DNA of 48,525 bases from Poseidonibacter ostreae (GCF_009208075.1 NZ_WFKJ01000020.1:1-48525); one strand, 5' to 3'; positions 1 through 48,525 are shown, counted from the stretch's first letter. A program made the numbers and translations. Notes: generated by a model not told the origin, from the letters alone.

Positions 1-6
1 CTTTTG

Positions 7-1044
7 TTAGTGAACGATAATATCTTTTGCACCTTTTGGAATAACTTCTCCAATAATACTAGCATATCCAAAACTTAAATCCTGAATCTCTTTTACATAC
101 TCTTTAGCATCAGCTGGATCCATTGCAATTAATAAGCCACCAGATGTTTGTGCATCACATAATAGTGCTTTACAATAGTGTGATAAGTTACTCATATATG
201 TAACTTTTTCTTCCATATACTTCATATTCTTTTTAGTCCCACCAGGAATTACATTATCATCAGATAATCCAATTGCTTCTTGAATAATTGGAACTTCTGA
301 ACATTGAATAGAGAAAGAAGTAAGTTCATTTACTGATTCTAAACTATGTCCTAATAAACCAAATCCAGTAATATCTGTACAAGAACTAACATCATATTTC
401 TTCATTATTTTAGATGGAAGGTAATTTAATGCTGCCATAATATTTGCACAATGTTTCATTACTTTCATATCAACTAAATCTCTTTTTATTCCTGTTGTTA
501 AAATTCCCATTCCAATTGGTTTAGTTAAAACTAAAACATGTCCAATTTTTGATGTATTATTTCTTACAATATCATTTGGATGAATAATACCAGTTACAGA
601 AAGTCCATAATACATTTCAGGTGATTCAATAGTATGTCCACCTAGTAAAAGTCCACCACACTCTTTAATCTTTTCATTTCCACCATTTAAGATTTCTCCT
701 AAGGCTTCATAAGATAAGTTCTTTTTATCAAATCCTACTATATTTAAAGCAGTTTTAACTTCTGCTCCCATAGCAAAAACATCTGATAAAGAGTTTGCAG
801 CTGCAATTTGACCATAAATATATGGGTCATCAACAACTGGTGTAATAAAATCTAAAGTTTGTACAATAGCTTGTTCTTCATTTATTTGATAAACACTAGC
901 ATCTTCAGCTGTGTCAAATCCTACTAAAATTTTTTCATCACTTGGTGATAAGTTACAAAGAGTTTGTTTAAGATCCCCCGGACCCATCTTTGCTGCTCAT
1001 CCTGCTGCTTGAACGAATTTAGTTAGTTTATATTCGTTATTCAT
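7..1044 (-). CDS. selD: Selenide, water dikinase (selenophosphate synthetase), selenocysteine-containing
   Basis: Makes selenophosphate from selenide and ATP, the selenium donor for Sec-tRNA. The uninterrupted reading frame starts only at 987, but the same frame continues upstream through one TGA (997-999) to an ATG at 1042-1044 that has an AGAGGA ribosome site. Read as selenocysteine, the N-terminus contains G-U16-A-A-K19, matching the Cys17/Lys20 active-site pair of E. coli SelD. The full length of 345 residues is normal for the family, while the 326-residue version would lack the catalytic residues. The Gly-rich LLLGGHT segment and the C-terminal CDAQTSGGLL motif are present. The gene is divergent from a PhnD-like ABC importer. 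Sec in SelD is known in other bacteria; Sec decoding here is inferred from the frame and a following hairpin. Confidence 0.95.
970..990 (-). promoter_or_regulatory. Candidate bacterial SECIS hairpin in selD
   Basis: In the mRNA the sequence after the UGA can fold. AAGAU (990-986) pairs with AUCUU (974-970). Alternatively GGUCC (984-980) pairs with GGAUC (976-972) around a GGG loop, starting 12 nt after the UGA. The spacing and G-rich loop resemble the hairpin seen in fdhA. The fold is by eye only. Confidence 0.5.
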
Positions 1045-1288
1045 ATTTCCTCTTTTTTACATTTAAATGTAATGATATAAAAAGATTTTACATCTTTTTA
1101 TTTTAAATAGATATTAAGATAGTAAAAATTTTTTTACCATTTAATCTTTTGTTTACTTTTGATATAGTATTATGCCAACTTAAAATAGCATTTAGACCTA
1201 AGGTTTAGGTTTGACATAAAGAATGATTATATTTAACAATCTTACTTTATATCTTAATGTATGCTTCAAATTATTGAGGTTTAATCCT
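1045..1288. promoter_or_regulatory. Divergent promoter region with three palindromes
   Basis: This is the intergenic region between selD (minus) and the selenate-type ABC operon (plus). It holds a perfect 16-base palindrome TTACATTTAAATGTAA at 1057-1072 just upstream of the selD ribosome site. An 8-base-pair hairpin AAAAAGAT/ATCTTTTT lies at 1079-1099. An inverted repeat ACCTAA-GGT-TTAGGT lies at 1196-1210 on the transporter side. All three are plausible regulator or leader structures; no regulator can be assigned from sequence. Confidence 0.5.
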
Positions 1289-2134
1289 ATGAAAAAAATA
1301 TTACTAATGTTAATCATGGTTGTTGGTTTTGTATATGCAAAGTCTTTTACATTTACTGCAATTCCAGATCAAGATGAAACACAATTAAAAGAGAGATTCT
1401 CTAAGTTAGCTGTTTATTTAACTAAAGAATTAAATGTTGACGTTAAGTTTGTACCTGTTAAGTCTTATTCTGCATCTATTGCAGCATTTAGAAACAATCA
1501 AGTTCAACTTGCATGGTTTGGTGGATTATCTGGTGTTAAAGCTAGACTTGTAGTTCCTGGTTCAGTTGCAATTGCACAAGGGTACGAAGACCCGAATTTT
1601 CATTCATTTATAATTGCGAATACTTCAACAGGATTAGAAAAAAGTGAAACTATTCCTGCTGGAATTGAAGGTAAAACATTTACTTTTGGTTCAAAAGGTT
1701 CTACATCTGGAAGATTAATGCCTGAGTATTTTATTACTGAGCAATTCAAAAAATCTCCAAATGATCTTTTCAAAAAAGTTGGATTCTCTGGAAACCATTC
1801 AAAAACTGTTGAATTAGTTCAAAGTGGTGCTTACGAAGTAGGTGCTGTTAACTATAAAGTATGGAAAAGAGAACTTAAATCTGGAAAAATTGATCCTTCA
1901 AAAGTGAAAATAATTTATCAAACACCTGGATATCCTGATTACAACTTCACTGCTCGTGGTGATTTAGATAAGCAATTCGGTGCTGGTTTTACTAAAAAAC
2001 TTCAAGCAGCAATCTTAAATATTAAAGATGAAAAAATCTTAAATGCTTTCCCAAGAACTGGATTTATTGAAGCTAAAAATGAAGATTTTAAACCTGTATT
2101 AGATACAGCTAGAAAATTAGGTTTAGTTGACTAA
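1289..2134 (+). CDS. ABC transporter periplasmic binding protein, PhnD-like (putative selenate/oxyanion)
   Basis: 281-residue periplasmic solute-binding protein. Residues 1-17 form a signal peptide ending VYA. The mature part has the PhnD-family fold pattern, including the segment QVQLAWFGGLSGVKAR and the later GSKGSTSGRLMPEYF ligand-loop motif. I place the start at the ATG at 1289 because GAGG at 1276-1279 precedes it and the signal peptide begins there; the frame is open 22 codons further upstream. It heads a compact ABC operon (9-base gap to the ATPase). Relatives beside selD are usually annotated as selenate binding proteins, and the neighbouring selD and selenoprotein FDH support that. 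Phosphonate or another oxyanion remains possible. Confidence 0.8.
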   Translation: MKKILLMLIMVVGFVYAKSFTFTAIPDQDETQLKERFSKLAVYLTKELNVDVKFVPVKSYSASIAAFRNNQVQLAWFGGLSGVKARLVVPGSVAIAQGYEDPNFHSFIIANTSTGLEKSETIPAGIEGKTFTFGSKGSTSGRLMPEYFITEQFKKSPNDLFKKVGFSGNHSKTVELVQSGAYEVGAVNYKVWKRELKSGKIDPSKVKIIYQTPGYPDYNFTARGDLDKQFGAGFTKKLQAAILNIKDEKILNAFPRTGFIEAKNEDFKPVLDTARKLGLVD

Positions 2135-2142
2135 TTTTTAAT

Positions 2143-2802
2143 ATGGCATTTAATTTACAAGAACAATCTATCTCTTATGGAGACTTTACAGTTTTAAGTG
2201 ATTTTAGTTTATCTATTAAAAAGGGCGAGAAAGTTGCCCTTTTAGGTAAAAGTGGTAGTGGTAAATCTACTTTATTAAAACACCTTTTTGACTTAGAAAA
2301 AGAAAACTCTACATATATTCCACAAGAGTTAGGTCTTGTAAATAATCTGTCAGTTTTTCACAATGTTTATATTTCAAAACTTGATGAAAACTCACTTTTT
2401 GTTAACTTACGAAATTTAATTCTACCTTCAAAACAATATAAAGATGAAATTTTAAAAGTTTTAAAAGAAGTAGAATTAGAAGATAAACTTCATTCAAAAA
2501 TTGCAAATCTATCAGGTGGACAAAAACAAAGATGTGCAATATCTAGAGCAGTTTTTGACAAAAAACAAATACTTTTAGCAGATGAACCAATTTCAGCACT
2601 TGATGAATATTTAAGTGATGAAATTTTAAAACTATTAACTACTAAGTTTGAAACTTCAATTTGTGCATTACATAATGTAGATTTAGCAATAAAAAACTTT
2701 GATAGGGTAATAGGCCTTAAAAATGGAAAAGTTTTAGTTGATAAAGCTTGTAGTGACTTAAATGAAGATGATAGGCAAAAGTTGTATTATGTTTGTGACT
2801 AA
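2143..2802 (+). CDS. ABC transporter ATP-binding protein (PhnC-like)
   Basis: 219-residue ATPase energising the adjacent permease. Walker A GKSGSGKST is at residues 35-43, followed by a short Q-loop region, the signature LSGGQKQR and Walker B ILLADEP with the downstream SALD D-loop. It is slightly shorter than usual PhnC proteins (about 250). Its 3' end overlaps the permease start by 14 bases, indicating translational coupling. The substrate is inferred from the binding protein and selD. Confidence 0.88.
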   Translation: MAFNLQEQSISYGDFTVLSDFSLSIKKGEKVALLGKSGSGKSTLLKHLFDLEKENSTYIPQELGLVNNLSVFHNVYISKLDENSLFVNLRNLILPSKQYKDEILKVLKEVELEDKLHSKIANLSGGQKQRCAISRAVFDKKQILLADEPISALDEYLSDEILKLLTTKFETSICALHNVDLAIKNFDRVIGLKNGKVLVDKACSDLNEDDRQKLYYVCD

Positions 2803-4270
2803 AAACCTAAGGGTAAGCTTTATAATTTTTATTGTTGGACTTATAAGTTTCTTTATTGCTGACTTATCTATTTCAACAGTTGATACTTCTTTATTAGTTG
2901 AAGAATTCTTTTTCTCAATTATAAAGCTTTCTTTTAGTAATTATTCTATTTTATTCGAAGCTTTTTTAAACACTATTACTATTGCTATTATTTCGATTTT
3001 TATCTCTTCAATTATTGGATTTTTTCTAGCTTTGTTTTTTTCAAATATGCTAGTTCGTATATCTTTATCCTTTACACGTGCAATTCATGAACTTTTTTGG
3101 GCTTTAATATTTTTACAGATTTTTGGACTAAATACTTTAACTGCAATACTAGCAATTATCATACCTTATAGTGCAATTCTTGCAAAAGTATACGCTGAAA
3201 TACTTGAAGAACATGATACTTTCCCTGACGTTTTAAGAGGGAAAAGTAAAGTATCATATTTTATTTATACAAAAATACCAGATGCCTTTCCTCATTTGAT
3301 TTCTTATACTTTATATAGATTTGAGTGTGCATTAAGATCAACTGCAATTTTAGGATTTGTTGGAATTACTACTTTAGGATATTATCTTTCTAGTTCTTTT
3401 ATGCAAGGCTATTACAACGAAGTTTGGTTAATGTTAATACTATTTTATATAGTAATTGCAAGTGTTAAATGGTGGTTTAATAAATATACTTTTACTCCTT
3501 TGACTATTGCTTCATTCTTTTATCTAGATGATTTTTCAGGATTTAACTGGGATAATTTAGTAAGATTTGTAACAAGTGATATTGTGCCACATCCAATTAG
3601 AAATGATTTAGGTTTTGACAAAACTCTAGCTTGGTTTGATAATATCTTTTCAAACGAGATACTTCCTGGTGTTTTTAATACAATAGTTTTAACACAACTA
3701 TCTCTTTTTTTAACTGCACTTTTGGCTTTAGTTTTATTTCCTTTAGTTTCAAAAAAGTTTTTTTCAAAACCTACAAGACTTACTTCACATATATTTTTAG
3801 TAATTCTAAGGTCAACTCCTGAATATATTTTAGCTTATATCTTCTTGCAGTTATTTGGTCCCTCAATGCTTCCAGCAGCATTAGCTTTAATGTTACATAA
3901 TGGTTCAATAATTGGACACCTAATGGGTAATGAAACAAATCTATTAAGCTTACGTCCCGATGTTACAAAAAAAAGAAATGAAAAGTATTTTTATGAAGTA
4001 CTACCTCGTGTTTATAATCAATTTTTAGCATTTTTATTTTATAGATGGGAAATTATTATGAGAGAAAGTGCAATATTAGGAATATTAGGAATTGCTACTT
4101 TAGGATTCTTTATTGATTCTGCAATTGCTGATTTTAGATTAGATAAAATGTTTTTGCTTTTACTTGTAACTGCTTTATTAAATATTATAGTTGATTTAAT
4201 TTCTAAAAAAGCAAGAGAATATTTAAGAGCTGATGCTAGTTTTTCTTCTTGTGGATGTTCTTTAAAATAA
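2789..4270 (+). CDS. ABC transporter permease, fused double PhnE-like domain
   Basis: 493-residue inner-membrane permease with two homologous halves in one chain, each with several hydrophobic spans and a cytoplasmic coupling (EAA-like) loop: one near 'YTLYRFECALRSTAILGFVG' and a matching one near 'FLFYRWEIIMRESAILGILG'. PhnE proteins normally have one such domain, so this is a tandem fusion that would supply both halves of the channel. I use the ATG at 2789, overlapping the ATPase gene; an ATG nine codons upstream is also in frame. The C-terminus ends in a Cys-rich SSCGCS tail of unknown purpose. Confidence 0.85.
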   Translation: MFVTKNLRVSFIIFIVGLISFFIADLSISTVDTSLLVEEFFFSIIKLSFSNYSILFEAFLNTITIAIISIFISSIIGFFLALFFSNMLVRISLSFTRAIHELFWALIFLQIFGLNTLTAILAIIIPYSAILAKVYAEILEEHDTFPDVLRGKSKVSYFIYTKIPDAFPHLISYTLYRFECALRSTAILGFVGITTLGYYLSSSFMQGYYNEVWLMLILFYIVIASVKWWFNKYTFTPLTIASFFYLDDFSGFNWDNLVRFVTSDIVPHPIRNDLGFDKTLAWFDNIFSNEILPGVFNTIVLTQLSLFLTALLALVLFPLVSKKFFSKPTRLTSHIFLVILRSTPEYILAYIFLQLFGPSMLPAALALMLHNGSIIGHLMGNETNLLSLRPDVTKKRNEKYFYEVLPRVYNQFLAFLFYRWEIIMRESAILGILGIATLGFFIDSAIADFRLDKMFLLLLVTALLNIIVDLISKKAREYLRADASFSSCGCSLK

Positions 4271-4307
4271 ATTACTCTATAATACAATCAAAAATTATAG
4301 GAAAAAC

Positions 4308-4439
4308 ATGAAAAATATAGTAATAATTTCAGTGATTGTTATTTCACTTGGATACATGGTTACAATTTTATTAGATAGGTATGAAACTATTAAAACTACA
4401 AATGAGACTATTAAAAAAACTCAACAAAATACTAAATAG
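4308..4439 (+). CDS. Small single-pass membrane protein (43 aa)
   Basis: Short gene with ATG at 4308, TAG at 4437-4439 and a good ribosome site (ATAGGAAAAAC). It encodes an N-terminal hydrophobic helix (residues about 3-22, rich in Ile/Val/Leu) followed by a polar Thr/Lys/Asn-rich tail. It sits alone between the ABC operon and an unknown 119-residue gene. I recognise no family. Coding potential rests on the ribosome site, the signal-anchor pattern and the otherwise empty interval. Confidence 0.55.
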   Translation: MKNIVIISVIVISLGYMVTILLDRYETIKTTNETIKKTQQNTK

Positions 4440-4506
4440 TATAGAACTTTTAATTTAAATATTAACTTGTTATAATACGCAAAAATCACATAAGAGAAGT
4501 TTTAAA

Positions 4507-4866
4507 ATGAATGAAGTTATAAATAAAGATTACGAACCTGTTGAAGTATTTGATTATGCACAATATCAAAAAGATATGGAAGCTAAAATAGTTAGAAACC
4601 CTAGAACAAATACACCAATAGATTATATTACAGATGAAAAACTTGCTGAACTTGAAAAAGAAGGCATTACAGACTTTAGACCCTATATTCCAGTTCCAAA
4701 AGATATTAAAGCACACTTATTGTTTGCTGTAAATATATGGATTAAATTATCAAAAACATACCCAAATGATGAATATCTTAAAAGCTTAGACAACGAAGCT
4801 AATCATCATATAGTATTATCTTATGATTGGTATAAAAAATTTGGAATAGATAAACCTGTAATTTAA
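4507..4866 (+). CDS. Hypothetical protein (119 aa)
   Basis: Soluble acidic protein with ribosome site AGAGAAG upstream. It is rich in Tyr, Asp and Lys, has no signal peptide or membrane segment, and no catalytic motif I can name. The C-terminal half (residues about 70-115) looks helical with the pattern LLFAVNIWIKLSKTYP. Its stop overlaps the convergent response-regulator gene by 4 bases. Function unknown. Confidence 0.7.
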   Translation: MNEVINKDYEPVEVFDYAQYQKDMEAKIVRNPRTNTPIDYITDEKLAELEKEGITDFRPYIPVPKDIKAHLLFAVNIWIKLSKTYPNDEYLKSLDNEANHHIVLSYDWYKKFGIDKPVI

Positions 4867-5525
4867 ATACTATCTAAAGATGCTTCATTAAACTTATAAG
4901 TTTTATGAGCAACTTTCACTAATATATGCTTTTCTGCTAACTCTTTAAAAAGTTTAATAAGAGTTGGTTTAGAAATAGATATCTCTTCCATCACTTCAGT
5001 ATATGAGGCTGTAAAAAGATTATCATTATCTAAACTATTTATGATATATTTTATAATATCTACTTGCTTACTATCTGTAATTGCTGATATTGTTTTAATA
5101 ACATGAATATTCTTTCTTATCTCTTTTCTTTGAACTACAGGCAGTAATATGTCATGTAAAGTATTTAATAACTCTTTTATATTAATTGGTTTTACAATAT
5201 AGTTTTCAACTTTTAATTTTATAGCATCTAGTAAATATTTTGTATCTGTATGTGCTGTTGTTAGTATAGTTGGAATATAGATGTTTTTTTCTCTTATATG
5301 TTTTAAAAAATCAATTCCATTTTCATTTTCAAGTAATATATCAGAAATTATTACATCCACTTTTTTATTAAGTAGTATATCCATAGCCTCTTTTGATGTT
5401 TTTACTGCATATATATTATTAACAAAATCTTCTAATACATCATGTGTATGTTTTAATAAATTTTCATCATCTTCTAAATATAAAATATTAAAGTCATGTA
5501 AGATATTTAAATCTTTATTTTCCAT
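4863..5525 (-). CDS. Response regulator with winged-helix-like output domain
   Basis: 220 residues. Receiver domain 10-125 with acidic pocket D19/D20, phospho-acceptor D62 (in DVIISDILL) and conserved Lys in NYIVKPIN. The C-terminal region 140-215 has a helix-turn-helix pattern (SYTEVMEEISISKPTLIKLFKEL) followed by a beta wing, so it probably binds DNA. The 5' end overlaps the histidine kinase gene by 11 bases and the pair is followed upstream by a periplasmic binding-protein gene. Such binding-protein/kinase/regulator triplets usually control uptake or breakdown of the sensed solute; the target is not visible here. Confidence 0.88.
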   Translation of the reverse strand: MENKDLNILHDFNILYLEDDENLLKHTHDVLEDFVNNIYAVKTSKEAMDILLNKKVDVIISDILLENENGIDFLKHIREKNIYIPTILTTAHTDTKYLLDAIKLKVENYIVKPINIKELLNTLHDILLPVVQRKEIRKNIHVIKTISAITDSKQVDIIKYIINSLDNDNLFTASYTEVMEEISISKPTLIKLFKELAEKHILVKVAHKTYKFNEASLDSI

Positions 5526-7098
5526 CTTTAACCTCTTCGTTTATAATTGGAATTTTAATAGTAAATAAGGAACAATTAAAATTTCGCTTGTCTTTGATTT
5601 TATGTGTTACAGTTTTATATAAAATAGTACCATTCATATGTTTTTCAACAATTTGTTTTGACATATAAAGACCAATACCCGTTCCTGCACTTTTGTACTT
5701 TGTTGTATAGTAAGGTTCAAAAATCTTAGGAACAATATCTTCAGGAATTCCTCCCCCATTATCAATCATATTTATTATGATATTTTCTTTATATTTATGT
5801 ATTATAATTTTAATTATTCTATCATTTTTATTAACAGTGGAACATAAAGCATCTTTTGAATTTGATATAATGTTTAAAAATACATGAGATAGCTCATTAT
5901 AAAAACTATTTATCTCAATATCTTGTTTTATTATTAGATTTATTTTTATATTCTCTTTTTCTAATAAGTATTTTGCAAGTTGCATTGAGTGTTCAATACA
6001 GTTTTTTATAAAGAATTTACTTTTTGCTTTATCTGGAGAAAAAAAGTTTTTAAAATCATCCAAAGTATTAGACATATTTTGTGCTAAAAGTAGGGCATCT
6101 TCTACTTTTTCATCTACAAACTTTTCAGTTAATTTTCCTACTAGCATTTTTGTTTGAAAACTCTGTACTATCATAGTTAAAGAACCAAGTGGTTGTCTCC
6201 ATTGATGTGCAATATTATTAAGCATTTCTCCTAAAGATGCAAGCCTTGCTTGTTGAAACATAATAATATCTTTCTTTCTATTTTGAGTTACTTCTTTTGA
6301 TACTTTTGTTTCTAGATAGTTATTTAACTCTTTTAACTCTTTTGTTTTTTCTTCTACTTTTTGCTCTAAGCTATTGTGTAAGGTTTTAACATTATTAATA
6401 ATTAAAACAGTAAGAATAATAGAAAATAAGAATACTAAAAAGATAGAAATAAAAGAAAAAATCATAATAGTATTAAAGACTTTTTGAGTATTTCTTTTTT
6501 CATTAATTGCAAGTGATAAATCATAGTTAATCAAACTTGTTATGTAAATAGATATAGCATTTATACTAAGATTAAGTTCAGCATAATAAGCATGTTTTTC
6601 TTTTGCATCAAAATTAATTAGTTTCTTTTTTATTTTCAATAGTTTTTTATTAATATTATTTATTATATTTTTCTTTAAAACTTTATTTTCATGATATTTT
6701 TCTTCATTAATTAAAAACTTTTTAATAAAAGTATTTATGAATAAAAGAGATGCCTTATGCTTTATATTCTCATTATATTCAAGCCAGTTTTTTTCAATTA
6801 ATTGTTGTGCTAACTCTAAAACTTCTTTTGCTTGAATATAAGAAATATCTTTCTCTTCTAGGTCTTTTAAGGTATCTTGTATATTTACCTTATAAGTATC
6901 TTTCATATTTTCTAATTTAATTAATGTTTTTGTTCTATTATCAAATAAAATATCAAAATCTTCTTTTATTGTAAATGTAGAAATTTGAGATAAAACAACT
7001 ATACAAATCATTCCTCCCGCAATAATAAAAATTAAAAATGAAGTTTTATATTTAAAACTTAAATTATCAAAAAATGCAAATATTTTTTTTAAACTCAT
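5515..7098 (-). CDS. Sensor histidine kinase
   Basis: 527-residue membrane kinase. Transmembrane segments at about 20-41 and 207-233 bracket a periplasmic helical sensor region. A coiled-coil linker (LEQKVEEKTKELKELNNYLE) leads to the dimerisation domain with phospho-acceptor H298 in AHQWRQPL. The ATPase domain shows an N-box (HVFLNIISNSKDAL), G1 (DNGGGIP), F (FEPYYTTK) and G2 (GTGIGLYMSK). It lies one base from the binding-protein gene and overlaps its regulator. The ligand is probably delivered by that binding protein; this is inference from context. Confidence 0.93.
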   Translation of the reverse strand: MSLKKIFAFFDNLSFKYKTSFLIFIIAGGMICIVVLSQISTFTIKEDFDILFDNRTKTLIKLENMKDTYKVNIQDTLKDLEEKDISYIQAKEVLELAQQLIEKNWLEYNENIKHKASLLFINTFIKKFLINEEKYHENKVLKKNIINNINKKLLKIKKKLINFDAKEKHAYYAELNLSINAISIYITSLINYDLSLAINEKRNTQKVFNTIMIFSFISIFLVFLFSIILTVLIINNVKTLHNSLEQKVEEKTKELKELNNYLETKVSKEVTQNRKKDIIMFQQARLASLGEMLNNIAHQWRQPLGSLTMIVQSFQTKMLVGKLTEKFVDEKVEDALLLAQNMSNTLDDFKNFFSPDKAKSKFFIKNCIEHSMQLAKYLLEKENIKINLIIKQDIEINSFYNELSHVFLNIISNSKDALCSTVNKNDRIIKIIIHKYKENIIINMIDNGGGIPEDIVPKIFEPYYTTKYKSAGTGIGLYMSKQIVEKHMNGTILYKTVTHKIKDKRNFNCSLFTIKIPIINEEVKDGK

Positions 7099-7099
7099 A

Positions 7100-8248
7100 C
7101 TAGTTCTTCATCTCTTCAAATGTAGAGTTTTTGTATTCAAATAAATAAACCTTATTTAGTAGTTGTGTATTTCTAAAGTTTAAAATAACTCCATCTAATA
7201 AATTGTATGGTGTAGTTTTTAAATTATGAAGAAATTTTTGCCTTGTTATATCACCTTTTATTCTTTTTATTGCATTTACTAAAACTTTTGCAGATAAAAA
7301 GGCTTCAAGTGAAATAAAACCTAACTCTTGATTTGGATAATATTTTTTCATTAATGTTTGATACTCTAAAATCACAGGAATATTCGTATCAAAATAACTT
7401 GGAACAACTTGAGAAAATAAAAGGTTTTTAGTATTTGTTTTTTGTTTTTTCAACTCTTTTACCATTTCATTTGCATCACCAAAAGATATATTACAAAAAA
7501 TTGTATTTTTCATTTTTATATTTTCTTTTGCTTTTTCTATAAAAAGAGAATTTGTTTTGTAAGCTCCAACCATTACAATAGCTTCAGGACTAGCATCTTT
7601 TATTTCATTAAAAGCATGATTAATTGAAAGGGTATTTCTTTTATATGAGCCTTCTGCAACTAAAGGAAGTCCTCTTTTTTTTAAAGAGTTAATTAATGAT
7701 ATATATCCTTCTTCTCCATAATCATCATTTTGATAAAAAACAGCAATTCTACTTAAGCCTTTTTCATCATGCAGATGACTAACTATAGCTTCTATCTCTT
7801 CTTGATATGAACTTCTGAAGTTTATAAAGTTTTCATTTTTTGTATTTCTTAAAAAAGATGCACCTGAAAATGTAGCAAACAAAGGTATATCTTTATCATA
7901 TAAAATAGGCAAAATACTTTTTACAGTTGGAGTTCCTACTAAACCAAAGAGTGCAAAAGCATTATCCTCAAATGTAAGCTTTTTAGCATTGTCAACTGTA
8001 AGTTCAGGTTCATACTTATCATCATAAATTAAAAAGTTTATTTTTTTATCACCTAAAAGATTTTCATCATTTGCATATTTAAAGTAAGAATTAGCTCCAG
8101 CAGTTACAGAATCTCCCCAAGCTTTTATAATACCAGTTTTAGGAATTGAGGTTCCTATGGTAATATTTTTGTCAGTAAAAGTTTCATCTTTAAAGTAAAT
8201 ATAAATTATTGCTAAAATAAAAAATAATATTGGAATACGTTTAATCAT
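7100..8248 (-). CDS. Periplasmic ligand-binding protein (branched-chain amino acid/amide type)
   Basis: 382 residues, N-terminal hydrophobic segment (about 4-20) acting as signal peptide or anchor, then a type I periplasmic-binding fold typical of the Leu/Ile/Val- and amide-binding family (GTSIPKTGIIKAWGD near the start; IAVFYQNDDYGEEGY in the middle). No ABC permease is nearby. It precedes a histidine kinase and response regulator on the same strand, so it most likely acts as the extracytoplasmic sensor of that two-component system, not as a transport component. The ligand cannot be told. Confidence 0.83.
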   Translation of the reverse strand: MIKRIPILFFILAIIYIYFKDETFTDKNITIGTSIPKTGIIKAWGDSVTAGANSYFKYANDENLLGDKKINFLIYDDKYEPELTVDNAKKLTFEDNAFALFGLVGTPTVKSILPILYDKDIPLFATFSGASFLRNTKNENFINFRSSYQEEIEAIVSHLHDEKGLSRIAVFYQNDDYGEEGYISLINSLKKRGLPLVAEGSYKRNTLSINHAFNEIKDASPEAIVMVGAYKTNSLFIEKAKENIKMKNTIFCNISFGDANEMVKELKKQKTNTKNLLFSQVVPSYFDTNIPVILEYQTLMKKYYPNQELGFISLEAFLSAKVLVNAIKRIKGDITRQKFLHNLKTTPYNLLDGVILNFRNTQLLNKVYLFEYKNSTFEEMKN

Positions 8249-8323
8249 AATGTAGTTTACTAAAAAATATTCAAAAAAATGCTTTAATTTTTGATAGATA
8301 AAAACATTTGAATTTATATTCGA

Positions 8324-8377
8324 GCTTAAAAGTAACAGTTGGTAAAATTTTGGTAAAATATTTTTTAACTTTTAAGC
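8324..8377 (+). promoter_or_regulatory. Inverted repeat and tandem repeat upstream of fdh operon
   Basis: GCTTAAAAGT (8324-8333) and its exact complement ACTTTTAAGC (8368-8377) flank two copies of TTGGTAAAAT at 8339-8348 and 8350-8359. The copies are 11 bases apart, about one helical turn. This looks like a regulator site or leader hairpin controlling the formate dehydrogenase operon. No binding protein is identified. Confidence 0.45.
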
Positions 8378-8439
8378 CTTGTTTAATTTTTATACATATA
8401 TCATTAAGTAAAATATTATTGACCAAAAAGGCATGTTAT

Positions 8440-10128
8440 ATGCAAGAATTTATATATTATAATCCAAAAGGCCTAGATTTCCCTATTAGTGAAGAGATTC
8501 TAGTTACTAGTGATATTAATGATACAAAAAATAAAAACTTTTTAATTTCTAATACAAAAGAAGTAGATTCAGAGTTAAACGCTGATGAAATCGACTTTTA
8601 TATTAAAAATTCTAAGGATTCAGTTTCTGCAAAAATTGAAAATGTACTAAAACTTTATGAAATTGCAGCTACAAAATACGACTTTGCACAAGATATTTCT
8701 TATGATGAAGAAGTTTCAAAACAACTTTTACTTATAGCAAATACAAAAGAAGAGTATGAATCTTTTACTAATGCAATTAATCCAGATGATTTTGAGTTAT
8801 TTTCTATTAATGAAGATATTATAAAACAAATTTCAGGTCATATTGGAAACTTGTCAGTTATTGTTGATGATGAGGGGAAAGATGTTACTTTAAATGTATC
8901 TCAAATTGTTTGGTTTGATGCTAAGCAAATTGGATTAAATCAAAGTGGTACTTTTGATCCAAATTTAACAAGTGTAGAAGATGTTGTTAAAACTTTAAAA
9001 GAGAATATAAACTCTTATTCTTATAAAAAATTTACTACTTATGATCATACTATTTGTCAGTATCATGAAAGAAGAGAAGAAATCTGTTCTAAATGTGAAG
9101 AAGTTTGTCCTACAGTTGCAATTACAAAAGATGATGAGACAAAAACTTTAGGTTTTTCTCAAATTGATTGTCATGGTTGTGGTGGATGTGTTTCCGTATG
9201 TCCAAGTGGTGCTATTGATTATGCACCATCAAATAAAGAATCTTTATTTGAAATGAGTAAATTTTATGAGGAGACTCATCCTTTAGTAATTCCAGAGAAA
9301 ATGAACATGAGTTCTTTAGAAGTTTCATTAAAAGAGAATATCTTACCTTTTGCAGTTGAGGGAGAAAAGTTTTTACATGAAGCTTCTTTCTTAACTCTAC
9401 TTCAAATTTCAGGTTCTCAAGTTATTTTCTACTCAGACTTTATTTCAAAAGGTTCTGGAGATGCAATTAGAATTGTAAATGATATTTACCAAGCTAAATA
9501 TGGTAAAAATGCAATTTTAGTTGCAATGAATCAAGATGAACTTAAAGTTGCACTTGATGAAGTTTCATTTATTGAAGGTTCTGAGTTTAATTTCAACCAA
9601 GATACTCTTAAAAAAAGAGAAATTTTCTCTCATAGATTACAAAAAATTGTAGGAGATGAAGATTTAGGTGAAGTAAAAACTGGTGAGCATGTTCATTATG
9701 GACTTGTAAAAGTAAATGAAGATAAATGTACTTTATGTTTAGTTTGTGTTGGAGCTTGTAATGTTGATGCTTTACAAGCAGATGCAAGTGATAATACATT
9801 AAGATTAAATCCTTCTTTATGTACATCTTGTGGTTACTGTGAAGTTTCATGCCCTGAAGCTGATTGTTTAACAATTGAAAAAGATGTTATAAAACTAGAA
9901 CCAACTTGGTTTAAAGAAAGTATCTTAGCAAAAGATGATTTATTTGCATGTGTTGAGTGTGGTGTTGAGTTTGCAACTACAAAAGCAGTTACAAAAATTG
10001 CAAATATGATGAGTCCTCTTTTTGCACATGATCCTGTAAAAGAGAGAAGTTTATATTGTTGTGCAGATTGTAAACCAAAAATTATGATGCAAAATCATTT
10101 TGATCAAAGAAACAAAGGAAATGCCTAA
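8440..10128 (+). CDS. Polyferredoxin, 4Fe-4S protein of the formate dehydrogenase locus
   Basis: 562 residues when started at the ATG at 8440, which follows AAAAAGG; a 44-codon upstream extension is open but has no ribosome site. Cysteine clusters: about 205-225 (C..CSKCEEVCP), 243-255 (CHGCGGCVSVCP), 430-440 (CTLCLVCVGAC), 461-472 (CTSCGYCEVSCP), plus a C-terminal CVEC (about 503) and CCADC (about 539) that could bind zinc or another cluster. There is no signal peptide, so it is probably cytoplasmic. It overlaps the TorD-like gene by one base. Relatives occur at the head of Campylobacterota fdh clusters; a role in electron transfer or FDH maturation is inferred. Confidence 0.85.
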   Translation: MQEFIYYNPKGLDFPISEEILVTSDINDTKNKNFLISNTKEVDSELNADEIDFYIKNSKDSVSAKIENVLKLYEIAATKYDFAQDISYDEEVSKQLLLIANTKEEYESFTNAINPDDFELFSINEDIIKQISGHIGNLSVIVDDEGKDVTLNVSQIVWFDAKQIGLNQSGTFDPNLTSVEDVVKTLKENINSYSYKKFTTYDHTICQYHERREEICSKCEEVCPTVAITKDDETKTLGFSQIDCHGCGGCVSVCPSGAIDYAPSNKESLFEMSKFYEETHPLVIPEKMNMSSLEVSLKENILPFAVEGEKFLHEASFLTLLQISGSQVIFYSDFISKGSGDAIRIVNDIYQAKYGKNAILVAMNQDELKVALDEVSFIEGSEFNFNQDTLKKREIFSHRLQKIVGDEDLGEVKTGEHVHYGLVKVNEDKCTLCLVCVGACNVDALQADASDNTLRLNPSLCTSCGYCEVSCPEADCLTIEKDVIKLEPTWFKESILAKDDLFACVECGVEFATTKAVTKIANMMSPLFAHDPVKERSLYCCADCKPKIMMQNHFDQRNKGNA

Positions 10129-10901
10129 TGCAAGATAATCAAGCAATAAATAAAGCAAGAGCACTTTATTATAATTTATTTGCAAATTTTTTCGTGGATA
10201 CTCAAAAAACAGAGAACTATTTTGAATTAATTAAATTAATTAATGTTTTAAAAGAAAACCCATTAGATCCAAGTTCTGGGTCTGCTTTAGAAGATATTTC
10301 AAAATCTCTTGATTCAAGTTCAAATGTAGTATTACTTCAAGAATTTGATGATATTTTTCATAACCCATCAACAAAAAAAATAAGGTTAACCGCTTCTTAC
10401 TATGATGAAGGTGTTGAGTCTGGTAAGAAAAGAGTTGAAATGATTCAGTTTGTTGCAAAGACAAAGCTAAGACGTGATGAAAAGAACTATTTTGAATATG
10501 AAGATTCAGTTGGTTTCTTATTTTCATTTATGGCACAATTATGTGAAAGTATTACAAATGGTGAAAAAGAGTATGAAAATACTGTTCACTGTATATTCTC
10601 AGAAATTATTAATGATTTTATAGATGATTTTGCAAAAGAAGTTTATGAACACGAAAGTTCAAAAATTTTCAAAGAATTAATAGTTGTTTTACATTCTTTT
10701 GTAGAGTTTGAAAGATTATATTTAAGTGTTAGTAAACCAAAAGCAAAAGTAAAAGTTGAGAAAAAAGAAGTAGTTGAGACTATTTCTGATGAAGAACTAG
10801 AACGACGTGCTAGAAATAAAGCATTAAAAGCAATGGGTCCTAAAGATGAAAAACCTACAGGACCTATTGATAACGTAAGTGCAGCAGAAAGCGAGATCTA
10901 A
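10128..10901 (+). CDS. TorD/DmsD-type molecular chaperone for FDH
   Basis: 257 residues, all-helical redox-enzyme maturation chaperone. The segment RLTASYYDEG corresponds to the conserved E/Y...Y region of TorD proteins and is followed by the DSVGFLFSFMAQL helix. The fold ends at about 205; a Lys/Glu-rich tail (about 205-257) is an unusual extension. It starts on the ATGCA overlapping the previous stop. The two Tat substrates just downstream (70-residue protein and FdhA) are the likely clients; it would bind their signal peptides until cofactor insertion. Two hairpins follow before the next gene. Confidence 0.82.
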   Translation: MQDNQAINKARALYYNLFANFFVDTQKTENYFELIKLINVLKENPLDPSSGSALEDISKSLDSSSNVVLLQEFDDIFHNPSTKKIRLTASYYDEGVESGKKRVEMIQFVAKTKLRRDEKNYFEYEDSVGFLFSFMAQLCESITNGEKEYENTVHCIFSEIINDFIDDFAKEVYEHESSKIFKELIVVLHSFVEFERLYLSVSKPKAKVKVEKKEVVETISDEELERRARNKALKAMGPKDEKPTGPIDNVSAAESEI

Positions 10902-10971
10902 AAAAGGTAATTCCTTTTTTGGAGATTTTATTAAGAAAATTAGGAATAATTTTTTTAATAAAGTCTCTTAG
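10900..10971 (+). terminator. Intra-operon double hairpin (partial terminator or processing site)
   Basis: Directly at the stop codon, AAAAAAGG (10900-10907) pairs with CCTTTTTT (10913-10920), a terminator-like stem with a T-run. A second long imperfect hairpin follows (GAGATTTTATTAA against TTAATAAAGTCTC, one wobble) up to about 10971. It separates the accessory genes from the catalytic fdh genes, so it may lower read-through or mark an RNA end. Confidence 0.5.
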
Positions 10972-11004
10972 TTTAGGGGCTTAATTTCTATAAGGAGGTC
11001 AGTC

Positions 11005-11217
11005 GTGCAAGAAAGCAGAAGAAATTTTGCCAAGAAAACGGCATTGGTTGCAGCAGGTGCAGCAGCAGTTGCAGGAACTAGTGTATTGGCGGCTACTGGA
11101 AAATCATCTGTACAAGGTGATGAAAATAATGGTGTTATTGTTGGAAGTTCTACAAAAAAAGAAATTCTATACAAAAAAACTGCGACTTGGGAAGAATTTT
11201 ACAAGAGCGCAAAATAA
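11005..11217 (+). CDS. Small Tat-signal protein of formate dehydrogenase operon
   Basis: 70 residues, GTG start with a very strong AAGGAGG ribosome site at 10992-10998. Twin-arginine motif SRRNFAKK at residues 4-11, an Ala-rich hydrophobic stretch to about 30, then a short mature region. It lies 15 bases before fdhA, which has its own Tat signal. Short Tat proteins at this position are conserved in Campylobacterota fdh operons; a possible role as FdhA partner or export helper is inferred from position only. Confidence 0.82.
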   Translation: MQESRRNFAKKTALVAAGAAAVAGTSVLAATGKSSVQGDENNGVIVGSSTKKEILYKKTATWEEFYKSAK

Positions 11218-11232
11218 GTAGAGGAGTAATGT

Positions 11233-14064
11233 ATGTCAGCAAATACATATGAATCTTTAAATGCAAAAGTAGGACGACGGTCATTTATGAAAATGGCTGC
11301 AGTTGCAACTGCATTTGGAGTTACATCATCTTTTGCAAGTACTACAGCTACTAGAAAAGCAACAGCGGAAGAGATTAAGAATCCATTCCCTGGTTCACAA
11401 ACAGTTAAAACTGTATGTACAGCTTGTTCAGTTGGTTGTGGTGTAATAGCAGAAGTTCAAAACGGAGTTTGGGTAAGACAAGAAGTTGCTCAAGATCACC
11501 CTGTATCATTAGGAGGGCACTGTTGTAAAGGTGCTGATATGATTGATATGGTTAGATCTGAAGTAAGACTTAAACACCCAATGGTTAAGAAAAACGGTGA
11601 ATGGAAAAGGATTTCTTGGGATGAGGCATTAGATGGTATTGCTTCAAAACTTGAAGATTTAAGACAAAAAGATGGTCCTGATTCAGTTCAATTTTTAGGT
11701 TCAGCAAAGTTCAATAATGAGCAATCTTATTATTATAGAAAATTTGCTGCAATGTTTGGAACTAATAATATAGATCACCAAGCTAGAATTTGACATAGCT
11801 CAACAGTTGCCGGGGTGGCAAACACATGGGGTTATGGTGCTATGACAAATTCTTTAGGAGATATTCAAAATTCTAAAGCGATAATTATTTTTGGAGCAAA
11901 TCCAGCAGTAAATCATCCAGTAGGATTTCAACATTTCTTAAAAGCTAAAGAAAGAAATAACACTAAAATAATTGTAGTAGATCCTAGATTTACTAAAACT
12001 GCTGCAAAAGCAGATTATTTTGCACAAATTAGACCAGGAACTGATATTCCATTTATGTATGGAATGTTAAATATAATCTTTGAAAAAGGTTGGCATGACA
12101 AGAATTTTATTAAAGATAGAGTTTTTGGTATGGATGAAATTATGGCTGAAGCTAAAAACTGGCCTATTGAAAAAGTTGCCGAAGTTACAGGTGTTGATGC
12201 AGATTTAATTGTACAAATCACGAAGCATTATGCACAAAATACTCCAGGAACTTTAATTTGGGCGATGGGTTTAACTCAGCACACAAATGGAACTTCTAAT
12301 ACAAGAATGGCTCCAATTTTACAATTAGCACTTGGTAATATGGGTGTTGAAGGTGGTGGAACAAATATTCTTAGAGGTCATGATAATGTTCAAGGGGCAA
12401 CTGATTTTGGTTGTTTAGCTGATTCATTACCAGGATATTATGGTTTATCTGAAGGTTCGTGGAAATATTTCGCTTCATCATGGGGTGTAGATTTTGACTG
12501 GTTACAAGGTAGATTTAAAGATCCTTCATGGATGAATAAAAAAGGTTTCACATTAGCTAGATGGTGGGCTGGTGTACTTGGTGAAAATCCAGGTGAAGAT
12601 GCAATTCACAATGCAGGAACAAGATTAAAAGCTTTATTTGTTATGGGTAATGGTATTACATCAACTGCACAAACAAAAAAAGTTAAAGAAGCTTTAGACC
12701 ATTTAGATCTTGCAGTATTCTGTGATCCTTTTGTAAATGAAGGTGCAATTATTACTGATAAGCAAAATGATGTTTATATTTTACCAGCTGCTACACAATT
12801 TGAAACAGCAGGTTCAGTAACAGCAACTAATAGATCTGCACAATGGAGAGATAAAGTTATCGAACCAATGTATGAATCGAAAGCTGACCAAGATATTATG
12901 TTTGAATTAGCAAAAAGACTTGGGTTCTATGATGAATTTACAGCTGGAATGAAAGTAAAAGAAAATAAAAAAGACTTTACTTGGCCAGAGGATGCAACAG
13001 ATGAGATAGCTAGAATTATCAAAACTATTGGATTAACAGGTTGGACAGCTAAGAGATTAAAGATGCACCAAGAAAATTGGCACATGTTTGATGAAGTTAG
13101 TTTAAGAGGTTACGGACCAATGACAGGTGAGTACTATGGTTTACCATGGCCTTGTTGGACAGAAGGACACTCAGGAAGCCCAGTATTATACAACATTAAC
13201 AGAAGTGTTAAAGAAGGTGGTATGGGGTTCAGAAACAGATTTGGTATGGAAAGAGATGGTGTTAATTTACTAGCTGGTAAAGGCAGTGCACCAAAAGCTT
13301 CTAGTAACAAAGATGGTTATCCTGAAATTAATAAAGATAATATAGAAGCTGTATTAGGTATTACATTAACTGAAGATGAAAAAGCTAAGATAGGTAAAAA
13401 CTGGAAAGTTGATAAATCAAACATTATTGCTGAAAAATGTATGGAAGCTGGAATTGCTCCTTATGGAAATGCAAAAGCAAGAGCTAAAGTTTGGGGATGG
13501 GCAGATGAGATTCCAAAACACAGGGAACCATTACATTCACCAAGAACAGATTTAACAAAAGAATATCCAAGTTTTGCAGATAAGCCGAATCATTGGAGAG
13601 TTGATACAAGATATATTTCTGAGCAAACTAAACAAGATTGGGCAAAAGATTTCCCAATTAACTTAGTTACAGGTAGACTTGTAAATATGAACGGTGCTGG
13701 TATGGAAAATAGAGCTAGTAAATATTTAGCTAAATTAACACCAGAAATGTTCTGTGATATCAATCCTGATTTAGCGGGAAGATACGGAATTAGAGATGGT
13801 TCAATGATGTGGATTCATTCACCTCAAGGAACTAAAATTAAAGTAAAAGCACATTATTCTCATTCAGTTACTCCTGATAGAATATTTATTCCAATTCACT
13901 TCGCTGGTGTAATGGAAGGTGAAAGTTTACTTCATAAATATCCAGATGGAACTGCTCCTTATGCAACAGGTGAAAGTGCAAATACTGTTACTAACTACGG
14001 TTATGACATTGTTACTCAAATACCTGAGACTAAGGGTGGATTATGTCAGATAGCAAGAGTGTAG
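11233..14064 (+). CDS. fdhA: Formate dehydrogenase catalytic subunit, selenocysteine-containing, Tat-exported
   Basis: 943 residues reading the TGA at 11791-11793 as selenocysteine (U187). Without it the frame is split into a 186-residue head and a long tail with no start of its own. Tat signal GRRSFMKM at 14-21. 4Fe-4S ligands C62, C65, C69 and C97/C98. The active site ARI-U187-H188 matches the Sec-His pair of known FDHs. The bis-pterin domains follow (GANPAVNHP, GHDNVQGATD, then the C-terminal molybdopterin-dinucleotide-binding region with LVTGRLVN). It oxidises formate to CO2 in the periplasm and passes electrons to FdhB and FdhC. The tungstate importer and moeA nearby suggest a W- or Mo-pterin cofactor. 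Sec rather than truncation is strongly supported. Confidence 0.97.
11807..11821 (+). promoter_or_regulatory. SECIS hairpin of fdhA
   Basis: TTGCC (11807-11811) and GGCAA (11817-11821) form a perfect stem with a GGGGT loop, beginning 13 nt after the UGA codon. This matches the geometry of bacterial SECIS elements: an apical stem close to the UGA and G in the loop. SelB binding is inferred. Confidence 0.75.
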
Positions 14065-14074
14065 GAGAATCAAT

Positions 14075-14689
14075 ATGAGTAATAATAATGTAGATTATGC
14101 AAGCATGAGATTTTATTGTGATGAAAACAGATGTATTCATTGTGATGGTTGTTCAGTTGCTTGTGCAGAAGCACACGAGTTACCTGTTGAAATCTCTAGA
14201 AGAAAAGTTGTTACTGTTAATGAAGGTAAGCAAGGGATGGAGTTTTCTTTATCTGTTGCTTGTATGCATTGTACAGACGCACCTTGTGAACAAGTATGTC
14301 CAGTAGATTGTTTCTATATCAGAGAAGACGGTATCGTTTTACATGATAAGAATACATGTATTGGTTGTTCATATTGTTTATATGCTTGTCCATTTGGAGC
14401 TCCACAGTTCCCAAGTAATGGGGCATTCGGAACAAAAGGTGTTATGGATAAATGTACAATGTGTGCAGGTGGTCCTTTAGAAACTAACAGTGAGCATGAA
14501 AGAGAATTATATGGACAAAATAGAATCGCAGAAGGTAAAGTTCCTGTTTGTGCTGCTATGTGTTCTACAAAAGCTTTATTAGTAGGTGATGCAGAATCTG
14601 TAGCAAATATTTTTAGAGAAAGAGTAATGTCTGCTGGACATGGGGTTCAATCTGCACCTTATGGTTGGGATAAAGCGTATGGAAAATAA
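14075..14689 (+). CDS. fdhB: Formate dehydrogenase iron-sulfur subunit
   Basis: 204 residues with four 4Fe-4S motifs: CIHCDGCSVAC near 16, CMHCTDAPCEQVCP near 63, CIGCSYCLYACP near 97, and CTMC (about 128) with a late C-AAMC (about 167). This is the FdhB/HybA-type electron-transfer subunit that links FdhA to the cytochrome b. It has no Tat signal of its own, so it would travel with FdhA. The last 11 bases overlap fdhC. Confidence 0.95.
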   Translation: MSNNNVDYASMRFYCDENRCIHCDGCSVACAEAHELPVEISRRKVVTVNEGKQGMEFSLSVACMHCTDAPCEQVCPVDCFYIREDGIVLHDKNTCIGCSYCLYACPFGAPQFPSNGAFGTKGVMDKCTMCAGGPLETNSEHERELYGQNRIAEGKVPVCAAMCSTKALLVGDAESVANIFRERVMSAGHGVQSAPYGWDKAYGK

Positions 14690-15638
14690 AAGTTTTCTAA
14701 GTGAATATAAGGCCTATATAATTATAGGTCTTTTATTCGTCCTTTTAACATATTGGTACTTTTGGTTAGCAACTATTGCTGATATTAGTTACGTATATCA
14801 ATTCCTTTTACAGATGCTACAAGGAAACTTTACAGGGCAAATTGTTCCTTTTGAAAGTTTAACTAAGTATCAACAAATGGAAGTTGGTCTTTACGGACCT
14901 AGTTATAATGCAATTGCGCCTGAAGTAATTAGAGCATTTGAAGAAAGACAACATTTATTACCTATTGTATTTGTAGTAGAGTTCTTTTTATTCTTAACGA
15001 TGTTTATTGTTGCAAAGGGAAGAAAACAAGCTGAAATTACTAGAGCTGATGATAAAGTTCAAGTATATTCAATTTTTCAAAGATTAGTACTTTTACTAAA
15101 TATTATAATTATGTGTTATTTATTTATCACTGGTTTTTCAATTACATTTGGAAACGTAACTGGTGGTGGAGAACTTGCTAGATTTATGAGATCAACTCAT
15201 GAAATAGTAGGAGTTGGATGGATACCTGTTTGGTTAATCATGACTATTATTGCATTTAAAGATCATAAGTATTTTAAAAGATCAAGTACAAAACTTTGGA
15301 ATAAGATTTTCTTAAGAGGAAAATATGAGCCAATGGATAGAATTAACTATTACATGTATGTATCATTTGGTGCATTACTTGTAATTAGTGGTTTTATAAT
15401 TTGGTGGATGGCTCCTGATGCAGCAACACATGCGGAAACGATACAGTTAAAAAGATTTATTCTGTTTATTCACTTTATGGGAAGTGCTATTATTTCATTC
15501 TTTACGTTTGAAACAGTGTACTCATATTTTGTATCTGTAAAAGGATATATCCCTGGAGTAATTACAGGAAAATTACCTGTTGAGTATCTAGAACAGTTAA
15601 GACCTGATGTTTTAGCAGAAGAAGATTTAAGAAAATAA
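14679..15638 (+). CDS. fdhC: Formate dehydrogenase cytochrome b subunit
   Basis: 319-residue membrane subunit. I choose the ATG at 14679 (overlapping fdhB) because the upstream extension is only fdhB sequence out of frame. Hydrophobic spans lie near 12-30, 92-112, 131-152, 176-194, 226-246 and 267-290. Histidines suited to haem b ligation lie in STHEIVG and FILFIHFMG. It accepts electrons from FdhB and reduces the quinone pool. The terminator 10 bases after the stop closes the operon. Confidence 0.9.
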   Translation: MENKSFLSEYKAYIIIGLLFVLLTYWYFWLATIADISYVYQFLLQMLQGNFTGQIVPFESLTKYQQMEVGLYGPSYNAIAPEVIRAFEERQHLLPIVFVVEFFLFLTMFIVAKGRKQAEITRADDKVQVYSIFQRLVLLLNIIIMCYLFITGFSITFGNVTGGGELARFMRSTHEIVGVGWIPVWLIMTIIAFKDHKYFKRSSTKLWNKIFLRGKYEPMDRINYYMYVSFGALLVISGFIIWWMAPDAATHAETIQLKRFILFIHFMGSAIISFFTFETVYSYFVSVKGYIPGVITGKLPVEYLEQLRPDVLAEEDLRK

Positions 15639-15648
15639 GTTAAGTAGT

Positions 15649-15682
15649 TTTACTCCTATGGGAGTAAAGCCTCTTTTCTTTT
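15649..15682 (+). terminator. Rho-independent terminator after fdhC
   Basis: TTTACTCC (15649-15656), loop TATG, GGAGTAAA (15661-15668): a perfect 8-base-pair stem followed by a T-rich run (CTCTTTTCTTTTTT). It closes the fdh structural operon. Confidence 0.85.
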
Positions 15683-15695
15683 TTAAAAATATACA

Positions 15696-15716
15696 AATAT
15701 GCAAAATTTGCATATT
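15696..15716. promoter_or_regulatory. Palindromic operator candidate before fdhD
   Basis: A perfect 21-base palindrome: AATATGCAAA, a central A, then TTTGCATATT. It abuts the AAGG ribosome site of fdhD (15717-15720). The 16-base core TGCAAAATTTGCATAT recurs at 17340-17355. The ModE-like regulator encoded in the same operon is the obvious candidate ligand; this is inference. Confidence 0.6.
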
Positions 15717-15726
15717 AAGGAAAGAC

Positions 15727-16524
15727 ATGGAAAATATAGAAAACGCCAAATATTTAAAAACAGTAATTATTGACAAACTTATAGAAAATGAAGCAACTGA
15801 ATTTGAAGATGTGACTATTGATGAATCACGTCTTAATTTGTATTTAAATGGTGAAAAAACTATATCTATGATGTGTATACCTAAAGATCAAGATGCACAT
15901 GCAATTGGTTTTTTAATGAGTGAAAATGTAATTACAAGTGTAGATGATATTGAAGAATTAACTATAAGTGAAGATGGACTAAGAGTTGATGTTAAAGCTA
16001 GAATTAATGATGGTTCATTAGAAAACTTATACAAAGAAAAAACACTTGTTAGTGGTTGTGGTGGTGGAGTTACTGGAAATATTGAAGGTTCTTTAGAAAT
16101 TCCATTTAATCAAACTACTTTTAAAGTTAAACCTGAAACTATCTCGACTGAAGTGAAAATATTTTACAAAGAGAGTGAATTATACTATTTAACAGGTTGT
16201 GTACATAAAGCAATGATTTATTTACTTGATGGTTCGACTATTACTGCTGAAGATATAGGACGTCACAATGCAATTGATAAAGTTGTTGGTAAATGTAAAT
16301 TGCAAGGTTTAGATACAACTCAATCTGTTTTATTTGTTTCAGGACGACTTAGTTCTGAAATGGTTACAAAAGCTGTTATGCATAGAATTCCTATTATTGT
16401 TTCACGTACAGCACCAACATATTTAGGTGTTCAAGTAGCGCATAAACATGGTATTACAATGATAGGTTTTGCAAGAGGAAAGAAAATGAATTTATATACA
16501 CATCAAGGAAGAATCGATGTCTAG
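15727..16524 (+). CDS. fdhD: Formate dehydrogenase accessory sulfurtransferase
   Basis: 265 residues started at the ATG at 15727 behind AAGGAAAGAC; the open frame further upstream runs through the fdhC terminator and is not used. FdhD carries sulfur from a cysteine desulfurase to the metal-pterin cofactor of FDH, which is needed for activity. The catalytic loop is VSGCGGG with C111; E. coli FdhD has a CxxC here, so one cysteine is replaced. GCVHKA, GRHNAIDK, SGRLSSEMV and SRTAPT motifs are typical of the family. It overlaps the next gene by 8 bases; a candidate desulfurase is three genes downstream. Confidence 0.93.
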   Translation: MENIENAKYLKTVIIDKLIENEATEFEDVTIDESRLNLYLNGEKTISMMCIPKDQDAHAIGFLMSENVITSVDDIEELTISEDGLRVDVKARINDGSLENLYKEKTLVSGCGGGVTGNIEGSLEIPFNQTTFKVKPETISTEVKIFYKESELYYLTGCVHKAMIYLLDGSTITAEDIGRHNAIDKVVGKCKLQGLDTTQSVLFVSGRLSSEMVTKAVMHRIPIIVSRTAPTYLGVQVAHKHGITMIGFARGKKMNLYTHQGRIDV

Positions 16525-16951
16525 TATTGACGATAATCTAGATTTTAAACTTGATAATATTCAAAAAGAATTAATAATGACGAATTTAGATGAAGATGGG
16601 AAACTATCTTGTCTAAAAGCGTTTAAAGTAGCACGTTTAATTGGTAGAAAACCAAAAGAAATGTCTGCAATTACAAAAAGTTTAGGATTAAAAATTACAA
16701 ATTGTGAATTAGGAGTTTTTGGAAAGCTAAAATTTCAAGACCCAAAAATTGCTGTTTATAATAGATTAAAAGAGAATTATTCGGGTCATAAAAAACTTGA
16801 ATGTAAAATTTTATGGGATGAAGCACAAAGATCATCTTTAAAAGCAGTGGGTTCTACTGTTAAAAACTCTGATATTGATGTAGTACATTGTCAATTAGGA
16901 TGTTTTAGAGAGAAAAAAGGACATAAGGTACATCATGAAAGTAAGAGTTAA
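16517..16951 (+). CDS. Hypothetical protein with internal Cys repeat, fdhD operon
   Basis: 144 residues, not recognised as a named family. Two related segments are visible: one ending ITNCELGVFGK (about residue 70) and one ending VVHCQLGCFREKK (about residue 130). Each is preceded by a basic helix, suggesting a duplicated about-45-residue unit with a conserved Cys. It is soluble and overlaps fdhD (8 bases) and the modE-like gene (17 bases), so it is certainly co-expressed. A role in FDH maturation or metal/pterin sensing is suggested by context only. Confidence 0.75.
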   Translation: MSSIDDNLDFKLDNIQKELIMTNLDEDGKLSCLKAFKVARLIGRKPKEMSAITKSLGLKITNCELGVFGKLKFQDPKIAVYNRLKENYSGHKKLECKILWDEAQRSSLKAVGSTVKNSDIDVVHCQLGCFREKKGHKVHHESKS

Positions 16952-17309
16952 AATCTGGATTGAAGATGATGAAAAAAATCTTATATTTGGTGGTGGAAAA
17001 ACAGAAGTTTTAGAACTAATTGATGAAACAGGTTCTATTTCAAAAGCAGCCCAAAGAGTTGGGATGAATTATAAAAAAGCATGGTCTCATATAAAAATAT
17101 TAGAGAATAATATTGAAGATGATTTAGTAAATACAAATAAAGGACAAGGAGAATTAAGTGGTAGTTCTCTTACTCCAAAAGCAAGAGAAGTTATACAAAC
17201 TTATAAAATCTTGCAACATGATATTAAAAAATATGCAGATGATAGATTTAAAGAGCTGTTTTTGAAAGATAACAAAGAGATACTAAATATTAAGGATAAT
17301 GAAAAGTGA
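16935..17309 (+). CDS. ModE-like winged-helix regulator (DNA-binding domain only)
   Basis: 124 residues. The N-terminal winged helix matches the ModE DNA-binding domain: FGGGKTEVLELIDETGSIS then KAAQRVGMNYKKAWSHI, with a wing carrying GGxGGGSS-like residues (KGQGELSGSSLTPKA). The MOP (molybdate-binding) domains of E. coli ModE are absent, so metal sensing would have to be indirect or by another partner. Neighbours are fdhD, moeA and tupABC, so it most likely regulates Mo/W supply or FDH maturation. Its stop overlaps the next gene's GTG start. Confidence 0.85.
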   Translation: MKVRVKIWIEDDEKNLIFGGGKTEVLELIDETGSISKAAQRVGMNYKKAWSHIKILENNIEDDLVNTNKGQGELSGSSLTPKAREVIQTYKILQHDIKKYADDRFKELFLKDNKEILNIKDNEK

Positions 17310-18295
17310 TTAAATTAAATTCTTTACAATACCCAAATGTGCAAAATTTGCATATATCTAGTGAGCTTTCACTTGATATATTGAAAAACAATGATGATTT
17401 CTTAAAAGTTGAAAATGAGCTAAAAAGAAAATACAATTTTCTAGATTTATTAACATTCTCTTTTTCTAAAAGTGGATTTCTAGGTCTATTTTTAGAACTA
17501 GAAAAAAAAGGAAAAATAGCTGTAAGTGTTGGTGAATCATATGCAATTATTCAAGCTGCATTAAGTTTTGAAGCTTTAGGTTTTCCTCTTATTTGGATTG
17601 ATTTAGAAAAAAATGGGAAAGTAAATACAAAACAATTAGAAAATGTAGATGTTGATTTTATATTTATCTCTTCTTATGTTATTGATACTTTTGTAAAAAC
17701 TAATTTAGAAGATTTAAAAAATTTAACAAATGCTAAAATAATTTCAAATGCGAGTGCAGATTTTTCTACAAATAGCGATGCAATATATTTTGATACTTAT
17801 AAATTAACTGGTTTTGCTTTATCTTCATGTATATTATTTAAAAACGAGTTATTTGAAGAACAAGTTATTGGTTTTAAAGATGTTGTGGCTGTAAATTCGA
17901 TAAATGAAGCTTTAAAAACACAAAGTTTTGAAACTAGCCAAAAAGAGATATTTAAAGAAAAGTTAGTAAATGCATTTGGAGAAGATTTATACTTTTTTGT
18001 AGATTCAAAACAAACACTTCCTTTTTCTCTTCATTTTGCATTAAAAAACATAAAAGCAAGAGAAATCATAAGAACATTAGCTTTAAACTCTATTCTTATT
18101 ACAAATGGAGAAGGATGCTCTTTAGGTTTATCAATGCCATCAAGAGTTATTCAAGCTATGGGTTATGAAGAAGTAATCTCAAGAAATGCAATATCTTTAA
18201 CTTTTACTAAAAAATATGAAGAAGAAGAGATTGAAAAAACAGTAAATGCATTTGCAAAAAAATATAGACAAATAAGGGTTTTAAATGAGCAATAA
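17306..18295 (+). CDS. Cysteine desulfurase-like aminotransferase class V (short form)
   Basis: 329 residues, GTG start inside a GTGA overlap with the regulator's stop and preceded by AAGGA. PLP lysine K166 in DTYKLTGF and a candidate persulfide Cys C271 in GEGCSLGLSMPSRVIQAMGY align with the IscS/NifS lysine and the Cys loop before the EPS..LRALG helix. It lacks the usual N-terminal residues and is about 60-70 residues shorter than IscS. In E. coli FdhD receives sulfur from IscS; a dedicated desulfurase here would feed FdhD. A selenocysteine lyase role is an alternative given the selenium context. Confidence 0.75.
   Translation: MIKLNSLQYPNVQNLHISSELSLDILKNNDDFLKVENELKRKYNFLDLLTFSFSKSGFLGLFLELEKKGKIAVSVGESYAIIQAALSFEALGFPLIWIDLEKNGKVNTKQLENVDVDFIFISSYVIDTFVKTNLEDLKNLTNAKIISNASADFSTNSDAIYFDTYKLTGFALSSCILFKNELFEEQVIGFKDVVAVNSINEALKTQSFETSQKEIFKEKLVNAFGEDLYFFVDSKQTLPFSLHFALKNIKAREIIRTLALNSILITNGEGCSLGLSMPSRVIQAMGYEEVISRNAISLTFTKKYEEEEIEKTVNAFAKKYRQIRVLNEQ
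17336..17356. promoter_or_regulatory. Second copy of the fdhD palindrome, inside the desulfurase gene
   Basis: Matches the 15696-15716 palindrome at 19 of 21 positions, with an identical 16-base core TGCAAAATTTGCATAT at 17340-17355. It starts 30 bases after the desulfurase start codon and directly downstream of the modE-like gene. It may be an internal operator or a roadblock within the operon. Chance cannot be excluded in AT-rich DNA. Confidence 0.45.
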
Positions 18296-19544
18296 ACTTA
18301 ACTTTCTAGACTTTGAAGAAGCAGTAAAAATAAGTCTAAATTTAGCAAAAACAACAACATTAAAAGAGATTGTACCTATTTCAAAAGCATTAGGAAGAAT
18401 CGTATCGAGTGATGTGATTTGTAAAAAAAATCTTCCATCTTTTAACAATTCAGCAATGGATGGTTTTGCTTTTAAAATAGCTGATAGTGGCAAAACACTT
18501 AAAATCAAAAAAGTGATATTTGCAGGTGATAAAGGTAGTGATGTTGAAGCTATTTTAAACGAGGGTGAATGCTATAAGATAATGACAGGTGCAAAAGTAC
18601 CTAGTGATGTTGATACTATTATTCCAATTGAAAACTGTATTGATGCAAATGAAAAAACTGTAACTCTTCCAAATGATTTAAAAGTTGGAAGCAACTTAAG
18701 ATTAAAAGGTGAAGAGCAAAAAGAGGGCAATGTATTATTTAAAAAAGGTGAGGTGATTAATTCATCTCATATCACTCTTTTAGCTTCTCAAGGTCTTATG
18801 ATGATTGAAGTTTTTAAACAAATCTCAATTGCTGTTGTATCAACAGGAAATGAACTAAAAGAACCATGGGAAGAAGCAAATGAAGAAGAGATTTATAACT
18901 GTAATTCATATGCTTTAGTTTCATTACTTGAAGAAGCAGGGTTTTGTGCAACATATAGTGGTGTAGTTCCTGATAATCTAGAAGAATCTATAAACTTTAT
19001 TTCAAATTTAAAAACATTTGATGTAATTATTACAACGGGCGGTATTTCTATGGGAGATGCTGACTTTGTTGGTGAAGCATTTGTTCAAAATGGATTGCAA
19101 ACTGCTTTTCATGGAGTAAATGTAAAACCAGGACGACCTATTATGATGGGAAGTATGGAAAGTGATAAGAAACAAACTTTTGTAATGTGTCTACCTGGTA
19201 ATCCTCTAACTGCAATGGTTAATATGCAACTTTTTGCAATTCCTGTATTAAATAAAATACAAGGAAATAGTGGTTTTTATCATGATGTAGTAATTGCAAA
19301 AAATCAAGAATCTTTTAAAACAAAAAAAGGACGAGTAAATTTAGTTCTTGGAAATTGTGAGAATGGAGGGTTTAACGTAACGAGAAATAATAAATATGGT
19401 TCAGGAATGATTACTGCATTGTATGAGAGTAATTGTATTTTAGTAACATCGGAAAATACAGCTGGTGTAGAAGCAGAGCAAATGGTTAAACTTATTAAAT
19501 TTAATAATAAGTTTTTATCTAAGACAGTAAATATATTTAATTAG
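18285..19544 (+). CDS. moeA: Molybdopterin molybdenumtransferase
   Basis: 419 residues. Inserts molybdate or tungstate into adenylated molybdopterin. Typical motifs: NNSAMDGFA near 47-55, IMTGAKVP near 100, the ligase domain VVSTGNEL and TTGGISMGDADFV, GVNVKPGRP and LPGNPLTA, then a C-terminal beta-barrel. Length is normal for MoeA. It overlaps the desulfurase gene by 11 bases and lies 13 bases before tupA; with the tungstate importer in the same operon, this copy is likely devoted to loading FDH, possibly with W. Confidence 0.94.
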   Translation: MSNKLNFLDFEEAVKISLNLAKTTTLKEIVPISKALGRIVSSDVICKKNLPSFNNSAMDGFAFKIADSGKTLKIKKVIFAGDKGSDVEAILNEGECYKIMTGAKVPSDVDTIIPIENCIDANEKTVTLPNDLKVGSNLRLKGEEQKEGNVLFKKGEVINSSHITLLASQGLMMIEVFKQISIAVVSTGNELKEPWEEANEEEIYNCNSYALVSLLEEAGFCATYSGVVPDNLEESINFISNLKTFDVIITTGGISMGDADFVGEAFVQNGLQTAFHGVNVKPGRPIMMGSMESDKKQTFVMCLPGNPLTAMVNMQLFAIPVLNKIQGNSGFYHDVVIAKNQESFKTKKGRVNLVLGNCENGGFNVTRNNKYGSGMITALYESNCILVTSENTAGVEAEQMVKLIKFNNKFLSKTVNIFN

Positions 19545-19557
19545 AAGGAAAAACATA

Positions 19558-20382
19558 ATGAAATTAAAAAAGTTATCACTATTAGTTGCAAGTGCATCAA
19601 TGGTATTTGCAACAGGATTAATGGCAAAAGATTCTTTAATGATGGCAACAACTACAAGTACAGATAATACAGGATTATTAGATTATCTAGCACCAAAGTT
19701 TGAAAAAGAGACAGGTACAAATTTAAAGTGGGTAGCAACAGGTACTGGAAAAGCTCTTAAAATGGGTGGAAATTGTGATGTTGATATTTTATTTGTACAT
19801 GCACCTGCATCTGAGAAAAAGTTTATTGCTACTGGTTTTGGTGGAGATAGACAGCAAGTAATGTATAACGATTTTATTATTGTAGGTCCTAAAAAAGACC
19901 CTGCAAGTGTATCTGGAATGGCTCCAAGTGCAGCTTTACAAAAAATTAGAGATGAAAAAGCTAACTTCTTTTCAAGAGGTGATAATTCAGGAACGAATAA
20001 AAAAGAATTATCTTTATGGAAAAATGCAAATGTTGATGCAAAATCAGCTTCTACATGGTATGTTCAAACTGGTCAAGGAATGTTAAGAACTATTAATATG
20101 GCATCTGAAAAGTCTGGATATACAATGACAGATAGAGGTACTTGGATTAAGTATATGTCTCAAAAAGGTGAAGCAAATAAGATGAAAGTTGTAGTTGAAG
20201 GTGATAAATCACTATTTAACCAATACTCTGTTGTTTCAATTAATAAAGAAAAATGTTCAAACGTAAAACCAGAACTAGCTAAGAAATTTACTAACTGGGT
20301 TGTGTCTGATTCAACACAAAAAACAATTGCTGATTTTAGATTATTAGGTCAAGCACTGTTTATTCCAAATGCTGGAAAATAA
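19558..20382 (+). CDS. tupA: Tungstate ABC transporter substrate-binding protein
   Basis: 274 residues, Sec signal peptide ending near residue 23 (GLMA). The mature start carries the TupA oxyanion motif MATTTSTDNTGLLDYL; SRGDNSGTNKKE and TDRGTW loops follow, as in TupA/WtpA-like proteins. It binds tungstate with high affinity in the periplasm. A ribosome site AGAAGGAAAA precedes it. The binding-protein/permease/ATPase order matches tupABC. Confidence 0.93.
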   Translation: MKLKKLSLLVASASMVFATGLMAKDSLMMATTTSTDNTGLLDYLAPKFEKETGTNLKWVATGTGKALKMGGNCDVDILFVHAPASEKKFIATGFGGDRQQVMYNDFIIVGPKKDPASVSGMAPSAALQKIRDEKANFFSRGDNSGTNKKELSLWKNANVDAKSASTWYVQTGQGMLRTINMASEKSGYTMTDRGTWIKYMSQKGEANKMKVVVEGDKSLFNQYSVVSINKEKCSNVKPELAKKFTNWVVSDSTQKTIADFRLLGQALFIPNAGK

Positions 20383-20423
20383 GTAAAAAATTAAAGAATT
20401 AAATTTGAAGGTTAGTATATAGA

Positions 20424-21119
20424 ATGAATCTTTTTACAGATGGTTTTAACGAAGCAATAGAACTACTAATGACAGGGAACGAAAGTGTTTACTCTGCCAT
20501 TAGTACAACAATAACAGTCTCTTCTTGGTCTTTATTAATTAGTTTAGCTATTGGGCTTCCTTTAGGATTTGCTCTTGGTTATTATAACTTCTTTGGTAAG
20601 GCAGTTATTAGAACTATAGTTGATACACTATTAGCACTTCCTACTGTAGTAATTGGACTTATTGCATATACTATGCTTTCACAAGCTGGGCCTTTTGGAG
20701 AGCATAATCTGCTCTTTACACAAGAAGCAATAATTATAGGTCAAATAGTTTTGGGTTTACCTATTATTATTGCTTTAACAGCAACACAAGTTGAATCTGT
20801 TGATAAAAGGTTATATACCTCACTAAAAGGTCTAGGTGCCCATCAGCATCAAATTTTGGTTGCTACTTTAATAGAAGCAAGATTTGGTCTTATGACAGCT
20901 GCTATGACTGCTTATGGACGTATAATTACAGAAATTGGTATTTCTATGATGGTTGGTGGAAATATTAAATATCATACTAGAACAGTAACAACTGCAATTG
21001 CACTTGAAACTGGAAAAGGTGAGTTTGTTACAGGTATTGCATTAGGATTAGTTTTATTTGCAGTTGCACTTATAGTTAATATTGCATTATCACAGTTAAA
21101 AAGGAAATGGACACAGTGA
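20424..21119 (+). CDS. tupB: Tungstate ABC transporter permease
   Basis: 231-residue inner-membrane permease with about five to six hydrophobic spans (34-55, 64-84, 95-118, 145-165, 200-223). The coupling loop contains YTSLKGLGAHQHQILVATLI then RFGLMTAAMTAYGRIITEIG, typical of the Tup/Mod family. It overlaps tupC by 13 bases. The hydrophobic pattern and position between binding protein and ATPase fix its role. Confidence 0.92.
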   Translation: MNLFTDGFNEAIELLMTGNESVYSAISTTITVSSWSLLISLAIGLPLGFALGYYNFFGKAVIRTIVDTLLALPTVVIGLIAYTMLSQAGPFGEHNLLFTQEAIIIGQIVLGLPIIIALTATQVESVDKRLYTSLKGLGAHQHQILVATLIEARFGLMTAAMTAYGRIITEIGISMMVGGNIKYHTRTVTTAIALETGKGEFVTGIALGLVLFAVALIVNIALSQLKRKWTQ

Positions 21120-22138
21120 AAAGTTTATATGAATTACATGATATTGAACAATACTATGATGGAAGAAAAGTACTAAATATAGATACTCTTACTTTAGATG
21201 AAAATCAAATAGTAGGTTTCTTTGGTCCAAATGGTAGTGGAAAATCAACTCTTTTTTCATTGCTTTCTTTTATTGATAAACAAAGTCATGGTGAGATTGA
21301 GTTTAATGGAATAAGTAATAAAAAGTTAGACCAAGAAATGAGACAAAGCGTTGTTATCGTACCACAAAATCCATACCTCTTAAAAAGAACTGTATATGAA
21401 AACATAGCTTATGGTTTGAAACTTAGAAAACAAAGAGATAATCTAAAAGAAAAAGTAATGGAAGCTTTAACTTTAGTAGGACTTGATAGCTCGTTTATAA
21501 ATAGAAAATGGTCTCAATTATCAGGTGGAGAAGCTCAAAGAGTTGCACTTGCAGCTAGACTAATACTAAAACCAAAGGTTTTAATATTAGATGAACCAAC
21601 ATCTGGAGTTGATACAAATTCAGCACAACTTATAAAAGAAGCAATTCTTATAGCAAAACAAAAATATAATACTACTATATTTATCTCAAGCCATGACCAT
21701 AACTGGCTAAATCATATATGTGATAGAAGAATTGCTCTTTTTCAAGGAAACTTAGTAGAAAGTGGTAGTGTAAACTTACTTTTTGCACCATGGGAAAAAG
21801 ATTCAGAAGGAAATCTTGTAAAAGTATTCTTAGATTCTCAAAGATTAACTATCCCAAGTACAAGTGAGAAAAAAAGAGATTCTGTAATGATGGTAAATAG
21901 TGATAATATTACTATTTGTAGAGAAAACTGTGATGATATGAAAAATGAAAACACTCTAATAGGTGAAGTTCAAACGATAAGACAACAATCATCAAATGAA
22001 TTCCTTCTAATAGAATTCTCAATAGGAGGAGTAAGCTTTAATAGCAAAATTACAAGAGAAGAAATGAAAGAACAAACACTACTACCTGGCGATAAAATCC
22101 ATGTGAATATTGATGTTGATGAGGTTTGTTGGATATAA
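21107..22138 (+). CDS. tupC: Tungstate ABC transporter ATP-binding protein
   Basis: 343 residues. Walker A GPNGSGKST near 39-47, signature LSGGEAQRVALAARL, Walker B VLILDEPTSGVD and H-loop SSHDHNW. After about residue 260 an extra domain follows (IGEVQTIRQQ..., ending VNIDVDEVCWI), resembling the TOBE/MOP beta-barrels of molybdate and tungstate ATPases, which can bind the oxyanion and inhibit import. Last gene of the unit; a hairpin terminator overlaps the adjacent integrase end. Confidence 0.92.
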   Translation: MDTVKSLYELHDIEQYYDGRKVLNIDTLTLDENQIVGFFGPNGSGKSTLFSLLSFIDKQSHGEIEFNGISNKKLDQEMRQSVVIVPQNPYLLKRTVYENIAYGLKLRKQRDNLKEKVMEALTLVGLDSSFINRKWSQLSGGEAQRVALAARLILKPKVLILDEPTSGVDTNSAQLIKEAILIAKQKYNTTIFISSHDHNWLNHICDRRIALFQGNLVESGSVNLLFAPWEKDSEGNLVKVFLDSQRLTIPSTSEKKRDSVMMVNSDNITICRENCDDMKNENTLIGEVQTIRQQSSNEFLLIEFSIGGVSFNSKITREEMKEQTLLPGDKIHVNIDVDEVCWI

Positions 22139-22141
22139 AAA

Positions 22142-22161
22142 TAGATTTTATTAAAAATCTA
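22142..22161. terminator. Bidirectional hairpin between tupC and intI
   Basis: TAGATTTT (22142-22149), loop ATTA, AAAATCTA (22154-22161): a perfect 8-base-pair stem covering the stop of the integrase remnant and lying 4 bases after tupC. It can serve both convergent genes. It also marks the left edge of the integron. Confidence 0.6.
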
Positions 22162-23026
22162 ATGGGCTTTTTATCTCATCTTTATTCAACTCTTTTACAA
22201 CATGAGTATATATCATAGTTGTTTCTATACTTTTATGACCTAATAACTCTTGAATTGAACGTATATCTGTTCCATATTGTAGTAAGTGTGTTGCGTACGA
22301 ATGTCTGAAAGTATGAGATGAAATCTTTTTAAATATATTTGCTTTTTTTGCAGCTTTAGATATATTTCTTCCTAAAGTTTTAGGATGAATATGATGTCTT
22401 CTTATTTCTTCACTTCTTGGATCTTTTGATACTTTAGTCATAGGAAATAAAAATTGCCACTTTGTATCTTTTTTAGAATTTGGATACTTTTTTTCCAGTG
22501 CAAAAGGCATAAACACAGTTCCATAACCTTCCTCTAAATCTTTTTTATGTATGTCAGAAACAGTTTCAATTTGAATTGAAAGTTTTTGTTTTAATTTTAT
22601 GGGTAGGGGAATAGTTCTATCTTTAAGTGATTTACTATCCCATATATATACTTTGTTAAAACCAAAGTCTATATCTTTTATTCTAAGACTTAGTACTTCA
22701 CTCATACGAAGTCCACAACCGTACATAAGCATGACTACAAGATTGTATATCCCTTCAATATTTTCAATAACCTTTCTAACTTCATCTTTTGTTAAAACTA
22801 CAGGGATATGCTTCCTTTCTTGTGCTCTTAATGCTTGTATATTTTCATTTGTTAAATCAATACCTAAAACTTCTTTATATAAGAATAATATTGCTGAAAA
22901 AGCTTGATTTTGAGTTGTTGGAGCAATGTTTTATCCAATGTATATATGTTCTTTCTGTTGAAATACTATAGTGTTTGAATCTAACTTTATCTCTAACTAC
23001 ATCTAATAACTTTTTTTAACTTCCAT
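22151..23026 (-). pseudogene. intI: Integron integrase IntI, broken by internal deletion and frameshift
   Basis: Tyrosine recombinase of the integron type. The C-terminal part is intact: Arg I in [11 protein letters not shown], the integron-specific insert ([19 protein letters not shown], then [14 protein letters not shown]), box [30 protein letters not shown] with the nucleophile Tyr, and the terminal KSPLDF. Upstream the frame continues through [17 protein letters not shown] to a stop at 22931-22933. The true N-terminus (KLLDVVRDKVRFKHYS, then [11 protein letters not shown]) is found in another frame. About 30 codons between WIKH and APTTQNQ are missing. A second lesion is the A7 run at 23011-23017, which puts ATG 23026 out of frame. 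The protein is almost certainly inactive. Confidence 0.9.
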
Positions 23027-23306
23027 AATAAAAACCTTTTTCTTAAGGGAGATAATGTCCTTATACTAAGATATGTGACAAATAACGGAACACTTTGTCC
23101 TGTTATCTCTTAATATGGAGGTAAAAGGACATTTTATATTTAAGGATAATAGTATAAAAGTTAGTATTTTTTTAAATACATTACATTTTGTAATAAAAAA
23201 TATTATTAAAGGAACACTTTTTATGTCTTTTAATAATGTATTTAAATATTAATTGGGATATAATGTTCCTTGAATAAATAGTTATACTCAAAAAGGAACA
23301 TACTCT
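23027..23306. promoter_or_regulatory. Integron attI/Pc region
   Basis: No gene seen. GTTATAC at 23281-23287 lies 20 bases before the first cassette start, as the right ends of the other cassettes do, so it is the likely attI/first-cassette junction. TATAAT at 23259-23264, extended by GGGA, is a good minus-10 box and candidate cassette promoter; no clear minus-35. A 13-base inverted repeat TTTAAATACATTA (23171-23183) and TAATGTATTTAAA (23234-23246) encloses a smaller stem (ATTATTAAA/TTTAATAAT), making a large imperfect palindrome just upstream of the promoter. Confidence 0.6.
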
Positions 23307-23696
23307 ATGTCGCAAGTAAAAATTTATGGATTAAAAGAGAACCTTGATAATATTAAACTAAAATTATCAGAAACAATACATTCAACAATAGTTGAAGTAT
23401 TATCATTTCCAAAAGATAAAAAATATCATAGATTTATATCATTAGAAAAAGATGATATGATATTTCCAGATGATAAAAGTCATCAATATATTATTATAGA
23501 AATAATGATGATGGAAGGTAGAGAAACTGAAACAAAAAAGAATTTGATAAAATCTTTATTTGAAAATATAAATAAATATTTAGATATATCAGTAAATGAT
23601 ATAGAAATTTGTATTATTGAAAGCAAAGCTTCAAATTGGGGATTTAGAGGTATGACAGGGGATGAAATACAATTGAACTATAAAGTAGGAGTATAA
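23307..23696 (+). CDS. Tautomerase-superfamily protein, cassette 1
   Basis: 129 residues. The fold pattern fits the two-lobed Tautomerase_2 type: VKIYGLKENLDNIKLKLSE helix, FISLEKDDMIFPDD, the strand QYIIIEIMMMEGRETETKK, then a second helix and strand (DIEICIIESKASNWGFRG). The family's catalytic proline directly after the initiator Met is replaced by Ser (MSQVKI), so classical tautomerase chemistry is unlikely. RBS AAAAAGGAACA. The stop codon overlaps the left end of attC1, the normal cassette arrangement. Family assignment is by pattern only. Confidence 0.7.
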   Translation: MSQVKIYGLKENLDNIKLKLSETIHSTIVEVLSFPKDKKYHRFISLEKDDMIFPDDKSHQYIIIEIMMMEGRETETKKNLIKSLFENINKYLDISVNDIEICIIESKASNWGFRGMTGDEIQLNYKVGV

Positions 23697-23820
23697 CAAA
23701 ACCTAGAAAGGAACAAGTGACCCACGAAATTTTTAAGTCTCTACTAGCTAAAATGTAGTGGTTATAAAAGAAATCATCAAACTGTCTGAGGGTCATTGTC
23801 CCTTAAGTCGGTCGTTAGCT
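23691..23820 (+). other. attC1 recombination site
   Basis: 130 bases. Left end GTATAAC (23691-23697), right end GTTAGCT (23814-23820). The arms GGAACAAGTGACCC and GGGTCATTGTCCC pair with an unpaired extra G, as expected for an attC with extrahelical bases. The centre resembles attC3 (shared GTGGTTATAAAA stretch and equal spacing). Confidence 0.85.
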
Positions 23821-23835
23821 TAAAAAAGGATATTG

Positions 23836-24747
23836 ATGCTTGGTGTTTTTAATATATTTTCAAAAAGACAAAAAAAATTAGATAACGATACTGTTGATGT
23901 ATATGAATATGAAAGTATTCCATCCAATTTAAAAGTTCAAGCAATTCACATTTTTAGAGAAGTAATTGATACAGAACATTATAGTAAAGATAATATTTAC
24001 TTAGAGATTCATAAAATATTATGTAAAGAATATGGTGTCTTTACATTAAAAGAATATGCACAAAATAATGAAGAAGCAATATTTGATTTTTTATTAAACA
24101 CTAAGGATTATCAAAAAGCACTAGATATAATTGAATTATTTTACAGATACTTTTATCTTGTATTAAAAGAAAAGTATAAAGACCATGTTACTTATAGTAA
24201 AATGATTGATGATGCGATCATTGAACTTAATGAAAGGTTTAAAGAAAATGCTATCGGATATTCATTTGAATCAGGTGAAGCAATTAAAGTAGACTCTAAA
24301 TTTATTCATTCAGAAGTTGTAAAACCAACTTTAAAAATATTAAATAATTCTTTATACAAAGGGGCTAATGAAGAGTTTTTAAAAGCTCATGAACACTATC
24401 GACATAAAAGATATAAAGAGTGTTTAAATGAATGCCTTAAATCATTTGAAAGTACAATGAAAACAATTTGTGATAAGCATAATTGGACATATAATCAAAA
24501 TGACACATCAAAAAAATTAATAAAAATATGTTTTGATAATAATTTGATTCCGACATATTTACAAACACAATTTTCATCACTCCAACAATTATTTGAAAGT
24601 GGAGTTCCAACAATACGAAATAAAAATTCTGGACATGGTCAAGGGGTTCAACCAATTCAAGTTACGGCTGAAATTACAAGTTATATGTTGCATTTAACTG
24701 CAACTAATTTATTGTTTTTAGTAGAACATGAGCAACAGCTAACATAA
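23836..24747 (+). CDS. AbiJ-NTD4/STM4504-like protein with HEPN-like C-terminus, cassette 2
   Basis: 303 residues from the ATG at 23836. The N-terminus (LGVFNIFSKRQKK, then YEYESIPSNLKVQAIHIF) fits the AbiJ N-terminal domain 4 / STM4504/CBY_0614 proteins known from abortive-infection contexts. The C-terminal half is helical (YKECLNECLKSFESTMKTI) and contains R261-NKNSG-H267, an Rx5H arrangement inside the Rx4-6H consensus of HEPN ribonucleases, followed by a helix. A phage-triggered RNase is the likely role, by family and motif. Stop at 24745-24747, three bases before attC2. Confidence 0.72.
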   Translation: MLGVFNIFSKRQKKLDNDTVDVYEYESIPSNLKVQAIHIFREVIDTEHYSKDNIYLEIHKILCKEYGVFTLKEYAQNNEEAIFDFLLNTKDYQKALDIIELFYRYFYLVLKEKYKDHVTYSKMIDDAIIELNERFKENAIGYSFESGEAIKVDSKFIHSEVVKPTLKILNNSLYKGANEEFLKAHEHYRHKRYKECLNECLKSFESTMKTICDKHNWTYNQNDTSKKLIKICFDNNLIPTYLQTQFSSLQQLFESGVPTIRNKNSGHGQGVQPIQVTAEITSYMLHLTATNLLFLVEHEQQLT

Positions 24748-24749
24748 AA

Positions 24750-24818
24750 AGCTAACAAATCATTGGAGAGAAATATTTGAACCTGCGGCTCAAATATTTC
24801 TCAACTCAAACGTTAGAT
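24750..24818 (+). other. attC2 recombination site
   Basis: 69 bases. Left end AGCTAAC (24750-24756), right end GTTAGAT (24812-24818). A perfect 13-base-pair stem GAGAAATATTTGA/TCAAATATTTCTC closes a 9-base loop. The left end shares CTAACAAATCATTGGA with attC3. Confidence 0.88.
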
Positions 24819-24830
24819 AAAAGGAAAGTT

Positions 24831-25541
24831 ATGACAATTAAAGATCTTGGTATTTACACTAGACCAGTATTATTTGATACAAAATCTTGTGACTACCCTT
24901 ATGGACTATTAGGAAGTTGTTTTGGAATAGAATATGAAAATGAATATCTAATAATTACTGCACAACATGTTCTGGACAACTTTGAAAATAAGAATATTTT
25001 AGTACCTTATATATTAGGTAGTGATACCTTCTTACCAATAAATATCATACATGAGTTAAGCTATTCTAGTGAAATAGATGATACTGATAAATTTGACCTT
25101 GCAATTATACATATAGAGAAAAAGAAGCTAAATAAAGATTTTATAAAAACAAGTTTTTATAAAATAGATAACAGTCTATTGGAAGCAACATCATATACAG
25201 AATTTATTATTTATGGGTTTCCCTCAAAAATAAATGGAATAGACTATGAAGAGAAAAAGGTAAATGCTCAAAGAATGATAATTGAAGCTATTAATATAAC
25301 TAAAAGTCCATATACATATTGTTATAGTTTAGAAACAGCAGAAGATACAAAAGAATATTTAAATGGATTAAGTGGTTCACCAGTCTTTGGATTAAAAAAA
25401 GTTAATAGTCAAATTAACTATTGTTTTGTAGGAATGATGATTAGAGAAAAGTATTTTATTTCTGCTAGATGGATATATCATGTAATAAAAACATCTAACA
25501 AATCATTGGAAGAAGAACGAGTGACCCCTGCGAGTATTTAA
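24831..25541 (+). CDS. Trypsin-like serine peptidase, cassette 3
   Basis: 236 residues, ATG at 24831 with ribosome site AAAGGAAAG; the in-frame TTG at 24777 lies inside attC2 and is not used. Catalytic triad visible: H46 in ITAQHVL, D89 in KFDLAII, S183 in GLSGSPVFG. There is no signal peptide, so it acts in the cytoplasm, which is unusual for this fold and typical of defence-associated trypsin-like proteases. About 16 C-terminal codons are encoded by attC3 itself (stop 25539-25541). Target unknown; a defence role is inferred from motif and neighbours. Confidence 0.78.
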   Translation: MTIKDLGIYTRPVLFDTKSCDYPYGLLGSCFGIEYENEYLIITAQHVLDNFENKNILVPYILGSDTFLPINIIHELSYSSEIDDTDKFDLAIIHIEKKKLNKDFIKTSFYKIDNSLLEATSYTEFIIYGFPSKINGIDYEEKKVNAQRMIIEAINITKSPYTYCYSLETAEDTKEYLNGLSGSPVFGLKKVNSQINYCFVGMMIREKYFISARWIYHVIKTSNKSLEEERVTPASI

Positions 25542-25625
25542 GCCTAATTAGCTTTAATATAGTGGTTATAAAAAAAATCAGCAAACATATTGAGGGGTCA
25601 TCGTTCTTCAATTTAGACGTTAGGT
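25493..25625 (+). other. attC3 recombination site (overlaps peptidase 3' end)
   Basis: 133 bases. Left end ATCTAAC (25493-25499), right end GTTAGGT (25619-25625). GAAGAACGAGTGACCCC pairs with GGGGTCATCGTTCTTC, leaving one unpaired G at the same place as in attC1. The centre is similar to attC1. Confidence 0.88.
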
Positions 25626-25650
25626 TACAAAAGAAATAATAAGGAAGCAC

Positions 25651-28218
25651 ATGGCATTTAAAAAGAATCGTGTTAGCCAAGTTACAATAGAAACACCAGA
25701 AGCTTTACTTCATGACTTAAGAAGCAAAAAAATCAAAGCCCCATTCTCTCATCAAGCAGACATGTGGAGAAGATACTTAGAAAAAGCTTTAGACAAATCT
25801 GATGTAGCCTTGCAATTACCTACAGGTAGTGGAAAAACTCTTGTAGGTTTAATATTAGCTGAATGGCGACGACAAAAGTTTAAAGAGAAAGTTATATATG
25901 TTTGCCCTACAAATCAATTAGTACATCAAGTAGCAGAACAAGCAGAAAATCAATATGGATTAAAAGTTGCAAAATTTGTTGGTAGAATTAGAGATTATCC
26001 TATCTCAATAAAATCAGATTATGAAAGTGCTGATAAAATAGCTATTACATCGTATAGTGCCTTGTTTAATACTAATCCATACTTTAAAGATGCTGATATT
26101 ATTATATTGGATGATGCACATTCTTCAGAAAATTATATTAGCACATTGTGGTCATTAGAAATCAACAAGAATGCTGAGTATTCAAAAACTTTATTTATAG
26201 CATTTGCAAATTTGATTAAAGACTATATTCCAAAAATAGATTACGACAGAATGGTTGGTGAAAATAACTACGAAGAATGGAACGATAAATTACCTATAAC
26301 TGTTTTTAGTAAACTAGTAGATGATATTTCTTCATTATTAGATACATATTGTGTTCAGAATGAAATGCAATATCCTTGGCAAACAATAAAAAATAATTTG
26401 ATAGCTTGTCAATGTTATATTAGTACAAATCAAATTTTAATAAGACCAATTATTCCTCCAACAAAATCACATGAACCTTTTTCAAATGCTAAACAAAGAA
26501 TTTATATGTCCGCAACACTTGGTAATGGTGGTGATTTAGAAAGATTAACAGGAATGAGTAATATATTTAGACTACCTATCCCTGATGGTTGGGATAAACA
26601 AGGTATTGGAAGAAGATTCTTCCTATTTCCAGAGAGGTCACTAGATAGCGATGATGTCGAATTGTTTTTGGAAGACACTATTAAATCTTCAGGAAGGTCT
26701 GTTGTTTTAACTAAAGATTTTACTTCATCAGAAATATTTAAAAAATTTATAGATGAAAAAATCAAATATGAAACTTTTGATGCTAGTGACATTGAAGAGT
26801 CTAAAGAAACATTTTTATCAAAAGAACATGCAGTAGCAATTATTGCAAATAGATATGATGGTATCGACTTTGCTGAAGATGAAGCAAGAACATTAATAAT
26901 TTCTGATTTACCTACATCAACAAATTTACAAGAGAAATTTTTAGTAAACCGTATGGCTGCAAATGAGTTATTAAACGAAAGAATATTAACTAGAGTTGTT
27001 CAAGCTATGGGAAGATGTACTCGTTCACCTACTGATTATTCATCGGTAATTGTATTAGGGGAAAAACTTGTATCTTACTTACTTCCAGATAGGAAAAGAA
27101 AGTTGTTACATCCTGAATTACAAGCTGAGCTTGAATTTGGTATCGACCAATCAAAAGATATGACTTTACAAGATTTTATTGAAAATATTAATGATTTTTC
27201 TGGACAAACAGATGATTGGTTTGAAGCCGATAAAGAAATTATTTCATTGAGAGATGAATTGAATAAAGAAGAACCCGCATATATAAAAAATTTACAAAAC
27301 AGTGTAAAGTATGAGATAGAATATCAATATAAAATGTGGCAAACAGATTATAGTGGTGCTACTGATGAGGCACGAAATGCACTAAAAGAATTAACTGACA
27401 CTAATCTAAAAGGATACAGAGCACTTTGGAACTATTTAGCAGGAGCGTCTGCTCTATTAGCCGATAATGCAGATTTAGCATCAGAATTTTTTACAAATGC
27501 TATGAAAGCTGCTCCATCCTTGAAGTGGATGGTTACATTAGCTAAAAGTTCAGGAATAAAATCAGAAGATGTTATTGATGAAAGTGATTTAAACTCTGTT
27601 GTAGAAAAATTTGAAAAAGAAATCAAAAAATTTGGTTTAACGAGTAATAGAAAATATGATAAAGAAGAACAGTTTATTCTTGAAGGAATTATGAACGAAG
27701 ATGCTAAAAAATTTGAAGAAGCACAAAAGAGACTAGGAGCACTAATTGGATTTGAAGCAGGCAATATAGAAGATGATGCTTCTCCCGATCCTTGGTGGAT
27801 ATTAAGTGATAACTTATGTATAGTATTTGAAGATCATTCAGAAGGAACTGCAGAATACTTTAGTGCCACTAAAGCAAGACAAGCCACAACACATGATAAT
27901 TGGATTAAAGAGAATCTGTCTGTTTCTAAAGACATAGAGATTATAAAAGTTTTAATAACTGCTGTTAAAAAGGCACATAAAGGAGCATTCCCTCATTTAA
28001 AAGATGTATATCTATGGACGTTAGATGATTTTAGGTCATGGACAACAACTATTCTAAGTGTATTAAGAACAAGACGAAATGAATTTTCCAATGAAGGTGA
28101 TTTATTTTGGAGAGTAGATACAAAAGATAGCTACATTAGTAATAAATTAAGTCCTAAAATGTTAGTCGAAACAATTAAAAAAATATCAGCATATGATTAT
28201 TTTAAAAGTAATGAATAA
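25651..28218 (+). CDS. SF2 helicase, DinG/XPD-like, cassette 4
   Basis: 855 residues, ribosome site AAGGAAG. Helicase motifs: Walker A LPTGSGKT (56-63), VCPTNQL (Ia), DDAH (154-157), MSATL near 285, IANRYDGIDFAEDEARTLI (XPD/DinG-type motif IV-V) and VQAMGRCTR with R455/R458 (motif VI). The DDAH box and the NRYDGIDF block place it near Rad3/DinG-like ATPases, not DEAD-box RNA helicases. I see no Cys cluster for an FeS domain. The region 560-855 is helical with no named domain and could be a specificity module. A cassette of 2.65 kb is large for an integron. A defence role is inferred. Confidence 0.82.
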   Translation: MAFKKNRVSQVTIETPEALLHDLRSKKIKAPFSHQADMWRRYLEKALDKSDVALQLPTGSGKTLVGLILAEWRRQKFKEKVIYVCPTNQLVHQVAEQAENQYGLKVAKFVGRIRDYPISIKSDYESADKIAITSYSALFNTNPYFKDADIIILDDAHSSENYISTLWSLEINKNAEYSKTLFIAFANLIKDYIPKIDYDRMVGENNYEEWNDKLPITVFSKLVDDISSLLDTYCVQNEMQYPWQTIKNNLIACQCYISTNQILIRPIIPPTKSHEPFSNAKQRIYMSATLGNGGDLERLTGMSNIFRLPIPDGWDKQGIGRRFFLFPERSLDSDDVELFLEDTIKSSGRSVVLTKDFTSSEIFKKFIDEKIKYETFDASDIEESKETFLSKEHAVAIIANRYDGIDFAEDEARTLIISDLPTSTNLQEKFLVNRMAANELLNERILTRVVQAMGRCTRSPTDYSSVIVLGEKLVSYLLPDRKRKLLHPELQAELEFGIDQSKDMTLQDFIENINDFSGQTDDWFEADKEIISLRDELNKEEPAYIKNLQNSVKYEIEYQYKMWQTDYSGATDEARNALKELTDTNLKGYRALWNYLAGASALLADNADLASEFFTNAMKAAPSLKWMVTLAKSSGIKSEDVIDESDLNSVVEKFEKEIKKFGLTSNRKYDKEEQFILEGIMNEDAKKFEEAQKRLGALIGFEAGNIEDDASPDPWWILSDNLCIVFEDHSEGTAEYFSATKARQATTHDNWIKENLSVSKDIEIIKVLITAVKKAHKGAFPHLKDVYLWTLDDFRSWTTTILSVLRTRRNEFSNEGDLFWRVDTKDSYISNKLSPKMLVETIKKISAYDYFKSNE

Positions 28219-28225
28219 GTTAAAA

Positions 28226-28279
28226 ACCTAACAAGACCTAGCAGTGAACGCATAGCGTCACTGAAGTCAACCGTTATCT
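28226..28279 (+). other. attC4 recombination site (short)
   Basis: 54 bases. Left end ACCTAAC (28226-28232), right end GTTATCT (28273-28279). CAGTGAACGC pairs with GCGTCACTG around ATA, leaving one unpaired A. It is near the lower size limit for attC sites. Confidence 0.83.
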
Positions 28280-28442
28280 GAAAAAAGTAAATACTTCTAA
28301 AATATCAAATTATAAAAATAATAGTTAACTTTAGATAAAATAGATATTCAATATATAATTTATAAATAACATTGCAAAATGACATACTTTTAAAGAAACT
28401 TAAAATTTATTGCTATACTTTTTCAAAAGATGGGGAAGTATA
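28280..28442 (+). promoter_or_regulatory. Leader of restriction-modification cassette
   Basis: 163 bases without a gene, much longer than the gap from site to start in the other cassettes, and extremely AT-rich. It probably carries a private promoter for the methyltransferase gene; TAGATAAAATAGATA near 28330 and TGCTATACTTT near 28414 are possible minus-10 areas. GGGGAAG precedes the ATG at 28443. Confidence 0.4.
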
Positions 28443-30980
28443 ATGAAAACACCAAGTTTATTTGATTTTATAAATAAATCACAAGGAAAAGATATAAAAG
28501 CTTTAACATATATTTCACTTTTCAGTAGTGCGGGAATTGGTTGTTATGGATTTAAACAACAAGGCTTTAAGTGTATAGCCACTAATGAATATTTAGAAAA
28601 AAGAATTAAAATACAACAATACAATAATAAGTGTGAATTTGATAGTGGTTATATTCAAGGTGATTTATCAACTCAAGAAATTCAAGATAGAATTTATAAA
28701 GAGTTAGATAACAATAATATAAAAGATTTAGATATTTTAATTGCAACCCCACCTTGTCAAGGTATGTCTGTTGCAAATCATAAAAAAAATAATGAAACAA
28801 AAAGAAATTCATTAGTTGTAGAATCAATTAAGATAGTTTCAAAAATAAAACCAAAATTTTTTGTATTTGAAAATGTAAGAGCATTTTTAAATACAATTTG
28901 TACAGATACTGATAATATTGATAAGCCAATCGAAGAATCTATAGAGTTAAATCTTGGTGGAAACTATAATATACTCTCAAAAGTAGTTAACTTTAAAGAG
29001 TACGGTTCGCAATCAAGTAGAACAAGAACGCTTGTAATTGGTACTAGAAAGGACCTAGTTAATATAAGCCCTTATCAACTATTTCCAAAACAACAAAAAG
29101 CTAAAAAACTAAAATCATTAATTGGTGATTTACCATCATTAAAAATAATGGGTGAAATATCTGATAATGATATTTATCATTCTTATAGAAATTTTGATAC
29201 TAAAATGTTGTCTTGGATAGAAAATATAAAAGAGGGACAATCAGCTTTTGATAATATAGAACCAACAAGAATACCTCATAAAATAATTGATGGTGAAATT
29301 GTTTTTAATAAGAATAAAAATGGTGATAAGTATTCAAGATGGTACTGGGATAGAGAAGCTCCTTGTATTCATACAAGAAATGATATTTTAGCTAGTCAAA
29401 GTACTATACATCCCTCAGACAATAGAGTATTTAGTATTAGAGAATTAATGAGGATGATGACAATATCATCTGAATTCAAATGGTCAAATATAGATTTTAA
29501 CACACTTAATAATTTATCACATGAAGAAAAAAAGAAATATTTAAAACAAGATGAATTAAATATAAGACATTGCATTGGTGAAGCAGTTCCAACTATAATT
29601 TTTGAACAAATAGCTCAAAATGTAAAAAAAGTTTTAAAACATAAAGTCTTATCAATTAATGAATGTGAAAAAATTATTCAAGAATATACTTTACAAGATA
29701 TAAATAATTTACAAAATTTTATTATTAACAATAATCATAAATATGATTTGAATACGCTTTATAATATTGCTGAACTTTCAAATATAAAAAGAACTGAGAC
29801 AAAAGCATATTTTACTAGGGAAGATATTGTACACAATGTAATAAATAAACTTCCTACATTTAAAAATAAAAAAAGTATAAGAATACTTGAACCATCAGTT
29901 GGTATAGGAAATTTTTTACCTTTATTATTTAAAAAATATGATAATATTCAAAATGTTATTTTAGATATTATTGATATTGACAATAATTCATTAGATACAT
30001 TAAAAATACTATTAACTAAGACTAAAATACCAAAAAACTTTACTATTAATTTTATTAATACAGATTTTTTACTATGGGAAAATAAATATCAATATGATTT
30101 AGTAGTTGGTAATCCCCCTTATGGAAAAGTAATAAATAATAAATTTTTACTAGATAAATATAAATTAGATTGTGATAATAAAAATACAAATAATTTATTT
30201 TCATTTTTTATCGAGAAGTCTATAAAAATATCCAAATATGTATCCTTAATAGTTCCAAAAAGCTTGATTAATTCTCCAGAATTCAATCAAACAAGAGAAA
30301 TATTAGAAAAGAAAAATTTACACTCAATTACTGATTATGGTGAAAAAGCTTTTAAAGGTGTAAAAATTGAAACAATAAGCTTTTTATTAGATACTTACAA
30401 AATAGAAAAATTTGAAAAGATAAAAATTGAAAGTTATATAACAAATACTATCTTTTACCAAAATAAAGACTACATATTCTCAAAAGATTTTCCATATTGG
30501 TTAATTTATAGAAATAATTTTTTTGATACTATTGTAAATAAAATGGAACTTGATATTTTTGAAAGTTTTAGAGATAGACAAATTACAAAAAAACATACTT
30601 TAAATAGTGGGAATATAAGAGTTTTAAAATCAAGAAATATTGCTAACAATAGTATTAAAAATATAGACAATTATGATTGTTTTATTGATGAAATAGATAG
30701 CTTTGTTGTATCAAAGTATTTAAATCAAAATAATATTGTACTTATCCCAAACTTAACATATAATCCAAGAGCAACATTTTTACCTAAAGATACAATAACA
30801 GATGGTTCAGTTGCACTTTTAAAAGCAAAAAACAATATAAATATTACTAGCAATCATTTAGAATATTATAGTAGTAGTGAATTTATTGAATATTATAAGA
30901 TTGCAAGAAATAGAGGAACTAGATCTTTAAATATTGATAATAATTCTGTTCAATTTTTTGGATTATTAAAGGAAGCATAA
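28443..30980 (+). CDS. Fused DNA methyltransferase: cytosine-C5 domain plus adenine-N6 domain, cassette 5
   Basis: 845 residues from the ATG at 28443; an 11-codon upstream extension has no ribosome site. Residues about 20-400 are a C5-cytosine methyltransferase: SLFSSAGIGCYGF (motif I), P103-P104-C105-Q106 (motif IV nucleophile), FVFENV (VI), SRTRTLVIG (VIII) and a late motif IX/X region. Residues about 450-845 are an N6-adenine methyltransferase: LEPSVGIGNF near 484 (SAM binding) and N557-P558-P559-Y560, then a target-recognition region. Enzymes for asymmetric sites often need one C5 and one N6 activity; here both are in one chain. It ends right at the start of the nuclease gene. Confidence 0.87.
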   Translation: MKTPSLFDFINKSQGKDIKALTYISLFSSAGIGCYGFKQQGFKCIATNEYLEKRIKIQQYNNKCEFDSGYIQGDLSTQEIQDRIYKELDNNNIKDLDILIATPPCQGMSVANHKKNNETKRNSLVVESIKIVSKIKPKFFVFENVRAFLNTICTDTDNIDKPIEESIELNLGGNYNILSKVVNFKEYGSQSSRTRTLVIGTRKDLVNISPYQLFPKQQKAKKLKSLIGDLPSLKIMGEISDNDIYHSYRNFDTKMLSWIENIKEGQSAFDNIEPTRIPHKIIDGEIVFNKNKNGDKYSRWYWDREAPCIHTRNDILASQSTIHPSDNRVFSIRELMRMMTISSEFKWSNIDFNTLNNLSHEEKKKYLKQDELNIRHCIGEAVPTIIFEQIAQNVKKVLKHKVLSINECEKIIQEYTLQDINNLQNFIINNNHKYDLNTLYNIAELSNIKRTETKAYFTREDIVHNVINKLPTFKNKKSIRILEPSVGIGNFLPLLFKKYDNIQNVILDIIDIDNNSLDTLKILLTKTKIPKNFTINFINTDFLLWENKYQYDLVVGNPPYGKVINNKFLLDKYKLDCDNKNTNNLFSFFIEKSIKISKYVSLIVPKSLINSPEFNQTREILEKKNLHSITDYGEKAFKGVKIETISFLLDTYKIEKFEKIKIESYITNTIFYQNKDYIFSKDFPYWLIYRNNFFDTIVNKMELDIFESFRDRQITKKHTLNSGNIRVLKSRNIANNSIKNIDNYDCFIDEIDSFVVSKYLNQNNIVLIPNLTYNPRATFLPKDTITDGSVALLKAKNNINITSNHLEYYSSSEFIEYYKIARNRGTRSLNIDNNSVQFFGLLKEA

Positions 30981-32168
30981 ATGGTAGATACAATAAACAA
31001 TTATTTTAATAATTATAATTTTGATATTAAAGTTACAAAAAATGCAAGATTTATGGATCAAAAAGTTACACCAGATGTAATGTGTATGATTGCTGATTGT
31101 GTATTAAATTTTATAGAAACTAAAAATGATGAAAATATTAAATTTAGTTCAACAGATATTTGGAAACATGAGTATTCAAATACAAATATAAAAGAGATAT
31201 TTGGTAAAACTGATGTATCAAATAAAAAAGCAAAAAATGAATATGATAAATTTTTTCAACAACCCCTAAAAGCATTAGCATATGCAAAAATACTTAAAGA
31301 AGAAAAGCAAGGCAATAAAATATATTTCACCGTTTTGAACTTAGAAATTTTAGAATATATTGCAATAAAAGAGCGAAATACACTAAATTTTTTAGACATA
31401 TATTTGAAAAAAGTTTTAGAAGATAGCCATATTTGGCATTTATTTGAAAATTTTTTTATAAATAATACAAAAGATAATTTTACTAGCCTTAAAAGTGAAT
31501 ATGAGAAATTTATTATATTACATACTCCAATTAATGGAGAAATCGAAGTAAGAAGAATTTTTACAAAAATTCTAAATCCTCTTTCTTTTAAAAGACAAAA
31601 GCATGGAACAAGTGGAGGATTTTTTTCTAAAGATATAATATCAAATGATGTATTAATGTATAATAGAAAAAACTGGAGAGATATCACTAAAAATAAATCA
31701 GAAACTAGAGAAGAATATGAAATTAGAGCTAAACTAGAAGTACAACAAACTAAAGATGCTTATGTTAAATATACTATCAATAAAGCTACTAATATAGTTA
31801 GGAAATTACATTCACCAACAAGTGAAGTAAAAGATGAGTTAGCAATAGGTGAAGCTACACAAGTACATCATATTTTCATGAAATCAGAATATCCACAAAT
31901 TGAATCATATATAGAAAACCTAATTTTATTAACAGCTACTCAACATAATACTAAAGCTCATCCAAGTAATAATACAAGAAACATACATAAAGATTATCAA
32001 TTATTATGTTTGTTGGCAAAAAGTGATTCTATTGAAAAATATTATAATACTTATTCAAAAGAAGATTTTCTTTTTGTCTTAAAAATAGGATTAAATAAAG
32101 AATTTTCTAATAAGATTGAGTTTGGAGAATTGAAAGAAAAGCTTGTTGACTTGTACAATGTTGCTTAA
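30981..32168 (+). CDS. Type II restriction endonuclease, HNH-type, cassette 5
   Basis: 395 residues, begins with the base after the methyltransferase stop and has ribosome site AAGGAAG. The N-terminal region (ARFMDQKVTPDVMCMIADCV, then DIWKHEYSNTNIKEIF) resembles nucleases of type II R-M systems with asymmetric sites. The C-terminus carries an HNH-like finger: H296-H297 in QVHHIFMK, Asn in IENLILL, and TQHNTKAH. The cut site cannot be predicted. Pairing with a two-activity methyltransferase makes a complete restriction-modification system in one cassette. Confidence 0.8.
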   Translation: MVDTINNYFNNYNFDIKVTKNARFMDQKVTPDVMCMIADCVLNFIETKNDENIKFSSTDIWKHEYSNTNIKEIFGKTDVSNKKAKNEYDKFFQQPLKALAYAKILKEEKQGNKIYFTVLNLEILEYIAIKERNTLNFLDIYLKKVLEDSHIWHLFENFFINNTKDNFTSLKSEYEKFIILHTPINGEIEVRRIFTKILNPLSFKRQKHGTSGGFFSKDIISNDVLMYNRKNWRDITKNKSETREEYEIRAKLEVQQTKDAYVKYTINKATNIVRKLHSPTSEVKDELAIGEATQVHHIFMKSEYPQIESYIENLILLTATQHNTKAHPSNNTRNIHKDYQLLCLLAKSDSIEKYYNTYSKEDFLFVLKIGLNKEFSNKIEFGELKEKLVDLYNVA

Positions 32169-32174
32169 TTAAAC

Positions 32175-32307
32175 AGATAACAAATCGTAGAAATCGAACA
32201 AGGCTATAGAGTGAAAATACCAAGTTTTTATCTTATAAACTAAGTTAAATGATAAAGCAGTTTTTTACTGAGTTATATCGCCTTGTCGCTTAACTCAACC
32301 GTTATAT
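32175..32307 (+). other. attC5 recombination site
   Basis: 133 bases. Left end AGATAAC (32175-32181), right end GTTATAT (32301-32307). CGAACAAGGCTATA pairs with TATATCGCCTTGTCG, leaving a few unpaired bases. The inner part is AT-rich and unlike the other sites. Confidence 0.83.
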
Positions 32308-32320
32308 TCAGGGAGATACA

Positions 32321-33139
32321 ATGGACATTTGGAGTTTACCTTATACTTTTGAGTATGAGGGTCGAAAGGTGAAATATGGGATTGAAGGAAAAGGAGAGCC
32401 TCTTGTTTTAGTTCATGGTACGCCTTGGTCATCATTCAACCTTAGGCACTTGATTCAAGCACTTTCGAGCCACTATACAGTCTACTACTTTGATTTACTT
32501 GGTTATGGTGAATCAGATAAAAGTGATGCGGATGTATCTTTAAAAATACAAAATCAGCTATTAGACTCATTAATAGGTCATTGGCAGCTTGAGTTACCTT
32601 ATATTGTGGGGCATGACTTCGGCGGTACGACAGTACTGAGAAATTACTTGCTGAATCAACGAAAGTACAAAAAGATAGTTGTAATTGATCCAGTTGCGTT
32701 ATCTCCTTGGGGCTCTCCATTTTTTAAACATATTGAAAAGCATGAAGAAGCCTTTGCAGGAGTGCCTGATTTCATCCATTCAGCAATCGTTGAAGCATAC
32801 ATAAAAACAGCGTCATATCAACCATTATCTCAGGAAACAATTGACGGTATTCTCCGCCCTTGGTCTGGAGATGAAGGTAAGAAAGCTTTTTATAGGCAAA
32901 TAGCTCAAGCTGATTCAAAGTATACGGATGAATTTCAAGATAAATTCTCTAGCTTTGATGTACCCACATTAATTCTTTGGGGTGAAGAAGATCAATGGAT
33001 CCCTGTTGAGCAAGCTCACGTACTTCATAGTAAAATTAAAGGCTCTAAGTTAGTTACAGTGCCTGAATCTGGACATTTGGTTATCGAAGAAAAACCAGAA
33101 GCATTGGTTAAAGAGATCCGAGAGTTCTTCGAAAGTTGA
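32321..33139 (+). CDS. Alpha/beta hydrolase with Asp nucleophile (epoxide hydrolase/dehalogenase type), cassette 6
   Basis: 272 residues, ribosome site GGGAGA. The oxyanion loop HGTPW is at 32-36; the nucleophile elbow GHDFGG puts Asp at residue 99 where esterases have Ser; the acid is in GEEDQWIP and the catalytic His in ESGHLV. Asp-nucleophile members hydrolyse epoxides or haloalkanes through an ester intermediate; the substrate is unknown. Codon use and GC content are visibly higher than in neighbours, and the following attC looks gammaproteobacterial, so recent transfer is likely. Confidence 0.82.
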   Translation: MDIWSLPYTFEYEGRKVKYGIEGKGEPLVLVHGTPWSSFNLRHLIQALSSHYTVYYFDLLGYGESDKSDADVSLKIQNQLLDSLIGHWQLELPYIVGHDFGGTTVLRNYLLNQRKYKKIVVIDPVALSPWGSPFFKHIEKHEEAFAGVPDFIHSAIVEAYIKTASYQPLSQETIDGILRPWSGDEGKKAFYRQIAQADSKYTDEFQDKFSSFDVPTLILWGEEDQWIPVEQAHVLHSKIKGSKLVTVPESGHLVIEEKPEALVKEIREFFES

Positions 33140-33236
33140 ATATAACAAAGCATTTAAGAGTGATTCCTTACGCTTGGCAGTTTCGCTTCGCTCAAGTGTA
33201 GCCAAGCGTGCGTCACACCTTAATGCGGCGTTATAT
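33140..33236 (+). other. attC6 recombination site, gammaproteobacterial-looking
   Basis: 97 bases. Left end ATATAAC (33140-33146) and right end GTTATAT (33230-33236). It includes AACAAAGCATTTAAGAG and CTTAATGCGGCGTTATA, strings typical of Vibrio/Shewanella-type sites. Stem ACGCTTGGC/GCCAAGCGT. It is GC-richer than the other five sites. Confidence 0.9.
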
Positions 33237-33253
33237 GAAGGTAAAGTCATACT

Positions 33254-33703
33254 ATGAAACAAGAAAATGATGGCCTATGGATTAAAGAAATAGAATTGGA
33301 ATTAAAAGATTATTCTCCCATAGAGATGGCATCTGTTTTTTCTGGAATGCTATTAGATCCAAAATATCAAAAATGTACATACAGGCTTGAATATGCGATT
33401 AAATTGTGTTTGTCTCATTGCAGTGGAATAAATACTCCAAACAAAGAAATCATTAATAAGATTAATAAATCACTTGAAAAAAATTCTATTACCCTTCAGG
33501 AAGATCCAGTTGAAGATATTAATACTTCATCATTATTACTAGACGGTAAGCGATATAAATTTTTATTAGGATTATGGGAAGGATGTATACCTCAAACTCA
33601 ACTTTTCTTAAATATGTTAAATGTTTTACCAAAAACAGTTGCTTGTATGAACCTATATAAAAATATTAAGGGGTTGATGGAAAATCCGGGGACAGTATAC
33701 TAA
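33254..33703 (+). CDS. Hypothetical protein, last cassette gene
   Basis: 149 residues, ATG 17 bases after attC6 with ribosome site GAAGGTAAAG. Helical, soluble, no motif I can name (KFLLGLWEGCIPQTQLFLNML). It ends ENPGTVY, encoded by CCGGGGACAGTATAC. I recall this ending on many truncated or read-through genes next to short dispersed GGGGACAG-type repeats, so the natural C-terminus may have been replaced. No attC follows, so the array is cut off or decayed here. Confidence 0.65.
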   Translation: MKQENDGLWIKEIELELKDYSPIEMASVFSGMLLDPKYQKCTYRLEYAIKLCLSHCSGINTPNKEIINKINKSLEKNSITLQEDPVEDINTSSLLLDGKRYKFLLGLWEGCIPQTQLFLNMLNVLPKTVACMNLYKNIKGLMENPGTVY

Positions 33704-33724
33704 ATATAAAAAGGAAACAAAGCT

Positions 33725-34240
33725 ATGAAAATATTAAAACTTTTTATTTTGTTATTAGTAACTACATCTACTTTATATATGTATTTATCTGCACAATCTT
33801 CAATTGCTATTAAAGAGACAAAAGAAGCTAATTCTCCTATTATTACTAATTCTTCTGATACTTTAATATCCCTAGCCAAATCAAAACTTGGAAGCCCATA
33901 TGTCTATGCTAAAACAGGTCCTGATAGTTTTGATTGTTCTGGGTTTGTATATTATGTCTTTAATGAAAATAATATGAGTCTACCCAGAACATCTATTAAC
34001 CAATCGAAAATTGGTCCCAAGATTACAAGAGCTGAAATCAAAAAAGGTGATTTAGTCTTTTTTGATACAAGTTTAAAAGGTCATGTAAATCATAGTGGTA
34101 TATATTTAGGTGAGGGTAAGTTTATTCATGCAAGTTCTGGTAAAGCTAATGGTGTTACTATTTCAGATATAGATGGATGGTATAAAGATAAATTTAAATG
34201 GGGTATTAAAAATACTTATTTAATTAACTCTAAACTATAA
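33725..34240 (+). CDS. NlpC/P60 cell-wall endopeptidase
   Basis: 171 residues. N-terminal hydrophobic signal or anchor (about 4-24). The NlpC/P60 domain covers 45-165: SKLGSPYVYAKTGPDSFDCSGFV with the nucleophile Cys in FDCSGF, the catalytic His in HVNHSGIYLG, and the third polar residue near FIHASSG. It cleaves D-gamma-glutamyl-meso-DAP links in peptidoglycan. It lies 21 bases after the last integron gene but reads as an ordinary host gene; ribosome site AAGGAAAC. Confidence 0.9.
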   Translation: MKILKLFILLLVTTSTLYMYLSAQSSIAIKETKEANSPIITNSSDTLISLAKSKLGSPYVYAKTGPDSFDCSGFVYYVFNENNMSLPRTSINQSKIGPKITRAEIKKGDLVFFDTSLKGHVNHSGIYLGEGKFIHASSGKANGVTISDIDGWYKDKFKWGIKNTYLINSKL

Positions 34241-34263
34241 TAAAGAAAAAAAAGTGAATAAAA

Positions 34264-34878
34264 ATGAATAGTGACTATGAAAAAAGAGCTTTAATAGATA
34301 CTAATACTATCAAATGGCAAGAAACAGAAAATAAAAATGTATTAAAAAAAATATTATCAATAAAAGATAAAGAGGAAACTTCATTTATCAAATTAAATGA
34401 AAATTCGTCATTAAATCAAACAAAGAAAATAAACAGTGTTGAGATTTTTGTATTAGAGGGTACTTATATTAATCAATATGGAGAATATCCAAAAGGAACT
34501 TATCTAAGACTGCCGCAAGAAGATGAGTCATTAGTAAAATCAGATAAAGGTTTTGTAATCTTTAGAAAAACTAATTTCTTTACTGATAAAGCACAAGTAA
34601 TAATCGATACTAATAGCTCTCCTTGGCTTCCTGGTCAAGGTAATCTTGAAGTTCAACCCTTACATGAACAAACGGCATTAGTAAAATGGCCAAAAGGTGA
34701 AAAGTTTATTCCACACAAACATTGGGGTGGAGAAGAAGTATTAGTTCTTAATGGAGTGTTTATAGATGAATATGGAGAATATCCAAAAGGATCGTGGATA
34801 AGAAGCCCTCACTTAAGTGAACACTTTCCTTATGTTAATGAAGAAACTGTAATTTTTGTAAAAACAGGTCATATCTAA
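34264..34878 (+). CDS. Double cupin protein (ChrR-like)
   Basis: 204 residues with two related cupin units, about 30-100 and 130-200. The shared signature EIFVLEGTYINQYGEYPKGT and EVLVLNGVFIDEYGEYPKGS is plain. The second unit keeps the metal ligands (PHKHWGGEE and a late H in SPHLSEH); the first lacks the HxH pair and so is probably structural. ChrR-type cupins occur in anti-sigma factors, but no anti-sigma N-terminus is present here. Substrate unknown. Confidence 0.83.
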   Translation: MNSDYEKRALIDTNTIKWQETENKNVLKKILSIKDKEETSFIKLNENSSLNQTKKINSVEIFVLEGTYINQYGEYPKGTYLRLPQEDESLVKSDKGFVIFRKTNFFTDKAQVIIDTNSSPWLPGQGNLEVQPLHEQTALVKWPKGEKFIPHKHWGGEEVLVLNGVFIDEYGEYPKGSWIRSPHLSEHFPYVNEETVIFVKTGHI

Positions 34879-34955
34879 AATACAATTCACTAAAAATGTT
34901 GCTAATTCTCAAAGTGTTTTTGCTAAAATAAATTATTAATTAAAAAGGTTAATAC

Positions 34956-36116
34956 TTGACTAAACTTCTTTTACTATTAATATTAATCTTTAATTTTAGC
35001 TTTGCCTTAGACAAAAACCCTTTATATATCACTTCCAAATCACTTCCTAAATTTAATCAAGAAAATTTTTCAAAATATGTTAATGAAAATAAAAAATGGT
35101 TAGAAAATAATCGTATTTTTTTGACAAAAAATCAGGAGTTAGAACTTTTTTTAAATTCACCATATGAAAGAAAACCTATTAATCAAAAAGCTTCAAAAGG
35201 AATTTTACTTGTTCACGGACTTAGTGATTCTCCTGCTTATTTTCATGATTTAACGCAAGAGTTAGTTTCCCAAGGCTTTTTAGTAAGAACTATTTTATTG
35301 ACAGGTCACGGTAGCAAACCTGCTGATTTAATAAATGTAGAGTTTAAACAATGGGAAAATCTTGTAAAGCATCATATAAAACTATTAGAAAAAGAAGTTG
35401 AAAATTTATGGCTTGGTGGATTTTCAACAGGAGCTAATCTTGTAACTTCTTATGCTTTACAAAATGAAGAAGATATTTCAGGTTTATTACTTTTTTCTCC
35501 TGGCTTTGCATCAAATCAAAGTACTTTATTACCATTTTCAAAAATTGGCTCTTTTTTTAAAACGTGGTTATTTCAAAATGATAATAGTAAGAATATCTTG
35601 CGATATGAATCTTTATCAATGAATGCTTCAAATTTATATTACCAATCATTAAAAAAAGTCGAAGAAGGTTTTGACAATAAGAATTTTTCAAAACCAGTAT
35701 TTATAACTATTAGTGAAGATGATAGTGTTATAGAAGCAAAAGAAATAGTATCAATTTTTACAAGTAAATTTAAAAATTCAAAAAGTCACTTACTTTGGTT
35801 TGGAAAAGAAAACAATTTTAAAGATAAAAGAATTATTCACTTACCTAGTTATCTTCCTAATCAAAATATTGCTAACTTCTCTCATTTGAGTGTTTTATTT
35901 AAAAAAGATCATTTCTTTTACGGAATAAATAATGAATTTAAAATGTTTAGAAATGGACAAGATAAAATTTACAATAGTAGTAAAGATGAACTTTGGTATT
36001 CAGCTTGGGGATTAAAAGAAGAGGGTAAGTATTTTGCTAGACTTACTTGGAATCCATATTTTGAAAAAACTATAGAGCATATGACAGAGGTGATAAATTC
36101 CAATAAAAATAAATAA
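34956..36116 (+). CDS. Alpha/beta hydrolase, exported
   Basis: 386 residues, TTG start at 34956 with TAAAAAGG upstream. Signal peptide of about 16 residues ending SFA. Oxyanion region GILLVHGLSDSP, nucleophile elbow GGFSTGAN (Ser), acid in SEDDSVI and a late His in NFSHLSV. This fits monoacylglycerol-lipase or carboxylesterase-like enzymes with an extended C-terminus. Location is probably periplasmic. Substrate unknown. Confidence 0.82.
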   Translation: MTKLLLLLILIFNFSFALDKNPLYITSKSLPKFNQENFSKYVNENKKWLENNRIFLTKNQELELFLNSPYERKPINQKASKGILLVHGLSDSPAYFHDLTQELVSQGFLVRTILLTGHGSKPADLINVEFKQWENLVKHHIKLLEKEVENLWLGGFSTGANLVTSYALQNEEDISGLLLFSPGFASNQSTLLPFSKIGSFFKTWLFQNDNSKNILRYESLSMNASNLYYQSLKKVEEGFDNKNFSKPVFITISEDDSVIEAKEIVSIFTSKFKNSKSHLLWFGKENNFKDKRIIHLPSYLPNQNIANFSHLSVLFKKDHFFYGINNEFKMFRNGQDKIYNSSKDELWYSAWGLKEEGKYFARLTWNPYFEKTIEHMTEVINSNKNK

Positions 36117-36237
36117 ACAAATATTTTTGATATACTAGTATTGTTAAAAAAGTAATAGTGAGATATTATATTTCACTTATAAATTGTTATTACTCTACAG
36201 TATAAAATTAGAAATTATTTAAAAATAAGGATCAAAT

Positions 36238-37128
36238 ATGAATACTTTAAAAACAGATAATATACCTCAAGAAGCATTTGATTGGTATGATGAATATGCA
36301 CACGGTATAATAGATAGACGTACTTTTATGAAAAAGCTTGGAGGATTAACAGCTCTTGGGTTTACTATGGCTACATTAACTTCTGCTTTATTACCAAACT
36401 ATCTTTTAGCAGAGCAAGTATCTTTTAATGATGAAGGTATAAAAGCAACATATGAAGAGTTTGATTCACCTGAAGGTCATGGTAAAGGAAAGGGTTATTT
36501 AGTAGTTCCAAAAAATTTGGATGGTAAAGCTCCTGTAGTATTAGTAGTACATGAAAATCGTGGTTTAAACCCTTATATCAAAGATGTTGCAAGACGACTT
36601 GCTAAAGCTGGCTTTATTGCTTTTGCTCCTGATGCTTTATATCCTTTAGGTGGATATCCAGGGAACGATGATGAAGGTCGCGCTATGCAAAAGACTATGG
36701 ATAGAGCAAAAATTCAAAATGATTTTGTAGCTGCTGCCAACTTTTTAAAATCGCACTCAAATAGTAATGGTAACTTAGGTGCAGTTGGTTTTTGTTTTGG
36801 TGGGTATATTGTAAATTATTTAGCTGCAGTTGATTCAAATCTTCTTAGTGCTGGTGTTCCATTTTATGGTACGCCTGCAAGTGCAAACTTACGCAAAAAT
36901 ATCAAAGCGCCTTTAATGATTCAACTAGGTGAACTAGATAAACGTGTTAATGCCACATGGCTTGAATATGAGCAGGACTTAAAAGCTAATAATGTTGAAT
37001 ACACAATGCATATGTATAAAAATGCTAATCATGGTTTTCATAATGACTCTACAGGACGATATGATAAAGAAAAGGCAGAACTTGCATGGAAGCGTACTAT
37101 TGAGTTTTTTAATAAAAAATTAACTTAA
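36238..37128 (+). CDS. Dienelactone hydrolase family protein, Tat-exported (YghX-like)
   Basis: 296 residues. Tat signal DRRTFMKKLGG near 26-36 followed by a hydrophobic stretch, so a periplasmic enzyme. Triad of the dienelactone-hydrolase type: Cys in GFCFGGY (normal Cys nucleophile), Asp in LGELDKRVN, His in NANHGFH. HENRGLNPYIKDVARR is the family's Glu/Arg signature. True substrate unknown; related proteins are often called carboxymethylenebutenolidase. Confidence 0.88.
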   Translation: MNTLKTDNIPQEAFDWYDEYAHGIIDRRTFMKKLGGLTALGFTMATLTSALLPNYLLAEQVSFNDEGIKATYEEFDSPEGHGKGKGYLVVPKNLDGKAPVVLVVHENRGLNPYIKDVARRLAKAGFIAFAPDALYPLGGYPGNDDEGRAMQKTMDRAKIQNDFVAAANFLKSHSNSNGNLGAVGFCFGGYIVNYLAAVDSNLLSAGVPFYGTPASANLRKNIKAPLMIQLGELDKRVNATWLEYEQDLKANNVEYTMHMYKNANHGFHNDSTGRYDKEKAELAWKRTIEFFNKKLT

Positions 37129-37152
37129 TATTCTTTCTCCGAGTTGAATAAA

Positions 37153-37182
37153 AGGGACAGAAAATTTTAAATTACTGTTCCT
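37153..37182. terminator. Bidirectional hairpin between convergent genes
   Basis: AGGGACAG (37153-37160) pairs with CTGTTCCT (37175-37182), one G-U wobble, in the 60-base gap between two convergent genes and followed by a T-rich tail on the plus strand. Confidence 0.55.
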
Positions 37183-37188
37183 CTTTAT

Positions 37189-37536
37189 TTATTGTTTACA
37201 GTAAGGACACTCATAATCTGTATTTTCAGGTTTTTCTGGGTGGCTTTTATTCACTATTTTATTTTTATCAAAAGCATGATAGTTTTTGCACTCTTTTACA
37301 AAAGCACTTTTAGGACTTGATGCATAGAAAAATTTAAATCTTTCATATCTATCAATATACTTTTTTATTTCGTGATTTAAATCCGTGTCACTTCGACCAA
37401 AATATTCTACTACAAATAATCCACTTTTAGTTTCATATCCTAAAGCAAAGTTTCCAGCTGATATTTTTGTGATTTCATAATCTACACTCTTTTGTGTTAA
37501 AACATAAGAACTCTTCATTCCAATAGATCTCTTCAT
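37189..37536 (-). CDS. Hypothetical protein with C-terminal CxxC
   Basis: 115 residues, minus strand, ribosome site AAGGAAAA. Contains a strand region ending VVEYFGRSDTDLNHEIKKYI, then a SPKSAFVKECKNYH block and the tail HPEKPENTDYECPYC. The G-R-S after a YxG-type strand and the NT-CPxC ending resemble small GIY-YIG-like proteins, but the catalytic Arg/Glu pattern is not convincing. Zinc binding by the C-terminal Cys pair and the earlier Cys/His is possible. Function unknown. Confidence 0.65.
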   Translation of the reverse strand: MKRSIGMKSSYVLTQKSVDYEITKISAGNFALGYETKSGLFVVEYFGRSDTDLNHEIKKYIDRYERFKFFYASSPKSAFVKECKNYHAFDKNKIVNKSHPEKPENTDYECPYCKQ

Positions 37537-37661
37537 ATATTTTCCTTATGTTGATTTTTATAAATCTTAGGACAGTATACTAAACTAATTATAATTTAAA
37601 ATAAAAGGAATATAATTCAACAACAAAAGTTCATACTCCATACATTCTAAGGAAATGTCTA

Positions 37662-38264
37662 ATGCCAAACACAAATGAAAAGCACCATCACTTCAAGATA
37701 TTTAAGCCTTATGGTTTTTTAAGTCAGTTTGTACAAGAAGCTAAAAGAAAGAAAAAGTTATTAGGTGATTTAGCTAATTTTCCTAATAAGACGATGGCGA
37801 TTGGTAGATTAGATCATGATTCTGAGGGCTTATTATTACTTACAACTGATGGTATGAAAAGCTTTCAAGTACGAGATAAAGGTATAGAAAAAGAGTACTA
37901 CGTGCAAGTGGATGGCGAGATTACTGAAGATGCAGTTCTTAAGCTACAAAATGGTGTTGATATTACTGTTAATTCAACTTCTTATCTAACTCTACCTTGT
38001 AAAGCATTTAGCCTTAATGGTGAGCCAAATTTACCATTACGTGGTCGAAATATACGAGATGCAAGACATGGACCAACAAGTTGGATTTCTATTACACTTT
38101 GTGAAGGAAAAAAACGTCAGATAAGAAAAATGACAGCAGCTGTTGGATTTCCTACTTTAAGACTTGTAAGAGTTCGTATTGGAGATATTCATTTAGATAG
38201 TATGATTCCAGGGGAGGTAGTTTCTCTCCCTGATTTTAATATAGAAAAAGGAGAATTAATATGA
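37662..38264 (+). CDS. rRNA pseudouridine synthase, RluE/RsuA type
   Basis: 200 residues, lacks the N-terminal S4 domain found in RsuA, as RluE does. The catalytic motif GRLDHDSEGLLLLT gives nucleophile D51; KEYYVQVDG and GKKRQIRKM motifs are present. It isomerises a uridine in 23S rRNA (RluE modifies U2457 in E. coli; target here by homology). Ribosome site AAGGAAATG. It overlaps the next gene by 4 bases (ATGA). Confidence 0.9.
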   Translation: MPNTNEKHHHFKIFKPYGFLSQFVQEAKRKKKLLGDLANFPNKTMAIGRLDHDSEGLLLLTTDGMKSFQVRDKGIEKEYYVQVDGEITEDAVLKLQNGVDITVNSTSYLTLPCKAFSLNGEPNLPLRGRNIRDARHGPTSWISITLCEGKKRQIRKMTAAVGFPTLRLVRVRIGDIHLDSMIPGEVVSLPDFNIEKGELI

Positions 38265-39508
38265 AAAAGTTAATAGTTTTACTTAGTTTGTTATTTACTA
38301 TTGCTAGTGGTGCAAGTTTTACAGAAGATTTAAATACAGCTAATGATTTATATAAACAAAAGAAGCAAAAAGAAGCAAAAGAGTATTATATAAAAGCTTC
38401 AAAAAATAATAGTGCACAAGCACATTTTAAATTAGCTTATCAATATGTTGTTGATAAAGAAACTGCAATTTATCATTACTCAAAAGCAGCTAAACTTGGT
38501 CATTCAAAAGCTTTATTTTATACCTTAGAAGAACTATTTTTTAGAGCAAATGATTTACTTTTATCTGATCCTAAAAAAGCACTTGAAGTTTATAATATTG
38601 CTAAAAATAATAATAGTGAAATCACTTTTTATGATGAAAAGGATTCTATAAGAATATTAAAAATGGCAGCAGAAGTTCCTTTATTTAGAGCAGAAGAGTT
38701 TATAAAACAATATCAATTAGAAAAAGATGAAGACTTTAAAAATGATGGCTATTATATATGGAAGCTAGCTGAAAAAGCTTCACGAGGAGAAATATTTAAA
38801 AATTCAAATCCAGAACTTGTTTTACAATTAATTATCAAAGGTGCTTTTGTTCCTGCTGAAGTTAAAAGTGCTGTATCTGATTATTATGATATTTGGAAAA
38901 ATAATAAAGAATTAGTAGAGTTTGATATTTGTAATTATGTTACAAGTACTTATGGTATGAGTTTATGTGCAAAACGACAAGAAGAAGCAGAGAATAATAA
39001 GATTGAAAAAGAGTTATCTTTACTTTTAAAAGATATAAATTTAAATAATAGTGATCTTTTATATAGTGCATATAAAAATACATCTAAATACCTAGATACA
39101 AAAGTATGGTATGAAGAAGGACATGATGGTTCAGGTTATGCTCAATGGGCTACAAGTTCTTTACTAAATCAAAAGAATGAATATATAAAGTTTATAAGAA
39201 AAATTGCAAATGGCTTTGTTCCTATAGTAAAAGCTAGTCTAAGTGAAAATGACAAAATATTAAATAAACGATATAAAAAAATCAAAGAAAGATTAAAAAA
39301 GACTCCTGTTCGTGGTATGCGTATGTCTATTATGGAAAAAGATTTTATAAAAGTTCAAAGATCGTGGATTGATTATCGGGATATAAATGTAGAATTATAT
39401 ACTTCTATTTCAAAACAAAAAGATAAAAAGTTTTGGGAAAATTATATTACAAGCCAAAGAATCAAAGATTATAACTTATTAGAAGATACTATTAATATTT
39501 TCAATTAA
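38261..39508 (+). CDS. Exported Sel1/TPR-like protein with LprI-like C-terminus
   Basis: 415 residues. Signal peptide of about 17 residues (MKKLIVLLSLLF, then TIASGAS). Early region contains Sel1-like helical repeats (AQAHFKLAYQYVVDKETAIYHYSKAAKLGHSKALF pattern, given here only as 'AHFKLAYQY' and 'KAAKLGHSKA'). The C-terminal 110 residues resemble the lysozyme-inhibitor LprI/DUF1311 type (KVQRSWIDYRD), usually with Cys pairs that I do not see in the tail. Likely periplasmic, role unknown. Translationally coupled to the pseudouridine synthase. Confidence 0.65.
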   Translation: MKKLIVLLSLLFTIASGASFTEDLNTANDLYKQKKQKEAKEYYIKASKNNSAQAHFKLAYQYVVDKETAIYHYSKAAKLGHSKALFYTLEELFFRANDLLLSDPKKALEVYNIAKNNNSEITFYDEKDSIRILKMAAEVPLFRAEEFIKQYQLEKDEDFKNDGYYIWKLAEKASRGEIFKNSNPELVLQLIIKGAFVPAEVKSAVSDYYDIWKNNKELVEFDICNYVTSTYGMSLCAKRQEEAENNKIEKELSLLLKDINLNNSDLLYSAYKNTSKYLDTKVWYEEGHDGSGYAQWATSSLLNQKNEYIKFIRKIANGFVPIVKASLSENDKILNKRYKKIKERLKKTPVRGMRMSIMEKDFIKVQRSWIDYRDINVELYTSISKQKDKKFWENYITSQRIKDYNLLEDTINIFN

Positions 39509-39509
39509 A

Positions 39510-39905
39510 TTAAAGAATCTCATCTAGATTAGCAAAAGCACCTTCAACACTTGGAATACTTTTATAACGTGTATTTGTTAATCTTACTTTTTTTGTTTTA
39601 AGGTCACATATTGCAATTCTAAAACTAGCACCCATAACAGGTTCTACAACACAAACAATTTTATCTTTAATCTGTCTTGTTGTATAAACAGTTCCTTGTA
39701 AAGATGAAAAGAAATACTTAGGATAACTCAATGGTGTTATTTCTACTATATCTATAGCTTCTTGATTTTCAAGAGTTTGTACTATATCTTGTGCATCTTC
39801 ATAATCTTCAAATTGAATACACCAATCATCAAAATATTTATTAAAATGTTCTAAATCTTCATCTAGAAAACCACCTGCTAGGGATTGTAACGCAAATATT
39901 GACAC
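39510..39905 (-). CDS. Hypothetical protein (131 aa)
   Basis: Minus strand, convergent with the Sel1-like gene (1-base gap). Short hydrophobic start (MSIFALQSLAGGF), then an acidic mixed alpha/beta region with strands ITPLSYPKYFFSSL and IVCVVEPVMGASFRIAICDL. No recognised motif. It lies 22 bases downstream of the DnaJ-domain gene on the same strand and may be co-transcribed. Confidence 0.6.
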   Translation of the reverse strand: MSIFALQSLAGGFLDEDLEHFNKYFDDWCIQFEDYEDAQDIVQTLENQEAIDIVEITPLSYPKYFFSSLQGTVYTTRQIKDKIVCVVEPVMGASFRIAICDLKTKKVRLTNTRYKSIPSVEGAFANLDEIL

Positions 39906-39927
39906 AAAAACTACCTTTTAATAAATT

Positions 39928-40731
39928 TTATTTTTTTTCATCTTTTATAACTTGATATGCTTGATTTATTTCTTGAGTTTTAGCAGTTGCTTCTTCCATA
40001 TAACTTTCACCCTTATCTTGTGAACTTATAATATCTGGATGGTATTGTCTGATAAGTTTTCGATATGTTTTTTTGATAGTATTCATATCGTCACTTTCTT
40101 TAACTCCTAAAATTTCATAAGCTTCTTTAGGAGTCATAGTTTGTTGTTTATTTTTCATTCTATTTTCAAAGTTATTTATAATAGTGTCATATTGAGCATC
40201 ACTTATATTTAACTCTTTTGTAATCTCTCGTAATACTTTTTCTTCATCAGAACTAATACCATTATCTACAAATGCAAGTTGGATTAAAAAAGTTACAAAT
40301 TGCTTACGTTTAAGTATGCTACGACCAAGTAGTTTATTTAAAGCTTGAGCTATCTCTTTTGTATCACCATCTTTTTCTTTTTCTTCATTGAAAATCTCTT
40401 TCATGATAGCTCTTGTTTTCTCTTTTTCATCAAAAACTTTTGCAATATCATCAAACATCATACCAATAAGTTGTGCTTCTAACTCTTGCACTCTTCCATC
40501 AGCTTTAGCAACTTTTGCAACAAGTGCAATAAAAAGTCCTAATTCACTTTCTTGAAATAGTTCTTTTGAAGCTGATAATTTATTTAGCTTTCTTCTAGTG
40601 TTAAACTTGTATAGCCTAAATGCTACATATAAAGTAGCTATAATTGAAAGTGTTATAACAAAATTCACTACAAATGTGTAATAAAGTATTGTTAGTAGTA
40701 TTGCTATAAATATCCATTTTTTTAAATTCAT
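39928..40731 (-). CDS. DjlA-like membrane protein: TM anchor, TerB domain, DnaJ domain
   Basis: 267 residues when started at the ATG at 40731 behind GGGTGAAATT; an in-frame ATG four codons upstream has no ribosome site. Two N-terminal hydrophobic stretches (about 4-45), a TerB/DjlA-like helical acidic domain (about 60-185), then a C-terminal J domain (about 197-265) with YRKLIRQYHPDII containing the HPD tripeptide. It would recruit and activate DnaK at the inner membrane. The layout matches DjlA. Confidence 0.88.
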   Translation of the reverse strand: MNLKKWIFIAILLTILYYTFVVNFVITLSIIATLYVAFRLYKFNTRRKLNKLSASKELFQESELGLFIALVAKVAKADGRVQELEAQLIGMMFDDIAKVFDEKEKTRAIMKEIFNEEKEKDGDTKEIAQALNKLLGRSILKRKQFVTFLIQLAFVDNGISSDEEKVLREITKELNISDAQYDTIINNFENRMKNKQQTMTPKEAYEILGVKESDDMNTIKKTYRKLIRQYHPDIISSQDKGESYMEEATAKTQEINQAYQVIKDEKK

Positions 40732-40791
40732 AATTTCACCCATTTATTTATATAGGTGAAATTATATCTATTTAATCTTATATAGAGGAAA

Positions 40792-41058
40792 TTAATAGTG
40801 ATTTAAAGACTTTGTATCCTCTCCATTATATGAAACGATTTTATCAAGTCTAATTCTTTTTCCTTCTTTAACATCCATAAACTCAGAACCATCAATATTT
40901 AAGAACTTTAAAATTTTTGATTTGATACTTACTTTGTCATTACTATTATTAAAATATACTAATTCACACTCTTCTTTTCTTTTATATAATCTATCAAACT
41001 CTTTAAATAGTTCATTTGAAACTCTTACGTATTTATCTATACTTTTATAATATGTCAT
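40792..41058 (-). CDS. Small Rof/YaeO-like protein (possible Rho-binding antiterminator)
   Basis: 88 residues, ribosome site AAAGGATAAT. Beta-rich (KEECELVYFNN, SIKSKILKFLN) and ending in GKRIRLDKIVSYNGED, which resembles the LRLDKIASF strand of Rof (YaeO), a Rho inhibitor. The similarity is short and no structure check was possible. A MarR operator-like palindrome lies in its promoter (41085-41098), so it is probably under the adjacent MarR regulator. Confidence 0.5.
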   Translation of the reverse strand: MTYYKSIDKYVRVSNELFKEFDRLYKRKEECELVYFNNSNDKVSIKSKILKFLNIDGSEFMDVKEGKRIRLDKIVSYNGEDTKSLNHY

Positions 41059-41084
41059 TTATTATCCTTTATTTTATTAAATTA

Positions 41085-41098
41085 GTTGTATATGCAAC
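41085..41098. promoter_or_regulatory. MarR operator-like palindrome before Rof-like gene
   Basis: GTTGTATATGCAAC, a near-palindrome matching the TTGCATATGCAA units found in the MarR promoter, 27 bases upstream of the 41058 start codon. One mismatch to the consensus unit. Confidence 0.6.
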
Positions 41099-41116
41099 CT
41101 TAAAATTAAAAAAATA

Positions 41117-41533
41117 TTATAGTTCTAATTTGTCAACAATTTTGAAAAACATTTCAACTTCATGGGCTGTTAGCTTTTTATTTAGGGATTCTCTAAAAGA
41201 GGTAACTTCATCAATTGTATCTTCTAAAATTGATTCTCCTGATTTTGTTAGTTCAACTTTATTATGTCTTTTGTCCTCTATTGTTTCAGATTTTTTTATT
41301 AATCCTTTTTTTTCTAAAGAGTTTAAAGAACGACTAATTGTTGTTTTATCTTTTCCTAAAAGTTTAGCAATTCTGACTTGATTTACATTTGGTTCGAACT
41401 TAATAATTTCTAATGTTGCTCTTTGTTCTATAGCTATATTATATGGATTTAACTTCTTATTTAATGTTTTATTAACACGATTTGCCCCTCGTATAAATCT
41501 ATAAGCAATAGAATTTTTTAAAGCATGATTCAT
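41117..41533 (-). CDS. MarR-family transcriptional regulator
   Basis: 138 residues when started at the ATG at 41533 (AAGGAAATTG ribosome site); the open frame runs 52 codons further upstream through the operator and is not translated. Winged-helix core: VNQVRIAKLLGKDKTTISRSLNSLEKKGLI with wing SETIEDKRHNKVELTKSG, and a C-terminal dimer helix. It likely represses its own gene and the Rof-like gene through the TTGCATATGCAA elements in both promoters. Ligand unknown. Confidence 0.9.
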   Translation of the reverse strand: MNHALKNSIAYRFIRGANRVNKTLNKKLNPYNIAIEQRATLEIIKFEPNVNQVRIAKLLGKDKTTISRSLNSLEKKGLIKKSETIEDKRHNKVELTKSGESILEDTIDEVTSFRESLNKKLTAHEVEMFFKIVDKLEL

Positions 41534-41545
41534 CAATTTCCTTTT

Positions 41546-41574
41546 GTTGCATATGCAATTATTGCATATGCAAC
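41546..41574. promoter_or_regulatory. Tandem operator of the MarR gene
   Basis: Two TTGCATATGCAA units (41547-41558 and 41562-41573) separated by TTA, bounded by G and C so the 29-base block is almost a perfect palindrome. It lies 13 bases upstream of the MarR start codon, which fits autorepression. Confidence 0.75.
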
Positions 41575-41725
41575 CTTTTAGACAACTTATATAAATTAAA
41601 GAATGTAAGTCAAATTTCATTAGAATACGAAGAATATAAAAGGATTTAAATAGTGGTAATCTTGTATATTCAAAAGAGTACAACTTCATAGTTCATAAAG
41701 ATGAATTATAATAAAGGAAAATTTT

Positions 41726-42076
41726 ATGAACGAAAATATAATTTATGCGATAATCGCATTTGCAGCTTTTATAGCTTATAAAAAATATAATACATATAAG
41801 GTATTAAAACTTGTACCATCACTACTTAAAGATGGTGGACAAATTGTTGATGTTAGAAGTACAGATGAATTTGCTGTAGCTAATAAAAAAGGAAGTGTTA
41901 ATATTCCGCTAATTTCACTAAAAGAAAGAACTAAAGAGTTAGATAATACTAAACCTATAATTCTTTGTTGTGCCTCAGGAAGTAGAAGTGGCTTAGCAAA
42001 ACGTATTTTAAAGGCAAAGGGTTTTGAAAATGTTCACAATGCAGGAACATGGAGAGCTCTTACAAAGTTTGACTAA
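41726..42076 (+). CDS. Rhodanese-domain protein with N-terminal membrane anchor
   Basis: 116 residues. N-terminal hydrophobic helix (about 4-18) then one rhodanese domain: IVDVRSTDEFAVANKKGSVNIP, and the active loop CCASGSRSG with the sulfur-accepting Cys. Single-domain rhodaneses move sulfane sulfur. Ribosome site AAAGGAAA. The stop overlaps the convergent methyltransferase end by 4 bases. Confidence 0.88.
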   Translation: MNENIIYAIIAFAAFIAYKKYNTYKVLKLVPSLLKDGGQIVDVRSTDEFAVANKKGSVNIPLISLKERTKELDNTKPIILCCASGSRSGLAKRILKAKGFENVHNAGTWRALTKFD

Positions 42077-42097
42077 TTTAGTTTATTAGTCAGACTT
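42065..42097. terminator. Terminator at convergent rhodanese/methyltransferase ends
   Basis: AAGTTTGACTAA (42065-42076) pairs with TTAGTCAGACTT (42086-42097), one G-U, followed by TTT on the plus strand. The stem covers both stop codons. Confidence 0.7.
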
Positions 42098-43245
42098 TTT
42101 CCAAAAGCTTCTTCAATATATGGAGTTATTTGCCACTCATTTTTAAACTCTTTATACTCTTTAAGTACTTTATTAATATTAGTATTTTCTTCAAAGAATG
42201 CTCTTATCATTATATTTTTAGGTGTATGTTCCATATCAATAAATTCTAAGACTTGAGTTCTATAACCCATGATTTCTAAAACATTTGCTCTTACACTATC
42301 TGTTAGTAATGATGCTAATTTTTCTTTTATAATTCCAAATTTCATCATAGGAATCATTTTCTCATTTTTAATTTTCTTTAAAAACTCATGTTGACAACAA
42401 GGAACTGCAAGAATTACTTTTGCTCCCCAATTAACTGCTTTTGCTAAAGCTTCATCTGTTGCTGTATTACAAGCATGTAATGAGATAACCATATCTACAT
42501 CACCAAATTGATTAAAACCTTTAATATCACCTTGCTCAAATCTTAAATCATCGTAATTTAATTTTTTTGCTAAGTTTGAACAGAATTTAATTACATTTTC
42601 TTTTAAATCTAAACCAACAATTTCTACGTTATATCCCATTTTTAATACAAGATAATCATAAAGTGCAAAAGTTAAGTATGCTTTTCCACATCCAAAATCA
42701 ATAATTTTAATAGTTTTATCTTTATCTAAATAAGGAATACAATCAGATACAAGTTCTAAATAACGATTTATTTGTTTAAATTTATCATATTTTGAATTTA
42801 CGATTTTACCTTGCTCTGTCATAATTCCAAGTTCTATTAAAAATGCTGATTTTTCACCTTCATTTAGAATATATTTTTTCTTTCTATTATGTGATGCTTC
42901 TTCAAACTTTTTTGTAGGTGCTTTTTTATTTATTTTTACCTCACCTTTTTTACTAATTAAAATATGATAATCTGAATCTTTAGTATTAATAAGTGCTTGT
43001 TTAAAATATGTTTCAAGTAATGTTGACATTTCAGCTTTTGTTTCATCATTGTCTAGATTTTTATGCTCTACATTTTTATCATAAAAGTATTCAAATTGAT
43101 GCTTTATTTCATTTTGAATTGTTACTTTTTTTATAGTAACTTTATTGAAAGTTTTTTCACTTTTATTTCTTATTCCACTAAAAACTGCATAAATTATACT
43201 TTCTTGCTTGATTATTTCTTCTATTAATTCACTTATATTTTGCAT
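42073..43245 (-). CDS. SAM-dependent methyltransferase (METTL25-like/Methyltransf_32 type)
   Basis: 390 residues. The N-terminal 150 residues are a separate basic domain; the Rossmann methyltransferase starts near 185 with IIDFGCGKAYLTFALYDYL (motif I), VEIVGLDLKENVI, then SLHACNTATD and VPCCQHEFL. The HACD/CC pattern matches the Methyltransf_32 family, whose substrates are poorly known (possibly RNA). Convergent with the rhodanese gene. Confidence 0.78.
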   Translation of the reverse strand: MQNISELIEEIIKQESIIYAVFSGIRNKSEKTFNKVTIKKVTIQNEIKHQFEYFYDKNVEHKNLDNDETKAEMSTLLETYFKQALINTKDSDYHILISKKGEVKINKKAPTKKFEEASHNRKKKYILNEGEKSAFLIELGIMTEQGKIVNSKYDKFKQINRYLELVSDCIPYLDKDKTIKIIDFGCGKAYLTFALYDYLVLKMGYNVEIVGLDLKENVIKFCSNLAKKLNYDDLRFEQGDIKGFNQFGDVDMVISLHACNTATDEALAKAVNWGAKVILAVPCCQHEFLKKIKNEKMIPMMKFGIIKEKLASLLTDSVRANVLEIMGYRTQVLEFIDMEHTPKNIMIRAFFEENTNINKVLKEYKEFKNEWQITPYIEEAFGKSLTNKLN

Positions 43246-43331
43246 AATGTTTAAAATTCCTAATATGAGATTACTTTTTTTGTATGATATCTAAACACAG
43301 TTCATTTACTTATTAAATAATTATCTATTTA

Positions 43332-44078
43332 TTAGTTCAAAACTTTTCCTGTTCTTAAACTATATGCCCAATCGGGTCTATTGTTTTCTTCTGCTTTTAA
43401 AGCTGCTTTTTCATAATCATAAGCAACACGTACAGGCTCAACTGAATAAGTATTGTCTTCAACAGTTAATATAACATAAGAAGCATCAGGTGTATTATTT
43501 TCTATGATATGAGAAGGTGGAGTATCACTTTTAAAAGCTTGTAGTCCAACTGAACCTGGATTTATCACAATTTGTCCTGAGCTTAAACTGACACATCGAG
43601 GAAGACAAGAGTTTCCACACATTACAAAAGTTGATGTTATATCATCTATTATTTCTAATATTTTTTTATCATCTCTTAGTATTGCTTTTCCACTTGTAAT
43701 ATCTTCTAACATATAAGCAGTATCATCTAAATATGTTCCATGAATCATATAATAATCTGCTCCAATTAGTTTTTCAAATGGTAAGTCTTGAATCCAATAT
43801 AAAACATCATCACCTAGATTGTTATATGTATATCTTAAGGTATCATTCTCTTCTAATTGTGCTAGGCTTGATTCTAAAATCTTTCTATCTTCATCTCCTA
43901 AAAGGTTGATAAATTGATTTTGTCTTAGTAAGTCATAGGTAGCTTTAGGTTCAATTGGTCCATAAAAAGAATCACCAAGATTTAACATTACATCTATTTG
44001 TTTAGTTTTAATATCAGATAGAACTGCCTCAAGAGCATAAACATTGGATTTAATATCAGATAAAATAGCTATTTTCAT
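43332..44078 (-). CDS. Metallophosphoesterase-like protein with substituted metal ligands
   Basis: 248 residues from the ATG at 44078 (AAGGAAAG ribosome site). Fold landmarks of the calcineurin-like phosphoesterase family are clear: SDIKSNVYALEAVL, LNLGDSFYGP, IHGTYL, and NPGSVGLQ. But DxH of motif I reads D-x-K, the GNHD box reads GDED, and GHTHxP reads GNSCLP. Several metal-binding residues are therefore missing. It may use a different metal set or be a non-catalytic binding protein. Confidence 0.8.
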   Translation of the reverse strand: MKIAILSDIKSNVYALEAVLSDIKTKQIDVMLNLGDSFYGPIEPKATYDLLRQNQFINLLGDEDRKILESSLAQLEENDTLRYTYNNLGDDVLYWIQDLPFEKLIGADYYMIHGTYLDDTAYMLEDITSGKAILRDDKKILEIIDDITSTFVMCGNSCLPRCVSLSSGQIVINPGSVGLQAFKSDTPPSHIIENNTPDASYVILTVEDNTYSVEPVRVAYDYEKAALKAEENNRPDWAYSLRTGKVLN

Positions 44079-44169
44079 TTCTTTCCTTGAATATATATTT
44101 AAAAGCAATTATAACAAATATATCTATATTTGATATAATCAAAGTAATAAATAAAAAAGGTATTATTTT

Positions 44170-46002
44170 ATGCAATTAGTTACATCTGTAAATAGTCATT
44201 CAATAGCTGTAATGCTTTTGACTGTTTTAGCACTTTTCCTTTTTACTAGAGAAAAAATTCCATTAGAAACTTCAAGTCTTTTTATTATTGTAGCCCTTAC
44301 TGTTGGTTTTACAATCTTTCCTTATGAGTATGAAAATAAAGAGCTTCATTCAATAGATTTCTTTTCAGGTTTTGGACATGAAGCTTTGATTGCTGTTTGT
44401 GCTTTGATGATTGCAGGACAAGGCTTGGTACGAACTGGTGCATTAGAACCAGTTGGAAGAGTTCTCTCAAAACTTTGGGCATCAAGTCCAAAGTTATCAC
44501 TTCTTCTTACTTTAATAGTGGGTGCTACTTTAAGTGCCTTTGTTAATAATGTTCCAATTGTAATATTACTATTGCCAATTTTAACAGCAGTTTCTATAAA
44601 AACAAAAACATCTGCTTCAAAAGTTTTAATGCCAATGGGTTTTGCAACACTAATAGGTGGAATGAGTACAACAATTGGTACATCAACAAACTTACTTGTT
44701 GTCTCAGTTGCTGTTGATATGGGAATGAGAGATTTTGGTATGTTTGATTTTATTTTTCCTGTATTAATAGCAGGTTCTTTTGCAATTGTATATTTATGGT
44801 TAGTAGTGCCATATTTTATAAAAGAAAGACGTGCACCATTAATGGATACTTCTCCTAGAGTGTTTACTGCAAAACTAATGATTACAGAAGAATCAGCTTC
44901 AAAAGACCAAGCTTTAAATGAACTAATTTTAAAAACAGATGGCATGATGAAAGTCTTAAGAATACATAGAAATAGTAATGATATGTATGTTTTACCAAAC
45001 TCTAAGACAATTATAAAAGCTGAGGATATGCTAGTAGTTGAAGATACTCCTGAAAATTTAAAAAGTTATGAAAAAATTCTTGATGCAGTTTTATATTCAA
45101 GTTTAGGTGCTGTTGATGAGGAACACCCTTTATTAGAAGAAGAACAGCAAATTGCTGAGGTAATAATATCACAAGGTTCAAAACTAAATAATACAACACT
45201 TTCACAAAGTAGATTTTTACAAAGACATAACTTAATTGCATTAGCCCTGCATCGTTCTGGTAAAAAAACAGAAACAGTTCTTAAAGATATTGCAGAAATA
45301 AGTCTAAAAATTGGAGATGTTTTACTAATTCAAGGAAAAAATGAACATATTTTAGAGTTAAAGCAAAGCAGGGAACTTTTAGTTTTAGATGCAACTTCTG
45401 ATTTAACACATACAAAACAAGCTCCAATTGCTTTTTTTATTATGTTTGGAATAGTTGCAGTTGCTGCTTTAGGAATACTACCAATTGCAATTAGTGCAAC
45501 ACTTGGAGTGTTTTTAATGTTTTTAACTTCTTGTATAAATTGGAAAGATGCTTCTAATGCTTTAAATACACAAGTTATATTAATAGTAGTGGCTTCCTTA
45601 GCTCTTGGAGGAGCACTTTTAAAAACAGGAGCAGCTTCTTATATAGCTCATCTTTTTGTTCTTTCCATGGATGGAATGTCTACTACTTTTATGTTAAGTG
45701 GATTAATGCTTTTAATGGCAATTATGACAAATGTTGTATCAAATAACGCAGCAGCAGTAATTGGAACACCAATTGCTATAGGAATTGCACAACAATTAAA
45801 CTTAGATCCCGAACCTTTTGTATTAGCTGTACTTTTTGGAGCAAATATGAGTTATGCAACTCCAATGGCATATAAAACAAACTTACTAGTTATGACAGCT
45901 GGTGGATATACATTTGGAGATTTCTTAAAAGTTGGAATTCCTTTGACTTTTATTATGTGGATTACTTTTTCATGGCTATTACCATTGTTATATAATATTT
46001 AA
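44170..46002 (+). CDS. SLC13-family anion/sodium symporter with RCK (TrkA-C) insert
   Basis: 610 residues. About ten or eleven hydrophobic spans in two halves (5-210 and 410-608) around a cytoplasmic region (about 225-395) that carries two TrkA-C-like units (KTIIKAEDMLVVEDTP; LKIGDVLLIQGKNEH). SLC13 motifs FVNNVPIVI with GTSTNLLV in the first half and SNNAAAVIGTP in the second form the substrate and sodium site. The transported anion (sulfate, dicarboxylate or other) cannot be named. Ribosome site AAAAAAGG. Confidence 0.88.
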   Translation: MQLVTSVNSHSIAVMLLTVLALFLFTREKIPLETSSLFIIVALTVGFTIFPYEYENKELHSIDFFSGFGHEALIAVCALMIAGQGLVRTGALEPVGRVLSKLWASSPKLSLLLTLIVGATLSAFVNNVPIVILLLPILTAVSIKTKTSASKVLMPMGFATLIGGMSTTIGTSTNLLVVSVAVDMGMRDFGMFDFIFPVLIAGSFAIVYLWLVVPYFIKERRAPLMDTSPRVFTAKLMITEESASKDQALNELILKTDGMMKVLRIHRNSNDMYVLPNSKTIIKAEDMLVVEDTPENLKSYEKILDAVLYSSLGAVDEEHPLLEEEQQIAEVIISQGSKLNNTTLSQSRFLQRHNLIALALHRSGKKTETVLKDIAEISLKIGDVLLIQGKNEHILELKQSRELLVLDATSDLTHTKQAPIAFFIMFGIVAVAALGILPIAISATLGVFLMFLTSCINWKDASNALNTQVILIVVASLALGGALLKTGAASYIAHLFVLSMDGMSTTFMLSGLMLLMAIMTNVVSNNAAAVIGTPIAIGIAQQLNLDPEPFVLAVLFGANMSYATPMAYKTNLLVMTAGGYTFGDFLKVGIPLTFIMWITFSWLLPLLYNI

Positions 46003-46039
46003 AAGAAAGAGAAAAGTTAAGAGAGTTTTTCTTTCTTTT
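46001..46039. terminator. Bidirectional terminator between transporter and MocR gene
   Basis: AAAAGAAAG (46001-46009) and CTTTCTTTT (46031-46039) form a perfect stem extended inward, overlapping the 3' end of the minus-strand gene. It serves two convergent genes. Confidence 0.65.
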
Positions 46040-47411
46040 CCTTCAAGCATTTAAACCAAATCTTTGAAAAAATATTTATTGCATCTTCTAGTTCTTCTTC
46101 TTTTATTCCTCCAAATCCCATCATGACTGCTTGATATTTTCCTCCACATCTAGGTTTCGCAAAATATACTTTTATCTTTTCTTTTATTGCTAAAGTTTCT
46201 AACTTTTCATAATCAAAATCTGTTTTTGGCTGTATTAAAATAGCTAATCCCCCACCTTGACTTACTATATTCATACTATTGTTTAATTTGGATTCTAGAA
46301 GAGATTTTAAAAGATTGTGTTTCTTTTTATTTAGAGTTAATATTTTTCGTAAATGCTTATCCCAATACCCTTCTTTCATAAAACTATGCAGTGTTTTTTG
46401 AGTAAGAAGTGATACTCCTGAATCATAATAAGAATACATTTCTTGATAAATTTTAAGTATGTTTGTTGGTAAAACCATATAGCTAACTCTTAAAGCAGGG
46501 GAGAGTGCTTTTGAGAAAGTTCCTACATATACAACTCTATTATTTGTATCAAGACCTTGAAGTGAAGGAATAGGTCTGTTTACGTAGTTTAATTCACTTG
46601 CATAATCATCTTCAATTATAATGCCATCTTTTTTATTTGCCCAATCCAATAGTTTTAATCTATTTGAAATAGGTATTGCTACTCCTGTTGGGTATTGATG
46701 AGAGGGCGTGATATAAACTAGTTTAGCTTTACTTTCTTCTAGTTTTTTTATATCTATACCATTATTATTTATATCAATTTTCTCTATTTTATATTTATGA
46801 TTTTCATAAACTTTTCTAGCTACATGATATCCTGGTTCTTCAATAGCTAGGGTGTCATGCTCTTTATTTAAAATTAAAGCTAATAAACTAATAGAACTAA
46901 TAAATCCATTTCCAATTATTATTTGATTTGCACTGCATTTTACTGCACGTGAGGTATTTAGATATTTTGCAATCTGGATTCTTAAGTCAACTTCTCCTTG
47001 CTTATTTGGATATTCACCTAAATCTAAAGAGCTATTAGTAACTTTAGAAGAAAGACGTTTCCATATTTTTATAGGAAAATTTTCTTTTTGAAGTCTCGCA
47101 GGAAAAAAATCATATAAAAATTCTTCTGTTTTTTTATTCTTCTGTATTTCTATATATGTATTATTAAAATTTGTAAAATTATTTTCAATTACAACATAAC
47201 CACTTTTTGGAATACTATCTATATACCCTTCTGCTACAAGTTGAGAATATGCAGATTCAACTGTGTTTTTACTAAGATTATACATTGTCATCATTTTTCT
47301 AATTGATGGAAGTCTTTCATCTATTTTATAGTTATCAATAATATCTTGTTTTATAGCTTCAAAAAGTTGTATACGAAGTGCTATTTTAGTATTTTGTTCT
47401 ATATGATACAT
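46017..47411 (-). CDS. MocR/PdxR-like regulator (GntR HTH fused to aminotransferase fold)
   Basis: 464 residues started at the ATG at 47411 behind AAGGACAG; an in-frame ATG 11 codons upstream is weaker. N-terminal GntR winged helix (RLPSIRKMMTMYNLSKNTVESAY) followed by a fold-type I aminotransferase domain with the PLP lysine in VGTFSKALSPALR and the DDY of IIEDDYASELNY. MocR proteins sense PLP or amino compounds. Divergent from the DJ-1/PfpI gene, its likely target. Confidence 0.9.
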   Translation of the reverse strand: MYHIEQNTKIALRIQLFEAIKQDIIDNYKIDERLPSIRKMMTMYNLSKNTVESAYSQLVAEGYIDSIPKSGYVVIENNFTNFNNTYIEIQKNKKTEEFLYDFFPARLQKENFPIKIWKRLSSKVTNSSLDLGEYPNKQGEVDLRIQIAKYLNTSRAVKCSANQIIIGNGFISSISLLALILNKEHDTLAIEEPGYHVARKVYENHKYKIEKIDINNNGIDIKKLEESKAKLVYITPSHQYPTGVAIPISNRLKLLDWANKKDGIIIEDDYASELNYVNRPIPSLQGLDTNNRVVYVGTFSKALSPALRVSYMVLPTNILKIYQEMYSYYDSGVSLLTQKTLHSFMKEGYWDKHLRKILTLNKKKHNLLKSLLESKLNNSMNIVSQGGGLAILIQPKTDFDYEKLETLAIKEKIKVYFAKPRCGGKYQAVMMGFGGIKEEELEDAINIFSKIWFKCLKEKKEKLS

Positions 47412-47501
47412 AACTGTCCTTGTATTATTTTTATAAATTGGCACTTGTTACAATGTCAGATATTTGATATATTACTAAAAAAAGATTAAAAGGAAAGATT
47501 A

Positions 47502-48086
47502 ATGAATATTGGAATTTATATTTATGATGATGCAGAAGTTTTAGATTTTTCTGGACCTTTTGAAGTTTTTTCTGTGGCTGCAAGATTTTTAAATGATGAT
47601 GAAAAATTTAATACTTTTTTAATAAGTGAAGAAAAAACTACAATAACAGCTAGAGGTGGGTTTAAAGTAAATACTCATTTTACTTTTGCTAATCATCCTT
47701 TTTTAGATGTTTTAGTTGTAGTTGGTGGAGTTCATACTAAAGAAGTAAGAAAGCCAAATGTAATAAATTGGATTAAAGAACAATCAAAAAGTGTAAAACT
47801 AATATCTTCAGTTTGTACTGGAGCTTTTCTTTTAGCTCAAGCTAAAGTTATTACAACTCAAACAGTTACAACACATTGGGAAGATATCAAAGATTTAAAG
47901 ATAGATTATCCAACTTTAGATGTTGTAGATAATGTAAGATGGGTTGATGAAGGAGATATTGTTACATCAGCAGGAATCTCAGCTGGAATTGATATGAGCT
48001 TACATTTAGTTTCAAAACTTATAAGTTATGAATTAGCAAAGAAAACAGCGAAACAAATGCAATTTGATTGGAGTGAGAATAGTTAA
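47502..48086 (+). CDS. DJ-1/PfpI-family protein
   Basis: 194 residues. Nucleophile-elbow Cys in SSVCTGAFLLAQA; the N-terminal FSGPFEVFSVAAR and late TSAGISAGIDMSL match the isonitrile-hydratase/AraC-partner branch of the DJ-1 superfamily. Cytoplasmic, actual reaction unknown. It starts 90 bases from the divergent MocR gene and is followed one base later by the flavin-binding gene, suggesting one unit controlled by the MocR protein. Confidence 0.87.
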   Translation: MNIGIYIYDDAEVLDFSGPFEVFSVAARFLNDDEKFNTFLISEEKTTITARGGFKVNTHFTFANHPFLDVLVVVGGVHTKEVRKPNVINWIKEQSKSVKLISSVCTGAFLLAQAKVITTQTVTTHWEDIKDLKIDYPTLDVVDNVRWVDEGDIVTSAGISAGIDMSLHLVSKLISYELAKKTAKQMQFDWSENS

Positions 48087-48087
48087 T

Positions 48088-48525
48088 ATGAGAAAAATTT
48101 ATGAAATAAAAGATGAAAGTTTAATAGAAAATATTTTAGAAGATGCAGAATATGGAACCTTAGCAATTTGTAGTGATAGTAAACCATATTCTCTTCCTTT
48201 AAACTTTGTAGCAATAAATAAAGAAATCTTTTTTCATGGAGGAAAAAAAGGCAAAAAAATAAATATTATAAAAAATAATAACAGTGCTAGTTTCTCTGTT
48301 GTAGAATCATATTCTTTACTTCCATCATATTTTAGTACAGATACAGGAAATGCATCACCTGCAACACATATGTTTAAATCAGTGATAATAGATGGAGAAA
48401 TAGAGTTTGTTGAAGATTATGAGCAAAAATCAAATGGCTTAGCTTTCTTAATGCAAAAGTATCAAAAAGAGGGTGGATACAAATCTTTAAATGATGCAAT
48501 ATATAAAAAAATTATAAATGCAACT
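48088..48525 (+). CDS. Pyridoxamine 5'-phosphate oxidase-like flavoprotein (NimA-type), truncated by window end
   Basis: 146 codons visible with no stop; ribosome site GGAGTGAG. N-terminal pattern IYEIKDESLIENILEDAEYG then TLAICSDSKPYSLPLNFV and FFHGGKKGKKINII fits the split-barrel flavin-binding NimA/PNPOx group (HGG..GKK phosphate-binding segment). It directly follows the DJ-1/PfpI gene (gap 1 base), so it is probably co-transcribed. Substrate unknown. Confidence 0.83.
   Translation, partial: MRKIYEIKDESLIENILEDAEYGTLAICSDSKPYSLPLNFVAINKEIFFHGGKKGKKINIIKNNNSASFSVVESYSLLPSYFSTDTGNASPATHMFKSVIIDGEIEFVEDYEQKSNGLAFLMQKYQKEGGYKSLNDAIYKKIINAT

Follow-up and report, generated by a model that had tools for sequence, protein, structure and literature searches.

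What two adjacent open reading frames at positions 28,443 to 32,168 of a 48,525-nucleotide stretch of Poseidonibacter ostreae DNA (the window) encode, and how such a gene pair is carried in the genome, is the question raised by this locus. From the comparisons below we consider it very likely that they form a type IIS restriction-modification (R-M) system of the HpyAV/Hin4II family, with CCTTC/GAAGG as its likely site, which moves as a self-promoted integron cassette. The exact site, the promoter activity, and modification and restriction in vivo are parts of this explanation that we infer. All positions refer to the window unless another locus is named, and all features are on the plus strand unless stated otherwise.

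The first gene, M (28443..30980), encodes a fused C5 and N6-adenine DNA methyltransferase of 845 residues. Its ATG at 28443 is preceded by GGGGAAG, and starting instead at an in-frame TTG (28410) would lengthen the protein to 856 residues. Residues 20-400 (28500..29642) make up the C5-cytosine methyltransferase domain: Pfam DNA_methylase (PF00145) covers residues 22-394 of M (E=7e-41), the HaeIII and HhaI structures match this part in a comparison with PDB sequences, and the motifs FSSAGIG, PPCQ, ENV, RTR and GEAVP are found at 27, 103, 143, 193 and 379. Residues 441-845 (29763..30977) make up a TaqI-like N6-adenine methyltransferase domain with a C-terminal target-recognition region, assigned from PADLOC and from TaqI N6-adenine methyltransferase structures, which match residues 538-643 (E=3e-6); LEPSVGIGNF lies at 482 and NPPY at 557. 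An earlier examination of the sequence alone (the sequence-only reading) had placed PPCQ and NPPY in one 845-residue protein and proposed a fusion of C5 and N6 methyltransferases; both motifs and both domains indeed lie in one open reading frame, each chemistry with its full motif set, and the coordinates and lengths given there for M and R agree with our open reading frame check. A domain without SAM-binding residues was named there as evidence against the proposal, and we found that both domains keep theirs, with no variation in the SAM-motif and catalytic residues across 21 homologues.

The second gene, R (30981..32168, 395 residues), begins at the base after the M stop codon, with 0 bases between them, and encodes an HNH restriction endonuclease, in line with the HNH-type nuclease that had been read directly after M. 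The PADLOC REase_II model PDLC03488 matches residues 3-377 (E=4e-110), and R has no match in Pfam, NCBIfam or PDB sequences. The residues of the HNH (beta-beta-alpha metal) active site, H296, H297, N313 and H322 (31854..31964), are identical in all 23 homologues. In the AlphaFold2 model of R (mean pLDDT 90.9), they are located inside or adjacent to a strand (292-297), a second strand (314-318) and a helix (319-326), which is the order of the elements in a beta-beta-alpha metal site. A Foldseek search with this model gave no significant match in the PDB (best E 0.12), so the HNH assignment relies on the motif, its conservation and the predicted local topology.

To which family does this pair belong? 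The PADLOC profile PDLC03277, of 823 residues, aligns over its positions 6-820 with M residues 20-843 (E=5e-236), while a 387-residue profile matches the C5 half (E=2e-137) and PDLC03382, of 445 residues, matches the N6-adenine half (E=2e-103). These three lengths are those published for M.HpyAV, M1.Hin4II and M2.Hin4II. M.HpyAV (HP0054, 823 aa) is a verified true C5 and N6-adenine fusion, and its endonuclease HP0053 (419 aa), encoded downstream in the same direction, has the HNH residues H294, H295, N311 and H320 (PMC2816704). The spacing of these residues, 0/+1/+17/+26 (H-H-x15-N-x8-H), is the same in the window R; HphI is named with other HNH restriction enzymes in the same paper (PMC2816704). 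From these sequence matches, the two genes are assigned as a complete type II R-M system, of type IIS and of the HpyAV/Hin4II family, which supports the R-M system with fused methyltransferases and HNH nuclease that the sequence-only reading had proposed. Its view that such a fusion is uncommon does not hold: ten other fused systems homologous to HpyAV have been on record since 2010 (PMC2816704), and our scan of genome contigs found 24 further loci with a fused M. As an R-M system, therefore, the pair is a new, diverged member of a known family, and the fusion itself was already known.

The comparison with individual members of the family places the window system more closely. Like HpyAV, it has a C5 and N6-adenine fusion of ~820-845 residues with a co-directional HNH endonuclease downstream. 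The genes are about half diverged, however, M carries an N-terminal extension of ~18 residues, and R is slightly shorter (395 vs 419 residues). Like Hin4II of Haemophilus influenzae, it has the domain order M(C5), M(N6A), R, whereas in Hin4II, an isoschizomer of HpyAV, the methyltransferases are split into M1 (387 aa) and M2 (445 aa) (PMC2816704). Among our loci, L074, which comes from a single-contig genome of 1.64 Mb, contains putA (1185 residues), putP (496), M (822), a frameshifted R and an N6-adenine methyltransferase gene in this order. Its gene order equals hp0056-hp0050, in which we take putP and putA to be the H. pylori neighbor genes, and its identification as H. pylori comes from gene order and protein lengths. 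The hp0050-hp0054 part of the order is taken from papers on HpyAV (PMC2816704, PMC3936762). The window M is 47-49% identical to this H. pylori-type M (47% over the full length), and R is 44-46% identical; unlike HpyAV, which adjoins putP, the window genes lie in an integron cassette. In L074 (10037-10946) the R of the hp0053-type locus is frameshifted and M is open; a broken R has also been described for H. pylori strain G27 (PMC2816704).

HpyAV of H. pylori 26695 recognizes CCTTC and cuts 6/5 (PMC2816704), and SMRT sequencing of the same strain assigned both m5C at CCTTC and m6A at GAAGG to M.HpyAV (PMC3936762). The sequence-only reading had predicted m5C on one strand and m6A on the other. 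The homologue M.HpyAV places the marks in this way, suggesting by analogy that M would do the same; for this homologue, the methylation check proposed there has thus already been carried out and gave the expected outcome. To the H. pylori-type protein, the C5 target-recognition region (TRD) of the window M is 51% identical and the C5 core 55%, with 30 and 32% invariant positions, respectively; the C-terminal TRD part of the N6-adenine domain is 46% identical and its core 45%, with 21 and 16% invariant positions. When methyltransferases change specificity, the target-recognition regions usually vary most. Because those of M are about as conserved as its catalytic cores, CCTTC/GAAGG is the best prediction for the site of the window system, and is perhaps its exact site, a prediction that we hold with fair confidence. 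A system of the same family and mechanism with a site that differs from CCTTC by at least one base is possible but doubtful: M retains only 47-49% identity to the H. pylori-type protein, and a 1-bp difference is allowed for more distant homologues (PMC2816704), but the even conservation of the TRD regions argues against it, as does Hin4II, which keeps the HpyAV site at identities of 57/56% (M halves) and 48% (R), near those of the window (PMC2816704).

With CCTTC/GAAGG as the preferred site, the system would work as follows. M would bind the asymmetric 5-bp site and mark each strand with a different domain: the N-terminal one would methylate a cytosine in CCTTC (m5C), and the C-terminal one an adenine in GAAGG (m6A). 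One M polypeptide would serve both strands of host sites, including those hemimethylated after replication. R would use its HNH active site to cut unmethylated sites a few bases downstream. M would be translated first and R next without a gap, and the operon would move as one integron cassette with its own promoter in the leader, independently of its position in the array. Raw long-read data from any carrier strain would allow an immediate test of the predicted site.

We compared the window genes with those of L002, a Sulfurimonas assembly whose M and R are 88% and 66% identical at the protein level. The dN/dS values of 0.09 (M) and 0.25 (R) place both genes under purifying selection. The faster change of R, together with the broken R genes of several relatives (L043, L044/L074) and the poor transcription often reported for distant cassettes (PMC12409362), would fit an active M accompanied by a silent or dead R, in which case the array would retain the cassette as an orphan modification system. 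We consider this unlikely, since the window R is open, full-length and coupled directly to M, and it retains the four catalytic residues under purifying selection. A membership in the Eco31I/Alw26I/Esp3I family of HNH-type IIS systems with N6-adenine and C5 methyltransferases is highly improbable, because NCBIfam TIGR02987 (the Alw26I/Eco31I/Esp3I N6-adenine methyltransferase model) touches only 112 residues of M (455-566) at 42.0 bits, far below its cut-off of 353.5 bits, while the profiles of HpyAV and Hin4II length span M from end to end.

The HpyAV/Hin4II-type operon is located in an array of cassettes. The sequence-only reading had called it a cassette, which is literally correct, since it is the fifth of six cassettes of a chromosomal integron; the word was meant loosely there, and the integron was not recognized. 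The R-M cassette (28274..32301, 4,028 bp) starts with TTATCT and ends at the next G/TT, and its start, GTTATCT, and the R'' box at its end, AGATAAC, are reverse complements at 7/7 positions. This box belongs to a 133-nt attC (32175..32307), which is 84% identical to the attC after the homologous operon in L002. On the left, the boundary is given by the right end of the attC of the preceding helicase cassette (28226..28279), a hairpin whose R'' box ACCTAAC matches the start of that cassette, GTTAGGT. Cassettes 1-4 (23282..28273) encode a tautomerase, an AbiJ/STM4504-like protein, a trypsin-like peptidase and a PDC-S28-like helicase, and cassette 6 (32302..33230) an alpha/beta hydrolase. From attI to 33230, each of the six cassettes begins with seven bases that are reverse-complementary to the R'' box at the cassette's end. 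An unrestricted search for GTT/AAC chains over 11 kb was dropped as undiscriminating, since some shuffles also give 7 links, and a test of intergenic DNA was used instead: 6/6 links were found, while each of the 20,000 shuffles had no more than 2 consecutive links and no more than 3 overall. Rfam at gathering thresholds returned nothing, leaving the attC sites unmarked by any family model, and several of these sites have weak folding z-scores.

The attI core (23270..23284) reads TTGAATAAATAG followed by TTA, with the crossover after 23281, and the wider region (23270-23287) reads TTGAATAAATAG followed by TTATAC. In seven relatives (L079-L085), AATAAATAG followed by TT is conserved next to an intact, divergent intI. 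In the window, the integrase gene itself is a decayed pseudogene on the minus strand (22154..23015): compared with the intact IntI of L077, it retains residues 4-33 and 64-321 in two frames and lacks residues 34-63 (~30 residues), the intact IntI of relatives being 320-350 residues long as read here. A close intI match occurs in 22 of the 104 genomes of the family, with the window's genome counted, and a search of that genome gave no second close copy. With its integrase decayed, the array seems immobile, unless an integrase encoded elsewhere acts on it.

Homologous cassettes that include the leader are present in Sulfurimonas, Sulfurovaceae and Sulfurospirillum assemblies. In L002, the operon runs from GTTATCT to AGATAAC, immediately after the attI core TTGAATAAATAG, with a 133-nt attC; in L088, a copy of the Sulfurospirillum record L020, the cassette also immediately follows an attI core; and in L089 and in L004, a Sulfurovaceae record, it is a single cassette from GTTATCT to an attC of ~54 nt. 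No integrase was found within the L002, L088, L089 and L004 stretches. A chance origin of the flanking repeats, with the operon an ordinary defense-island resident, is barely credible despite the 7-link shuffles and the weak folding z-scores, given the 6/6 intergenic links, the conservation of the attI core next to the intact intI genes of relatives, the equal boundaries flanking the operon in L002, L089 and L004, and the left boundary at the attI core in L002 and L088. The window operon is a literal integron cassette. The boundary pattern was found around none of the operons of L005-L008, L010, L012, L013, L017 and L022, implying that only some copies of the operon are cassettes, the exceptions including close relatives (L005-L008).

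Among the further loci with a fused M, R adjoins M wherever the contig permits, mostly directly downstream and co-directional. R was found in 19 of 397 genomes of a phylum sample, and M in only 2 of the 104 genomes of the window's family, a patchy presence that is compatible with horizontal movement. Plasmid and phage records gave only distant homologues, of at most ~50% identity over the whole M.

The M ATG lies 169 nt from the cassette boundary and 224 nt from the upstream open reading frame. The 164-base leader of the sequence-only reading agrees with the stretch between position 28279, where the preceding attC ends, and the ATG, and the same reading had suggested a promoter there. A scan for promoter consensus gave 5 matches in the leader on both strands versus 1.6 expected, which is weak alone; as standalone evidence the scan was rejected, because A+T-rich DNA yields too many matches. 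The leader (28274..28442, 169 nt) is, however, 80-82% identical to those of L002, L088, L089 and L004 (shuffled control: mean 68%, maximum 76%). Its conservation peaks near ATTGCAAAATGACATA and TTGCTATACTTTTTCAAA, and the latter contains a candidate extended -10 element, TGCTATACT (28411..28419), read in the sequence and conserved in position in the leader alignment. Since the leader is conserved across different genomic contexts, it probably contains the operon's own promoter, with TGCTATACT as a candidate element, and we argue that this promoter would travel with the cassette.

L004, L088 and L089 form a sub-lineage with a different R. They have the leader and M in common with the window (M 82-84% identical at the protein level), but R is only 42-44% identical. 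Between M and R they carry an additional open reading frame of 123-125 residues (L004, 8561-8932; L088, 4938-5309; L089, 15854-16231). L004 and L089 are equally close in M and R (93 and 94% of nucleotides). The simplest reading of these alignments would be that a single M became combined with either of two distinct R-attC modules. We lean slightly towards a history in which a near-full-size, self-promoted two-gene R-M operon spread among Campylobacterota families as a cassette and its 5' part, the leader and M (82-88% identical), was joined to two 3' parts, one consisting of an R at 66% identity with a homologous 133-nt attC (L002), and the other of the 123-125-residue open reading frame and an R at 42-44% identity, with an attC of ~54 nt where found (L004, L089). 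If this is true, the endonuclease and its attC would form an exchangeable unit, with the modification gene retained. A second, truncated copy of M, 80% identical to that of the window, is located at the end of the 19-kb L088 contig (17799-19412), which also carries the complete system; genes resembling those of a Mu-like phage lie between the two copies.

R-M systems in integrons are already known. R-M and other defense cassettes in chromosomal integrons were described by Darracq 2025 and Kieffer 2025, as summarized in a review (PMC12409362), and by Rowe-Magnus 2001, as cited in PMC4176335. As in those known in chromosomal integrons, the type II genes of the window are bounded by attC; in the window they stand beside other defense-like cassettes. 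For integron-borne type II systems, the review reports a trend towards reduced size (PMC12409362), whereas the window cassette, at 4.0 kb, has two genes of near full size and a conserved leader; its host, unlike those of the reported integron R-M cassettes, is campylobacterotan. The cassette-borne M is not shortened (845-847 residues, vs 811-859 in relatives outside cassettes), and R only slightly (385-395 vs mostly 390-446). The less expected part of our finding is that the R-M system is a mobile, unusually large integron cassette also in related bacteria. This bears on whether restriction systems have to be reduced, as reported, to reside in integrons, and on the safe uptake of a toxic R gene by integron recombination, with M first, an own promoter and all in one unit.

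The neighborhood offers further observations. The cassettes at 23815-28273 (AbiJ/STM4504-like, with DUF7014; trypsin-like peptidase; helicase) are defense-like, and the DEAD-like helicase of 855 residues matches the PADLOC candidate PDC-S28 (E=2e-114). At 33254-33703 lies an open reading frame of 149 residues whose match to the anti-phage protein Upx (1,240 residues) is confined to the first tenth of that protein, and the array appears cut off here. The sequence GGACAGTATACTAA occurs twice, at about 33690-33705, at the array end, and 3.9 kb away at 37571-37586, after several unrelated genes; these repeats are perhaps the traces of a mobile element.
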